Part shown: one piece after another, positions 1 through 41,195 of the stretch
Position numbering within the stretch: the stretch's first letter is position 1
How the letters are laid out: every line of letters begins with the position of its first letter
IMG/VR virus record: IMGVR_UViG_3300032157_000028
Coordinates: 1 to 41,195 of that record
DNA: 41,195 bases
Reading direction: 5' to 3' (one strand)
Source of the DNA: a virus
The notes under the pieces: model-generated
Databases searched by the model: none
Seen by the model: only the letters and a program-made list of their open reading frames with translations
Told to the model about the DNA's origin: nothing
Made by a program: the position numbers and the translations under genes

Positions 1-97
1 CGTCCACCGCATCAGCAGCCGCTCCGCCTGGGTTAGCACGCCTGCCGCGCCAGCGCCTGGATCTGCGCGCCGACCTGGACCTGAAAGTGCTGGCGCC
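1..97. repeat. Left copy of 97-bp terminal direct repeat
   Basis: Bases 1-97 are identical to 41099-41195. The simplest reading is an assembly overlap of a circular or circularly permuted molecule with a unit length of 41,098 bp. The repeat lies inside the 3' end of the 103-aa gene and the 5' end of the terminase gene, so it is coding sequence written twice. A true short terminal repeat cannot be excluded from the sequence alone. Confidence 0.95.
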
Positions 98-344
98 AGG
101 TCGGCGCCGACAGGTCGCACGTGGCCAGGAAGCTGGTGGGCACGAACATCAGCGCCGACCACTCGCCGGTGCGCGGGTTCATCGTGCTGATGCAGAGCAC
201 CGACAGGTGCAGGCCCAGGCCCAGGCCGCGGCACAGCGTGACCTTGACCGGCAGCGCCAGCAGCTCATGCAGCATCGCCTCCAGGCGATCCCGCTGGAAC
301 TCCGGGCACTTCCACAGCTTGGCCACCGCGCTCCGCTTCGCCAT
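33..344 (-). CDS. Hypothetical protein just upstream of the large terminase (103 aa)
   Basis: I do not recognise this family. The protein starts MAKRSAVAKLW and has a well-packed central part rich in Leu, Val and Trp, without a visible catalytic motif or membrane segment. The ORF is open further upstream, but ATG at 344 begins the plausible protein; GTG at 326 is an alternative. The start overlaps the end of the DUF5681-like gene by about 80 nt, which is long for this genome. Through the circular junction its stop (TAA, 33-35) overlaps the GTG start of the large terminase by 7 nt, so the two are probably translationally coupled. Position between candidate small terminase and large terminase suggests a packaging or head role, but that is inference. 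Confidence 0.6.
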   Translation of the reverse strand: MAKRSAVAKLWKCPEFQRDRLEAMLHELLALPVKVTLCRGLGLGLHLSVLCISTMNPRTGEWSALMFVPTSFLATCDLSAPTWRQHFQVQVGAQIQALARQAC

Positions 345-906
345 CTCCGGCAAGCCTAACGACCGTGGGCGCGTGTGCCTGGACCTCGAGCAGCACGCGC
401 ACCGTCGTGGCGCGCTCCGCCGGCGGCAGGCTGGCCAGGTAGCGGTCGAGCGCGACGGCATCACCCGACGTCGGTTGCGGCTCCCTCGGCTGCACGATCT
501 GCGGCGGCTGCGCGGCGGCCAGCGGGTCGAGCCCGACCTGCAGGCGCAGTGGCGTGCGGCCCTGCTCCCGTTCCTCCAGCCAGGTCAGCCACTTGAATGC
601 GGTGATGCCGCCGGGGTCAGCCAGGATCTGCTCGGCCACCTTCGCCGCCACCAGGTCGGCCACCGTCCGCCCGTTCTCTGTGTCGCCGCCGATCAGCAGC
701 GCCTTCCGGATCCGCCCGCCGATCTGCAGGGTGCCCTTGGGCACGCCGCCGGGGTTCAGGCTGACACCGGGGAGCATGGTGCCGTCTTCCCGCCGACCAG
801 GCTTGGGCCCGGTCGGCCAGGGCACCGCGGGCAGGGCGCGCTCCGGCACCGGCTCAGCGGCCACAGCCTGTTCCTCAGGCGCGCCAGGGTCCGCGTCGGC
901 GGTCAC
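265..906 (-). CDS. DUF5681-like protein, candidate terminase small subunit (213 aa)
   Basis: The recognisable part is the motif MLPGVSLNPGGVPKGT, which matches the GxSxNPGGxPKG signature of DUF5681 proteins. These occur next to phage terminases and are commonly treated as small-terminase-like. It is followed by a helical segment that would suit DNA or TerL binding. The first 45 residues are low-complexity and rich in Ala, Pro and Glu, and so is the C-terminal third. I chose GTG at 906 because AGGAG lies 8 nt upstream and the start overlaps the stop of the previous small gene (GTGA). On the circle it is two genes before the large terminase, as expected for TerS. The functional name is inference from motif plus position. 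Confidence 0.6.
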   Translation of the reverse strand: MTADADPGAPEEQAVAAEPVPERALPAVPWPTGPKPGRREDGTMLPGVSLNPGGVPKGTLQIGGRIRKALLIGGDTENGRTVADLVAAKVAEQILADPGGITAFKWLTWLEEREQGRTPLRLQVGLDPLAAAQPPQIVQPREPQPTSGDAVALDRYLASLPPAERATTVRVLLEVQAHAPTVVRLAGDGEAERGGQAVEVPGVPAGSPGGDAA

Positions 907-1076
907 CGCGGCGGCTCCTGCACGATCCGGCGCACGCTGTAGCGGCTGGTCACGGCGCGGTGGCCGTCCTGGAACTCGACCAGGATGCTGCCCCTGCCGG
1001 CCGCCAGGACGCGGCAGGGCTGGCCGTGGCGATCGGGAAGCCAGAGCCGGATGCGCCAGTAGTGCGTCCAGGTCAC
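903..1076 (-). CDS. Small basic hypothetical protein (57 aa)
   Basis: A 57-aa ORF beginning VTWTHYWRIRLWLPDRHGQ and ending near RYSVRRIVQEPPR. It is linked by GTGA overlaps to both neighbours: its GTG (1076) overlaps the HNH remnant's stop and its TGA overlaps the start of the DUF5681-like gene. It looks like a compact beta-rich fold with an RILVEFQDG-like core and a basic C-terminal strand. Small proteins of this look are common in phage early and packaging regions, but I cannot name a family. The tight coupling on both sides is the best evidence that it is a gene. Confidence 0.6.
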   Translation of the reverse strand: MTWTHYWRIRLWLPDRHGQPCRVLAAGRGSILVEFQDGHRAVTSRYSVRRIVQEPPR

Positions 1077-1275
1077 AGCAGCCGGCCCTGCCCGCGCTGG
1101 GCGTCCCGCGTCGCCTGCGCCGTGGCCGCATGGTGCCTGGCGTCGTAGCGCAGGTGGCAGCGCTGGCAGAAGGCGCGCAGGTTGCCCATGTCGCTGTTCT
1201 CCGGCTGGTGGTCCAGGTGCGCGATGGTCAGCACGATCTGCCCATGCGCCCAGGCCGCCAGGGTGCCGTTCTTTT
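1073..1275 (-). pseudogene. HNH endonuclease, 5'-truncated
   Basis: The frame encodes the catalytic half of a phage HNH nuclease. It has AHLDH with the metal-binding histidines, the Asn in GNLRAFC, and CQRCHLRYD with one zinc-type CxxC and the last His. The N-terminal half, which normally carries the first CxxC pair, is missing. The reading frame stays open to 1345, but that stretch lies inside the neighbouring endonuclease gene, shows no HNH features, and its ATG has no ribosome site. Homology seems to begin around 1275, exactly where the lower-GC island ends. I infer that the island's insertion removed the 5' part. A residual short nuclease is possible because the catalytic triad itself is intact. 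HNH genes next to terminases often assist packaging. Confidence 0.65.
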
Positions 1276-1296
1276 GGGAATTATAGACTTGACTAC

Positions 1297-1830
1297 CTAG
1301 AGCACGACCGGCTCGGGGACCACTGTGAACTTTTCGCGCAACCATCCGAAGAATTTGCTGTCGCTCCAGCCACTCGGCGTCAAGAGTCCGGCACTAGCGG
1401 CGGCCATCAGATCCTTGGTGTCCACCGGGACGAAACAGACGGTCGGGAAGTCGCGGATGTCCACGACCAGAACCTTTGACGTTTCTGCGAGCGAGGTCAG
1501 CAAGTCGGCCGGCGTGCATTTACGCCCAGATCCCACGTACTTGGACTTCTGAAACTTCACGCCGCCGCGAGTCAGGCACTTGACGCTGACCTCCATTGCG
1601 CCGAGTTCCCCAACATCAACCGCCCCGTCAGTGCCGGCCCGGTTGGTGTTCAGATGCTTGGCAAAGTCATAGAGCTTTGCGCCCCAGTGCTCTGAGAAGC
1701 GCGACGTAACGCGGGCGTCACGGAACTCCTTTTGCACGATCTCCGTGGAGATGTTCAGCGCCGCAGCAATAGCCGCCGCGTCAAAGGTGAAGGATTTTAC
1801 CTTCAGTGTCGGCTTCGGTTTCTTAGACAA
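1297..1830 (-). CDS. Candidate type II restriction endonuclease (177 aa)
   Basis: I cannot assign a named enzyme family. The protein follows directly behind a DNA methyltransferase, the usual place for the cognate nuclease. It contains GTDGAVDVG followed by AMEVSVKC, with Asp 68, Asp 72, Glu 80 and Lys 84. This resembles a PD-(D/E)xK nuclease core, although the acidic residue two before the Lys is replaced by Ser 82. I chose the TTG start at 1830: AGGAG lies 7 nt upstream and the start overlaps the methyltransferase stop by 8 nt, so translation is coupled. Codon and base composition match the methyltransferase rather than the phage. An alternative is an unrelated cargo protein. Confidence 0.55.
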   Translation of the reverse strand: MSKKPKPTLKVKSFTFDAAAIAAALNISTEIVQKEFRDARVTSRFSEHWGAKLYDFAKHLNTNRAGTDGAVDVGELGAMEVSVKCLTRGGVKFQKSKYVGSGRKCTPADLLTSLAETSKVLVVDIRDFPTVCFVPVDTKDLMAAASAGLLTPSGWSDSKFFGWLREKFTVVPEPVVL

Positions 1831-2698
1831 GGCGTTGCTCCTGCGCGACGCGGCTCTTCGCCGTCTTGCAATACACGGCGTCAAGGTCAATGCCGATGCC
1901 CCGGCATCCCTCACGTTCAGCAGCTACTAGCGTTGTGCCTGTGCCGAGGAACGGATCCAGGACCACCGCGCCCTTCTTGCCGTGCAGGCGGATGCAGCGC
2001 TGGGGCAATTCCACCGGGAAAGTGCAGGGGTGGTTATGCTTCTGGTCTTTGGACTGGACGGTCTTGTAGGGGATGAACCAAACATTCCCGGCGCAGCGGC
2101 GGTCGGCTTTATGGCCCCACCGTTTGATGTTGGTCTTATCCTTGAACGGGACGCCGACGGCGAGCCTATCCAATTTCACGTCCGCCGCTTTCGTGAAGTG
2201 AAAAATATGCTCGTGATTGTGATTGAGAAAGCGCCGGCTATTGATCGGCTTGAAGTGGCCGTAGGACTCGTCCGCGATGCTCACCGACTTCACCCAGATA
2301 ATGTGATTTTGCATCACGAATTGCTTTTGCAGTGCAATCGCCAACTCGAACGGGAGCAGCGGGTCAGTGTTGGTGCCTCCGACGTTCAGGAAGAATGACC
2401 CGCCACCCGCCAGAACCCGCGCCACTTCCTTGCCCACTGATTCAATCCACGCCACGTATTCGCTGCGCGGCCTGTTATCCCGGTATTTGGAATATTTTAT
2501 TTTGATATTGTAGGGCGGCGACGTAATCACCACGTCCACGCTGCCGGCTTTCATGCCGCGCATCACCTCGACACAATCGCCCTGCACGATTTCATGCTTC
2601 CCGACGGTCTGCACGTTGCCGGCCTTGACCGGAGCTGTGGGACGGAAGGAGAGCACGGCGTCAGTAATTGCATGAAGAGGCGCGAGAGAAGGATTCAT
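1823..2698 (-). CDS. Site-specific DNA methyltransferase, beta-class, m4C-type motif (291 aa)
   Basis: It transfers a methyl group from S-adenosylmethionine to an exocyclic amino group in DNA. The catalytic motif TSPPYN is at residues 59-64, and the AdoMet-binding motif DPFLGTGTT is at 248-256, followed by GIDLD. Catalytic motif first and AdoMet motif last defines the beta class. The S-P-P-Y form is usual in N4-cytosine enzymes, while DPPY marks adenine enzymes. Length is normal. The ATG at 2698 overlaps the stop of the transposase fragment (ATGA), and its own stop lies inside the next gene's start region. With the adjacent candidate endonuclease it would form a restriction-modification pair; alone it could protect phage DNA against host restriction. 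The recognition sequence cannot be read from the protein. Confidence 0.9.
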   Translation of the reverse strand: MNPSLAPLHAITDAVLSFRPTAPVKAGNVQTVGKHEIVQGDCVEVMRGMKAGSVDVVITSPPYNIKIKYSKYRDNRPRSEYVAWIESVGKEVARVLAGGGSFFLNVGGTNTDPLLPFELAIALQKQFVMQNHIIWVKSVSIADESYGHFKPINSRRFLNHNHEHIFHFTKAADVKLDRLAVGVPFKDKTNIKRWGHKADRRCAGNVWFIPYKTVQSKDQKHNHPCTFPVELPQRCIRLHGKKGAVVLDPFLGTGTTLVAAEREGCRGIGIDLDAVYCKTAKSRVAQEQRLV

Positions 2699-2847
2699 GC
2701 GATCAGCGCCTTGTAGGTCAGGCGCTTGCCGACCGCCGCCGCCGACAGGCTGGCGAGCCGTTCCATCGTGTGCCGCTCCACGTTGCCCTCGTTGAGCCGG
2801 AAGGTGAACTCGTCCACGTAACGGCCCAGGTGCTTTTTGTAGTGCAT
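2695..2847 (-). pseudogene. IS1595/ISXO2-type transposase, C-terminal fragment (50 aa)
   Basis: The short ORF reads KKHLGRYVDEFTFRLNEG early and ends GKRLTYKALIA. This matches the C-terminal end of ISXO2-like (IS1595 family) transposases, where HLxRYxxEFxFRxN is followed by a GKRLTY ending. The catalytic DDE/DDN domain and the N-terminal zinc region are missing, and stop codons lie in frame just upstream of the ATG (2847), so it is a remnant. Its TGA overlaps the methyltransferase ATG. It may now serve only to bring ribosomes to the methyltransferase. It indicates that the island arrived with, or next to, an insertion sequence. Confidence 0.7.
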
Positions 2848-2859
2848 GGCCCGCCTAGC

Positions 2860-3993
2860 CTAGCGCCGGAACAGCCAGCCGTCCAGGATCCGCTGACCAG
2901 CCGCCAGGCCCAGCGCCTCGCGCTCCGGAATCGTCAGGCCAGGCTGATTGTCATACACCAGCCGGTACGCCCTGTCCCTGGCGTTCAGCACGTCGTAGCC
3001 GCCGGTTGCCAGCGCCACCGCCGGGCTCGGCTCCACCCAGGTGGGCTGCCGCTTCGATTCGTCGGCCAGGATCTGGCCAATGGCAGACAGGTCGCCGTTG
3101 CTCTCGTAGATCATCGGCCCGTCGAACAGCCCGAACCGGATGCCGTGGTGCCGGCAGAAGGCGATATCCCAGCGCGTCCAGGTCGTGGCCGGCGGCAGGA
3201 AAAGATCGGGCCGACCGGCGCGGGTGTTCGCCGGCGGCGGCGCGTTCCCGTGCACGAAGTCAAAGGCCATCTCCGGCAGCGCGAGCGGGATGGTGACGCC
3301 AACGCGGCCCAGCGCGTCCTGCGCCAGCAGGCAGTGCACCGGCACCCATCCGGCAAGGTTGTAGACGTGGCTGCCCAGGAACTCGCACGCCGAAGTCGTC
3401 ACGCCCTCAGCCGCCCACGCCGCCAGGCGGGTGGTGATATCGGCCATGTCCGCCACGATCCCGCGGTCGGTGTGGCAGGCCCAGCGCCGGCCATTGTCCT
3501 GCAGCACCTTGATGCCCTTGCCCTCGAGCGTATGCGCCTCGGCGTCGGTGCCGCTCCAGGTGTCGGCGTTCAGGTTCATCAGCACGATCACCACGTCAAG
3601 CTCCGCGCTCAGGTGATTGCACAGCTGCTGCACGCCGAGCAGGAAGTCAGCGGTCTGCGCGGGCCCGCCCTGCACCGCAGCAAACGGATTCCAGATCACC
3701 ACGTTTTGATAGCCGCGCTCGCGGGCCTTCGACCGGCTGTTGGCCTGGCGGTCCAGCTCGGCCACGATGTTGATGCCGTTGAGCCGGTGGAAGAAGTAGG
3801 CGCCGTTCGCGTCGCCGTCCCGCAGGTCGCCCTCGTCCGTCACCTTGCTGACAATCAGCGGGTTCATGTTCGTGTTCGCCGCATCGGCGTGGATGCCGTG
3901 CGTGACGTGGCCGACCAGCTGGCTGCACACTCCCACGTCGGGATCGTAGCGGCGGCGGCTAAAGACGCGGCGAAGGAATGAAAGAAGGCCCAT
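2860..3993 (-). CDS. Hypothetical protein, possible alpha/beta-barrel enzyme (377 aa)
   Basis: I do not recognise this protein. It starts MGLLSFLRRVFSRRRY, a short hydrophobic then strongly basic N-terminus that could touch membrane or nucleic acid. The body alternates beta-strand-like hydrophobic segments (VVIWNPF, DVVIVLMNLN, WVPVHCLL, IRFGLFDGPMIYES) with helices, an order compatible with a TIM-barrel-like glycosidase fold, but no diagnostic catalytic pair is clear. It is the largest unassigned gene of the left early region. The ATG at 3993 is 14 nt after the preceding stop. A lytic or carbohydrate-active role is possible because no endolysin was found elsewhere; this is a guess. Confidence 0.75.
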   Translation of the reverse strand: MGLLSFLRRVFSRRRYDPDVGVCSQLVGHVTHGIHADAANTNMNPLIVSKVTDEGDLRDGDANGAYFFHRLNGINIVAELDRQANSRSKARERGYQNVVIWNPFAAVQGGPAQTADFLLGVQQLCNHLSAELDVVIVLMNLNADTWSGTDAEAHTLEGKGIKVLQDNGRRWACHTDRGIVADMADITTRLAAWAAEGVTTSACEFLGSHVYNLAGWVPVHCLLAQDALGRVGVTIPLALPEMAFDFVHGNAPPPANTRAGRPDLFLPPATTWTRWDIAFCRHHGIRFGLFDGPMIYESNGDLSAIGQILADESKRQPTWVEPSPAVALATGGYDVLNARDRAYRLVYDNQPGLTIPEREALGLAAGQRILDGWLFRR

Positions 3994-4007
3994 AGCCCTA
4001 CAGCCTA

Positions 4008-4424
4008 TCAGCTGCTGGCACGCCCGGCGCGGAAGCGCTCCACCGCCTCCACGTCGGCCAGGCGCCGCGCCGCCCGCCGGCGCTCGGCCCGCGCCAGGCG
4101 TTCGCGCTTCTCTGCCACCAGGGCGTCCAGGCGCGCCGCGTCCACCGCCGTGATCACCCAGCGCCAGGAAGTCTCCAGGCGCACCTGGTGGCGCTGGTAG
4201 TGCTCGGCCTGCAGCACCTTCTTCGGAATCCAGCCGACCATCACCCGGTCACGGTCCACGTCGCGCCGCGCCAGCGTGTGGCCGGAGTGCTTCGACCAGG
4301 CCAGGCCGGCTGGCAGCGACGGCTTCCCGTGGATCGGCGCCCAGTGCGGCGCCACCAGCGGGTCGGTCGGGCGGCCGTTCTGGCGCTTGAAGCCGGCGGC
4401 CTCGAGCTGGGCGAGCACCTTCAT
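4008..4424 (-). CDS. Hypothetical protein with basic C-terminal helix (138 aa)
   Basis: No family recognised. The N-terminal two thirds has a compact mixed composition with several Trp, and contains GRPTDPLVAPHW and RVMVGWIPKKVL. The last 45 residues form a long Arg/Ala/Glu-rich helix (RERLARAERRRAARR), which could be a coiled coil or nucleic-acid contact. The ATG at 4424 overlaps the stop of the upstream 69-aa gene (ATGA), and I preferred it over the longer open frame, whose N-terminal part is a low-quality Arg/Ala shadow of the neighbouring gene. It belongs to the early chain of coupled small genes. Confidence 0.65.
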   Translation of the reverse strand: MKVLAQLEAAGFKRQNGRPTDPLVAPHWAPIHGKPSLPAGLAWSKHSGHTLARRDVDRDRVMVGWIPKKVLQAEHYQRHQVRLETSWRWVITAVDAARLDALVAEKRERLARAERRRAARRLADVEAVERFRAGRASS

Positions 4425-4630
4425 AGCGGGCGATGCAGCGGCCGCACCTCGTAGGTGGTGCCCTGCTCCACCACCACCACGTGGCCGGTCCTGCGCGTGT
4501 GGATGGAGCCGGCGCGAGCGGCCTTCAGATAGCCCTCCTCCGTCCAGTTGCAGGTTTGACAGTTTGCTATGCAGTGGATTATCCGCTGCGGCGTCCGCAC
4601 GGTTCGCGGCTTTCTCATTCTGCGGCGCAT
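4421..4630 (-). CDS. Small Cys/His protein, possible zinc finger (69 aa)
   Basis: The core is NCQTCNW followed by an Ala-rich helix, then SIHTRRTGHVVVVEQG. The CxxC pair and two following histidines are arranged like a small C2H2-type zinc site. Many phages carry short early proteins with this CxxC-helix-HxxxxGH pattern; their function is unknown. The ATG at 4630 overlaps the preceding stop (TGATG). ATG at 4618 is an alternative that removes four basic residues. The stop overlaps the next gene (ATGA), consistent with one long early transcript. Confidence 0.65.
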   Translation of the reverse strand: MRRRMRKPRTVRTPQRIIHCIANCQTCNWTEEGYLKAARAGSIHTRRTGHVVVVEQGTTYEVRPLHRPL

Positions 4631-4800
4631 CACAGCGGGAGCCTCTGGCCGCGCCGCTGTTCGTGGAGCTCGCGCCGGCGCACCCGCGCCCGATCGGTGC
4701 GCTGGCAGTGGCCACACCACTGGCCTGCGCGCATGGCCTCGCGCCGGCAGCGCCGCGTCCCGCAGCAGCCTGCCGCGTAGGTGCGGCTGCAGCGGATCAC
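4630..4800 (-). CDS. Small Cys-rich protein, likely zinc ribbon (56 aa)
   Basis: The sequence has a CC pair, a further Cys, and then WCGHCQRTD, giving at least four cysteines that could bind zinc, with an Arg-rich tail. The GTG at 4800 overlaps the stop of the 84-aa gene before it (GTGA), and the TGA at 4630 overlaps the ATG of the next gene. These junctions are the main evidence for translation. It resembles the other short zinc-ribbon genes in this early block. Role unknown; adaptor or regulator of host protein function is possible. Confidence 0.6.
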   Translation of the reverse strand: MIRCSRTYAAGCCGTRRCRREAMRAGQWCGHCQRTDRARVRRRELHEQRRGQRLPL

Positions 4801-5051
4801 AGCGCCACCACCGCATCGGTCGCCAGCGCGTTGCGGTGCGCGATCACGCCGCCGGCGACGCTGACCACCACCACGGCCACGCCGGCGCGGTCGCCGGCGT
4901 TCATGCCGCGCTGAATCCATCGCACCAGGCGGTCGCTGCGCGCCCAGGCCATGCATTGCCACGCGCCGCCGTCGGTGCAGGTCAGCACCAGCCACGGCGC
5001 GCTGTGCGCCAGGCGGTCCAGATCGCCACGGGTGATCGGCGGCAGGTTCAC
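4797..5051 (-). CDS. Tandem paralogue C of a small early protein family (84 aa)
   Basis: The third member of a tandem trio. It shares with its two upstream neighbours an N-terminal LPPI box, a central hydrophobic strand containing WLVL, a Trp-containing middle, and a C-terminal VVVVSVAGGVIAHRNA segment closely matching the VVLDAEAGVIIHRNA of copy A. The pattern suggests an alpha/beta mini-domain. GTG at 5051 overlaps the stop of copy B (GTGA). The DNA around this junction is nearly the same as the A/B junction. Function unknown. Confidence 0.65.
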   Translation of the reverse strand: MNLPPITRGDLDRLAHSAPWLVLTCTDGGAWQCMAWARSDRLVRWIQRGMNAGDRAGVAVVVVSVAGGVIAHRNALATDAVVAL

Positions 5052-5296
5052 GCCTCGAGCCTCGCGCCCACGCCCAGGTCGTTCGTGAAGGTGACGGCGC
5101 GCAGCTGGCGGTCCAGCAGCACGGCGGCCTGGCCGCGCTCGTCGTGGTGCTTGAAGTCGGCCACGATCCGGCGGGCGCGGTTGCCGTGCGACGGCCACGC
5201 CACTGCTGCCCACTCCTTGCCTGCCATAAGGACCAGCAGGATGAAGCGGCCGCTGGTGGGATCTGCGTAGCGAGCGGGGATGGGCGGCAGGCTCAC
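5048..5296 (-). CDS. Tandem paralogue B of a small early protein family (82 aa)
   Basis: The middle copy begins SLPPIPARY, has the FILLVLMAGKEW strand, a basic region ending DFKHHDERG, and AVLLDRQLRAVTFTND where the other copies have the HRNA motif. It is thus the most diverged of the three at its C-terminus. GTG at 5296 overlaps the stop of copy A (GTGA) and its own stop overlaps copy C. All three are likely made from one message in similar amounts. Function unknown. Confidence 0.65.
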   Translation of the reverse strand: MSLPPIPARYADPTSGRFILLVLMAGKEWAAVAWPSHGNRARRIVADFKHHDERGQAAVLLDRQLRAVTFTNDLGVGARLEA

Positions 5297-5547
5297 GGCT
5301 CGAGCTCCGCGCCGGCGGCTTCAGCGTTGCGGTGAATGATCACGCCAGCCTCGGCGTCCAGCACCACGTGCGGATAGACCTTCGACCGATCGGCATACGC
5401 GATCGCGTGCTTGGTGATCTGGTAGCCGCGAATCCGATGCCACCTGCTGCCCGTGTAGTTCGCGCAGGAGTAGCACCAGAGCAGCCGGAAGCGCATGCCG
5501 GGCATCGTCAGGAACCTGCGCGGGATCGGCGGCAGCGCGTCGCTCAT
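5293..5547 (-). CDS. Tandem paralogue A of a small early protein family (84 aa)
   Basis: The first copy in transcription order, starting MSDALPPIPRRF. It carries FRLLWCYSCANY with one CxxC, then an amphipathic region and VVLDAEAGVIIHRNAEA. The LPPIP box and the GVIxHRNA ending define the family with copies B and C. The ATG at 5547 overlaps the previous stop (ATGA). I know no named family for it. The duplication suggests either dosage or binding of several related targets. Confidence 0.65.
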   Translation of the reverse strand: MSDALPPIPRRFLTMPGMRFRLLWCYSCANYTGSRWHRIRGYQITKHAIAYADRSKVYPHVVLDAEAGVIIHRNAEAAGAELEP

Positions 5548-5735
5548 AGGTTGAATCTCTCTAGGATCCGGTCCACGACTTCGCGCTGGCGCTCCGTCAG
5601 CGGGTGCCCGCGGTCGAGCACCTTCACCTTCATGTCCTCCGCGAACCGGATCTCCCATGGCGTCAGCCCGTGGTCAATATCGCACAGCAGGCTCACGTCG
5701 GTGCGGTCGGCGGTGGATGCGGCGGCTTGGCTCAT
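5544..5735 (-). CDS. Hypothetical small helical protein (63 aa)
   Basis: The conserved-looking core LTPWEIRFAEDM followed by LTERQREVVDRILERF is a pattern found in many short phage early proteins, with a helix, a turn and an amphipathic C-terminal helix. This layout is sometimes seen in small DNA-binding or replication-adaptor proteins, but no function is known to me. ATG at 5735 overlaps the previous stop (ATGA) and was chosen over an earlier in-frame ATG at 5762, which lies inside the upstream zinc-ribbon gene. Confidence 0.6.
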   Translation of the reverse strand: MSQAAASTADRTDVSLLCDIDHGLTPWEIRFAEDMKVKVLDRGHPLTERQREVVDRILERFNL

Positions 5736-5950
5736 CCCATCTTCCAGTGATCGGTGCCGCACCGTGCGCAGGTGCGCGTCGGCTCAAAGTGGTGAGGCTC
5801 CCGGCATGAGTCAGCGCCATCACGCGGGCCTTCGCGACGTAGCGCCACGGGCGCCTGATTGATCCCAGTATGCCGGTCGTCAGTCATCAAGCCCGCGCAC
5901 ACGTAGCACGCGGGCAGGAAGGTGTAGCACTTGAACTTGCGCGGCCTCAT
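5732..5950 (-). CDS. Small double-CxxC protein, likely zinc binding (72 aa)
   Basis: Two metal-site candidates are visible: CYVC near the N-terminus and CARC near the C-terminus, with further Cys and His between. The protein is short and otherwise charged. ATG at 5950 overlaps the stop of the 111-aa zinc-ribbon gene, and the TGA overlaps the next ATG. It belongs to the same coupled run as its neighbours. A role in binding host proteins or nucleic acid is plausible but unproven. Confidence 0.6.
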   Translation of the reverse strand: MRPRKFKCYTFLPACYVCAGLMTDDRHTGINQAPVALRREGPRDGADSCREPHHFEPTRTCARCGTDHWKMG

Positions 5951-6282
5951 AGGCCACCGTCCCGCAGGATCTGGTCCCGCTCGAAACAGGCCACGCAGTA
6001 CGGCGTCGCGCTGGTCGCGCTGTAGCGCCAGACCGTCGCGAGCTCGCCGCACGCGCAACGCGACGGCGGCAGCGCCGCGTCCGGCGTGCAGCGCACGCAC
6101 CACGGCTGGCCGGTGCGCCCGTACTGCGCCAGCTGCAGATCACCGCGGCACGTCGGGCAGCGCGGGCGGCAAGCGTCGGCCAGCGTCGGCATCAGGCCAG
6201 CCTCGCTGCGCGCCACGCCGGCGTCGTACTCATCCAAACGATCCGACGGCCGGTGATACCACGCGACTTCTTCTGCGCTCAT
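5947..6282 (-). CDS. Double zinc-ribbon protein (111 aa)
   Basis: The protein has CPTC paired with CVRC, and CACG paired with CVAC. These two zinc-ribbon-like modules fill most of the C-terminal 75 residues. The N-terminal part, SAEEVAWYHRPSDRLDEYDAG, is polar and probably unstructured or a peptide-binding extension. ATG at 6282 overlaps the stop of the upstream HNH gene (ATGA). Double zinc ribbons in phages are often transcription or protein-interaction modules, but nothing here decides the function. Confidence 0.7.
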   Translation of the reverse strand: MSAEEVAWYHRPSDRLDEYDAGVARSEAGLMPTLADACRPRCPTCRGDLQLAQYGRTGQPWCVRCTPDAALPPSRCACGELATVWRYSATSATPYCVACFERDQILRDGGL

Positions 6283-6770
6283 GCCAAGAACCTCCAGGTT
6301 TCGCGCCGATTGATCGCGCTGATTGTCGCCTGGCTGCACGCGAACTCACGCGCCAGCGATCTTTGTGACTCGCCAGCGCTGAGTCGGCAGCGGACTTGGG
6401 CAACCTGCGCCTCGCTCAGCTTCGCACTGCCGTGCTTCGTTCCGTGCGAGTGCCGCCTTTTTATTGCGCTGTCAGCGTGATTCTCAGCGTCGGTGCCAAG
6501 AAATAGGTGCGCAGGATTAACGCATGGCGGGTTGTCACAGCGGTGCAGAACGTGCAGGAGAGGAACCGCGCCGTTGTGGATGATCCACGATGCCCGGTGG
6601 GCGCGGATTTTCCCGATGCCGCGGCGGCCAGCCTCAATCACTCCATACCCTTCTGGTGATCTACCGGCCGTCCAGATCCAGCACCCGTCTGACTTCTTTA
6701 CCTTTGCCCAGTATCTGGCGATGAAGCCAGGATCACGAATCGCGGCGAGAATGGTATCTTCGTCCAGCAT
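6279..6770 (-). CDS. HNH homing endonuclease with C-terminal HTH (163 aa)
   Basis: A free-standing homing-type nuclease that would cut DNA lacking the gene and promote its own spread. The N-terminal part has CWIWTAG and GYG. It is followed by HRASW, HVLHRCDNPPCVNPAHLFLGT (the HNH core with zinc-type cysteines) and then NHADSAIKRR. The C-terminal 45 residues (AKLSEAQVAQVR, GESQRSLAREFACSQATISAINR) form a helix-turn-helix for site recognition. ATG 6770 has GGAGG 8 nt upstream. It ends in ATGA overlap with the next gene, so if it invaded, it did so cleanly. It interrupts the chain of zinc-ribbon genes and is probably dispensable to the phage. Confidence 0.9.
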   Translation of the reverse strand: MLDEDTILAAIRDPGFIARYWAKVKKSDGCWIWTAGRSPEGYGVIEAGRRGIGKIRAHRASWIIHNGAVPLLHVLHRCDNPPCVNPAHLFLGTDAENHADSAIKRRHSHGTKHGSAKLSEAQVAQVRCRLSAGESQRSLAREFACSQATISAINRRETWRFLA

Positions 6771-6867
6771 CGTTGCACCCTCCACGGTGCGCGGTGTTAG
6801 GGAACGCGCTGGGTTCCAGCCCGGCGCGACTCCCGCATCATAGCAGGCGGTCGCGCCAGCGGTGCCG

Positions 6868-7140
6868 TTATCCATTACGCTGCGCCTCCGCTTCTTCCAC
6901 CGTCGCGTTCATGATGTTCACCACCCAGGCCATGGCGCGCAGCACGTCGGCGGCGCGGGCGTCGTGGCCTGACAACAGCGGTGCGCTGAACGGGCTGCCC
7001 GGCAGCCCGCACGCCTCGCACAGCGGCACCGGCGCGCCGGCGAGCGCGGGCACGCTACTGGTGATCATGTTCGGCGCGAACGGCCAGCCGCAGGATGCGC
7101 AGGGCGGCGACGGAATATCGGCGGGCGGTGTTTGCGTCAC
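6868..7140 (-). CDS. Zinc-ribbon protein of the TGACGCAA start group (90 aa)
   Basis: The protein has PPCASCGWPF and CEACGLPG, two CxxC pairs of a zinc ribbon, followed by a C-terminal helix (ADVLRAMAWVVNIMNATVEEAE). ATG at 7149 is possible, but I chose GTG at 7140. From there the gene begins M-T-Q exactly like four other early genes, and the distance from the 29-bp palindromic element (10 nt) is then identical to that before the gene at 12353. The gene is followed by 97 bp without an ORF before the HNH gene. Its separate control element suggests it heads its own unit. Confidence 0.65.
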   Translation of the reverse strand: MTQTPPADIPSPPCASCGWPFAPNMITSSVPALAGAPVPLCEACGLPGSPFSAPLLSGHDARAADVLRAMAWVVNIMNATVEEAEAQRNG

Positions 7141-7150
7141 GGGGTCCATG

Positions 7151-7179
7151 GTAGTGCCAGCCCGGCACAATGCAAGCGC
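7151..7179 (-). promoter_or_regulatory. 29-bp palindromic control element, copy 1
   Basis: On the plus strand this reads GTAGTGCC-N5-GGCACAATGCAAGCGC. The arms GTGCC and GGCAC form an inverted repeat around a variable 5-nt centre. A second copy at 12364-12392 is identical outside the centre. Both end exactly 10 nt before a start codon followed by ACGCAA. On the minus strand the element also shows TTGCAT, which could act as a -35 box, but no good -10 follows before the start. An operator or an RNA hairpin controlling translation are the two likely readings. Confidence 0.6.
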
Positions 7180-7185
7180 CGTTGC

Positions 7186-7608
7186 CTAGGCCCGCCGGCG
7201 CCCGCGCCCGCCAGCCAGGCGCAGCGGCGGCGCCGCCTGGCCGGCCTCCGGCTCGACCGGCTCCGGAGCCACCGCAGGCGCGCCGCCCGGCCAGCCCGCC
7301 TGTAGCGCGTCCCAGCGCGCCACGGCCAGGCACCCGTCCGGCAGCCGCTCGAGCAGGCCCACCGACAGCAGCCGCTCCAGCCGCTGTTCCAGCCGCGCCA
7401 TGCGCCGCCGGTCCAGGTTCAGGTCCAGCGCCAGGTCGGCCAGCGTCCACGGCCGATCGCCCACGCGCAGCTCGCCGCGCTCATTCGCCGCCGCGGCGCG
7501 CATGAAAATCGCCCAGTAGAGCCCCTGACTTTCGTAGTCCAGGCTGCGCGTGCGTTGTGATGCCAGCCACTTCTCTGGCCAGACCTTCGCCCACGGTTTT
7601 CCTGCCAT
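7186..7608 (-). CDS. DnaD/DUF1376-like replication protein candidate (140 aa)
   Basis: The N-terminus, KPWAKVWPEKWLAS...LDYESQGLYWAIFMRAA, followed by WTLADLALDLNLDRRRM and a short winged-helix region with LLSVGLLERL, resembles the N-terminal domains of phage replisome organisers and DUF1376 proteins, which bind origin DNA or load helicase. The C-terminal 35 residues are a Pro/Gly/Arg-rich tail. ATG 7608 has GGAGG 8 nt upstream. The phage has no polymerase or helicase of its own that I can see, so an adaptor to the host replisome would make sense. Assignment rests on pattern, not on a signature residue. Confidence 0.5.
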   Translation of the reverse strand: MAGKPWAKVWPEKWLASQRTRSLDYESQGLYWAIFMRAAAANERGELRVGDRPWTLADLALDLNLDRRRMARLEQRLERLLSVGLLERLPDGCLAVARWDALQAGWPGGAPAVAPEPVEPEAGQAAPPLRLAGGRGRRRA

Positions 7609-7713
7609 CGGTGGATCCTCCGTTGGAAGTCAGGTTGCTGCCGGCACGCCGGGATCCGTTACTACCATGACGCAAATCTCGGGAGTAACACGGCGGCCAG
7701 CAGCGCGGTCAGT
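7609..7713. promoter_or_regulatory. Intergenic region with inverted repeat around an ATGACGCAA site
   Basis: Inverted arms GTTACT (7658-7663) and AGTAAC (7684-7689) enclose CCATGACGCAAATC on the plus strand. ATGACGCAA is the same sequence found at the starts of several early genes, here outside a recognised gene and in the opposite orientation. The only ORF from it is 16 codons (MTQISGVTRR...). The minus-strand side carries the ribosome site of the gene at 7608. This is a candidate operator. Confidence 0.4.
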
Positions 7714-7887
7714 CTAGCGGGCGCCCCAGGTGCGGCACCAGCGCCAGGCCAGGATGAACGGGCTGGCCACCATGCCGAGCAGCAGGAGCAGCAGCGCGAA
7801 GCCCAGCAGCAGGGCGACGATCGCGCAGGCGATCGCCACCGGCGACAGGATCGCCAGCAGGGCGATCATCAGCAGGCTGCCGATCAC
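7714..7887 (-). CDS. Small membrane protein, two transmembrane segments (57 aa)
   Basis: The protein begins VIGSLLMIALLAIL and has two hydrophobic spans, about residues 3-17 and 20-45, with ALLLGFALLLLLLG in the second, and ends in a basic tail WRWCRTWGAR that should stay in the cytoplasm. GTG at 7887 overlaps the stop of the XRE-like gene (GTGA). Size and topology resemble small holins or superinfection-exclusion proteins. No lysis enzyme is adjacent, so I leave the function open. Confidence 0.6.
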   Translation of the reverse strand: MIGSLLMIALLAILSPVAIACAIVALLLGFALLLLLLGMVASPFILAWRWCRTWGAR

Positions 7888-8123
7888 TCGGCGCCGCGCT
7901 CCTTGCGCACCCGGCTCTCGCCACGGCGGTGGTCCCACAGGTCGGACAGCTCGCACTTGAGCGCCAGCGCCAGCGCGGTCAGCGTGTCCAGCGACGGGCG
8001 GCGGCCGTCAATCAGCCGCCGCGGCTTCACCTTCACGCCGTAGCGCGTCGCCAGCAGCTGCTCGAGCTGCCAGCAGTTCAGGCCCAGCGCCTTCATGCGC
8101 ACGTCCAGGTAGAGCCCGTTCAT
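7884..8123 (-). CDS. XRE/Cro-like helix-turn-helix regulator (79 aa)
   Basis: The motif LNCWQLEQLLATRYGVKVKPRRLIDGRRPSLDTLTALALALKCELSDLWD, seen over residues 15-64, fits an XRE-type fold. Helix 2-turn-helix 3 is followed by the typical LxxLAxALxxxxSDLW ending. It probably binds operator DNA as a dimer and is the only obvious transcription regulator in the window, so it is a candidate ligand for the palindromic sites nearby. ATG 8123 was chosen; the frame stays open upstream for about 25 codons (ending RPRYGA) but without a good ATG or GTG. Confidence 0.6.
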   Translation of the reverse strand: MNGLYLDVRMKALGLNCWQLEQLLATRYGVKVKPRRLIDGRRPSLDTLTALALALKCELSDLWDHRRGESRVRKERGAE

Positions 8124-8185
8124 GGCGCCGTAGCGCGGGCGGCCGTCGCTGGCTGCCCGCGCCTTCGGTTGACGCTTGCGCGCTT

Positions 8186-9310
8186 TCAGCCCTGCGCCCC
8201 CGGTTCCGCTTCGGCCGGCTTCATGTCGCCGCCGCGCTCAGACAGCACCAGGCTGGCCGCCTGGATCAGCGCCACCAGCTCGTCCTTCGTGAAATCGGCC
8301 GGGCCCACGCCGCGGCCGCCGCACGCCTTGCTGATCAAGGCGTCGTAGTCCGCCTTCGTGTAGTCCTGGATCTTCGGCAGCTTCTTGCACAGGTCGGCCG
8401 CGTGCGTGCGCAGGTCGGCCATCTCCTGCTGCACCGGATCCATGCCGGCCGGTGCGCCCTTGCCGTTGTCCTTCTCCTTCGCCGCGCCGCCCGACTTCAC
8501 GGCGGCCGCGGCATCCCGCGCCTTCGTGCGCAGCTCGTCGGCCGCCTTGCGGTGCTCCGTTCCAATCTCCACTTCGGCTTCCTCCGCGTCGGCAAAGTCG
8601 CGCAGCACCGCGGCCTGATCTTCGTCCAGGCCCAGCACGTCGCTGGCCGCCAGCGCGCAGCGCACCGTGCGCATCATCGCCCGCTTCTGCGCCTGGGCCA
8701 GCAGGGTCTGTTTGATTTCCCACGGGTCCACATCGAGCACGATTTTCTCGTAGGAGTCGCCGCCCCTGGTCTGCCGCAGCTCCAGCGTGCCCATCTGTTT
8801 CTCTCGCGCCGTCGCGTACTGCGGGCTGACCGTGCGCCAGCGGTAGCGGCGCTCGCGGCTGTTCGCATTCCCCCAGGCCGAGCCGATCACCATGCCGGTG
8901 GGCACGTGCACCAGGTTGCACTTCACCGTGATGTCAAGGAAGCCGGCGTGCTGCGTGCGCTCCTGCTCCAGCACCGGCGGGTCGTAGTCCGGGCGCAGCC
9001 CGAACATCAGCATGAGCTTTTCGCCGGCGCTCTGGTAGAGCATCAGCGACTCCTTCTTCTTGCCGTCGTCGTCGCCGCCGTCGTTGCGCGAGCTCGACAG
9101 CGCGCCAGGCTTCGGCTTCTTCCCGTCCATCGTGCCGTAGTGCACGCCCGGGATCAGCACTTCCTGCAGCAGCTTCTGGATCTGGCCAGCCTGCAGCTTC
9201 ACCTGGTCGGGCGACAGGATGCTGCGCGGATCCATCGCCACCACCGGGAGCAGGTCGGAAGTCCGGAGCGCGAGCGCGCCGCCGGGTGGGTTCGTTTCTT
9301 GTTGCGTCAT
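8186..9310 (-). CDS. Candidate single-strand annealing protein (374 aa)
   Basis: It probably anneals DNA strands during phage recombination, paired with the exonuclease encoded 11 nt upstream. The pattern GVHYGTMDGKKPKPGALSS, then QSAGEKLMLMFGL, followed by LDITVKCNLVHVPTGMVIGSAWG and KQTLLAQAQKRAMMRTVRCAL...SDVLGLDED, matches a phage family of RecT/Erf-like recombination proteins (residues about 45-235). The C-terminal third is low-complexity and then helical. Starts MTQQ at ATG 9310, preceded by AAACCC rather than a ribosome site, as in the exonuclease gene. Assignment is from order and motif layout; another ssDNA-binding role is possible. Confidence 0.6.
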   Translation of the reverse strand: MTQQETNPPGGALALRTSDLLPVVAMDPRSILSPDQVKLQAGQIQKLLQEVLIPGVHYGTMDGKKPKPGALSSSRNDGGDDDGKKKESLMLYQSAGEKLMLMFGLRPDYDPPVLEQERTQHAGFLDITVKCNLVHVPTGMVIGSAWGNANSRERRYRWRTVSPQYATAREKQMGTLELRQTRGGDSYEKIVLDVDPWEIKQTLLAQAQKRAMMRTVRCALAASDVLGLDEDQAAVLRDFADAEEAEVEIGTEHRKAADELRTKARDAAAAVKSGGAAKEKDNGKGAPAGMDPVQQEMADLRTHAADLCKKLPKIQDYTKADYDALISKACGGRGVGPADFTKDELVALIQAASLVLSERGGDMKPAEAEPGAQG

Positions 9311-9321
9311 GGGTTTGATTG

Positions 9322-10437
9322 TCAGAGTAGGGTGATCAACAGCGGGCGCTGCGGCACCTTCTTGGTGACCTGCTTAAACACGTCCGGAAACTTCGCCTCC
9401 AGCAGCTTGCCGTCCACGCGCTTCTGGTCGTGGCTGCGGTAGGTCACCCGTGCGCCAGCGCCCTGCGCGAGTGTACCTGTGCCCATCAGGAACTTGATCG
9501 TGTCCTTGCCGGCCTCCACCTGCATCTTCGCTTCCTCCAGGACCGGCTCAAACTCCCGGATGCGCGCCACGGCCTGCTGCCACTCCGGCGAGTCGTCCAT
9601 GCGCAGCATCGTTTCGGTGCCGATCGCCTGCAGGTCCAGCGCGGCCATGTACGCCTCGTCCTGGCACGTGATCCGGTGCGGGCAGCGGCGGCAGCGCGAA
9701 TCGTGCGCCGGCAGCCGGGGCGGCAGGTCGGGCAGCGACTCGAGCGCGGCGTGCCGCTCCTTCGCGGTCGGCAGATCGCCGACGTGCAGGGCGCGCACGC
9801 TCATGGCCTGGGCCCACAGCCGTGACGCCGCCGCCAAGTAGTCGGCCGCGAAGCCATCATCCCACTGGACCAGCCAGCGCAGGTGATTCAGGCCGTCCGC
9901 TTCGCTCGCCTGCGTGACGCCCCAGCGCGTGCCCGTGATGATCTGGCCGTGCAGCACCTGCGCCAGGTAGCCGAGCTTCGGCCCGTCCCGCTTCATCGGC
10001 CAGAACCCGGCGCTGCGCGGCACCTTGCCCTCGTACACCCCGGGCCCGTCCGGCGCCGGCCCGGTGCCGCCGAGCGCGGCCCACTGCGCCGGCGTCGGCG
10101 GCGATATCAGGCCGTCCAGGTGCACGCGCAGGTAGCCAGGCGCCTGCGCCCACTGCGCCATCGCCTCCATCACCGGCCCGTCCTGCGCCACGTGCAGGCC
10201 GGTGTCCCGCATGAACAGCTGCCGCATCACCGGCTCGAGCAGCTTCCCGCGGTCCATGTCCTTGGTGGTCTGGCGCGGCACGTCGGGCGGCACCTGGCCC
10301 TTCTCCAGCACCAGGGCCCGCGGGCAGCCCCAGGGTTCCAGGCCGAGCACGTGGTGGGCGTCGCTGCCGCCGATGAAGTCCGCCCGGTCGTCCGCTTCGG
10401 TGCCGGGCAGCAGGATCTGCTGAATGGGTTGCGTCAT
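9322..10437 (-). CDS. YqaJ/lambda-type exonuclease with Cas4-like cysteines (371 aa)
   Basis: This nuclease would resect DNA ends for recombination. PD-(D/E)xK features are visible: FIGGSDAHHVLG (about 21-32), GKLLEPV (Glu 68), HLDGL (Asp 108), VYEGKVP (Glu 136, Lys 138) and YLAQVLHGQ (Gln 160). Cys 38 and the later C249-x2-C252-x5-C258 reproduce the four-cysteine arrangement that holds an Fe-S cluster in Cas4 and AddB nucleases. The C-terminal 110 residues are helical. Starts MTQP at ATG 10437, behind a GC-rich palindrome (GCCGGC-CGC-GCCGGC) and AAACCC. Paired with the annealing protein downstream. Confidence 0.85.
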   Translation of the reverse strand: MTQPIQQILLPGTEADDRADFIGGSDAHHVLGLEPWGCPRALVLEKGQVPPDVPRQTTKDMDRGKLLEPVMRQLFMRDTGLHVAQDGPVMEAMAQWAQAPGYLRVHLDGLISPPTPAQWAALGGTGPAPDGPGVYEGKVPRSAGFWPMKRDGPKLGYLAQVLHGQIITGTRWGVTQASEADGLNHLRWLVQWDDGFAADYLAAASRLWAQAMSVRALHVGDLPTAKERHAALESLPDLPPRLPAHDSRCRRCPHRITCQDEAYMAALDLQAIGTETMLRMDDSPEWQQAVARIREFEPVLEEAKMQVEAGKDTIKFLMGTGTLAQGAGARVTYRSHDQKRVDGKLLEAKFPDVFKQVTKKVPQRPLLITLL

Positions 10438-10468
10438 GGGTTTGCCGGCCGCGCCGGCGGGTTCTGGT

Positions 10469-10972
10469 CTAGTCCAGGTCGGCCCGCTCCGGGATCAGGA
10501 GCGGCTGCTGGCTGGCGCCCTGCACCAGGCTGCGCCAGATCGTCACCTTACGCCGGCGCGCCGCCGCCCGTCCACTCGGGCGCGAGCGGCCGGTGTCCGC
10601 CAGGGTGCCGGCGTCACGGGCCCGGCTGAACACCGCGCCCACCGCATTCGGCCGCCACACGTGGGTGCCGGTGCGCTCGAGCTCGGCGCGCAGGTCGTCA
10701 GGCGTGACCGTGCTGCGCGCCCTGGCCAGGCGCAGCAGCGCCGCGTCGGCCTGGTGATTCCAGGTGCCACCAGCGGCGCGGCTGGCGCGCTGGCGGCCAT
10801 CGTCGCGGGCAGCCTTGCCGGCGGCCACCTGGACGGCTGGCGGCGCTCCTGCCCGGGCGTCGCGGGTCACGGTCCAGCCGCAGGTCGGCTTGGTGCAGCG
10901 GCGCTGGACCTGGAACAGCCCGGCCTGCTGCTCCGTGGTCGGGGAGCCGCACAGGGTGCAGGCGCCGCTCAC
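10469..10972 (-). CDS. Zinc ribbon plus winged-helix-like protein (167 aa)
   Basis: The N-terminal part has CTLCGS and CTKPTCGW, a four-cysteine zinc ribbon. After an Ala/Arg linker there is a winged-helix-like domain (about 70-150): ADAALLRLAR, VTPDDLRAELE, RPNAVGAVFSRARDAGTLADTG, then a basic RRRKVTIW. Phages often carry this second domain in small early proteins thought to bind DNA. GTG 10972 overlaps the stop of the preceding gene (GTGA). Only 31 nt separate it from the exonuclease gene. Confidence 0.65.
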   Translation of the reverse strand: MSGACTLCGSPTTEQQAGLFQVQRRCTKPTCGWTVTRDARAGAPPAVQVAAGKAARDDGRQRASRAAGGTWNHQADAALLRLARARSTVTPDDLRAELERTGTHVWRPNAVGAVFSRARDAGTLADTGRSRPSGRAAARRRKVTIWRSLVQGASQQPLLIPERADLD

Positions 10973-11178
10973 GCCTTCCTGGCGCCCGCCAGTGGATTGA
11001 CCACCTGCTGCATCATCAGGCGGCAGCCGTTGGCGCAGGCGCAGCCGGCGTACAGCCGGCGCATGAAGGCCAGGGCCGCGGCGTCGTCAGCGTGCTGGAC
11101 CACCAGCTGCACGTGCGCCGAACACCAGCTGCAGGTGTGCTGGTCCAGCGGGCTGAGGATCAGGTGGCGCACGCTCAC
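10969..11178 (-). CDS. Small Cys/His-rich protein (69 aa)
   Basis: Contains CSWC, a His-rich stretch (HVQLVVQHADD), and CACANGC near an aromatic helix, enough ligands for one zinc ion or more. GTG 11178 and its TGA both overlap neighbouring genes (GTGA on both sides). No family recognised. It groups with the many other short metal-binding proteins of this early region. Confidence 0.55.
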   Translation of the reverse strand: MSVRHLILSPLDQHTCSWCSAHVQLVVQHADDAAALAFMRRLYAGCACANGCRLMMQQVVNPLAGARKA

Positions 11179-11522
11179 GGCCGCACCGCCTGCGGCCGGC
11201 GCCGCTCGTGGTCCCGCTCGCGCTCCTTCTGCCGCCGCCGCTCGATCACTTCCGGCGCCACCGCTGGCAGCCCAGCCGCGCAGGCGGCCTTCATCGCCGC
11301 CACGTGCGCGGCGCCGTTGACCACGACCTGCCGGCCGCTCGGCTCCAGCGCGACGGCGCCAAGGTGTTTAACGTGAAACATTCCCCACTCGGCGGCCACG
11401 TACTCGCCGGCGTCGCCGATCCGGACCTGGTGGAACCCCAGCCAGGTGACCGCGTGGCCGGCGGCGCGCCAGCCCTGCACCACGGCGGCCTGCGCTTTCG
11501 TCAGGTGGACGGGCAGCTTCAT
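11175..11522 (-). CDS. Hypothetical protein with highly basic C-terminus (115 aa)
   Basis: The first 90 residues look like a small alpha/beta domain (LTKAQAAVVQGWRAAGHAVTW, VRIGDAGEYVAAEWGMFHVKH). The last 25 are almost all charged (RRRQKERERDHERRR), typical of a nucleic-acid-binding tail. ATG 11522 overlaps the stop of the preceding gene. Function unknown. Confidence 0.65.
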   Translation of the reverse strand: MKLPVHLTKAQAAVVQGWRAAGHAVTWLGFHQVRIGDAGEYVAAEWGMFHVKHLGAVALEPSGRQVVVNGAAHVAAMKAACAAGLPAVAPEVIERRRQKERERDHERRRPQAVRP

Positions 11523-11854
11523 GCTCCCTCCCGCTCGAGCTTCGGCGTCAGCGTGGCGGCCAGGAAGTCCTGCGCCTCCTTGATCGCGGCGGCGCGGCGC
11601 TCCTGCACGATCACCTCGGCCTCGGCCAGCACTTCGGCCAGGATCTGGTCGCTGTGGCGCGGCATCACGCGGCCCAGCGCGATGTTCAGAATGTTGCGCA
11701 CGCGGTCGCGGCATTCGGTCGGCTCCAGCAGCAGCGCCGCCCTCACCTTGATGCTGTTGGCCTGCGCGTATCGTTCTTCTGTGCGGCCCCTCCAGTCGTG
11801 CAGCTCATCCAGCGCCGCGTCCGCGTCCTCGTATCTCTCGCGGGCGCTGCTCAT
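11519..11854 (-). CDS. Hypothetical helical protein (111 aa)
   Basis: Predicted to be mostly helical: SARERYEDADAALDELHDW, RDRVRNILNIALGRVM, and a long amphipathic helix ILAEVLAEAEVIVQERRAAAIKEAQDFLAATL. No metal site or catalytic motif is visible. ATG 11854 overlaps the preceding stop (ATGA), as does its own stop with the next gene. Function unknown. Confidence 0.65.
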   Translation of the reverse strand: MSSARERYEDADAALDELHDWRGRTEERYAQANSIKVRAALLLEPTECRDRVRNILNIALGRVMPRHSDQILAEVLAEAEVIVQERRAAAIKEAQDFLAATLTPKLEREGA

Positions 11855-12129
11855 ACCAGCACCTCGACCACGTGCCAGACCAGCTCGCCGTGGAGAACGG
11901 TGCCGACGTGCTTCAGATTTCCGCCCACGACGTCAAGTGGCCAGCCTGTGCCGACCGTCACGAAGTGCCGGTCCTCCAGCGGCGCGTCCTTGTCCACCAG
12001 AGCCCACAGCATGATCTGGTGGCCTTGCATCGCCACGTGGACGATCTGCGCGCCGCGTGGCATTAAGACCGGGCCCGGGTACGTGACGCCAGGCATCGGC
12101 GCCGGGTACTTGAAGATCGTGCGCGCCAT
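11851..12129 (-). CDS. DUF7352-like small phage protein (92 aa)
   Basis: The order RTIFKYPAP, MPRGAQIVHVAMQGHQIMLWALVD, then HFVTVGTGWPL and HVGTVLHGELVWHV fits the beta-rich family now called DUF7352, short proteins widespread in phages with no known function. Length is normal for that family. ATG 12129 overlaps the preceding stop (TGATG). The family name is from memory of its pattern and should be treated as likely, not certain. Confidence 0.75.
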   Translation of the reverse strand: MARTIFKYPAPMPGVTYPGPVLMPRGAQIVHVAMQGHQIMLWALVDKDAPLEDRHFVTVGTGWPLDVVGGNLKHVGTVLHGELVWHVVEVLV

Positions 12130-12353
12130 CACGCCACCTCCCGCAGCTGCGCCATCCGGTCGCGCACCAGTCGCTCCAGGCGCACGCGCACCGGCCGCGG
12201 CGCAGCCTTCAGGTTCCACCGCAGCAGCGCGGCGGCGGTCGAGGCGGCTTGCCGGTCCCACGCCTTCGCCAGAAACTCGGCCGCGTGGTCCAGCTCCTTG
12301 TCCCAGTCGGTGGGCTGGCCCGCCACCGTATCGGGTTGGGTTGCTTGCGTCAT
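12129..12353 (-). CDS. Hypothetical protein of the TGACGCAA start group (74 aa)
   Basis: Starts MTQATQPD and continues as a helical protein (KELDHAAEFLAKAWDRQAASTAAALLRWNL, then an Arg-rich helix RPVRVRLERLVRDRMAQL). ATG 12353 has GGAGG close upstream, and the 29-bp palindromic element ends exactly 10 nt before it. A longer open frame upstream is rejected because it would run through that element. This gene heads the coupled run down to 10469 and so may be the regulated entry point. Confidence 0.7.
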   Translation of the reverse strand: MTQATQPDTVAGQPTDWDKELDHAAEFLAKAWDRQAASTAAALLRWNLKAAPRPVRVRLERLVRDRMAQLREVA

Positions 12354-12363
12354 GCCCTCCAGC

Positions 12364-12392
12364 GTAGTGCCGGGCGGGCACAATGCAAGCGC
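12364..12392 (-). promoter_or_regulatory. 29-bp palindromic control element, copy 2
   Basis: Plus strand GTAGTGCC-N5-GGCACAATGCAAGCGC, identical to the copy at 7151-7179 except for the 5-nt centre (GGGCG here, AGCCC there). It fills the gap between the stop of the 281-aa gene (12395) and the ribosome site of the 74-aa gene. Conserved arms and a free centre are what one expects of a dimer-bound operator or a hairpin loop. Confidence 0.65.
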
Positions 12393-12394
12393 GA

Positions 12395-13240
12395 TTATCC
12401 GGCCGCCGGCCGACCTTCCTGCACGTGCCGCTGGACCTGCGCGGGCGGCCCTTTCGGCCTGATCCCCAGCCACTCCACGGTCCTACGCGGCAGCTGCGCC
12501 GGCGCCGCCAGGGCGTGCCGGATCCGGTTCTGGAACTCCACCAGGGCCTCCAGCTCGAGCACGTACTGCGGCGCCCAGGCGTTCAGGCGCCGCGTGGTGG
12601 TCCAGTCCAGCACGTCGCTGACCCGCCTGGACGCCACCAGCGCGAGCGGGCCAGCGCCCAGCAGGGGCGACGCTCCCGGCGGCCGCACGTCGTAGAACTG
12701 CACCAGCGGCTCGCCTTGGCCGTGCAGCTCGGCGCTGCCATCGTCAGGCGCGAGCTGCCCGCCGCAGAACAGCAGCCGGCAGATCCAGCGCCCACGCATC
12801 CAGCACAGCGCGGCCAGGCGGTCGTTCTCCTTCTCACCGCAGGCCATCTCCACGTGCTGATCGTCGCCGCGCCGCAGCGTGTCCAGCACCGACTCCGCAG
12901 ACTGGCGCAGCAGCGCACCAGGATCTGCTGTGGCCGGCGCGTCGTGCGGATCCTGCAGCGTGGCCAGGTAGCTCTGCATCCGGGCCAGGGCGCGGCGGCC
13001 CATGTTGTTCGCGGTCGGGTGCGTCTTGGCCACCTCGAGCAGGCCGTAGAGTTCTGCCACGTGCTCGGGCAACAGCTCGAGCCACCAGCTGCGGCCCTTC
13101 GGCGGCACATCCTTCGGCACGGCGGCCAGCAGCGGTTCGATCACGTGCACGAACTGCACCGGGATCGGGCCGGCCGCCTTGAATGCCAGCGCCGCAGCGC
13201 GGGCCACGTCGTAGGCGTCGCCGGCCAGGCGGACCTTCAT
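12395..13240 (-). CDS. Hypothetical protein (281 aa)
   Basis: No family recognised. The protein has an N-terminal helical domain (AYDVARAAALAFKAAG, EHVAELYGLLEVAK, MGRRALARMQSYLATL), a middle part with a beta-like RLLFCGGQL and LVQFYDVRPPG, and a C-terminal region with DWTTTRRLNAWAP and VLELEALVEFQNRIRHAL. ATG 13240 overlaps the preceding stop (ATGA). Its stop immediately precedes the palindromic element, so a transcription unit may end or be regulated here. Confidence 0.7.
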   Translation of the reverse strand: MKVRLAGDAYDVARAAALAFKAAGPIPVQFVHVIEPLLAAVPKDVPPKGRSWWLELLPEHVAELYGLLEVAKTHPTANNMGRRALARMQSYLATLQDPHDAPATADPGALLRQSAESVLDTLRRGDDQHVEMACGEKENDRLAALCWMRGRWICRLLFCGGQLAPDDGSAELHGQGEPLVQFYDVRPPGASPLLGAGPLALVASRRVSDVLDWTTTRRLNAWAPQYVLELEALVEFQNRIRHALAAPAQLPRRTVEWLGIRPKGPPAQVQRHVQEGRPAAG

Positions 13241-13527
13241 TCGCGTTGCGCGTCCAGCGCGGCCTCACGCGGGTGGCCCATCTTCGCCTCCGCCTCCTGG
13301 ATGATTTCTGCGGCGCGCCGCTGGAACGGCTGCAGCAGGCCGGCCAGCTCGGCCACCTTGCGGTATTCGCCGCTGCTGTTCTTCCACGCGGTCGGGTCCA
13401 CAATCGGCATGATGCTGTCGGCGCGGCTGGCGATCTGCACCACCAGGTCCAAGTCTATGCCCTGCACCAGCTGCGCAACAGCCATCACGCGCTGGGCCTC
13501 CACTTCGTAGATCACCGTGGGCTTCAT
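13237..13527 (-). CDS. Hypothetical helical protein (96 aa)
   Basis: Starts MKPTVIYEVEAQRV and is helical throughout (VMAVAQLVQGIDLDLVVQIASRAD, YRKVAELAGLLQPFQRRAAEIIQEAEAKMG). The ATG at 13527 overlaps the upstream stop (ATGA); the longer open frame lies in the neighbouring gene and is rejected. Function unknown. Confidence 0.65.
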   Translation of the reverse strand: MKPTVIYEVEAQRVMAVAQLVQGIDLDLVVQIASRADSIMPIVDPTAWKNSSGEYRKVAELAGLLQPFQRRAAEIIQEAEAKMGHPREAALDAQRE

Positions 13528-14072
13528 CGGCAGCCCACCTTGTGCTTGCGCAGATTCTCCAGGCTGTCGGCAAAAAAGCCGCAGCCGTCGCACCTCACCA
13601 CGGCCCGCTCATTCTCTGACAGCAGAACCTGGTGCCACGGCTCTAGCGGCGGCGTCGGCCTGATCGCGTGCGGGCCGTCGCCGTAGGTGTGGACGGCCAG
13701 GCCGAACGGCTCAAGGCGCCCGGTCAGGTGCTGCCACTTGTGCCTGTGCACTTCGGCCAGCGATCCGAACCACGCACCGCAGCTGCAGCACTTGGCCATG
13801 ATGGGCCGCGGGGTGTCCAGGTCGAGCCGCCAGAACTTCCCGCCGCCACCGCCAGCCACCGGCCCGCAAATGCACGGGCGGTTCCGCAGCTCCTGCGCGA
13901 TGGACCGCTGGGTGTCCGCCTCCATCTTCCACACCTGCGCCTGCTGCACCGCGTGCGCCTTCGCGGTGCGCTCGGCCTCGAGCTCGGCGCGCAGCCGCTC
14001 GATTTCCTCCACCATGCGCGCCACCTGCACGCTGCAGGCTTCCATTTCCTGGGTGGTCGGGTGCTTACTCAT
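13524..14072 (-). CDS. Coiled-coil protein with two C2H2-like zinc fingers (182 aa)
   Basis: Residues about 15-65 form a coiled coil (VEEIERLRAELEAERTAK). Two finger-like units follow: CCSCGAWFGSLAEVHRHKWQH and, near the C-terminus, CDGCGFFADSLENLRKHKVGC. Each has a CxxC pair, a hydrophobic SLxExxxHK helix and His/Cys ligands. A CIC motif lies between them. The fingers suggest nucleic-acid or protein binding, and the coiled coil suggests a dimer. ATG 14072 overlaps the upstream stop (ATGA). Confidence 0.7.
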   Translation of the reverse strand: MSKHPTTQEMEACSVQVARMVEEIERLRAELEAERTAKAHAVQQAQVWKMEADTQRSIAQELRNRPCICGPVAGGGGGKFWRLDLDTPRPIMAKCCSCGAWFGSLAEVHRHKWQHLTGRLEPFGLAVHTYGDGPHAIRPTPPLEPWHQVLLSENERAVVRCDGCGFFADSLENLRKHKVGCR

Positions 14073-14368
14073 GCCCTACCGCCGCTGCAGCTGTCAGAGT
14101 GCCGGCCGTTCACGCGCCGGCACCACGGGCACCGCGCCGCGGGCCGCCCAGGCTCCGCGTCGCGCTTCATGTCCTTCAGCAGCTTCATTTCCGGCGTGTC
14201 CTCCGGAGTGCGCGGCGGCCGCGCCGGCACCAGCAGCAGGATGATCACCAGGCAGAACGCACTCATCAGCACGCAAATGCCAGAGAATACGCTCGGCTTC
14301 CACGCCAGCAGGGCGATCTGCCCCAGGAGCAGAACCGAAACGATCCACAGGGCGACGCGCATCATCAC
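14069..14368 (-). CDS. Membrane protein with C-terminal Cys motif (99 aa)
   Basis: Two hydrophobic spans are clear, about residues 4-23 (VALWIVSVLLLGQIALLAW) and 27-48 (FSGICVLMSAFCLVIILLLV). The cytoplasmic part is Pro-rich and then helical, ending in CPWCRR...HSDSC, a possible zinc site. GTG 14368 overlaps the upstream stop (GTGA); ATG at 14365 or 14362 would give the same protein less one or two residues. It might anchor a phage replication or exclusion complex in the membrane. Function unknown. Confidence 0.65.
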   Translation of the reverse strand: MMMRVALWIVSVLLLGQIALLAWKPSVFSGICVLMSAFCLVIILLLVPARPPRTPEDTPEMKLLKDMKRDAEPGRPAARCPWCRRVNGRHSDSCSGGRA

Positions 14369-15306
14369 TCCGCCTCCGCGCCGTCGCCTTCCTGGTCGTG
14401 CGCGTCACCCAGCGCCCTGTCCTGCGCGCTCGGCTCGTCCGGCGGCTTCACGTCCCAGCCGGCCGGCACGTCGGCGGTATGCAGTTCGCCGGCGTGCGCT
14501 TCCTCGATCGTCCGAATGATCGCGCTCACGTTGGACAGCACCGCCGACGCCTGCTGGTATTCCTCGTCCACCAGCTTCTCCGGCAGTGGGCTCACCAGCT
14601 GGACCGACCGCAGCGCATTCAGCACGCGCTGCCAGGTCACGGGCGGCACGTCGGTGCCCGGCAAGAAATAGAGCCCGCAATCCTGAGTGTAGGTCGGCTG
14701 CGCCAGGTCCGCGTCCGGGCCGAACTTGATCACCGGATTCTCGCGCAGGTGGACCGCCACGGCCGCGAAAGCGGCAGCCGGATCTTCGCCGCTGATCGTG
14801 ACCAGGCCGCCAGCATTCTGTAGGATCAGCTGCGCGCCGACCTGCGCCGGCTCACCGAACGGCAGCGGCGGCGTTTCACTCGGCAGCTTTTCTTCGTCGT
14901 ACTGCTGGAACTCCACCGTGAGCGTGCCGCCGCCGAAGTCCAGGTGCTGCAGCAGAATGCTCATCAGCGAGTGCAGGTTCGGCTGATCGTCGGCCACGCG
15001 CACCTGCATCGTGATGCGCGAAATGCCGCCGTCCTCCTTCGGCGGTTTGACATTCGCGCCGCCGACGCGGGCGTGCCCGGCCCACTCGCCGGCGCGCCCA
15101 GCGTTCACCTTCATGCGGCAGGCGCGCCGCTGCAGGTGCGGCACGTTGGCCATCAGCGTGTGCAAGTCCTCGTTTGCCAGGCCCTTGGACAGCTCGAGCG
15201 TCAGCGTGCCGGCGTCCTTGTGTTCTTCGCTGCCGTCGTTTTCTCCCGGCGCGAGCGGCGTCAGCTTGACGCTGCCCAGGCTCATGTAGGCGGTGACCTC
15301 GATCAA
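14365..15306 (-). CDS. Hypothetical protein coupled to the SMC-like ATPase (313 aa)
   Basis: No family recognised. The first 150 residues look beta-rich (VTAYMSLGSVKLTPL, TLTLELSKGL, ISRITMQVRVAD, GTLTVEFQQYDEE) and the rest is mixed, with a C-terminal acidic tail. The start is TTG at 15306, overlapping the ATPase stop (TTGA); ATG at 15285 is an alternative. The close link to the ATPase suggests the two act together, as partner subunits do in other RecF/SbcCD-like systems, but no nuclease motif is visible. Confidence 0.65.
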   Translation of the reverse strand: MIEVTAYMSLGSVKLTPLAPGENDGSEEHKDAGTLTLELSKGLANEDLHTLMANVPHLQRRACRMKVNAGRAGEWAGHARVGGANVKPPKEDGGISRITMQVRVADDQPNLHSLMSILLQHLDFGGGTLTVEFQQYDEEKLPSETPPLPFGEPAQVGAQLILQNAGGLVTISGEDPAAAFAAVAVHLRENPVIKFGPDADLAQPTYTQDCGLYFLPGTDVPPVTWQRVLNALRSVQLVSPLPEKLVDEEYQQASAVLSNVSAIIRTIEEAHAGELHTADVPAGWDVKPPDEPSAQDRALGDAHDQEGDGAEAE

Positions 15307-16691
15307 GACGCCACCTCCTGGTCCGCAGCCGGCGCAGCCGCAGCGTCGCCGCCCTTCACCAGGCCGTCCTCCAGGTACACGCCCGGGCCCGCCGGCGTGT
15401 TGCTGACGCGCTCCAGGAACACCAGCCAGCCCTTGCTGCGCGCCTTCTGCGTGAGCATCCCCAGGTGCGCGTCGTCCAGATCATTCCCGGCGTGCACCAT
15501 CAGGGAGCGGATCTGCGCCGGCTTCGCCATCGCCAGGTCGGTGCAGGCCAGCAGGCACTCCGCCGTGCTGCCTTGCGTCCAAGGCTTGCCCTTCAGCGTC
15601 AGGCTCTGCGTTTCCGGGTCGTAGCCCATGCCCTCGTGCGGCCACGTCACCGCGGCCAGGGCGTCGAGCCGCTGCTGGCGCAGGCGCTGCACTTCGGAGT
15701 CGTGCTGCTGGTGCGTGATCTTCAGGCTGTCCAGCTCCATCGCGGCGCGGTCGGCGGCCTGGCGCTTCGTGTACGCCTCGTTCTTCTCCTTCGCGCCGGC
15801 CAGCTGCTGGCGGATCGCGGAGCCGTCCGGTTCCGGCGTGCTGTTGAGCACGGCCTGCGCCGACTCCAGCGACTCACGCGCCTGCGTGTGCTTCAGCGCG
15901 GCGTCGCGCACTTCATTCTCGGCGCGGTGCAGCGCGGCCAGCGCTTCCTCCGCCGCCTTCTGCGCCCGCTGGAACGTGGCCGCCGCCTGCGCCACGGCCT
16001 GATCGCGCTGCGCAATCTCGCGCACCAGAGCCGCACGATCGGCGGTGGCCCGCGTCAGATCGGAAAGCTGCTCGGCCAGCGCGGTGGTGTCCACCGGCGC
16101 GTCGGGCGCACCAGCGGCCTGCTCCTGCATCACCTTCAGCGCGCCCTCGCGCTGCGCCACGTCGCGCCCGCTGTCGCGTCGGCGCTGCTCCGCGATTTCC
16201 AGCAGGCTCGCGTGCTTGGCCAGGTCCAGCGGCACGTCCACCAGCTCGAGCGCCTGCTGCGCCAGATCCTGCGGCCGCAGGCGCATCATCGCCACCGGGT
16301 CCGCCGATTGGCTCACCATTTTCTCCAGCACCTCGAGCGGGCGCGGGTACTTCGCACCGTCAGCGCGGGTCAGCGTGAACGTGGTGCGAGTGCGGTCGGC
16401 CGGGTCGGTCCAGATCCGGCGCGCCACCAGCTGGTCCTTGCCGCGCCCGATTGTCAGGCGAATCTCGGCGCGGTCTGCGCCTTCGTGAATCGGCTGCTCC
16501 GGCAGTTTGCCGTAGCCCAGCGCGATCGCGATTGCGTGCAGCAGCGTGCTCTTGCCCTGCTCGTTCGGGCCGCGCACCTGCATCACGCCGGCCTCGTCGA
16601 ACGTGAGTTCGACCAGCTGCAGGCGCTTGAAGTTTTCTACGTGCACGCCGACCAGCGGCGTGGATGAATCGGTTTCGGGTTGTTGCGTCAT
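15303..16691 (-). CDS. SMC/RecF/SbcC-like AAA ATPase (462 aa)
   Basis: An ABC-type ATPase of the DNA-repair kind. The N-terminus has VENFKRLQLVELTF (the usual entry strand), then Walker A GPNEQGKST at 41-49. Residues about 150-345 form a long heptad coiled coil. The C-terminal lobe has SLMVHAGNDLDDAHL where Walker B should be; the classical DE pair is degenerate, as in several phage relatives. At 462 aa it is much shorter than cellular SbcC or RecN. ATG 16691 begins MTQQ and is the first gene left of the presumed origin. A role in recombination-dependent replication or end processing with the exonuclease is likely. Confidence 0.8.
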   Translation of the reverse strand: MTQQPETDSSTPLVGVHVENFKRLQLVELTFDEAGVMQVRGPNEQGKSTLLHAIAIALGYGKLPEQPIHEGADRAEIRLTIGRGKDQLVARRIWTDPADRTRTTFTLTRADGAKYPRPLEVLEKMVSQSADPVAMMRLRPQDLAQQALELVDVPLDLAKHASLLEIAEQRRRDSGRDVAQREGALKVMQEQAAGAPDAPVDTTALAEQLSDLTRATADRAALVREIAQRDQAVAQAAATFQRAQKAAEEALAALHRAENEVRDAALKHTQARESLESAQAVLNSTPEPDGSAIRQQLAGAKEKNEAYTKRQAADRAAMELDSLKITHQQHDSEVQRLRQQRLDALAAVTWPHEGMGYDPETQSLTLKGKPWTQGSTAECLLACTDLAMAKPAQIRSLMVHAGNDLDDAHLGMLTQKARSKGWLVFLERVSNTPAGPGVYLEDGLVKGGDAAAAPAADQEVAS

Positions 16692-16739
16692 GGGTATGCC
16701 AGCTGTGCCAGCATCGGCAGGCTACGGTCTGGGCTTGAT

Positions 16740-16772
16740 CGGATTCCAGGGAAAACCCGAAAGGGGAATCCG
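16740..16772. repeat. Inverted repeat, 8-bp arms
   Basis: CGGATTCC at 16740-16747 and GGAATCCG at 16765-16772 are exact inverted copies, with a 17-nt centre that itself holds GGGAAAACCC. It lies in the leader of the ATPase gene and could be an operator, an RNA hairpin or part of the origin. Confidence 0.6.
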
Positions 16773-16843
16773 TCACCGTGCACGGCCAGGACCACGCGGG
16801 CCTCCTACTCTTAATCTTCTTCTTAGTCTTTATCTGAGCGCGA

Positions 16844-16872
16844 TTGACGGTCCTAAGTCCTTACGGCATAAG
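16844..16872 (+). promoter_or_regulatory. Possible sigma70-type promoter for the DnaA-like gene
   Basis: TTGACG (16844-16849) and CATAAG (16867-16872) are 17 bp apart. The -35 is good; the -10 matches the consensus only partly. It points toward the DnaA-like gene and would place the DnaA boxes in the leader, allowing self-regulation. Confidence 0.35.
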
Positions 16873-16940
16873 GGCCGAGCGTCCGCGAAAGGCAACCGAT
16901 TGCCGTCAATCTGCTGGCATTCTGCTGCCAATCGGTCAAG

Positions 16941-17023
16941 TTCTCCACGGGCTCTGCCAGGTTTTCCACAAAAAAGGCTGAGTTTTCCACAATGTAAACG
17001 GGCGTTTGATCGCCTGTTGATAA
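16941..17023 (+). promoter_or_regulatory. Cluster of four DnaA-box-like sites
   Basis: TTCTCCACG at 16941-16949, TTTTCCACA at 16962-16970 and TTTTCCACA at 16983-16991 are spaced exactly 21 bp apart, two helical turns, so they face the same side of the helix. TGTTGATAA at 17015-17023 is the inverse of TTATCAACA, another known box form. The E. coli consensus is TTATNCACA, and TTTTCCACA is used in cyanobacteria. The sites end 36 bp before the DnaA-like start codon. Confidence 0.7.
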
Positions 17024-17059
17024 CTTGAGGAAGGCGCCGGGAACCAACAGGATATCCCC

Positions 17060-17365
17060 ATGCCTGACCCGTCCCATCTCCTCACCCCCAACCGCGTCCT
17101 GGATGCCTGCGCTGCGGCCACCGGCGTGACGGTTTCCCGCATGGTCACGAAACGGCGCAGCCACTCCCTGGTCGAAGCCCGCCAGCTCGCCATGTTCCTG
17201 CTGCGCGAGCTCACCGACCTGTCGCTGCCGGAAGTCGGCGCGCTGCTCGGCGGCCGCGATCACTCCACCGTGGTGTACGGGATCCGCTGCGTGCGCACGC
17301 GCATGGCCGCCGATCCCATCTTCAGCGCCCACGTGGATCAGGTGCGCGCCGCCTGCCTGGTCTGA
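17060..17365 (+). CDS. Stand-alone DnaA domain IV protein (101 aa)
   Basis: This is the DNA-binding domain of the chromosome initiator DnaA without its ATPase and oligomerisation domains. KRRSHSLVEARQLAMFLLRELTDLSLPEVG (31-60) is followed by LLGGRDHSTVVYG (62-74). GGRDHST carries the Asp-His-Thr type residues that read the DnaA box in cellular DnaA, and the basic KRR precedes the contact helix. It is the only gene on the plus strand. DnaA-box-like sites end 36 bp upstream, and a terminator for opposing genes follows directly. It could mark the phage origin, recruit host DnaA or helicase, or block the host origin. It cannot hydrolyse ATP. Confidence 0.9.
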   Translation: MPDPSHLLTPNRVLDACAAATGVTVSRMVTKRRSHSLVEARQLAMFLLRELTDLSLPEVGALLGGRDHSTVVYGIRCVRTRMAADPIFSAHVDQVRAACLV

Positions 17366-17403
17366 CAAAAGAAAACCGCGGCGCCCAACCACAAGCGCCG
17401 CGG
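17366..17403 (-). terminator. Intrinsic terminator of the late gene block
   Basis: On the minus strand, CCGCGGCGC and GCGCCGCGG form a perfect 9-bp GC stem (17376-17384 with 17395-17403) around a 10-nt loop, followed by TTTTCTTTTG. It lies right after the last late gene and abuts the stop of the oppositely oriented DnaA-like gene, protecting the origin region from late transcription. Confidence 0.9.
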
Positions 17404-17426
17404 CCCATGCCCAAATCCGCAGACCG

Positions 17427-17909
17427 CTAAACGGTCCTCGATCGCGGCGTACTTCGGCCCGTCACGGCCTTGCGCGCCAGCCCGCCGGCGCCCTTGCTGG
17501 GCATCCCGCGCCAAGCCAGATCCACGCCGAGCTGCCCGGCCATGATCATCAGAAGGTTCAGCCAGGCAGGGTTCCCGCCTTCGTCCTCCTGCTCGCGCAG
17601 CAGCGCCAGCGCCTCCTGCACGTCCTTGTTCGCTTCGGCCACCGCCGACACCTGCGCGGCCAGGCGCTCGATCAGCTCCGGCGTCACGCCGTCCGCCTTG
17701 ACCGCCGCCTGCAGCGCCAGCATCTCGGCCACCGTCGCTTCGTACTTCGCCCGCGCCTCGTCCAGCTGCTCCACGGCAGCCGGGTCTGGCTCGCCGCCGG
17801 CGCCCAGCAGGTCGCACGCGCCCAGGGCCATCACCATCAGAAGGAACGGAACGGCCAGCAGCGCGATCGGGTTGCGCCAGCCGGGCGCTCGGGAGTCGGG
17901 GTGTTTCAT
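17427..17909 (-). CDS. Putative membrane lipoprotein (160 aa)
   Basis: The N-terminus has a hydrophobic span (IALLAVPFLLMVMAL) ending in LGAC, a reasonable lipobox with Cys 32. A long acidic helical region follows (VEQLDEARAKYEATVAEML, ELIERLAAQVSAVAEANKDVQEALALL), then a second weak hydrophobic segment (WLNLLMIMAGQLGVDL) and a basic tail. Last gene of the late unit, after a membrane protein. A lipoprotein with a coiled coil at the end of the late genes could be a spanin subunit or an exclusion factor. No ribosome site is obvious before ATG 17909. Confidence 0.65.
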   Translation of the reverse strand: MKHPDSRAPGWRNPIALLAVPFLLMVMALGACDLLGAGGEPDPAAVEQLDEARAKYEATVAEMLALQAAVKADGVTPELIERLAAQVSAVAEANKDVQEALALLREQEDEGGNPAWLNLLMIMAGQLGVDLAWRGMPSKGAGGLARKAVTGRSTPRSRTV

Positions 17910-17945
17910 GGCGTCAATCTACGCCCGCACCCGCACCGTGCCAGC

Positions 17946-18344
17946 TCAGTGGTGTGACTTGCCCGACCGCCCCACGGCCTCGATCAGCCCGCGTGACTTG
18001 TCGGCGTCCATCCACGGGCAGCCGCCCTGCTCCCGAAAGTTGCTCGTCACCTGGGCGATTTCCTTCTGGTCGTCCTTGATCTGGCGCAGCAGTTCGGTGG
18101 ATTCCCTCATGTAGGCCACCATCTGAATCTGCTCGGCCAGGCGCCGGTCAGGCTCTGCTGCGGCCCGCTTCTCCCGCCGGTCCTTCAGCACCTCGCGAAT
18201 GATCAGGTAGGCCAGCAGCCCGCCGGTCAAATGCTCCATGCCGATCGGCAGGCCCAGGCCCTCGAGCTCGAGCGCGGCCAGCGAGCCAATGCCGATTATG
18301 ACAACGGGCGGCGCGACGGCGTAGAGCAGGCCGGTGGCGCTCAT
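17946..18344 (-). CDS. Membrane protein, possible holin or tail-associated (132 aa)
   Basis: Starts SATGLLYAVAPPVVIIGIGSLAALELEG, with one clear hydrophobic span (about 8-27) and a second weaker one (about 40-52, LTGGLLAYLIIREVL), then a charged helix with DRREKRAAAEPDRRLAEQ and MRESTELLRQIKDDQKEIAQV. This is the topology of class II holin-like proteins with a cytoplasmic coiled coil. ATG 18344 overlaps the stop of the fibre gene (TGATG), so it is coupled to late expression. No recognised endolysin is adjacent, which keeps the call open. Confidence 0.6.
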   Translation of the reverse strand: MSATGLLYAVAPPVVIIGIGSLAALELEGLGLPIGMEHLTGGLLAYLIIREVLKDRREKRAAAEPDRRLAEQIQMVAYMRESTELLRQIKDDQKEIAQVTSNFREQGGCPWMDADKSRGLIEAVGRSGKSHH

Positions 18345-18979
18345 CACGTGCCGATCCTGCTGGTGACGGTGACGACCAGCGGCACCGGGCTGTCCAGGGT
18401 CACGCTGGTGGTGATCACGCTGGAAAGCGTAACGGACGGTTCCTGGATCCGCGAGCGCACCAGCACGTTGGACTCGGGCACCACCACCCAGGTGGCCAGG
18501 TCGCTGATCGTGCCAGCCACGTCCACCGGCTGCACGCGCCAGGAGCAGTTCCGATCGGCGTTGCGCGCCAGGCTCACGCGCCACTGCGCCGCGGCCTGCG
18601 CGGCCGTCGTGCCGGTCACAATCCAGGCGTTGGCCAGGTCGGCGTTGCGCCCGACCAGGTGGCGCCACACCGCGGCGGCGTCGCGCTGCGGCGCCGTGGC
18701 CAGGCGCCAGGTGCCGGCGCTGTCCTGATTCTTCGGCGCGTTCAGCCGCCACTGGTCGGCGGCGTCGAGCGTCCGCAGCAGGTGCAGGCGCCACTGGTCC
18801 GCCACGTCCTGGCTGCGCGTGGTCGGCATCTTCCAACCCGCCGCGCACTGGACGTCGTGTGGCGCGCTGATCCGGAGCTGCGCGCCCAGGTCCACGTTGA
18901 CGCCGGGCCCGCCGGGCAGCGTCAGGCGCCAGCCCGCGGACAGGTCCAGATTCTTGCCCAGCGCGACGCGCCAGGCCAC
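18344..18979 (-). CDS. Tail fibre repeat protein, second part after in-frame UGA (211 aa)
   Basis: In the same reading frame as the 611-aa gene before it, separated by one UGA and four sense codons. It continues the same 14-residue tryptophan repeats (for example WRLHLLRTLDAADQ, WRLNAPKNQDSAGT) to about residue 163, then ends in a beta-rich Val/Thr/Ser segment (LVRSRIQEPSVTLSSVITTSVTL). A GTG at 18979 could restart translation, but no usable ribosome site precedes it. It may be made mainly as a readthrough extension or be a separated gene half. Confidence 0.6.
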   Translation of the reverse strand: MAWRVALGKNLDLSAGWRLTLPGGPGVNVDLGAQLRISAPHDVQCAAGWKMPTTRSQDVADQWRLHLLRTLDAADQWRLNAPKNQDSAGTWRLATAPQRDAAAVWRHLVGRNADLANAWIVTGTTAAQAAAQWRVSLARNADRNCSWRVQPVDVAGTISDLATWVVVPESNVLVRSRIQEPSVTLSSVITTSVTLDSPVPLVVTVTSRIGT

Positions 18980-19453
18980 CTCGCACAGTCACAACCCGCC
19001 CGCGATCACCAGGCGCCACTGCGCGGCGCGGTCGAGCTGCGGCACCAGGGCCAGCCGCCACGTCGCCGCGCCGTCGCGATCGTAGGTGCTGGTCGTGAAG
19101 CCGATCGTCACCCAGCTGGCGCTGCGGTTCTCATTCCGGGCGCCAGTCAGGCGCCAGAGCACGGTGCGGTTCAGGTTCCTGGATTCCTGCAGCTTCCACC
19201 GCATCAGCCGGTCCTCATCCAGCACGCCGTGCAGCCGCCACTGCGCGGCCTGGTCCTGCTGGAGCCGGGCGAGCAGACGCCACTGGTCGGCGCGGTCCAG
19301 GTTCACCGGCAGCGCGATCCTCCAGGCGCAGCTCTGGTCCACCGTCGCCGCCTTGAAGATCCGCCAGAGCGCGGCCTGGTCGGCGTTCTTCGTGCTCGGC
19401 ATCTTCCACCCGGCCGCCAGGTCGGCGTCCCGGCTGGGCTTGAACAGCACCCA
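18488..19453 (-). repeat. 22 tandem 14-residue tryptophan repeats (coding)
   Basis: From the codon for the first repeat Trp (19453) to the last (18490) there are 321 codons, dividing into 22 units. Seventeen are exactly 14 codons and the others 15, 18, 15, 18 and 17. Consensus: W-R-(L/I/V) at 1-3, Asp at 10, Ala-Ala at 12-13. Unit 11 contains the UGA stop at 18989-18991. The units differ in codon choice, so the array is old and selected as protein. Confidence 0.9.
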
Positions 19454-20824
19454 GCCCGCGCCCAGGCTGGCCAGGTCGCTGATCGGGTCGCTGCGCACCG
19501 TCGCGATCAGCTGCGCCGCGGTCACGTCGCCCTTCGCGCCGGCCGTGCTGCCGCGCACGTCCACCTCGCCGTTCCAGTCGTGCGGCGCCAGCGGATCGTC
19601 CAGTGCCACGCCGTCCGCCTCCATGGTGGCGCGCAGGTCGGCGCTGCGGGCGCGCACCTTCGTGGCGCCAGCCTCCACCAGCGTGGCCAGGGTGGTCGCT
19701 GTGGCGCCGTTGCGCAGGCGGGCCTCGGCCTGGCCGCCGCTGCCGCTGTTGGCCATGGACGCCTCCAGGTAGGTCCGGTGGTCCACGGCGCCGTGCACGT
19801 GCGGCTGGCCATCGCCCGACTTCGACCAGGTGGCGCCGGTGACTTCGGCGCGCCGCGTGGTCAGCGCCTCCGCCGAGCAGCTGCGCACCAGCGGGCTGCT
19901 CGCGCCGCCGGTCACCGTCACCACCAGGCGCACCGCCACGTACTTCAGGCTGCCCGTGCTGCCGGCGACGCGCCGCACCTTGGCCACCACGTCCTCATTC
20001 GGGCGCACCAGGAAGGCGCCGCTGGTCAGCAGCATGGTGCCGGACACCTCCACGTCCACGATGCTGCCGCGCACCAGGTCGCCGCTGCTCGCGTAGAACA
20101 GCGCCAGGTGGTAGCGCGGCGTTTCGCCGGCGCCGAGCGTCGGCACGATTTCGCCGGCCACCTCGAGCGCCATGCTGACCGCGCCGCCGTCCAGCGCCGG
20201 ATCCCAGCGCCACAGCGTCGCCCGCTCGACTTCGGCCCAGGCGTCGCTGGTGCTGGTGCCGTCCCGGCCGGCCATGCTGATCCAGTAGCGGTCCTTGGTC
20301 GGCAGGCTGGTCGGCCAGACCGGCGCGAGCGCGCCCGCGGCCGGGTACGCCTTCATGGGCCAGAGCGCGAACAGCGACAGCGGCCGCGCCTCGCCCACGG
20401 TCTGGCCGACGTGGAACGGCTCGACCAGTGGGCTGCCAGGCGCCGCCACGCCGTAGCGCACGCCGACGTTGCGAATGCGAATGAAGCCGGCGCCGGCGCC
20501 CATGGCGGTCTGCGTGAGCGTGTAGTAGTAGGTGCCGCCGCCCTGGAACGTCGCCACGGCGGCCAGGTCGAAGCGCTGCGGCGCCCAGTCCACCGTGCTG
20601 TCAATCGGAATGCTGGCGATCAGCTGCGCCGTGTCGAAGCGGTACAGGTCCAGGCGCGCCGACGCGGTGCCGCTCGAGCCCTGGTGCTGGTGGTCGAACT
20701 CCAGCCACTGCTCGGCCACGCTGTCCCACGCATCCGGCTCGTGCGTGAACAGCGCGTCAATCGCGGCCAGGTCATTCGCCGAGCGAAAGCCGGCCTCGAT
20801 CGGCAGGAGGCGGCTGCCGAACAC
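18989..20824 (-). CDS. Tail fibre protein with C-terminal tryptophan repeats (611 aa)
   Basis: A late structural protein encoded after the tail-tip genes. Residues 1 to about 450 are beta-rich with Gly/Thr/Ser turns (GTYYYTLTQTAMGAGAGFIRIRNVGVRYG, LKYVAVRLVVTVTGG) as expected for a fibre or host-binding shaft. From Trp 458 on it consists of 14-residue repeats with WR(L/I) and DxAAx, probably a regular solenoid or stalk. GTG 20824 follows the preceding stop by 9 nt with GGGG between. The gene ends at TTG-UGA-CUG; repeats continue in frame beyond. UGA followed by C is a leaky context in bacteria. Confidence 0.75.
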   Translation of the reverse strand: MFGSRLLPIEAGFRSANDLAAIDALFTHEPDAWDSVAEQWLEFDHQHQGSSGTASARLDLYRFDTAQLIASIPIDSTVDWAPQRFDLAAVATFQGGGTYYYTLTQTAMGAGAGFIRIRNVGVRYGVAAPGSPLVEPFHVGQTVGEARPLSLFALWPMKAYPAAGALAPVWPTSLPTKDRYWISMAGRDGTSTSDAWAEVERATLWRWDPALDGGAVSMALEVAGEIVPTLGAGETPRYHLALFYASSGDLVRGSIVDVEVSGTMLLTSGAFLVRPNEDVVAKVRRVAGSTGSLKYVAVRLVVTVTGGASSPLVRSCSAEALTTRRAEVTGATWSKSGDGQPHVHGAVDHRTYLEASMANSGSGGQAEARLRNGATATTLATLVEAGATKVRARSADLRATMEADGVALDDPLAPHDWNGEVDVRGSTAGAKGDVTAAQLIATVRSDPISDLASLGAGWVLFKPSRDADLAAGWKMPSTKNADQAALWRIFKAATVDQSCAWRIALPVNLDRADQWRLLARLQQDQAAQWRLHGVLDEDRLMRWKLQESRNLNRTVLWRLTGARNENRSASWVTIGFTTSTYDRDGAATWRLALVPQLDRAAQWRLVIAGGL

Positions 20825-20833
20825 CGGCGGCCC

Positions 20834-21298
20834 CTAGACCCGCCAGGGTCGCTGCGGATCCAGTCCGACGTGCGCGGTGCCGTCCGGTTGCACCAGCACC
20901 CAGCACTCGCGCCGGCTCCCGTCGTGGAAGCGCCAGCCGCAGAGCAGCTGCCGCGGCGCGGCCTGCTGCCCGGTGATCACGCCGCCGCTCATCTTCAGAT
21001 CCAAGCCGCCGCGGTAGATCAGCTCGGGCTGCGCGCCAGGCGGCACGTGCAGGATCGCGGCCAGCACGTCCACGAACTGCACCGCCGCACCCTCGATCGG
21101 CAGCAGCGCGTGCAGCCAGATCACCGCCACCTGGCCAGGCGGCAGCAGCGCGAACTTTGCCTGCGCGCCCAGCGCGTCGTACTGGTGGATCACCGTGCCG
21201 TCGCGCAGCTGCGCCACCCAGCGCAGCGACTCTTGCGCAGGCATGACGGGCGCGAGCCCGCACGCCTGCTGCAGGGTCTGGTCCGGAATCTCGCCCAC
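20834..21298 (-). CDS. Late hypothetical protein, tail-tip region (154 aa)
   Basis: Starts with GTG (21298) overlapping the preceding TAG (TAGTG). Segments such as LRWVAQLRDGTVIHQYDALGAQ, KFALLPPGQVAVIWLHALLP and CWVLVQPDGTAHVGLDPQRPW look like beta strands with Gly-Asp turns. No family recognised. Position between a receptor-binding-like gene and the fibre suggests a tail-tip or fibre-attachment part. Confidence 0.7.
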   Translation of the reverse strand: MGEIPDQTLQQACGLAPVMPAQESLRWVAQLRDGTVIHQYDALGAQAKFALLPPGQVAVIWLHALLPIEGAAVQFVDVLAAILHVPPGAQPELIYRGGLDLKMSGGVITGQQAAPRQLLCGWRFHDGSRRECWVLVQPDGTAHVGLDPQRPWRV

Positions 21299-21810
21299 TA
21301 CGCCACCTCGTCGTAGCGGAAGCGCAGCGTGATCGTGGAGCCGGCGGTGTCGGCCGCGTTGGTCTGCACCTGGAACACCGCATAGTCCGAATAGCCGGCG
21401 GCGGTGAAGGTGCCGGCCAGGCTGCCGCCGATGCCCAGGTTTTTCGCCGGCTCACTGGTCGGCAGGTTCACCACGGCCTTGGCGCTGACCGACGCCACGG
21501 GCGTGCCGTAGCTCTGCGCCGCGTAGCCGCTCGGCGTGCAGCTCGTCTTCACGTAGGTGCCGGTGCCGATCGGGAAGGTGGCGCCCGGCGCGTACACGCG
21601 CAGGTTGTCAATCTTCACCGCGTCGTTCATCGCCACCACGCGCAGCCGCAGATATTTCTCGTAGGAGTTATTCCCGGCGGTGATCGGGTAGGTGGTCGGG
21701 TTCAGGTTGGGCGCGTCGGTGCTGCCCATGTTGGCATTCGTGATGCCGTCGGTGACACTGCCCGGGCTCGTGCCGTTCGTTTCGCTGATCTGGACGCTGG
21801 CTGCGGTCAT
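21298..21810 (-). CDS. Tail-tip structural protein (170 aa)
   Basis: Ser/Thr/Asn-rich beta protein (SVQISETNGTSPGSVTDGITNANMG, YLRLRVVAMNDAVKIDNLRVY, TITLRFRYDEVA) typical of phage tail appendages. ATG 21810 has AGG five nt upstream. It follows a small Ig-like protein and precedes the fibre genes, so it is probably part of the tip or adsorption apparatus. Confidence 0.7.
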   Translation of the reverse strand: MTAASVQISETNGTSPGSVTDGITNANMGSTDAPNLNPTTYPITAGNNSYEKYLRLRVVAMNDAVKIDNLRVYAPGATFPIGTGTYVKTSCTPSGYAAQSYGTPVASVSAKAVVNLPTSEPAKNLGIGGSLAGTFTAAGYSDYAVFQVQTNAADTAGSTITLRFRYDEVA

Positions 21811-21822
21811 GCTTGCCTCACT

Positions 21823-22128
21823 CTATTGGAATGCCTGGTGTACCTCCAGGGTGGCGGTTTCGCCCAGCGGCAGGTCGGCGGCGTCGCTGCTGCGGCGCAC
21901 CAGCGCCTGCAGGCGGTAGGAGCCCACCTCGTCCAGCGAGCCGGCCACGGTGTCGAAATAGATCACGCCGCCGCTCGCCGGCGCCTCGACCGTGGCCGTC
22001 CAATCCACCTCGGCGCCGCTCGGCTTCTTCACCTTGATCTTGCACGTGGTCGGGGTTTCGTCCACCAGGTCCAGGGTGGTCTGCACGCGCACGCGCAGGC
22101 CCACGGCGCCGACGTACACGCGGCTCAC
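21823..22128 (-). CDS. Small beta-sandwich tail protein, BppU/Ig-like (101 aa)
   Basis: The order YVGAVGLRVRVQTTLDLV, TCKIKVKKPSGAEVDWTATVE, GVIYFDT...GSYRLQALV, ATLEVHQAFQ reads as an Ig-like sandwich, similar to the N-terminal domain of phage baseplate upper proteins. GTG 22128 overlaps the stop of the large tip protein (GTGA). It probably attaches receptor-binding parts to the tip. Confidence 0.65.
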   Translation of the reverse strand: MSRVYVGAVGLRVRVQTTLDLVDETPTTCKIKVKKPSGAEVDWTATVEAPASGGVIYFDTVAGSLDEVGSYRLQALVRRSSDAADLPLGETATLEVHQAFQ

Positions 22129-25100
22129 GCCCGCTCCAGGCCAGTGATCCGCACCTGGTCCAGCTTGCCGAAGCCCGGGATGATTTCCATGCTGGCCACC
22201 TCCACCTTGGCCGCAGTGTAGGCGCTGGAGTCGAGTGCCACCACGTCGCCGAGCTCCACGGCCAGGCCGACCAGCGGCACGTCGAAGATCACGGGCTGCG
22301 CCGGCAGAGCGAAGCGCCCCAGGTAGCTGTCGGCCAGGTCGGTGGCCTGCTGATCCTGCACCGCCACCGGGTCGTCCACGGTGTTCTTGTCGTTCGCGCT
22401 CATGGGCAGCACGGCGTCGCGCCGCGCCCCGTAGAGCGACTGGCTGCCGGCGTTCTCCCGCGTGATCGTGCTGCGGAATCCGCGCCGCACGTGGTCGGTG
22501 TCGTACTCCACCAGCAGCTTGTTCAGGATGGACTCGGCGCCGCGCTTGGGCCGCGTCGGCGGCTCCAGCAGGTGATCGTCGGTGAAGCTCTGGACCGCGG
22601 CGCCCCAGCCGCTGATCCGGAATGGCTGCATTTTCAGCTGCCCGCCTTCCCAGTAGAGCAGGTGCCGCGCCTGGTCGGCCATGTCAGCCAGCACGGCGAC
22701 GGCATCCTGCACGTCGCGATAGACCCCGTTCAGCAGCACGGTCGGCCCGCCCTGGTCGCTGTAGAACGTGCTGCGCTTCAGCCAGCCATCGGTCGGGAAG
22801 TATTCGGTGCCGCCCACGTTCAGGTACTCGGGCCTGGTCAGCAGCGCCAGCAGCAGATCGCCGGCGGCGCGGGACTCGGCCGCCGCGGCATTCGCGCCGA
22901 TCAGACCGCGGTAGGTCACGCCCACGCTGCCCGCCAGCTGCGTGACGGGCGGCGCCGCCTGGATCAGCAGCGACACGCGCAGGATCCACAGCGAGTCGTT
23001 GTTCCGCTCATTCGAGTTGAAGGAGCCGGTGGAAAGCGCGCTGGTGATGCGCACGCTGTTGCGGTCGCTGCCCGTTCCCAGCAGGCTGTCCCAGTCGTCC
23101 GGCGTGATGAACTCCGTCACGTCGAAAGCCTTGAGCGAGCTATAACGCTGCGCCGTTTCGGTGTCGGTGTTCGACAGGCTGCCCTCGTACTCGAGCACCA
23201 GGCGCGCCCAGGTCAGGCCCGCGCCGACGCCGCCGGTGATTTCCAGATAGCTGTCCTTCAGGTCGGCGACGGTCAGGCCCAGGCTCACCAGGTCGCGCAG
23301 GTTGCCGCGGCTGAAGTTCGTGATAACCGTGCCGTTGCTGCGGGTCCACCGCACGTTCGCGCCGGCGGGCCCCACCCAGCACAGCGTCGCCCGCTTGATG
23401 CTCGCCGTGCCGTTCGGCGCGTCGTAGTAGACGCGGCCGGTGGTCCACGGCGCGGACACGTCGCTGGCCGGCTTCAGGCCGTTGCACGCCGCGTTGCCGT
23501 TCGCATTGGACGCGCTGCCCGTGCTGTTCGTGGGCACGCTGAACAGGAAGGTGGTCGGCAGCACCTCGGCGTCGGCGGCCAGGGTCACGCGCAGATCGCC
23601 CACGTAGGTGATCTGGTCGTTGTATTGCTGGCCGGCGGCGATCTGGTCATTGGTGGCCCACGCCTCGAGCACCGGCGGCCAGAACATGGCGAAGCCCAGG
23701 TTGCTCATGCTGCCGCTCACCGCGTACTCGTCGGGCTGCACTTCGGCCTGCGTGCCGGCGAACACCGTGCCGTTGCCGCCCTCGAGCTTGGCCGTGGGCA
23801 GCTGCAGGTTGCCCAGGTTCATGCTGCCGTAGGTGAAGCGGAAAGCCGTGCAGATCCGGAAGGCGTGCACCAGCAGCGCGTACTCGTCGTCATAGCGGAA
23901 CCGGAACGGCGCCGTGCCCGTGTCGAAGTTCGCGCCCAGCCGCACGTTGGTGGAGCTGTCGGCCGCGATGCTCGTCACGCTGGGAATGTCATAGTTCCCG
24001 CTTCCGGTCGGGCTCACGTTGCCGTTGGTCGGCAGCGCCAGGCTGCGGAATCCGGCCGGCGAGATGGACACCACCGTGGATTCAGGGCCGCCGCCACCGA
24101 CTCCGCCGCTCAGGTTGTGACGGTGCTGGTCCTCGATCGCCCGCGTGCGCACGGTGCGCGACGGGTCGTTGATCTGCTCCGACAGCGGCTCGTTCTCCGG
24201 GTAGAGGCTGCCCAGGTTGTGCGCCGCGCCGGCGGCGTCGTACCAGAACACGCTGGTGCTCTGGCCATTGTTCGGCACGAATAGGCCGCCCTGGCTCGGG
24301 TTCGACAGGTTGGCGTACTCGACCAGCACGTAGGCGCGCTCGATCCGCTGCCGGCCCACCTGCGTGATATCGGCGACGCGGTGCACCTGGAGCCGGAACC
24401 CGTTGTAGACCAGGGCGAAGTTCGTTTCGGTGAAGTCGGCGTGCGCGCCCAGCGCCTTGGTGCCGGTGGCGGTCTGATTGCTCGCCGCCAGCGCGTCGAG
24501 CTCGACCGCGTAGAAGGCAGGGTCGGCGGCCTGGTCAGGGTTCTGCGGCCACGCCTTGCGCAGGCCGAGCACCGCGCCGGCCACGCGGTTGAGCTCGGCC
24601 ACCCAGTCCGCCGGCGAGACTTCGGACGCCTGCAGGCCGTTTCCGCCGTAGGCCCGCACAGCCCGCACCACCGCCGCGGCATCCAGCGCCTTGCCGTGCA
24701 GCAGGAACAGAGGGCCGTGGATCGTGGAGCCAGCCACGGTCTGCGCGGTGCCGGCGAACACCAGCGTGCCGCTCACGTGCTCGGCCGCAACGGTGCCGCC
24801 GGTGCCGCGGGTCAGGCCGTCCAGGGTCGTGTCGGTCTTGCTCGCGTAGGTGATTTCTTCGTCGTCCACCACCACGGTGCCAGAGTCGGGGAAGTCCTTG
24901 GTGCTCCCGACCGTCATGCTCACGTCGGTTTCGTACAGCAGATTCTCCAGCGCGGTCAGGAACTGCTGCACCACAGGCTGCGGCGTGAAGTCGGTGACCT
25001 CGCCCAGCGCGATCGGCTTGGATTGCCCGACCACGCCGGCGTCGGCGCCAGGGTAGGTGGCGGTGTCCACGCGCTGCGCCAGCGGCAACATCAGCTTGCG

Positions 25101-25565
25101 CGACTGATCCACGCAGTGCAGCCGCACCAGATCCTCGCTCACCTCCACGGCCTCGATCGCGCCGGACCAGAGCAGCACCGACACGCGGCTCGCGTCCACG
25201 CCCAGCGCGCAGCTCACAAATACGTCGGCGTACTCGGGCGGGTAGGCGGCGCTGAAGAAGTCCCGGAAGAACTTGGCGCCGTTGCTGTCCAGCGGGCGGT
25301 TCGGGTCCACCTCGAATGTCAGCTTGGATTCCTGCCGCACGTCGCCGGTGATGCTGATGGGCGAAAGGTTGCGCAGCAGCGCTTCGGTCTGCACCGTGCC
25401 GGCGGCGAACCCGGTGTAGAGGCGCGGCGTCGGGATGCTGCGGTCGGACAGGTCGCACCATTCGGTCAGCGCGTAGAGCCCGCCCTGGCTGCGCCACCGA
25501 ATGCTGACGATCCAGTGGACCTCCTGGCCCGCCTGCAGGTGAGGGTTGCCGGGGATCGTGCGCAC
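22125..25565 (-). CDS. Tail-tip hub / baseplate central protein (1146 aa)
   Basis: The largest gene, placed after the tape measure and a distal tail protein, where siphoviruses encode the hub that closes the tube and carries the receptor apparatus. N-terminal beta segments (HWIVSIRWRSQGG, PTPRLYTGFAAG, ESKLTFEVDPNRPLDSNGAKF) and C-terminal ones (LKMQPFRISGW, FRSTITRENAGSQSLYGARRDAVLPM, LGDVVALDSSAYTAAKVEVASMEI) resemble hub modules with OB-like domains. Between them lie Ser/Thr/Asn-rich beta domains, including a Gly-rich hinge (SGGVGGGGPES). GTG 25565 is one base after the previous stop. Exact family not determined. Confidence 0.8.
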   Translation of the reverse strand: MRTIPGNPHLQAGQEVHWIVSIRWRSQGGLYALTEWCDLSDRSIPTPRLYTGFAAGTVQTEALLRNLSPISITGDVRQESKLTFEVDPNRPLDSNGAKFFRDFFSAAYPPEYADVFVSCALGVDASRVSVLLWSGAIEAVEVSEDLVRLHCVDQSRKLMLPLAQRVDTATYPGADAGVVGQSKPIALGEVTDFTPQPVVQQFLTALENLLYETDVSMTVGSTKDFPDSGTVVVDDEEITYASKTDTTLDGLTRGTGGTVAAEHVSGTLVFAGTAQTVAGSTIHGPLFLLHGKALDAAAVVRAVRAYGGNGLQASEVSPADWVAELNRVAGAVLGLRKAWPQNPDQAADPAFYAVELDALAASNQTATGTKALGAHADFTETNFALVYNGFRLQVHRVADITQVGRQRIERAYVLVEYANLSNPSQGGLFVPNNGQSTSVFWYDAAGAAHNLGSLYPENEPLSEQINDPSRTVRTRAIEDQHRHNLSGGVGGGGPESTVVSISPAGFRSLALPTNGNVSPTGSGNYDIPSVTSIAADSSTNVRLGANFDTGTAPFRFRYDDEYALLVHAFRICTAFRFTYGSMNLGNLQLPTAKLEGGNGTVFAGTQAEVQPDEYAVSGSMSNLGFAMFWPPVLEAWATNDQIAAGQQYNDQITYVGDLRVTLAADAEVLPTTFLFSVPTNSTGSASNANGNAACNGLKPASDVSAPWTTGRVYYDAPNGTASIKRATLCWVGPAGANVRWTRSNGTVITNFSRGNLRDLVSLGLTVADLKDSYLEITGGVGAGLTWARLVLEYEGSLSNTDTETAQRYSSLKAFDVTEFITPDDWDSLLGTGSDRNSVRITSALSTGSFNSNERNNDSLWILRVSLLIQAAPPVTQLAGSVGVTYRGLIGANAAAAESRAAGDLLLALLTRPEYLNVGGTEYFPTDGWLKRSTFYSDQGGPTVLLNGVYRDVQDAVAVLADMADQARHLLYWEGGQLKMQPFRISGWGAAVQSFTDDHLLEPPTRPKRGAESILNKLLVEYDTDHVRRGFRSTITRENAGSQSLYGARRDAVLPMSANDKNTVDDPVAVQDQQATDLADSYLGRFALPAQPVIFDVPLVGLAVELGDVVALDSSAYTAAKVEVASMEIIPGFGKLDQVRITGLERA

Positions 25566-25566
25566 T

Positions 25567-25962
25567 TCAGTTGCTGCGGAACACCGCCGACACGCGGAAG
25601 AATCCGTTGTGAGTCTCGACCGGCTCCAGCGTCGGCGTGGCGAAGCGCCAGCCGGTGAGCGCGATCGCGCCGCCGCTGCCGCCGAACTCGACCGGCCGCC
25701 AGTCGGTGAAGGACAGGTCCACGGTGTTCTTCATGCCGACGGCCACGGTGTCAAAGAAGGCCAGCAGGGCGTCGCGCTGCGTGACCGTTTTCAGCTCCCA
25801 CTGCACCGACATTTCACGCACGTTGGCGCCGCGGTCGTAGGCGTAGAAGGTGCCGCCGATGCTTTCAGCGCTGACCTGGAGCCGGCGCAGCCCGTCCATG
25901 TTGCCGCGCACCGGGTTGGGCAGGACCACGCTGCTGCCGCCGCGGGTGATCGTGAAGCTCAC
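25567..25962 (-). CDS. Distal/minor tail protein (131 aa)
   Basis: Starts SFTITRGGSSVVLPNPVRGNM and contains VREMSVQWELKTVTQRDALLAFFDTVAVGM and LSFTDWRPVEFGG. This matches the look of small minor tail proteins that link tube and tip. ATG 25962 overlaps the tape-measure stop (ATGA). Its position directly after the tape measure supports a distal tail or tip-adaptor role. Confidence 0.75.
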   Translation of the reverse strand: MSFTITRGGSSVVLPNPVRGNMDGLRRLQVSAESIGGTFYAYDRGANVREMSVQWELKTVTQRDALLAFFDTVAVGMKNTVDLSFTDWRPVEFGGSGGAIALTGWRFATPTLEPVETHNGFFRVSAVFRSN

Positions 25963-27800
25963 CGCATCCCTCCGCCGCCGAACCGGCTCATGCCGCTGGC
26001 CAGGCGCGGCGCCACCTGCAGAGCCGTCGCGCTGTTGGTGACGTTCGGCAGGTAGACGTTGAGCGCGGCCGGGCCCATGGTGTTCAGCGCGTTGAACAGG
26101 TCGCCCATGCCGGGCGACTGGCTGACCTCGCGCCGCATCACGTGCTCGCCGACGGCGAGCCGCGCAGGCACGCGGTCGGGCGCGCCGATCATGCCGCCGT
26201 ACTGGCGGCCGACCTCGCCGCCGTACTGCTTGCCGTCGCTCCTGCCGTTGATCAAGGCGGATAGGGCAGACTGGTAGCCCAACAGACCGTCCATCATGCT
26301 CGTAAACTTTTGCAGGATTCCATCAAACAATCCCACCACCAGATCCAGCGCCAGCTTCACCGCGCCGGCCACGATGCTCGGCAGGTTTTCCCAAAAGGAA
26401 TTCCACAGCCCCTGCAGCACGTCAATCATCAGCTTGAACGCGCCGATCACCGTGTCTTGCAGGATTTGCGACCATGGAATAGTGGCCAGCTTATCCTTCA
26501 ACATATCCCACCCCGCCTCGAGCGCCGGGATGATGTGAGTCTGCCACTGCACCACGAACTCATCCCACGCGGCGCGGCTCGCCTCGGCCTCCGTCCCGCC
26601 AGCAGCCATCACGGCGCGGTACTTCTCCTTGATCTGCTCCAGCCCGATGCTGAACTCGTCCAGACCTTCCTGCAGGCGCTGCAGCGGGCCGATCAGAATG
26701 GCAGCCAGGCCCTCACCGATCAGCGCCTTGGTGTTGGTCCACGTCGCGCCGAGCCGCGCCAGCGTGCCGGTGAATCCGCTGTCCAGGATCGCGGCCGCGT
26801 CGGCCGCCGCCGTGCTGTTCGCGGCCAGGCTTTCCAGCGTCGCGCTGAAATCTTCGGTGCTCTTGACCAGTTCGCTCAGGGCCATGGCCGACTCGGCGCT
26901 GCCGAAGAACTGCAGGAACCAGTCCCACGACTCCGGCTGCAAGTCCATCACTTCGCGCAGCTCCTGCAGCGCGGGCAGGAATCCGTGCTCGCGGATCGCC
27001 TCAGCGGAAAGCATCTTCAGGTCCAGCTGGTCGATCACTTCCCACAGCTTTTCGCCCGGCTTGATCAGGGTGTTGAACACCGCGCCCAGCTCGGCCGTGG
27101 CTTGCTTGCCGGTGCGGCCTGCGTTGGTCAGGACCACCAGCGACGCCGCCACGTCCTCCAGCTGCAGGTTCAGTGCCCGCGCTTCCGGCGCCACCATCTG
27201 GAAGCTGCGCACGATTTCCTCCATCTGCAGGTTGCCGTCGCGAGTCGCGCCGAACAGCGCGCTGGTGGCCCGCGCCGCCTGGTCCGCGGTCAGCTCGTAG
27301 GCCAGCATCGTGCGGTTGACCATGTTCACCGCGGTGTCCAGGTCGAGCGCCGCGATCTTCGAAAGGTTGATCGCCTCCGCTAGCACGCCCAGGCCGCCGG
27401 CGTCCGGCGCGAACCCTGCGCCAGTGACTTCCTTCAGCGCGCTGAAGGCGTCGGCCATGGCGATGCCGGAATCGTTCGCCATCTTGAGCACGCTGCCGCG
27501 CAGCGCGTCCACTTCGGCGGCGCTCGCCCCGGTTTCCATCCGGTAGTTCAGCATCGCCTGCTCCAGATCCTGGTGAGCTTTCAGGCTGCTGCCCATGAAG
27601 CTCATCGCGCCGCGCACCGAGACGTAGGCGGCGGCGACGCCCACCAGACCCTTCACCCACTTGCCGGTGCTGGACGCGGCGCGCTCGCCCATGCTGGCGC
27701 TCTGCTGGCCCAGCTCGTCCAGCTTGCCCTCGAGCCGCTTAATGCCGTCCAGCGCCTGCTGGCTCTCGCTGCGAAACTCAAGGGTGGCGGTTTCCTTCAC
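25959..27800 (-). CDS. Tape measure protein (613 aa)
   Basis: Sets tail length during assembly. TP901-type features are visible: an N-terminal coiled coil (DGIKRLEGKLDELGQQ), a hydrophobic stretch (KGLVGVAAAYVSVRGAMSFMG, about 49-71), then the conserved block AMLNYRMETGASAAEVDALR, GFAPDAGGLGVLAEAINLSKIA, TADQAARATSALFG, and NAGRTGKQATAEL. A second hydrophobic region lies at about 480-505 (IVAGAVKLALDLVVGLFDGIL). The C-terminus is Gly/Arg-rich. At roughly 0.15 nm per residue the tail would be about 90 nm long. It overlaps the downstream chaperone ORF at its start, as is usual. Confidence 0.95.
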   Translation of the reverse strand: MKETATLEFRSESQQALDGIKRLEGKLDELGQQSASMGERAASSTGKWVKGLVGVAAAYVSVRGAMSFMGSSLKAHQDLEQAMLNYRMETGASAAEVDALRGSVLKMANDSGIAMADAFSALKEVTGAGFAPDAGGLGVLAEAINLSKIAALDLDTAVNMVNRTMLAYELTADQAARATSALFGATRDGNLQMEEIVRSFQMVAPEARALNLQLEDVAASLVVLTNAGRTGKQATAELGAVFNTLIKPGEKLWEVIDQLDLKMLSAEAIREHGFLPALQELREVMDLQPESWDWFLQFFGSAESAMALSELVKSTEDFSATLESLAANSTAAADAAAILDSGFTGTLARLGATWTNTKALIGEGLAAILIGPLQRLQEGLDEFSIGLEQIKEKYRAVMAAGGTEAEASRAAWDEFVVQWQTHIIPALEAGWDMLKDKLATIPWSQILQDTVIGAFKLMIDVLQGLWNSFWENLPSIVAGAVKLALDLVVGLFDGILQKFTSMMDGLLGYQSALSALINGRSDGKQYGGEVGRQYGGMIGAPDRVPARLAVGEHVMRREVSQSPGMGDLFNALNTMGPAALNVYLPNVTNSATALQVAPRLASGMSRFGGGGMR

Positions 27801-28044
27801 TGGCCGGAGGCGTCTTGTCTGGCACGGTCCTGAACCCGTGCAGCATCACGTCCTCCCGCATCCTAACCTGCTCGTAGGCCATGACCAGATCGCGCTGCTC
27901 CTGCGGCAACGTCGCCCAGTCGAACGGCCACAGCCTCCACCGCTCGCACGCCCGCCAGATCAGATAGGCCAGGGTGCGGTCGTGCTTCTCCAGGTCAAGC
28001 GGTGGCGGCCCGCTCTTGCTCGCCGCCAGATCCCGCTCGAGCAG
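27778..28044 (-). CDS. Tail chaperone extension (T part), reached by frameshift (88 aa)
   Basis: The second chaperone frame, read only as a continuation of the first ORF: LLERDLAASKSG, then LEKHDRTLAYLIWRACERWRLWPFDWATLPQEQRDLVMAYEQVRMRE. The frame stays open to 28086, but the only ATG there (28086) has no ribosome site. Predicted fusion with the first 176 residues of the upstream ORF gives 264 aa. Such G-T fusions bind the tape measure and recruit tail tube subunits. It overlaps the tape-measure start. Confidence 0.8.
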   Translation of the reverse strand: MLERDLAASKSGPPPLDLEKHDRTLAYLIWRACERWRLWPFDWATLPQEQRDLVMAYEQVRMREDVMLHGFRTVPDKTPPASEGNRHP

Positions 28045-28573
28045 GAAAGGTCGCGGCGGCCAGCGCCTCGCCTTCGCTGACCGCATTCCCGCTTTGTTGG
28101 CTGGCCTGTTGGATGATCGCGAGCAGCTGCACCTGGCCCAGGCCGGCCGCGTACATCTCGTCCGCCAGCGCCAGGTAGTAGTCCATCGCGGTGCGCCGGC
28201 GCTGCACCACGTCGGTGATCGCGGCCCAGTCCGGCTCCGGGGTGGCCCACTCCACGTTCTTGTCGGCGCGCAGCGCGGTCTGCACGGTGCGCGAGAGCCG
28301 GCAGCGATAGAGCCGGTTCATGGTCAGCTGGTAGGCCGGGTCGTGGGGATTCTCCACGAAGATCGGCTGCTGCGTTTTCGGATCTCTGACAACGGCCCGC
28401 GCACTGTTGCGCGCCACGTCACGCGGCACCTGCGGCTCGGGCAGCAGGTCACCGCTCGTCTCCTGGAAATCAGCCGGCACGGGCGCGATCGTCAGCACGA
28501 TCTTCTCACCGTTCAGCATGGTGAGCTCGAGCGGGCGCGCCTCGGAATGGTAGGTCTTGCCGTACAGCTTCAT
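27995..28573 (-). CDS. Tail assembly chaperone (G part, 192 aa)
   Basis: Lies between the major tail protein and the tape measure, the standard chaperone place. Starts MKLYGKTYHSEARPLELTMLNGEKIVLTIAPVP and is helical after residue 95 (DWAAITDVVQRRRTAMDYYLALADEM, LLAIIQQASQQSG). It ends EQERAATA 17 codons after the likely frameshift site at residue 176. No clear ribosome site is seen before ATG 28573. Two products, short and frameshifted, are expected in unequal amounts. Confidence 0.85.
   Translation of the reverse strand: MKLYGKTYHSEARPLELTMLNGEKIVLTIAPVPADFQETSGDLLPEPQVPRDVARNSARAVVRDPKTQQPIFVENPHDPAYQLTMNRLYRCRLSRTVQTALRADKNVEWATPEPDWAAITDVVQRRRTAMDYYLALADEMYAAGLGQVQLLAIIQQASQQSGNAVSEGEALAAATFPARAGSGGEQERAATA
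28045..28048 (-). other. Likely +1 programmed frameshift site (UUU-C)
   Basis: In the overlap of the two chaperone ORFs the mRNA reads ACC-UUU-CCU. The zero-frame Phe codon 176 can slip one base forward to UUC, which pairs equally well with the single Phe tRNA, and reading continues CUG-CUC-GAG in the second frame. The needed shift is +1 (or -2), not the -1 of lambda; the exact site is inferred. Confidence 0.55.
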
Positions 28574-28823
28574 GCCGCGCAGCGTAGCAGCCGCCCGCGG
28601 CGGAATTGAAGCGAGGGAGCGCAGGTTCCCCCGCGCCCCCTCTGGTCAGCAAGCCCTCAGGCAGCCGCCTTTAATCCGTAGTTGTTGTGAGTTCTTGGCT
28701 ACGGCATACAAGCCGCCACCAGTCTAGCCGCCGGCCCGCGCTGAAATAGAAGCGGGCGCCGCCCCCCCGGACAGCGCCCGCCGCGCACCCCCTGCTGGCG
28801 CGCTCGGATCAGACCCCTAGCCG
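28574..28823 (-). other. Intergenic region after the major tail protein (about 250 bp)
   Basis: No ORF is convincing here. It holds two terminator-like hairpins listed separately and a 6-bp inverted pair CCGTAG/CTACGG around 28677-28705. The gap separates the abundant tail tube gene from the poorly expressed chaperone and tape measure, so attenuation of transcription is the likely job. I looked for a tRNA and found none. Confidence 0.5.
28741..28781 (-). terminator. Terminator-like hairpin between tube and chaperone genes
   Basis: Minus-strand stem GCGGGCGC/GCGCCCGC (28752-28759 with 28774-28781), 14-nt loop, followed by TTCTATTTC. The stem is very stable but the T-run is broken, so it may terminate only part of the transcripts. 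Confidence 0.6.
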
Positions 28824-28831
28824 TTAGGGGT
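28813..28831 (-). terminator. Small hairpin overlapping the major tail protein stop
   Basis: ACCCCTA and TAGGGGT (7-bp arms, 5-nt loop) enclose the TAA stop. No T-run follows, so mRNA 3'-end protection or weak attenuation is more likely than full termination. Confidence 0.5.
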
Positions 28832-29309
28832 AGTTCGTCTTGCTGAACGTCGGCAGCGGATCCAGAGACTGAAAGGTGAAGCCGATCTTGTCGTACTCGT
28901 CGCCCTGGCCGTGAGTGATGCCGGTGATCGCGCAGTGCGTGAACTTGATCAGCTCGTCGGTGCCGCCGCCAGGATCGTCCACGTAGAACTCGACGTGCAG
29001 CGTTTTCTTGTCGCTCCCGCTGGTCGTGCTGACGTTCGCGGAGTAGGCGCCCAGGAACAGGAGAAACTCCGTGATGCTGCCGCTGCCGCTGTTGAAGTGC
29101 TCCACGAACTTGAAGCTGGCGCTGCCCGCCACGCCCTCCTCATCACCCTTGCGGAAGTGGTCGAGCTGGCCGCGATCCTTGACGGTGATCGTGTTCTGCT
29201 TGATCTCCCACTGCAGGTCGCCCTCCATCAGCGTGACCTCTTTCGTCACCGGGGTGCCGTTGCCGTCCACCAGGCGCATCCGTCCGTCGCGAAGGTTCCG
29301 GGTTGCCAT
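28824..29309 (-). CDS. Major tail (tube) protein (161 aa)
   Basis: Forms the tail tube. The sequence ATRNLRDGRMRLVDGNGTPVTKEVTLMEGDLQWEIKQNT, then GQLDHFRKGDEEGVAGSASFKFVEH and KTLHVEFYVDDPGGGTDELIKFTHCAITGITHGQGDEYDKIGFTF reads as the usual beta-sandwich tube fold. Size is typical. It stands directly before the chaperone genes and is followed by hairpins, as expected for a highly expressed gene. ATG 29309 is one base after the preceding stop. Confidence 0.85.
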   Translation of the reverse strand: MATRNLRDGRMRLVDGNGTPVTKEVTLMEGDLQWEIKQNTITVKDRGQLDHFRKGDEEGVAGSASFKFVEHFNSGSGSITEFLLFLGAYSANVSTTSGSDKKTLHVEFYVDDPGGGTDELIKFTHCAITGITHGQGDEYDKIGFTFQSLDPLPTFSKTNYP

Positions 29310-29310
29310 G

Positions 29311-29739
29311 TCAGGTTCGCTCGATCAGGTTGAAGGTGCTCTCGGTGATGATTTCGCCGGCATTCTCGCCCAGCGTCGCGTGCAGGAAGTCCACGGCTTG
29401 CAGGATTCCCTGCAGGTCGCCGGGCGTCCCGCTGATGCCACCATACACGGGTAGGTTCTGAGCCACCAGCGCGGCGCGCACGGCCTGGCCCACGGTTTCG
29501 GCCCGGCGGATCGCGCCCTGGTCCACCTTCAGGTAGCAGGTCAGGCGGCCCGCGCAGCCGGTGCGCTCGATCTGCGCGCCGCGGGCGTTCGGGCTCCAGC
29601 GCAGGTCGAGCTCGGCCCAGTCGCCTGCGGTGCCGGCGGCGGGCACGCCCTCTGCGCGCAGATTCACCTGCACGCTGAGCAGCGCGGCCGCCACGGCGTT
29701 GGTGATCACCGCGGCGGCATCGTCCAGGCGTACGCTCAT
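29311..29739 (-). CDS. Tail terminator-like protein (142 aa)
   Basis: Probably caps the head-proximal end of the tail. Starts with helix SVRLDDAAAVITNAVAAALL, continues with strands (AELDLRWSPNARGAQIERTGCAGRLTCYLKV), a helix (RRAETVGQAVRAALVAQNL) and ends in LQAVDFLHATLGENAGEIITESTFNLIER. This alpha/beta order and the position just before the tube gene fit tail terminators. ATG 29739 overlaps the preceding stop (ATGA). Assignment by layout. Confidence 0.65.
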   Translation of the reverse strand: MSVRLDDAAAVITNAVAAALLSVQVNLRAEGVPAAGTAGDWAELDLRWSPNARGAQIERTGCAGRLTCYLKVDQGAIRRAETVGQAVRAALVAQNLPVYGGISGTPGDLQGILQAVDFLHATLGENAGEIITESTFNLIERT

Positions 29740-30734
29740 GGCCCGCCAGGATACGCCCTGCGCGTCGGCGGATCAGGGCCGTGCCCCGACTGGAACACCA
29801 GGCTGAAGTAGTCCAGGTCGCCGGTGCCGAAACTGATGCTGGTCGGGCTTCGGATTCCAGCCGTGGGCTTGCCGGTCAGCGCCTGCGTGTTGCCGCCAGG
29901 CAGGCAGTGCACGCGGTGATTGTTGGACGCCTCGGGTCCGTTCACCCCGACGTAGGCGGTCACCTCGTCTCCGGCGGTGCCGGCATCGGTGCGCGCCGTG
30001 CCGGTCGGCCAGTAGTCTGCCGCCACCGTGAAGTCCTCCGTATTCACTTTGCTGGTCAGGCCGTTGAGCCCGGACCAGGTGCCGGCGAGCAGCACCAGGC
30101 GCACGCTGCGCTGCTCCGTCCACGTCGCCGCGTCCTTATCCACGTAGCCCTCATGCAGCACGGGCGGCTCGGCCGCGTCGGTCAGCCAGCCAGGATCTGC
30201 CTGGCCAGCCGTGAGCTGCACGCGGTCGAACACCACGCTGCCGCTGGCGTTGGTCCAGCGCAGCACGATCAGCAGCTTGTCCGCGGTGTTCGGAACCTGC
30301 AGCGTGATTGCTCGATCCTCGAATGCGCCGAGCGCGCTGCCCGCCAGCACCGTGCTGGTGCCGCCGGCGCCGTAATCCAGCAGCACCTCCCAGTTGTTAG
30401 TCAGGCGCAGCGCTCGCACCTTGAGCGTCACGTACTGATCGCGCCAGCCCTCCTGCAGCAGGCCGTACTGGTCCTGGTAGAGCTCGGCCGTGCCGCCTGA
30501 CAGCTTCACGCCGCGGCCGCAGGTTTCGAACTCGCCCGCGGTTGTGGTGCCAGCGACCACGCCGCCGCCGGTGGTGTAGTAGTCCCAGAAGCACGGACGG
30601 CCGTTGGCGTCGGCGCCGCGGAAGAAGCCGTTGACCACGGAGCTGACCGCGCCGCTCTGGCGCGCCAGGTTCATGTTCGCCGGCGTCAGCGCGGTGAACG
30701 GCGCGGCCGTGGCCCAGGCGAAGGCATCAGCCAT
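29736..30734 (-). CDS. Virion appendage-like protein 3 of a related trio (332 aa)
   Basis: Third member of three consecutive related genes. N-terminus: FAWATAAPFTALTPANMNLARQSGAVSSVVNGFF, the shared anchor pattern (aromatic-rich, then a TPAxxN turn and an NxxF). The remainder is a beta-sandwich-like domain (VTLKVRALRLTNNWEVLLDY, LLIVLRWTNASGSVVFDRVQLT) followed by a C-terminal region with a Gly/Thr-rich beta part. Such domains often bind carbohydrate. It overlaps the preceding gene by 8 nt and lies just before the tail terminator, an unusual place for a fibre-like protein. Confidence 0.7.
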   Translation of the reverse strand: MADAFAWATAAPFTALTPANMNLARQSGAVSSVVNGFFRGADANGRPCFWDYYTTGGGVVAGTTTAGEFETCGRGVKLSGGTAELYQDQYGLLQEGWRDQYVTLKVRALRLTNNWEVLLDYGAGGTSTVLAGSALGAFEDRAITLQVPNTADKLLIVLRWTNASGSVVFDRVQLTAGQADPGWLTDAAEPPVLHEGYVDKDAATWTEQRSVRLVLLAGTWSGLNGLTSKVNTEDFTVAADYWPTGTARTDAGTAGDEVTAYVGVNGPEASNNHRVHCLPGGNTQALTGKPTAGIRSPTSISFGTGDLDYFSLVFQSGHGPDPPTRRAYPGGP

Positions 30735-31689
30735 AGGGGTGCGCCCTCTTGCTCGCGCCGCGGCTGCCGACGTTCTGCGCCACCGGCACGATCAGCACCA
30801 GCACGTTGCACACGAAGGTGCCGCCGGCGAAGGTCAGGCCGTTGGCGGCGCGCACCAGCACGGTCAGCGTGCTGCCGCTGATGCTCGCCTCGATCACGTT
30901 GGCCACCCGGTCCTCTCCGTTGTCCTTGACCGCCCAGGCCAGCGCCAGGTCACCGCTCACGAAAGTGCCCGCGGGCGCGACGGTGGCCAGGTCGAAGGTG
31001 GTGCTGGCGCTGGTGCCGGCCGCGCTGGTCGTGATCCGCACGTCCTCCACGCGGAGCAGGCGCGCCCCGCCCAGCGCCTTCATCGTGCCGCCGTCGTAGA
31101 CGCCGCCCCAGGCCACGCCGCCGCCGCCGCTGCCTTCCCGCTGCACCAGCGGGCCGCGGTGCCGGCTGCCCCAGCCAAGGACCGCCAGGTGCACCTCCAC
31201 CTGGTCGGCGGTGCCGACGTTCTCCACCCGGTAGGTCGCCTCGGTGGCGGTGCCGCGGGTGCTGGTCGGCGCCCACACGAACACGTAGTCCGCCGGCAGG
31301 TCGGCCGAGCCCACCTCGATCGTGTCCGCGTCGCCGCTGGCCCAGGTGACCGTGATGCGCGCCCGGGCGCCGCTGCCGGTCAGCCGCAGGATCGCCCCCA
31401 GGAGCGCGTCCTGGCCCGCCTGGCCGGCGCCCAGCAGCAGGTGGGTGTTCTGGCTCGCGTACTCGCCGGCGTCCAGCAGCAGCCTCCTGGGGTTGCTGGC
31501 GTCGGCGTTGCCGGTCGTGGTCCAGTAGGCGAACGTGGCGCTGTTCGCGTCCACCCGCTGGGCCGCCCGGAAGTCCGCGTTGCGCAGCAGGTTGCCGGGC
31601 GCAGCGCGCAGCCGGGCGTTGAGCGTGGCCGGCTCCAGGAACTCGCCGGTGTTCCAGGCGCCGCCGTAGCGGGGGGCCAAGGCGGTCAT
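30727..31689 (-). CDS. Virion appendage-like protein 2 of a related trio (320 aa)
   Basis: Second member. N-terminus: YGGAWNTGEFLEPATLNARLRAAPGNLLRNADFRAAQRVDA, the clearest form of the shared anchor. It is followed by a jelly-roll-like domain (TFAYWTTTGNAD, LLGAILRLTGSGARARITVTWASGD, ATYRVENVGTADQVEVHLAVLGWG) that resembles carbohydrate-binding modules, and a C-terminal beta domain ending LVLIVPVAQN. ATG 31689 overlaps the preceding stop (ATGA). Confidence 0.7.
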   Translation of the reverse strand: MTALAPRYGGAWNTGEFLEPATLNARLRAAPGNLLRNADFRAAQRVDANSATFAYWTTTGNADASNPRRLLLDAGEYASQNTHLLLGAGQAGQDALLGAILRLTGSGARARITVTWASGDADTIEVGSADLPADYVFVWAPTSTRGTATEATYRVENVGTADQVEVHLAVLGWGSRHRGPLVQREGSGGGGVAWGGVYDGGTMKALGGARLLRVEDVRITTSAAGTSASTTFDLATVAPAGTFVSGDLALAWAVKDNGEDRVANVIEASISGSTLTVLVRAANGLTFAGGTFVCNVLVLIVPVAQNVGSRGASKRAHPYG

Positions 31690-32687
31690 GCCGGGTAGGG
31701 CACCACCCCGTTCACCGGCTCGAGCAGCCACAGGATGCTGGCGCGCAGCAGCCCGCCGGCGGTGCCGAAGGTCTGGCCGCTCTGCGCCGCCACCCTGAGG
31801 CTGGTGCCGTTCGACCAGTCCAGGCCGGTGATCTTGCGCAGCTGCGTCGTGGACCAGAGATTCGTGCCGGCGTTGTGCGGCGTGAAGAACCCGGCCGCCA
31901 CCCGCACGCTGCTCTGGCCCAGGATCGTGGACCAGGCCGGCGTGTAGTCCACGAAGGCGTCACCTGACCTGATCACGCCGTCCAGGTTGGCCGTCGCCAG
32001 CATCAGCAGGCCCGATTCGCTGCGCCGCGTCCAGGAAGCCTGCGCCGGGCCCAGGTCGGCGAGCAGCCGGTGATCCAGCGTCAGCACCAGGCCGTGGCTC
32101 CACTCGCCCAGGACCGCCTGCACGTGGTCCACGTAGACGTGCTGGGTGCTGCCGCTGGTGCCGAAGTCGGCGCCGACCAGCACGCTGTCTCCAACCGCCA
32201 CCGCCACCGCGGGCGGCAGCGTCACGGTCAGATCCTCCATGGCGCCGCCGCCGCTGTGCCAGGCGCTCACGTAGTCGGTGCTGCCGTGCCGGATGAAGGC
32301 GCGCACCAGGCTGGCCGCGCTGGCCTTGGCGCGCAGGGTGACCGTCAGCCCGGGCCAGCCGGTCATGACGGCCGCACCCTCGATCGTCGGCGGCAGCGCG
32401 CCGCCAATGTCCTGCACGAGCTGCGCGGCGGAGTCGGCCGCGCTGATCGTCCAGTCCAGCGCCGCGCCGCCGCGATAGCCCTGGCCCGCCGTCGTCACCC
32501 GCGCCGGCGCCACCGCAGGCGTGCTCGAGCGGCCGCCCCACCACAGCGGACGATCGCCGCGCCAGGCGCGCAGGTAGGGATTGCGCACCAGGTTGACGGC
32601 GTGGCTGGCGGCGTCGCTGTTCAGCGTGGCCTCGTCCAGCGTGGTGTCCGCGGTCGGGTACTTCTGCCAGCTGCGCGCCGTGCCCAT
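31686..32687 (-). CDS. Virion appendage-like protein 1 of a related trio (333 aa)
   Basis: First member. N-terminus: WQKYPTADTTLDEATLNSDAASHAVNLVRNPYLRAWRGD, then WWGG and a beta-rich domain (LDWTISAADSAAQLVQDIGG, LTVTLRAKASAASLVRAFIRHG, QHVYVDHVQAVLG) like a carbohydrate-binding jelly roll. The C-terminal domain ends LLRASILWLLEPVNGVVPYPA. ATG 32687 has GGAGG 8 nt upstream and overlaps the neck-gene stop. The longer frame with an Arg-rich start is rejected. Possible head- or neck-fibres. Confidence 0.7.
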   Translation of the reverse strand: MGTARSWQKYPTADTTLDEATLNSDAASHAVNLVRNPYLRAWRGDRPLWWGGRSSTPAVAPARVTTAGQGYRGGAALDWTISAADSAAQLVQDIGGALPPTIEGAAVMTGWPGLTVTLRAKASAASLVRAFIRHGSTDYVSAWHSGGGAMEDLTVTLPPAVAVAVGDSVLVGADFGTSGSTQHVYVDHVQAVLGEWSHGLVLTLDHRLLADLGPAQASWTRRSESGLLMLATANLDGVIRSGDAFVDYTPAWSTILGQSSVRVAAGFFTPHNAGTNLWSTTQLRKITGLDWSNGTSLRVAAQSGQTFGTAGGLLRASILWLLEPVNGVVPYPA

Positions 32688-33160
32688 CAGCCCGTCCTCC
32701 CCAGCTCGCGCATCGCGCTGGCGACTTCGGCGCGCCATTGCGGCAGCACCTTCCGGATGGACGGCAGGATGAACGGGTGGCGGCGGTCCAGGTGCACCAC
32801 GTAGTCCACCGGGTTTTCGATCGTCACCACGAAGGCGCCGCCGAGCAGGCTTTCGCGGGCGCGGCCGGCGCGCTCGCCCTCCTGCTGCGCCGCAGCCACG
32901 TCCTGAGCCTTCATCAGGCGGCCGTCCGATCGCCGCACCCCGTAGAGCGGAGTGCCATACACCGGCACGCCGTGGGCGCGCATGATCGCCACCCAGCCCA
33001 TGCGCGATCGGCCAGTGAGGACGCGGTGCACGTCCAGGATTTCGCCCACGACGTCGAGTGCGAGCTTGCGCGTGAGCTGCTGGCTGACCTTCTGCAGGTT
33101 GCGGCCGGTGCGCTGCAGCAGCTCCTGGTGCTGACGGGAAAGGCTGGCGCTGATCTGCAT
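32687..33160 (-). CDS. Neck / HK97 gp10-like protein (157 aa)
   Basis: Small protein between head-closure and tail genes. N-terminal helical region (HQELLQRTGRNLQKVSQQLTRKLALDVVGEILDVHRVLTG), a middle loop with VPVYGTPLYGVRR, and a C-terminal part with VVTIENPVDYVVHLDRRHPFILPSIRKVLPQWRAEVASAM. The NPVxYxxxLDxRxPF ending resembles gp10-family tail-completion proteins. ATG 33160. Function from position and motif. Confidence 0.75.
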   Translation of the reverse strand: MQISASLSRQHQELLQRTGRNLQKVSQQLTRKLALDVVGEILDVHRVLTGRSRMGWVAIMRAHGVPVYGTPLYGVRRSDGRLMKAQDVAAAQQEGERAGRARESLLGGAFVVTIENPVDYVVHLDRRHPFILPSIRKVLPQWRAEVASAMRELGRTG

Positions 33161-33165
33161 GGCGG

Positions 33166-33549
33166 TCAGCGGGTCCGCTTCATCTGCAGCAGGAACAGCC
33201 CTCCAGCGCCGAGTGGCTGCGCCGTGTCGCCCACCTCGTAGCGCTTGCCGTCCTTCACCACGTAGTCGCGAGTGCTGGGCGCGCCGAGCTGCGGGCCGGC
33301 CGTGATGAACATCCCGTCCAGCATCACGGTGCCGCCGCCGATGATGCCCTGCATCTCTGCCGGGATGTCAATCCAGATCCCGTCCACTGGCTCGTTCGTG
33401 GACGTGGCCGCCGCGGTGCCCGCGCTCCAGTTCACCGCCGCGCCGCTCGCCGCGGCCACGCGGTAGTAGCTGACGGTGACGCTCAGGCCGCGATCCTTCC
33501 AGGCGCGCAGCGCAGCCGGCGCCAGGCTGTTGTGCCGCTGCGTGCGCAC
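33166..33549 (-). CDS. Head-closure-like protein (127 aa)
   Basis: Beta-rich protein (LSVTVSYYRVAAASGAAVNW, GIWIDIPAEMQGIIGGGTVMLDGMFITAGPQLG, YVVKDGKRYEVGDTAQPLG, LFLLQMKRT) of the size of head-closure or stopper proteins, in the right order between connector and neck genes. GTG 33549 is three nt after the preceding stop. Assignment from order. Confidence 0.65.
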   Translation of the reverse strand: MRTQRHNSLAPAALRAWKDRGLSVTVSYYRVAAASGAAVNWSAGTAAATSTNEPVDGIWIDIPAEMQGIIGGGTVMLDGMFITAGPQLGAPSTRDYVVKDGKRYEVGDTAQPLGAGGLFLLQMKRTR

Positions 33550-33552
33550 GGC

Positions 33553-33987
33553 CTAGTCCAGCTCCACGCCCGCGCCTTCGCTGTCGCTGCGGTGATAGAC
33601 CCGCGGCACCAGATCCTCGAGCTCGCGCAGATCCTCCGCGCTCCAGTCCAGCAGTTCGGTCGGGTCGGCGCTCTGCGCCTTTTCCTCGTAACGCTCGGCC
33701 AGCTTGGTCAGCGCCTCGAGCGGCGTGCTGGCGCTGACCGTCAGGAATGCGCTGCGCTGGCCCGCGCTGATGCTGTACGCGCTCGCGAGTGCGGCCATCT
33801 TCGCCCGGATCGCGGCGGCCGCGGCGGCGAACAGGTTGCCGCTGTGCAGATCCAGCAGGGTCTGCAGCTCCTCATCCTCGAACACGTAAATATCGGCTCC
33901 GGCCGCGTCCGCCTGTTCGGTGTCCGCGATCAGCAGCCGCACCTTGTGCACTGCGTCGGGCGCGTCGCCGCTGTAGGTGAAGGTCAC
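33553..33987 (-). CDS. Head-tail connector/adaptor-like protein (144 aa)
   Basis: Starts TFTYSGDAPDAVHKVRLLIADTE, then VFEDEELQTLLDLHSGNLFAAAAAAIRAKMAALASAYS, then LEALTKLAERYEEKAQS. The pattern of an N-terminal strand, DxExLxxLL and alanine-rich helices is typical of phage connector proteins that bind the portal. GTG at 33987 fits the family start; GTG at 34020 is open but adds an unrelated basic stretch. No ribosome site is clear at either. Confidence 0.75.
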   Translation of the reverse strand: MTFTYSGDAPDAVHKVRLLIADTEQADAAGADIYVFEDEELQTLLDLHSGNLFAAAAAAIRAKMAALASAYSISAGQRSAFLTVSASTPLEALTKLAERYEEKAQSADPTELLDWSAEDLRELEDLVPRVYHRSDSEGAGVELD

Positions 33988-34244
33988 GATGCGATTGTTA
34001 CACGGGACGCGGTGCCGCACCAGAGCGGCGAGTTGGTGGCACGGTCGGAATCTTCAGGGTTTGCTCCACGGCTCATCAGCGGCCTGCTTACGCCGTGGCC
34101 CTTACGTGTTGCCCGCGGCCGCACTGGCTGGTCCGTTCTCCCGCCCATGCCACCGCCGGCATCGTAGCACCCGGGAGGAAAGGCAGCGGGCTGCAGCCTC
34201 TCAGCCGCAGCCCGCTTCGGTCAGTCATTCCCCAGGGGGGAGGA
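33988..34244 (-). other. Intergenic region after the major capsid gene (about 257 bp)
   Basis: No supported gene. It holds a terminator-like hairpin (listed) and a 7-bp inverted pair CCACGGC/GCCGTGG (34066-34072 and 34092-34098). A break in transcription after the abundant capsid gene, and possibly a new promoter for the neck and tail genes, would be placed here. I do not see a convincing promoter. Confidence 0.5.
34173..34216 (-). terminator. Terminator-like hairpin after the major capsid gene
   Basis: Minus-strand stem AGCGGGCTGC/GCAGCCCGCT (10 bp, arms 34207-34216 and 34185-34194) followed by CCTTTCCTCCC. The pyrimidine run is not a pure T-run, so partial termination is likely. Confidence 0.65.
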
Positions 34245-35288
34245 TCAGACGCCGCCGCGCACCGTGGTGCGGTAGTCCAGCCAGGCCGAGCCCCAGACGT
34301 GGCGCACCTTGTTCCGGATCGCGTCGTGTTCGAAGCTGAAGCCGGAGTTCTCCACCTCGCTGAACAGCTCCGGCGCCTCGCGCCCGCCCAGGAACTCGAC
34401 CAGCAGGCCGTCCTGCTTCTTCGGGTCACCGAACAGGTAGAAGGCGTTGTCCGTGGCGCCGCTCGTGCTCAGCCACGGGCTGGTGACCACCTTCAGGTCC
34501 AGGTTGCGCAGCGCGTTGCTGCTGCCCTGGATCGTCGGCGCGGAAGCGGTGCCGGCCAGCGCCAGCTTCTCCATGCTGGACACGTCCTCCATCGCCTCCA
34601 CGTACTTGTCCGGCGGCACCAGCAGGATCTTCGGCTGCACCGTGATTTTGTTGCCGCCCAGCCCGGTCTGCGCGTACATCTTGCTGATCGCCAGGATCAG
34701 CTCGGCCCGGGTGTAGCCGTTGGCGTTGCCCACGTCGTTCTTGTGGGTGCCGTTGTGATAGAGCGCCACGCTGTCGTAGATCGTGGGGTTCTGGTCAATC
34801 ATCGTGTAGACCACGTGCTGCTCCAGCGCCTCGTTCGCCGCCTTGACGAACTTGCTGGCCCAGCCGCCGAGCAGCTTCAACGATTCGTTGATCCGCGCCT
34901 CCATGCTGGTGGCGAAGATCGCGCCGCGCTTCTGCACCTGCAGCGTCACCTTCTGGTCGGACACGTTGACCATCGGGTACATCGCCAGCTCCTTCACCAC
35001 GCCGAGCGGCGCGAAGTTGCCGGCCGACAGGAAGTTGTCAGGCTTGAAGTCGGTGGCGCCCGGGCCGATCGTGACCAGATCGCGCCAGATTCCGCCGGCC
35101 TGCTCCCACTCCTTCTGCGCCTTCACGTGCGCGGCGTCCACGACCAGGTTGGCGTAGTCGCTGGTGCCGAAGGCTTCCAGGAAGTCGTGCACGCGGTAGT
35201 CCATCACGCGGGCCAGGAACCGCTCGCGCTCGCGCCCTTCGGCGCAGCGCAGCATTTGCTCCTGCAGTTTCGTCAGCTTGATGCTCAT
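34245..35288 (-). CDS. Major capsid protein, Mu gpT-like / HK97 fold (347 aa)
   Basis: Forms the head shell. It lies after protease/scaffold and decoration genes and is followed by a hairpin. The sequence has an N-terminal helix (LTKLQEQMLRCAEGRERERFLARVMDYR), the FKPDNFLSAGNFAPLG region, SDQKVTLQVQKRGAIFATSMEARINESLKLL (spine helix region), VYTMIDQNPTIYDSVALYHNGTHKNDV, and ILLVPPDKYVEAMEDVSS. The xxxHxxxHGN-like VALYHNGTHKND and the late ILLVPP segment are usual in Mu-type capsid proteins. ATG 35288. Confidence 0.9.
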   Translation of the reverse strand: MSIKLTKLQEQMLRCAEGRERERFLARVMDYRVHDFLEAFGTSDYANLVVDAAHVKAQKEWEQAGGIWRDLVTIGPGATDFKPDNFLSAGNFAPLGVVKELAMYPMVNVSDQKVTLQVQKRGAIFATSMEARINESLKLLGGWASKFVKAANEALEQHVVYTMIDQNPTIYDSVALYHNGTHKNDVGNANGYTRAELILAISKMYAQTGLGGNKITVQPKILLVPPDKYVEAMEDVSSMEKLALAGTASAPTIQGSSNALRNLDLKVVTSPWLSTSGATDNAFYLFGDPKKQDGLLVEFLGGREAPELFSEVENSGFSFEHDAIRNKVRHVWGSAWLDYRTTVRGGV

Positions 35289-35322
35289 GGTGTTGCTTGG
35301 TCCTTGTGCGTGGTGGGTTGAC

Positions 35323-35706
35323 TTAGGCGTGCACCGCTTGATTCATGCGGCTGCTGATCAGCAGGACGTGGCCGCGGGCGCCGCTCGCCACGTCGGCGTC
35401 CACGACGATGCCAACCGCGGGGTTGGTGGCGGTGCCGGCGTCCACCGTTCCGGTGGCGGCCGCGTAGACCGGCGCGCCCATCACGACGGTGGCGCCGAAC
35501 GTCACGTCGTAGACGCCGTCCAGCCAGACCGTGCCGACCGCGCCGCTGGCGATCGCCGTTGCCGCCACGCCGAACACGCCCTCGCCGTCGCCGGCGATCG
35601 CGATGCCGTTGGTGGCCAGCTTGACCGGATCACCGGCGGCGATCGCTTCCGTCGCCTCCAGGGTGACCGAGAGGCTTTGACCGTAAAGGGGAATCCACTT
35701 GCCCAT
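35323..35706 (-). CDS. Head decoration protein, DUF2190-like (127 aa)
   Basis: Gly/Ala/Val-rich beta-tulip-like sequence: LSVTLEATEAIAAGDPVKLATNG, GDGEGVFGVAATAIASGAVGTVWLDGVYDVTFGA, VYAAATGTVD, NPAVGIVVDADVASGARGHVLL. This is the pattern of DUF2190 capsid cement proteins that sit on the outer surface of the head. Position between protease and capsid gene is canonical. ATG 35706. Confidence 0.8.
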   Translation of the reverse strand: MGKWIPLYGQSLSVTLEATEAIAAGDPVKLATNGIAIAGDGEGVFGVAATAIASGAVGTVWLDGVYDVTFGATVVMGAPVYAAATGTVDAGTATNPAVGIVVDADVASGARGHVLLISSRMNQAVHA

Positions 35707-35736
35707 GTTGGTGCTGTGCTCCTTGGTGGACCGCGA

Positions 35737-36192
35737 TTAGCGGCCCTGCTCCACGTAGTGCTTGAGGGTTTCGCCCTTCAGGCCAGCGGCCCGTCCGGCC
35801 TGTTCGCGCAGCATCTTGGCCGCGCCGTCCACCTGCTCCTTGGTGGCTTGCTCCTGCACCGGCTTGGTCGCCTCGCCGGCGCCAGCACCCGTGACCACCG
35901 GAGCGGCGGCGGTTTCGGCCGGCTTCAGCAGGCCGAGCACCGACAGCTCCTCGCGGCGGCCCTTGACCATCTCCTGGGCGCGCTCGGCGGTCAGGCCGCT
36001 GGTCGCTTCCATGACGGTGCGCAGGTTCTTGCGCGTCGCCTCCGGAAGATCGGCCGCCTGCTCGAGCGCGGTGGCCACGATGTTCTTGGCGCTGACCGCG
36101 GCCAGCTGTTGCTTGGCTTCGGCGGCCTCGGCCTCGGCCTTGTTGGCCCGCTGCTCTAGGGCCTGCAGCTGTTTCGTTTCTTGCTCGTTCAT
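35737..36192 (-). CDS. Nested scaffold protein start within the protease gene (151 aa)
   Basis: Inside the protease frame, ATG 36192 (MNEQETKQLQALEQ) is preceded by GGAG with an 8-nt gap. The product from here is almost entirely helical and charged (RANKAEAEAAEAKQQL, LPEATRKNLRTVMEAT, AERAQEMVKGRREEL), as scaffold proteins are. This matches the C/Nu3 arrangement of lambda, where scaffold is made from an internal start in the protease gene. Confidence 0.65.
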   Translation of the reverse strand: MNEQETKQLQALEQRANKAEAEAAEAKQQLAAVSAKNIVATALEQAADLPEATRKNLRTVMEATSGLTAERAQEMVKGRREELSVLGLLKPAETAAAPVVTGAGAGEATKPVQEQATKEQVDGAAKMLREQAGRAAGLKGETLKHYVEQGR

Positions 36193-36825
36193 GGTGGTGT
36201 CTCCGGTGGGAGCGCCGTTGATCGGCGCGCCGGCGGCCGCCGCTTTCATCGCGGCCGCGATCTTGTCAGGGTTCCAGCCCGCTTGCTCGTACAGCCCGCC
36301 GGTGGTGGCGCCGCCCGGCACCAGGTCCACGCAGCGCACGTACACGATCGCCACGACCTGGCTATCGTCGTCGGTCGGGCAGGCCAGGGTCACGTCGTGC
36401 GACAGGCCGACCAGGTGCGGCTTCTGCTCGCACAGGTGCAGCGCGTGCGCGGTGCGGTCGGTGACTTCGATGCGCAGCTCCTTGGCGCGCAGCATCTGGC
36501 TCGGCTCGTCCCAGTAGACGCCGGACAGCTCGCCGGCCAGGCGGTTGATGCTCGGCAGCTCCCACGCCGGCGTGTGGTCCATGAACACGCGGGCGCCCTC
36601 GTAGAGCGGGATCGCGGCCTGGACGGCCTCTTTCGTGTAGGTGCGCGGCTTGCCGTTGCTGCCGAAGTTCTCCGACTTCAGGCCCAGCACCGTCACGTCG
36701 GTGAACACCTTGGCCGTCGTGCCGCCGGGCGCCTTCGCCTCCTGCACGCGCACGCGAGAGTCCCACGCGGCGAACTCGCGCACCGAGCTCTGCTGCCGAC
36801 TGGCCACCGCTCCCGTCATGCCCAT
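35737..36825 (-). CDS. Prohead protease with C-terminal scaffold (362 aa)
   Basis: Matures the capsid. The first 200 residues are the protease: VLGLKSENFGSNGKPRTYTKEAV, then GARVFMDHTPAWE (likely catalytic His) and KPHLVGLSHDVTLAC (likely catalytic Ser), with VVAIVYVRCVDLVPGGATTGGLYE following. The order H...S fits HK97/Mu-type serine prohead proteases. The C-terminal 150 residues are the helical scaffold and are probably also made separately. ATG 36825 or 36819 can serve as start. Lies before decoration and capsid genes. Confidence 0.8.
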   Translation of the reverse strand: MGMTGAVASRQQSSVREFAAWDSRVRVQEAKAPGGTTAKVFTDVTVLGLKSENFGSNGKPRTYTKEAVQAAIPLYEGARVFMDHTPAWELPSINRLAGELSGVYWDEPSQMLRAKELRIEVTDRTAHALHLCEQKPHLVGLSHDVTLACPTDDDSQVVAIVYVRCVDLVPGGATTGGLYEQAGWNPDKIAAAMKAAAAGAPINGAPTGDTTMNEQETKQLQALEQRANKAEAEAAEAKQQLAAVSAKNIVATALEQAADLPEATRKNLRTVMEATSGLTAERAQEMVKGRREELSVLGLLKPAETAAAPVVTGAGAGEATKPVQEQATKEQVDGAAKMLREQAGRAAGLKGETLKHYVEQGR

Positions 36826-36862
36826 GTTCTAACCGCGGTTCGGCACTGTGCCAGCTCGCCGG

Positions 36863-38005
36863 TCAGTCCCACACCAGCCAGCTGCGCACCCGACCCCGCG
36901 CCGTCAGCGGGCCCAGCGCGATCTTGCCCGCCACCCAGGCCCGGTACGTCGCCTCGCCCAGCGGCTGCAGCCCGAACTCCGGCGCCTCGCGCTCCTTCTT
37001 CTCCATCCATTCCGGCCAGGCCAGGGATTTCGGCACCAGGCCGTCCATGCTCATGCGCACCCCGTCCGGATCCTCGACCTTCCCGCCGGCGCCCAGGCCC
37101 AGGATTTCCCGCACGCTCTTGGTCACCGGGCCGATCTTGCACCGGCAGTTCGGGTGGAGCGGCACCCGCGGCGCCTCGCCCACGTCGTAAACCTCGCCAT
37201 CTTCCTCGCCGCAGATCGGGCAGGTGATGTCGTCCAGGGTGGCGATGAACTTCACGCCGGCCAGCACGTCGCTGTTCTGCTCGTGCAGGTGGCGGTCGTA
37301 CTCGCCGCCGATCCGGTGCAGCGACGTGCGGGACAGCCGCGCCCAGTCCGCGGCCTGGCCGCCAAAGGTTTTCTTCAGGTCACGCGCCAGATCCTGCACC
37401 GACTGGCCGGAAAGGTAGCCGCCCATCACCTGCTGGCGGATCTGCGCCACGCTGCCCACGTACTCGTCCTTGAACAGGTCGGCCAGCATCCAGTTCGGAT
37501 CCTTCGCCTGCGTCGCCAGCTCGAACCCGCCCACCGGCGGCACGCGCCACGGCGGCAGGTCGGCCAGCTTGCCGCGGTACTGATTCCACACGTCCTCCAT
37601 CTCGCCGGCCAGGTGCGCCTGGTGCTGAATCGTCCGCTCGGCCGCGGTGGTCATGATCTCCAGTACGTCGGAGTAGGTGCCGCTCACCGCACGCTCCATG
37701 ATTTCGCCGAGCTCCTGGCGCATCGCGGCGGTGACCGTGGCGCGCTCGCTGGTCAGCACCTGCGCGAGCGCGGCGCCGGCGTGCTGCAGCGCGACTTCGC
37801 GCAGGCCCACCACCACGGCGCCCTCGTACTTGACCAGGCCCATGCTGCGCCAGATTGTCAGATCCTCCAGGTACTCGTTCAGCGGCAGGCCGAGCCGCAC
37901 CGGCAGCGGCAGGCTGCCGTCACCGCGCAGCCGGCCGTGAGGCATCGGAGTGGTGGACACGCCGCGCAGGATGCGCTGCCACCAGGGCGCGTCGGAAGGG
38001 ATCAC
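36863..38005 (-). CDS. MuF-like head morphogenesis protein (380 aa)
   Basis: Minor head protein encoded after the portal. Signature near the C-terminal third: DDITCPICGEEDGEVYDVGE followed by VPLHPNCRCKIGPV, the Mu F motif with metal-type Cys and the LHPNCRC box. Before it are the helical parts RQELGEIMERAVSGTYSDVLEIMTTAAERTIQ and YLSGQSVQDLARDLKKTF, typical of the family. About 80 residues with no clear features follow. GTG 38005 overlaps the portal stop (GTGA). Some MuF proteins carry C-terminal toxins; I see none here. Confidence 0.9.
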   Translation of the reverse strand: MIPSDAPWWQRILRGVSTTPMPHGRLRGDGSLPLPVRLGLPLNEYLEDLTIWRSMGLVKYEGAVVVGLREVALQHAGAALAQVLTSERATVTAAMRQELGEIMERAVSGTYSDVLEIMTTAAERTIQHQAHLAGEMEDVWNQYRGKLADLPPWRVPPVGGFELATQAKDPNWMLADLFKDEYVGSVAQIRQQVMGGYLSGQSVQDLARDLKKTFGGQAADWARLSRTSLHRIGGEYDRHLHEQNSDVLAGVKFIATLDDITCPICGEEDGEVYDVGEAPRVPLHPNCRCKIGPVTKSVREILGLGAGGKVEDPDGVRMSMDGLVPKSLAWPEWMEKKEREAPEFGLQPLGEATYRAWVAGKIALGPLTARGRVRSWLVWD

Positions 38006-39510
38006 GCCGCCGGTTTCTCCGCGCCCTTCGCCTTGTCAGTCGGCGGCGGAGTCGGAACCGGCGGCGCCGGCGGCAGGTCGTCCTCATCTTCGAACAGGTT
38101 GGATTCCTCGTCCTGCGCCATGCGCTCCAGCTCCTGGTCGAAGTCCAGGCCCATCGCCTCGGCCGCGCTGCGCTTCGACTCGATCCCGCCAGCCACCAGG
38201 CTGTTGTGCCCAGCGGCCTGCTCCTTGATATTCGGCGGCACCACCGGCGGCGGCTGCAGCGTGTAATCGGTCCAGCCGCAGGCGTTCAGCAGCCGCGTCA
38301 GCTTGACCCGGAAAATCTCCTGGTAGGAGAGGAACATGGAGTGCGCCGGGCCGCTCGCCACCAGCGTGCTGGCGTAGTTGCTGTTGCTCGCATCCTGCAG
38401 CACCAGGTACTCGGGCAGGCCCACGCCGCTGGCGATCAGCAGCACCAGCAGGCGCCAGTCCCCCGCAGCGCCAGAGCTGTCTATGTTCATGGCCGGCATT
38501 TCCCACTTCACGCCGCCGTATTCGGTGACCACGCTGCCAGCCGGCGGCAGCTTCTTGATGTTGACATTCACATCGCCGTTGGTGGTCGGCGGCTTTCCGC
38601 CCGTCACCGTGCGCACCACCGGCAGGCGGCTGCGCGTCAGGTTCATGTAGAAGCGGCTGTTGGCCAGCTTCTCCAGGCGCACGATCCACTCGAGCACGGG
38701 CGTGAGCACCGACGCGCCGCGCAGCGACGTGCCCAGCGCTTCGGTCGTGGGCAGGATCACGTCCTGCGGCGCCACCAGGTACTCGCCGCCGCTGCCGTCG
38801 CTGAACTTGTAGGCCAGCGGCTTCATGTAGTCGCCGGCGCCCGTTTCGATTCCGAGCAGCCGACTGTCAGGCAGCACGCGGAAGGTCGGCGGCACGCCGC
38901 TGCGCGGCCGCATCAGCCCAGGCTGGCGGCGCGCATCGGTGAGATTCTTCGCATTCGGCCCCCACGTCAGCGGGTAGATCACGGTCGGCGCGCTGCCGTA
39001 GAGGAAGGTTTCGCGCACCATCTTGGTGACCTGTTCGCCCCACTCCACCAGCTCGGCCCAGGCGTCGAACTTCGCCTGCTGCGCCTTCGACTTGAAGGTG
39101 GGCCACCAGCCCGTGCCGTAGGTGAACGTGGTGTACGCCCGGATGATGTTCTTGGCCGGGCCCGTCACGTGGAAGCGCTCGGTCAGGTAGGTGTTCATAC
39201 TCACCCGATCCGGGTAGGCGTCGAAGGCGCTGCTGCCGGCGCGCTGCCACCCGCGATCCTCGCCCGCCAGCTGCGCCATCGCGCTGCCGCTCAAGGGCAC
39301 GCCTTCCGACGTGTAGCCCAGGCGCTCGTGCACGCGCTGGAGCTCGAGCTGGAACCGCCGATCGTCGCCCTCCTGGATTGCGTCCAGCAGGTCCGGCTCC
39401 GTGCGCGGATCGCCGGCGCGGTGCCACTTGCCGCCGTCGGCGTGCGGGCCGTCAGCTGTTTCGCGGATTTCCTCGAGCTGCTGCCGCTTACGGTTCGCTT
39501 TCGATGCCAT
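38002..39510 (-). CDS. Portal protein (502 aa)
   Basis: Dodecameric DNA channel of the head. It stands between terminase and MuF genes. Recognisable parts are the N-terminal helical region, RDHVTG-like FHVTGPAKNIIRAYTTFTYGTGWWP, ELVEWGEQVTKMVRETFLYGSAPTVIYPL, and a long helical C-terminus with KLTRLLNACGW and Pro-rich end (LPPAPPVPTPPP). ATG 39510 has GGAG 5 nt upstream and is preferred to the longer frame. It overlaps the terminase stop by 23 nt. Confidence 0.85.
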   Translation of the reverse strand: MASKANRKRQQLEEIRETADGPHADGGKWHRAGDPRTEPDLLDAIQEGDDRRFQLELQRVHERLGYTSEGVPLSGSAMAQLAGEDRGWQRAGSSAFDAYPDRVSMNTYLTERFHVTGPAKNIIRAYTTFTYGTGWWPTFKSKAQQAKFDAWAELVEWGEQVTKMVRETFLYGSAPTVIYPLTWGPNAKNLTDARRQPGLMRPRSGVPPTFRVLPDSRLLGIETGAGDYMKPLAYKFSDGSGGEYLVAPQDVILPTTEALGTSLRGASVLTPVLEWIVRLEKLANSRFYMNLTRSRLPVVRTVTGGKPPTTNGDVNVNIKKLPPAGSVVTEYGGVKWEMPAMNIDSSGAAGDWRLLVLLIASGVGLPEYLVLQDASNSNYASTLVASGPAHSMFLSYQEIFRVKLTRLLNACGWTDYTLQPPPVVPPNIKEQAAGHNSLVAGGIESKRSAAEAMGLDFDQELERMAQDEESNLFEDEDDLPPAPPVPTPPPTDKAKGAEKPAA

Positions 39511-41137
39511 GGGTGCTCCAGTCCTCTGCATTGTCACCAGCCACGCCCACCTGTTCCAGCGCTAAATGCGCGTAGGCCAGGCTGTGGCCGTAGTGGTCTG
39601 GCCCGTTGCTGGACCAGAAGGTGCGCAGGTTGCCGTCCGCCGTCGTTTCGGTCTGGCGCTGGAGCGCGGCGCAGTGCTCAAGCGCCTGCACGTCCAGATC
39701 CTGCGCATACACGATCGTGCCGGTGCCGAGCCCTCCCACCACCGCGTTCAACAGTTCGGTGCGCTGCGCGATCACCTGCGGTCCGTCCGGCGCCTCATTG
39801 TCCCACTTCACCCGGCCCTTCATATTCTCGCTGTAGTAGCAGAGCCAGGCGCTGACGCCGCGATCCCAGAGCTCACGCTGCAGCTTGCGGCTGGATTCGG
39901 TGTTGGGCTGCGCGTCAATCACCACCGCGCCAACCTGGTACTCGGCCAGGCGCACCGCAATCTGCGTGGTGTCCGCGCTGTGCTCGGCGTGCAGCACCAC
40001 CTCACGTTTCAGGTCGTCATGCAGGGCCAGCACGGTCAGGTAGTGGCCGCGCACTCCAGCGTCCACGCCGGCCGCGATCTGCGGCGCCAGGCGCGGTCCA
40101 CGCCGCTCCGCCGCTGCGCGCTGGTGCAGCTTCAGCAGCTCGACCGAAAGGCTGTAGCCCTTCTCCGCGAACGGCAGCCCCAGCTTGCCGTTGTGAAACG
40201 CCTTCATCACCAGCGGGTCCGGGTCGGCCTGGGCGCGATCGTGCGCCTCCAGCACCGCGTCCCAGCTCATGCGCGTGGACAGCAGCCCGCTGATATGCCA
40301 GCTCGGGTAGAGCCCGTGCGGGTTGGTCGCAACCCAGCGCCCGGCAGCCAGGACGGCGCGCCGCTCGCTCTGCCAGATCCGGCCAGCACAGCACCTCGAG
40401 CCGATGCTGGCGCCGCGGGCCGCGTCGCGCTGCACGTTCAGGGTTTCGCTCTGGCCCACGCCCACCACCCAATCCAGCACGGTCCAGCCGCCGCAGCGCG
40501 GGCACGGCACCGTCCACCGCCGCTGATCGCCGCGCAGGTAGGCGTGATCAATCCCGCGGCCTGGCATTCCGGGCGTGCTCACGTCGAGCTCCCACCGCAG
40601 CCCTTCCTGCTGGCCCATCAGGCGGTCGCGGGCCATCTCGATAATCTCCGGATCGCCGGAGTCGTACTCGTCCACCGCCAGCAGATTGACCGGGCTCGAC
40701 TTCACCCCGGTGCGGCTCTGCATCCCGCGGAAGTAGGCGTTGCTGCCGTTCACCGCCACGCGGTGGCCCTTGTTATCCACCAGGCCGTGCAGGCCGGCGA
40801 TGCGCGGGCTGTTCATCACCGTGAGCTGGAACCGGCCGGCGCTGAAGTCGGTCGCTTCCTTCGCCGCCGGGAACAGGTGCATGGTGTTGAGCCCGTGGAC
40901 GTGCTGCACGTGCAGCTCGCGATTGACCAGGGTTTCGGTTTTCCCGCTCTGCGCGCTGCTCATCACCACGCCGCGCTCGGCCAGCGTGTCGTGAATCTCC
41001 CGCAGGTACTCGTACTCGTTGAAGTCCCACGGCTTCCACGGCCCGCCGGTGCTGCCGGTCGGCTGGATGCAGCGCAGGCGCTCGGCGTAGACGCTCGGCG
41101 TCCACCGCATCAGCAGCCGCTCCGCCTGGGTTAGCAC
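39488..41137 (-). CDS. terL: Terminase large subunit, GpA-like (549 aa)
   Basis: Motor and nuclease for DNA packaging. ATPase: SSAQSGKT (about 60-67, Walker A) and NLLAVDEYD (Walker B, Asp 156, Glu 157). A GpA-type zinc pair CPRCGG follows near residue 215. Nuclease region: AAGVDAGVRGHYLTVLAL (first Asp), AVVIDAQPNTES (second Asp), and DHYGHSLAYAHLAL near the C-terminus. Length is as in other GpA proteins. Start GTG 41137 overlaps the stop of the 103-aa gene through the circular junction. Lies first in the late unit. Confidence 0.95.
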   Translation of the reverse strand: MLTQAERLLMRWTPSVYAERLRCIQPTGSTGGPWKPWDFNEYEYLREIHDTLAERGVVMSSAQSGKTETLVNRELHVQHVHGLNTMHLFPAAKEATDFSAGRFQLTVMNSPRIAGLHGLVDNKGHRVAVNGSNAYFRGMQSRTGVKSSPVNLLAVDEYDSGDPEIIEMARDRLMGQQEGLRWELDVSTPGMPGRGIDHAYLRGDQRRWTVPCPRCGGWTVLDWVVGVGQSETLNVQRDAARGASIGSRCCAGRIWQSERRAVLAAGRWVATNPHGLYPSWHISGLLSTRMSWDAVLEAHDRAQADPDPLVMKAFHNGKLGLPFAEKGYSLSVELLKLHQRAAAERRGPRLAPQIAAGVDAGVRGHYLTVLALHDDLKREVVLHAEHSADTTQIAVRLAEYQVGAVVIDAQPNTESSRKLQRELWDRGVSAWLCYYSENMKGRVKWDNEAPDGPQVIAQRTELLNAVVGGLGTGTIVYAQDLDVQALEHCAALQRQTETTADGNLRTFWSSNGPDHYGHSLAYAHLALEQVGVAGDNAEDWSTHGIESEP

Positions 41138-41195
41138 GCCTGCCGCGCCAGCGCCTGGATCTGCGCGCCGACCTGGACCTGAAAGTGCTGGCGCC
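41099..41195. repeat. Right copy of 97-bp terminal direct repeat
   Basis: Exact copy of bases 1-97. It contains the GTG start of the terminase gene and the end of the gene annotated at 33-344. The duplication comes from writing a circular sequence linearly, or from terminal redundancy. Confidence 0.95.

Follow-up and report, generated by a model that had tools for sequence, protein, structure and literature searches.

The stretch of viral DNA analysed here (41,195 bp in total, referred to as the window) contains, at 16692-17365, an array of four DnaA boxes in front of a gene for a 101-aa protein, called mini-DnaA below, that consists of DnaA domain IV only. Going by its sequence, we tentatively interpret this segment as an origin-like control region read by the DnaA of the host, with which the ATPase-less phage protein would compete for the boxes while limiting its own synthesis. 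The features of the region and its borders are as follows.

15303-16691, minus strand: gene for an SbcC/Rad50-like ATPase, which leads the leftward operon and is divergent from the mini-DnaA gene (Pfam AAA_23, E 1.1e-9; phrog_1499, E 1e-52; phrog_77, SbcC-like, E 9e-7).
16806-16855, no strand: AT-rich pyrimidine tract that may serve as an unwinding element, some 90 bp to the left of the array (in the genome, only one 50-bp stretch is less stable; z 4.3).
16929-17028, no strand: least stable 100-bp stretch of the genome, holding the box array (nearest-neighbour energy, z 3.7).
16941-16949, plus strand: DnaA box 1, TTCTCCACG, degenerate, with the flank TCAAG...GGC in common with box 4 (sequence).
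16962-16970, plus strand: DnaA box 2, TTTTCCACA, fitting TTWTNCACA (pattern scan).
16983-16991, plus strand: DnaA box 3, TTTTCCACA, fitting TTWTNCACA (pattern scan).
17015-17023, minus strand: DnaA box 4, TTATCAACA, in inverted orientation, lying some 37-45 bp ahead of the start codon of mini-DnaA (pattern scan).
17060-17365, plus strand: mini-DnaA gene, 101 aa, DnaA domain IV only, with the basic loop, the helix-turn-helix and the GGRDHST signature (Pfam, solved structures, codon usage).
17373-17406, minus strand: terminator-like hairpin of 15 pairs and a T run (consensus scan only).

A preliminary description of this DNA had proposed that the protein is a DnaA domain IV without the ATPase, and this was upheld by both Pfam and structure matches. 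Residues 11-76 match Pfam Bac_DnaA_C (E 1.9e-22, 79.5 bits against a cut-off of 31.5), and the protein matches the domain IV structures of M. tuberculosis (3pvp, E 1.5e-13) and E. coli (1j1v, E 5.6e-13) and also aligns with the solved structure of B. subtilis DnaA domain IV. Bac_DnaA_C was the sole domain found, with the AAA+ ATPase domain III and the N-terminal domains absent from the 101-aa product, which places it among the phage-borne lone domain-IV proteins. In E. coli numbering, R399, L422, P423, D433, H434, T435 and T436 are the residues that we take to be the DnaA-box contacts in the domain IV-DNA structure; all are kept except T435, which is a serine (R33, L56, P57, D67, H68 and S69 in the numbering of mini-DnaA). 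The parts of DnaA for DNA opening and helicase loading lie outside domain IV. For sequence-specific binding to DnaA boxes, domain IV alone suffices (PMC5835720).

The box centres are spaced by 21, 21 and 32 bp, corresponding to 2, 2 and 3 helix turns. The three direct boxes at exactly 21 bp and the one inverted box described previously were recovered by sequence and pattern scans. The mismatch-free motif TTWTCMACA occurs three times in 41,195 bp, each time inside the array and within 62 bp. In 400 order-1 Markov simulations, it occurred on average 0.10 times per genome (maximum 2) and never as a cluster of three within 100 bp, which rules out a chance origin of the array. When one mismatch was allowed, 9 sites were found in the whole window against 5.0 expected, which is not unusual; the signal of the array is therefore one of box quality and clustering. 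The strict consensus TTWTNCACA (PMC5835720), which may not be that of the host of this phage, is matched by two of the four boxes (TTTTCCACA twice). Outer boxes 1 and 4 are degenerate, yet form a 17-nt inverted repeat through the extended sequence TCAAGTTNTCNACNGGC. The AT-rich tract noted earlier beside the boxes was also borne out, by 16929-17028 and 16806-16855, and the region thus has the low-stability DNA next to candidate initiator sites that is looked for in an origin. Of the two stretches, 16806-16855 is the candidate for unwinding.

The window is a separate virus record in which bases 1-97 are identical to 41099-41195, and because of this 97-bp direct terminal repeat the genome is very probably complete and circularly closing at about 41.1 kb. 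Terminase, head morphogenesis, protease-capsid and tail tape-measure genes are present. Codon-usage tiling of the genome placed all genes on the minus strand save 17060-17365, in line with the earlier claim that this is the sole rightward gene. The segment 16692-17365 separates the end of the leftward late genes (17427-17909) from the start of the leftward early operon (15303-16691), and 16692-17059 is the sole divergent gene boundary of the genome. The hairpin at 17373-17406, one of 2 such hairpins found in the consensus scan against 1.2 expected, would stop leftward late transcription ahead of the mini-DnaA gene. No sigma-70-type promoter was recognised by a promoter search of the 16692-17365 region. 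GC skew, which had been proposed as a check on the locus, did not change sign at 16.9 kb; it is little informative on this position because all other genes run leftward. Searches of the viral collection with the SbcC-like protein and the terminase found no close relatives of the phage, and when the DNA of the region was compared with annotated plasmids and phages, the domain-IV codons alone matched.

When most early genes were scanned with Pfam and PHROGs and the whole genome was searched for DnaB_C, neither a replicative helicase, primase or polymerase nor any known initiator was detected, which agrees with the previous statement that the phage shows no polymerase, helicase or primase. A RecE-like exonuclease is encoded, and the gene at 8186-9310 may be its annealing partner, judging from position and weak similarity. 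For phages without a helicase, primase and polymerase of their own, the route to the host replisome is often unclear, and the window offers a candidate.

A 140-aa protein encoded at 7186-7608 on the minus strand is faintly like DUF1376 or replisome-organizer N-termini. It was rejected as a DUF1376 protein or replisome organizer, with no Pfam match, a weak profile comparison and a low-confidence predicted structure (pLDDT 49).

Arrays of the same pitch were found in other viruses. At least 120 stretches of viral contigs carry three TTNTCCAC units with a pitch of exactly 21 bp, a raw count that is misleading on its own because 21-bp tandem repeats are common in coding DNA, as the scan with the reversed motif showed. 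After removal of tandem-like and coding loci, 73 of 123 DnaA-box loci were left among the matches listed, compared with 4 of 84 loci in the complete scan with the reversed motif at the same pitch; this control rules out coding tandem repeats as the source of the viral arrays. A further control with a 26-bp pitch gave no matches. The window array belongs to this class, having at least three TTNTCCAC units in non-coding DNA with unrelated spacers (identity 0.23-0.38). With a looser filter, 51 non-redundant arrays including that of the window were obtained among the matches listed, with the flank consensus AAGTTATCCACAG and with extra boxes around them mostly at 11-12 or 20-22 bp.

Some of these arrays are long. 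For example, eight boxes in a row are present at viral loci L295, L297 and L360, six at L359 and five at L257 (GC 0.70); together with L355 and L324, these are arrays on unrelated viral contigs in which a DnaA-like gene was not found. Six phased, non-coding boxes are also present in two complete microviruses, which are single-stranded DNA phages: PQ006815.1 (L362) at 4197-4312 and KT264787.1 (L363, reverse complement) at 3336-3429. Their boxes are mostly AAGTTATCCACA, at a pitch of 21-22 or 11-21 bp. No named dsDNA phages related to the array loci L263 and L295 were found, and the L295 array matched microviruses.

DnaA domain IV was found in none of the 52 other array-bearing viral records, an absence that is weaker for the records that are fragments. 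As 21-bp arrays recur in viruses without domain IV, they need no mini-DnaA and presumably use the DnaA of the host, and the window array alone most likely serves host DnaA too. That box triplets with a pitch of exactly 21 bp turn up in microviruses as well as in many unrelated viral contigs points to a recurrent means of engaging host DnaA. The genes that flank the arrays of other viruses vary and do not regularly belong to replication, so any role of the array class as such is conjectural.

Phage relatives of mini-DnaA are also widespread, with at least 394 confirmed domain-IV loci in a degenerate search, although some of the matches listed are longer DnaA-like proteins with an ATPase and not lone domain IV. 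Lone domain IV was found in named phages of Rhizobium, Bradyrhizobium, Synechococcus and Microcystis. Short domain-IV genes at 92 loci had 21 boxes in their upstream 500 bp against 32.9 expected, which rules out boxes as the usual companion of these proteins. Across 56 whole domain-IV records, pairs of boxes 21 bp apart, with two mismatches at most, were seen in 2 cases, both at chance-like sites, and perfect boxes were about as frequent as with the reversed-motif control (28 versus 24). Of the 56 records, 11 have DUF1376 genes, and in one more a replisome-organizer gene follows the domain-IV gene; such neighbours give hints of a replication role of the family. Array and domain IV thus occur apart in other viruses, and among the genomes examined the window alone combines them.

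Among the longer relatives are the DnaA-like proteins, 400-480 aa in length, of the phage contigs L172, L175, L217 and L229. They combine a P-loop ATPase with domain IV, and some apparently lack the N-terminal domain. The record CAKLQH020000026.1 (L032) is listed as an Acinetobacter phage but consists of a chromosomal dnaA-dnaN-recF-gyrB region, so it looks mislabelled.

In the reading that we tentatively prefer, host DnaA would bind the window array as it would in the other viruses that have arrays but no DnaA-like gene. The bound host DnaA would then either open the adjoining AT-rich DNA and load the host helicase, or stay held at the array. Mini-DnaA, having no ATPase, could read the same boxes and compete with host DnaA, which would limit firing or its timing at the site, and it might in addition occupy boxes at the host oriC. 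Through boxes 3 and 4 it could also repress the promoter of its own gene, a conjecture given that no sigma-70-type promoter was recognised. Later replication would be taken over by the recombination genes, namely the RecE-like exonuclease and the SbcC-like ATPase.

The preliminary description had gone further and proposed a phage origin built from the domain-IV-only protein. The anatomy does fit an origin-like control region. However, mini-DnaA as its builder was not supported, given that domain IV is missing from all 52 other array records, that phages with lone domain IV have neither a box excess nor a convincing 21-bp pair, and that the protein lacks the opening and loading parts. The alternative offered at the time, in which mini-DnaA blocks host DnaA or competes with it, is at least an equally good fit. 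The letters of the DNA do not tell an origin from a DnaA sink or an operator at the array.

In the open-access literature, with few subscription papers covered, no paper was found that describes phages with phased DnaA-box arrays or a lone phage domain IV together with an array. The novelty of the phased viral arrays and of the domain IV-array pairing is therefore provisional. In its fullest and rather less probable form, our reading would be one of phage-owned control over a host-DnaA-dependent phage origin: phased boxes would recruit host DnaA so that phage replication starts, domain IV would compete for these boxes and in this way set the time of initiation or end it, besides regulating itself, and unrelated viruses, microviruses among them, would have in such arrays a route to host DnaA that recurs and is apparently undescribed. 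Small and isolated, the candidate protein (101 aa) and the candidate sites (about 100 bp) lend themselves to direct testing.

Another possibility, which we consider unlikely, is a transcriptional switch in which mini-DnaA represses or activates divergent promoters in 16692-17059 and the boxes are operators without any role in replication. The array is indeed located in the sole divergent intergenic region, about 120 bp or less before the mini-DnaA start codon, and a pitch of 21 bp, with the boxes on one face of the helix, is typical for operators. DnaA in its full-length form also acts as a transcription factor (PMC11317965). However, several other phages place the lone domain-IV gene next to DUF1376 or replisome-organizer genes, arrays recur without any domain-IV gene, and no promoter was recognised in the region.

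It is more doubtful still that mini-DnaA mainly occupies the boxes of the host oriC and stops host replication, with the phage array being an autoregulatory site or a sink for host DnaA. The lone domain-IV proteins of the many phages without a box excess in their own genomes presumably act elsewhere, and DnaA titration on the E. coli chromosome has been reported (PMC12371093), but takeover alone leaves a precisely phased array beside low-stability DNA unexplained. That mini-DnaA is itself the initiator, forming an open complex on the array and recruiting the host replisome, is improbable, since the iteron-like layout of 21-bp direct repeats, unstable DNA and adjoining binding-protein gene and the lack of another recognised initiator are outweighed by a protein of domain IV only, by array-bearing records without domain IV and lone domain-IV phages without such arrays, and by the chance that another initiator went unrecognised (7186-7608 being vaguely DUF1376-like, though unsupported as such by Pfam, profile and structure tests).

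Compared with known systems, the closest proteins include the lone domain-IV proteins of the Rhizobium phages RHph_N28_2 and RHph_TM3_3_3, the Bradyrhizobium phages ppBeUSDA76-2 and ppBjS10J-1 and the Synechococcus phage Ssp-JY42. These, like the window, are tailed phages with Bac_DnaA_C, no AAA+ ATPase and the same signature residues; they share 25-41% identity with the window protein, but have longer N-terminal extensions and genomes without a phased box array. Domain-IV-like C-termini are also carried by TnpA-REP relatives, for which the authors suggest replication-fork targeting or a new target sequence (PMC6006769). The viral and microvirus arrays (L295, L257, L355, PQ006815.1 and KT264787.1) share with the window at least three non-coding boxes two helix turns apart, in many cases flanked by AAG and G, whereas they have no domain IV gene, mostly better boxes (TTATCCACA) and AT-richer genomes.

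In iteron origins, such as lambda O/ori and those of pSC101- and RK2-type plasmids, direct repeats at about two helix turns lie close to both unstable DNA and the binding-protein gene. The window shares the repeat spacing, the adjoining unstable DNA and the binding-protein gene, but it has the DnaA box as its repeat and, as its protein, a DnaA domain in which no helicase-recruiting part is known. The bacterial oriC/dnaA promoter region differs in having full-length DnaA and the oriC gene neighbourhood, while in both cases DnaA boxes and AT-rich DNA are located upstream of a dnaA-related gene.
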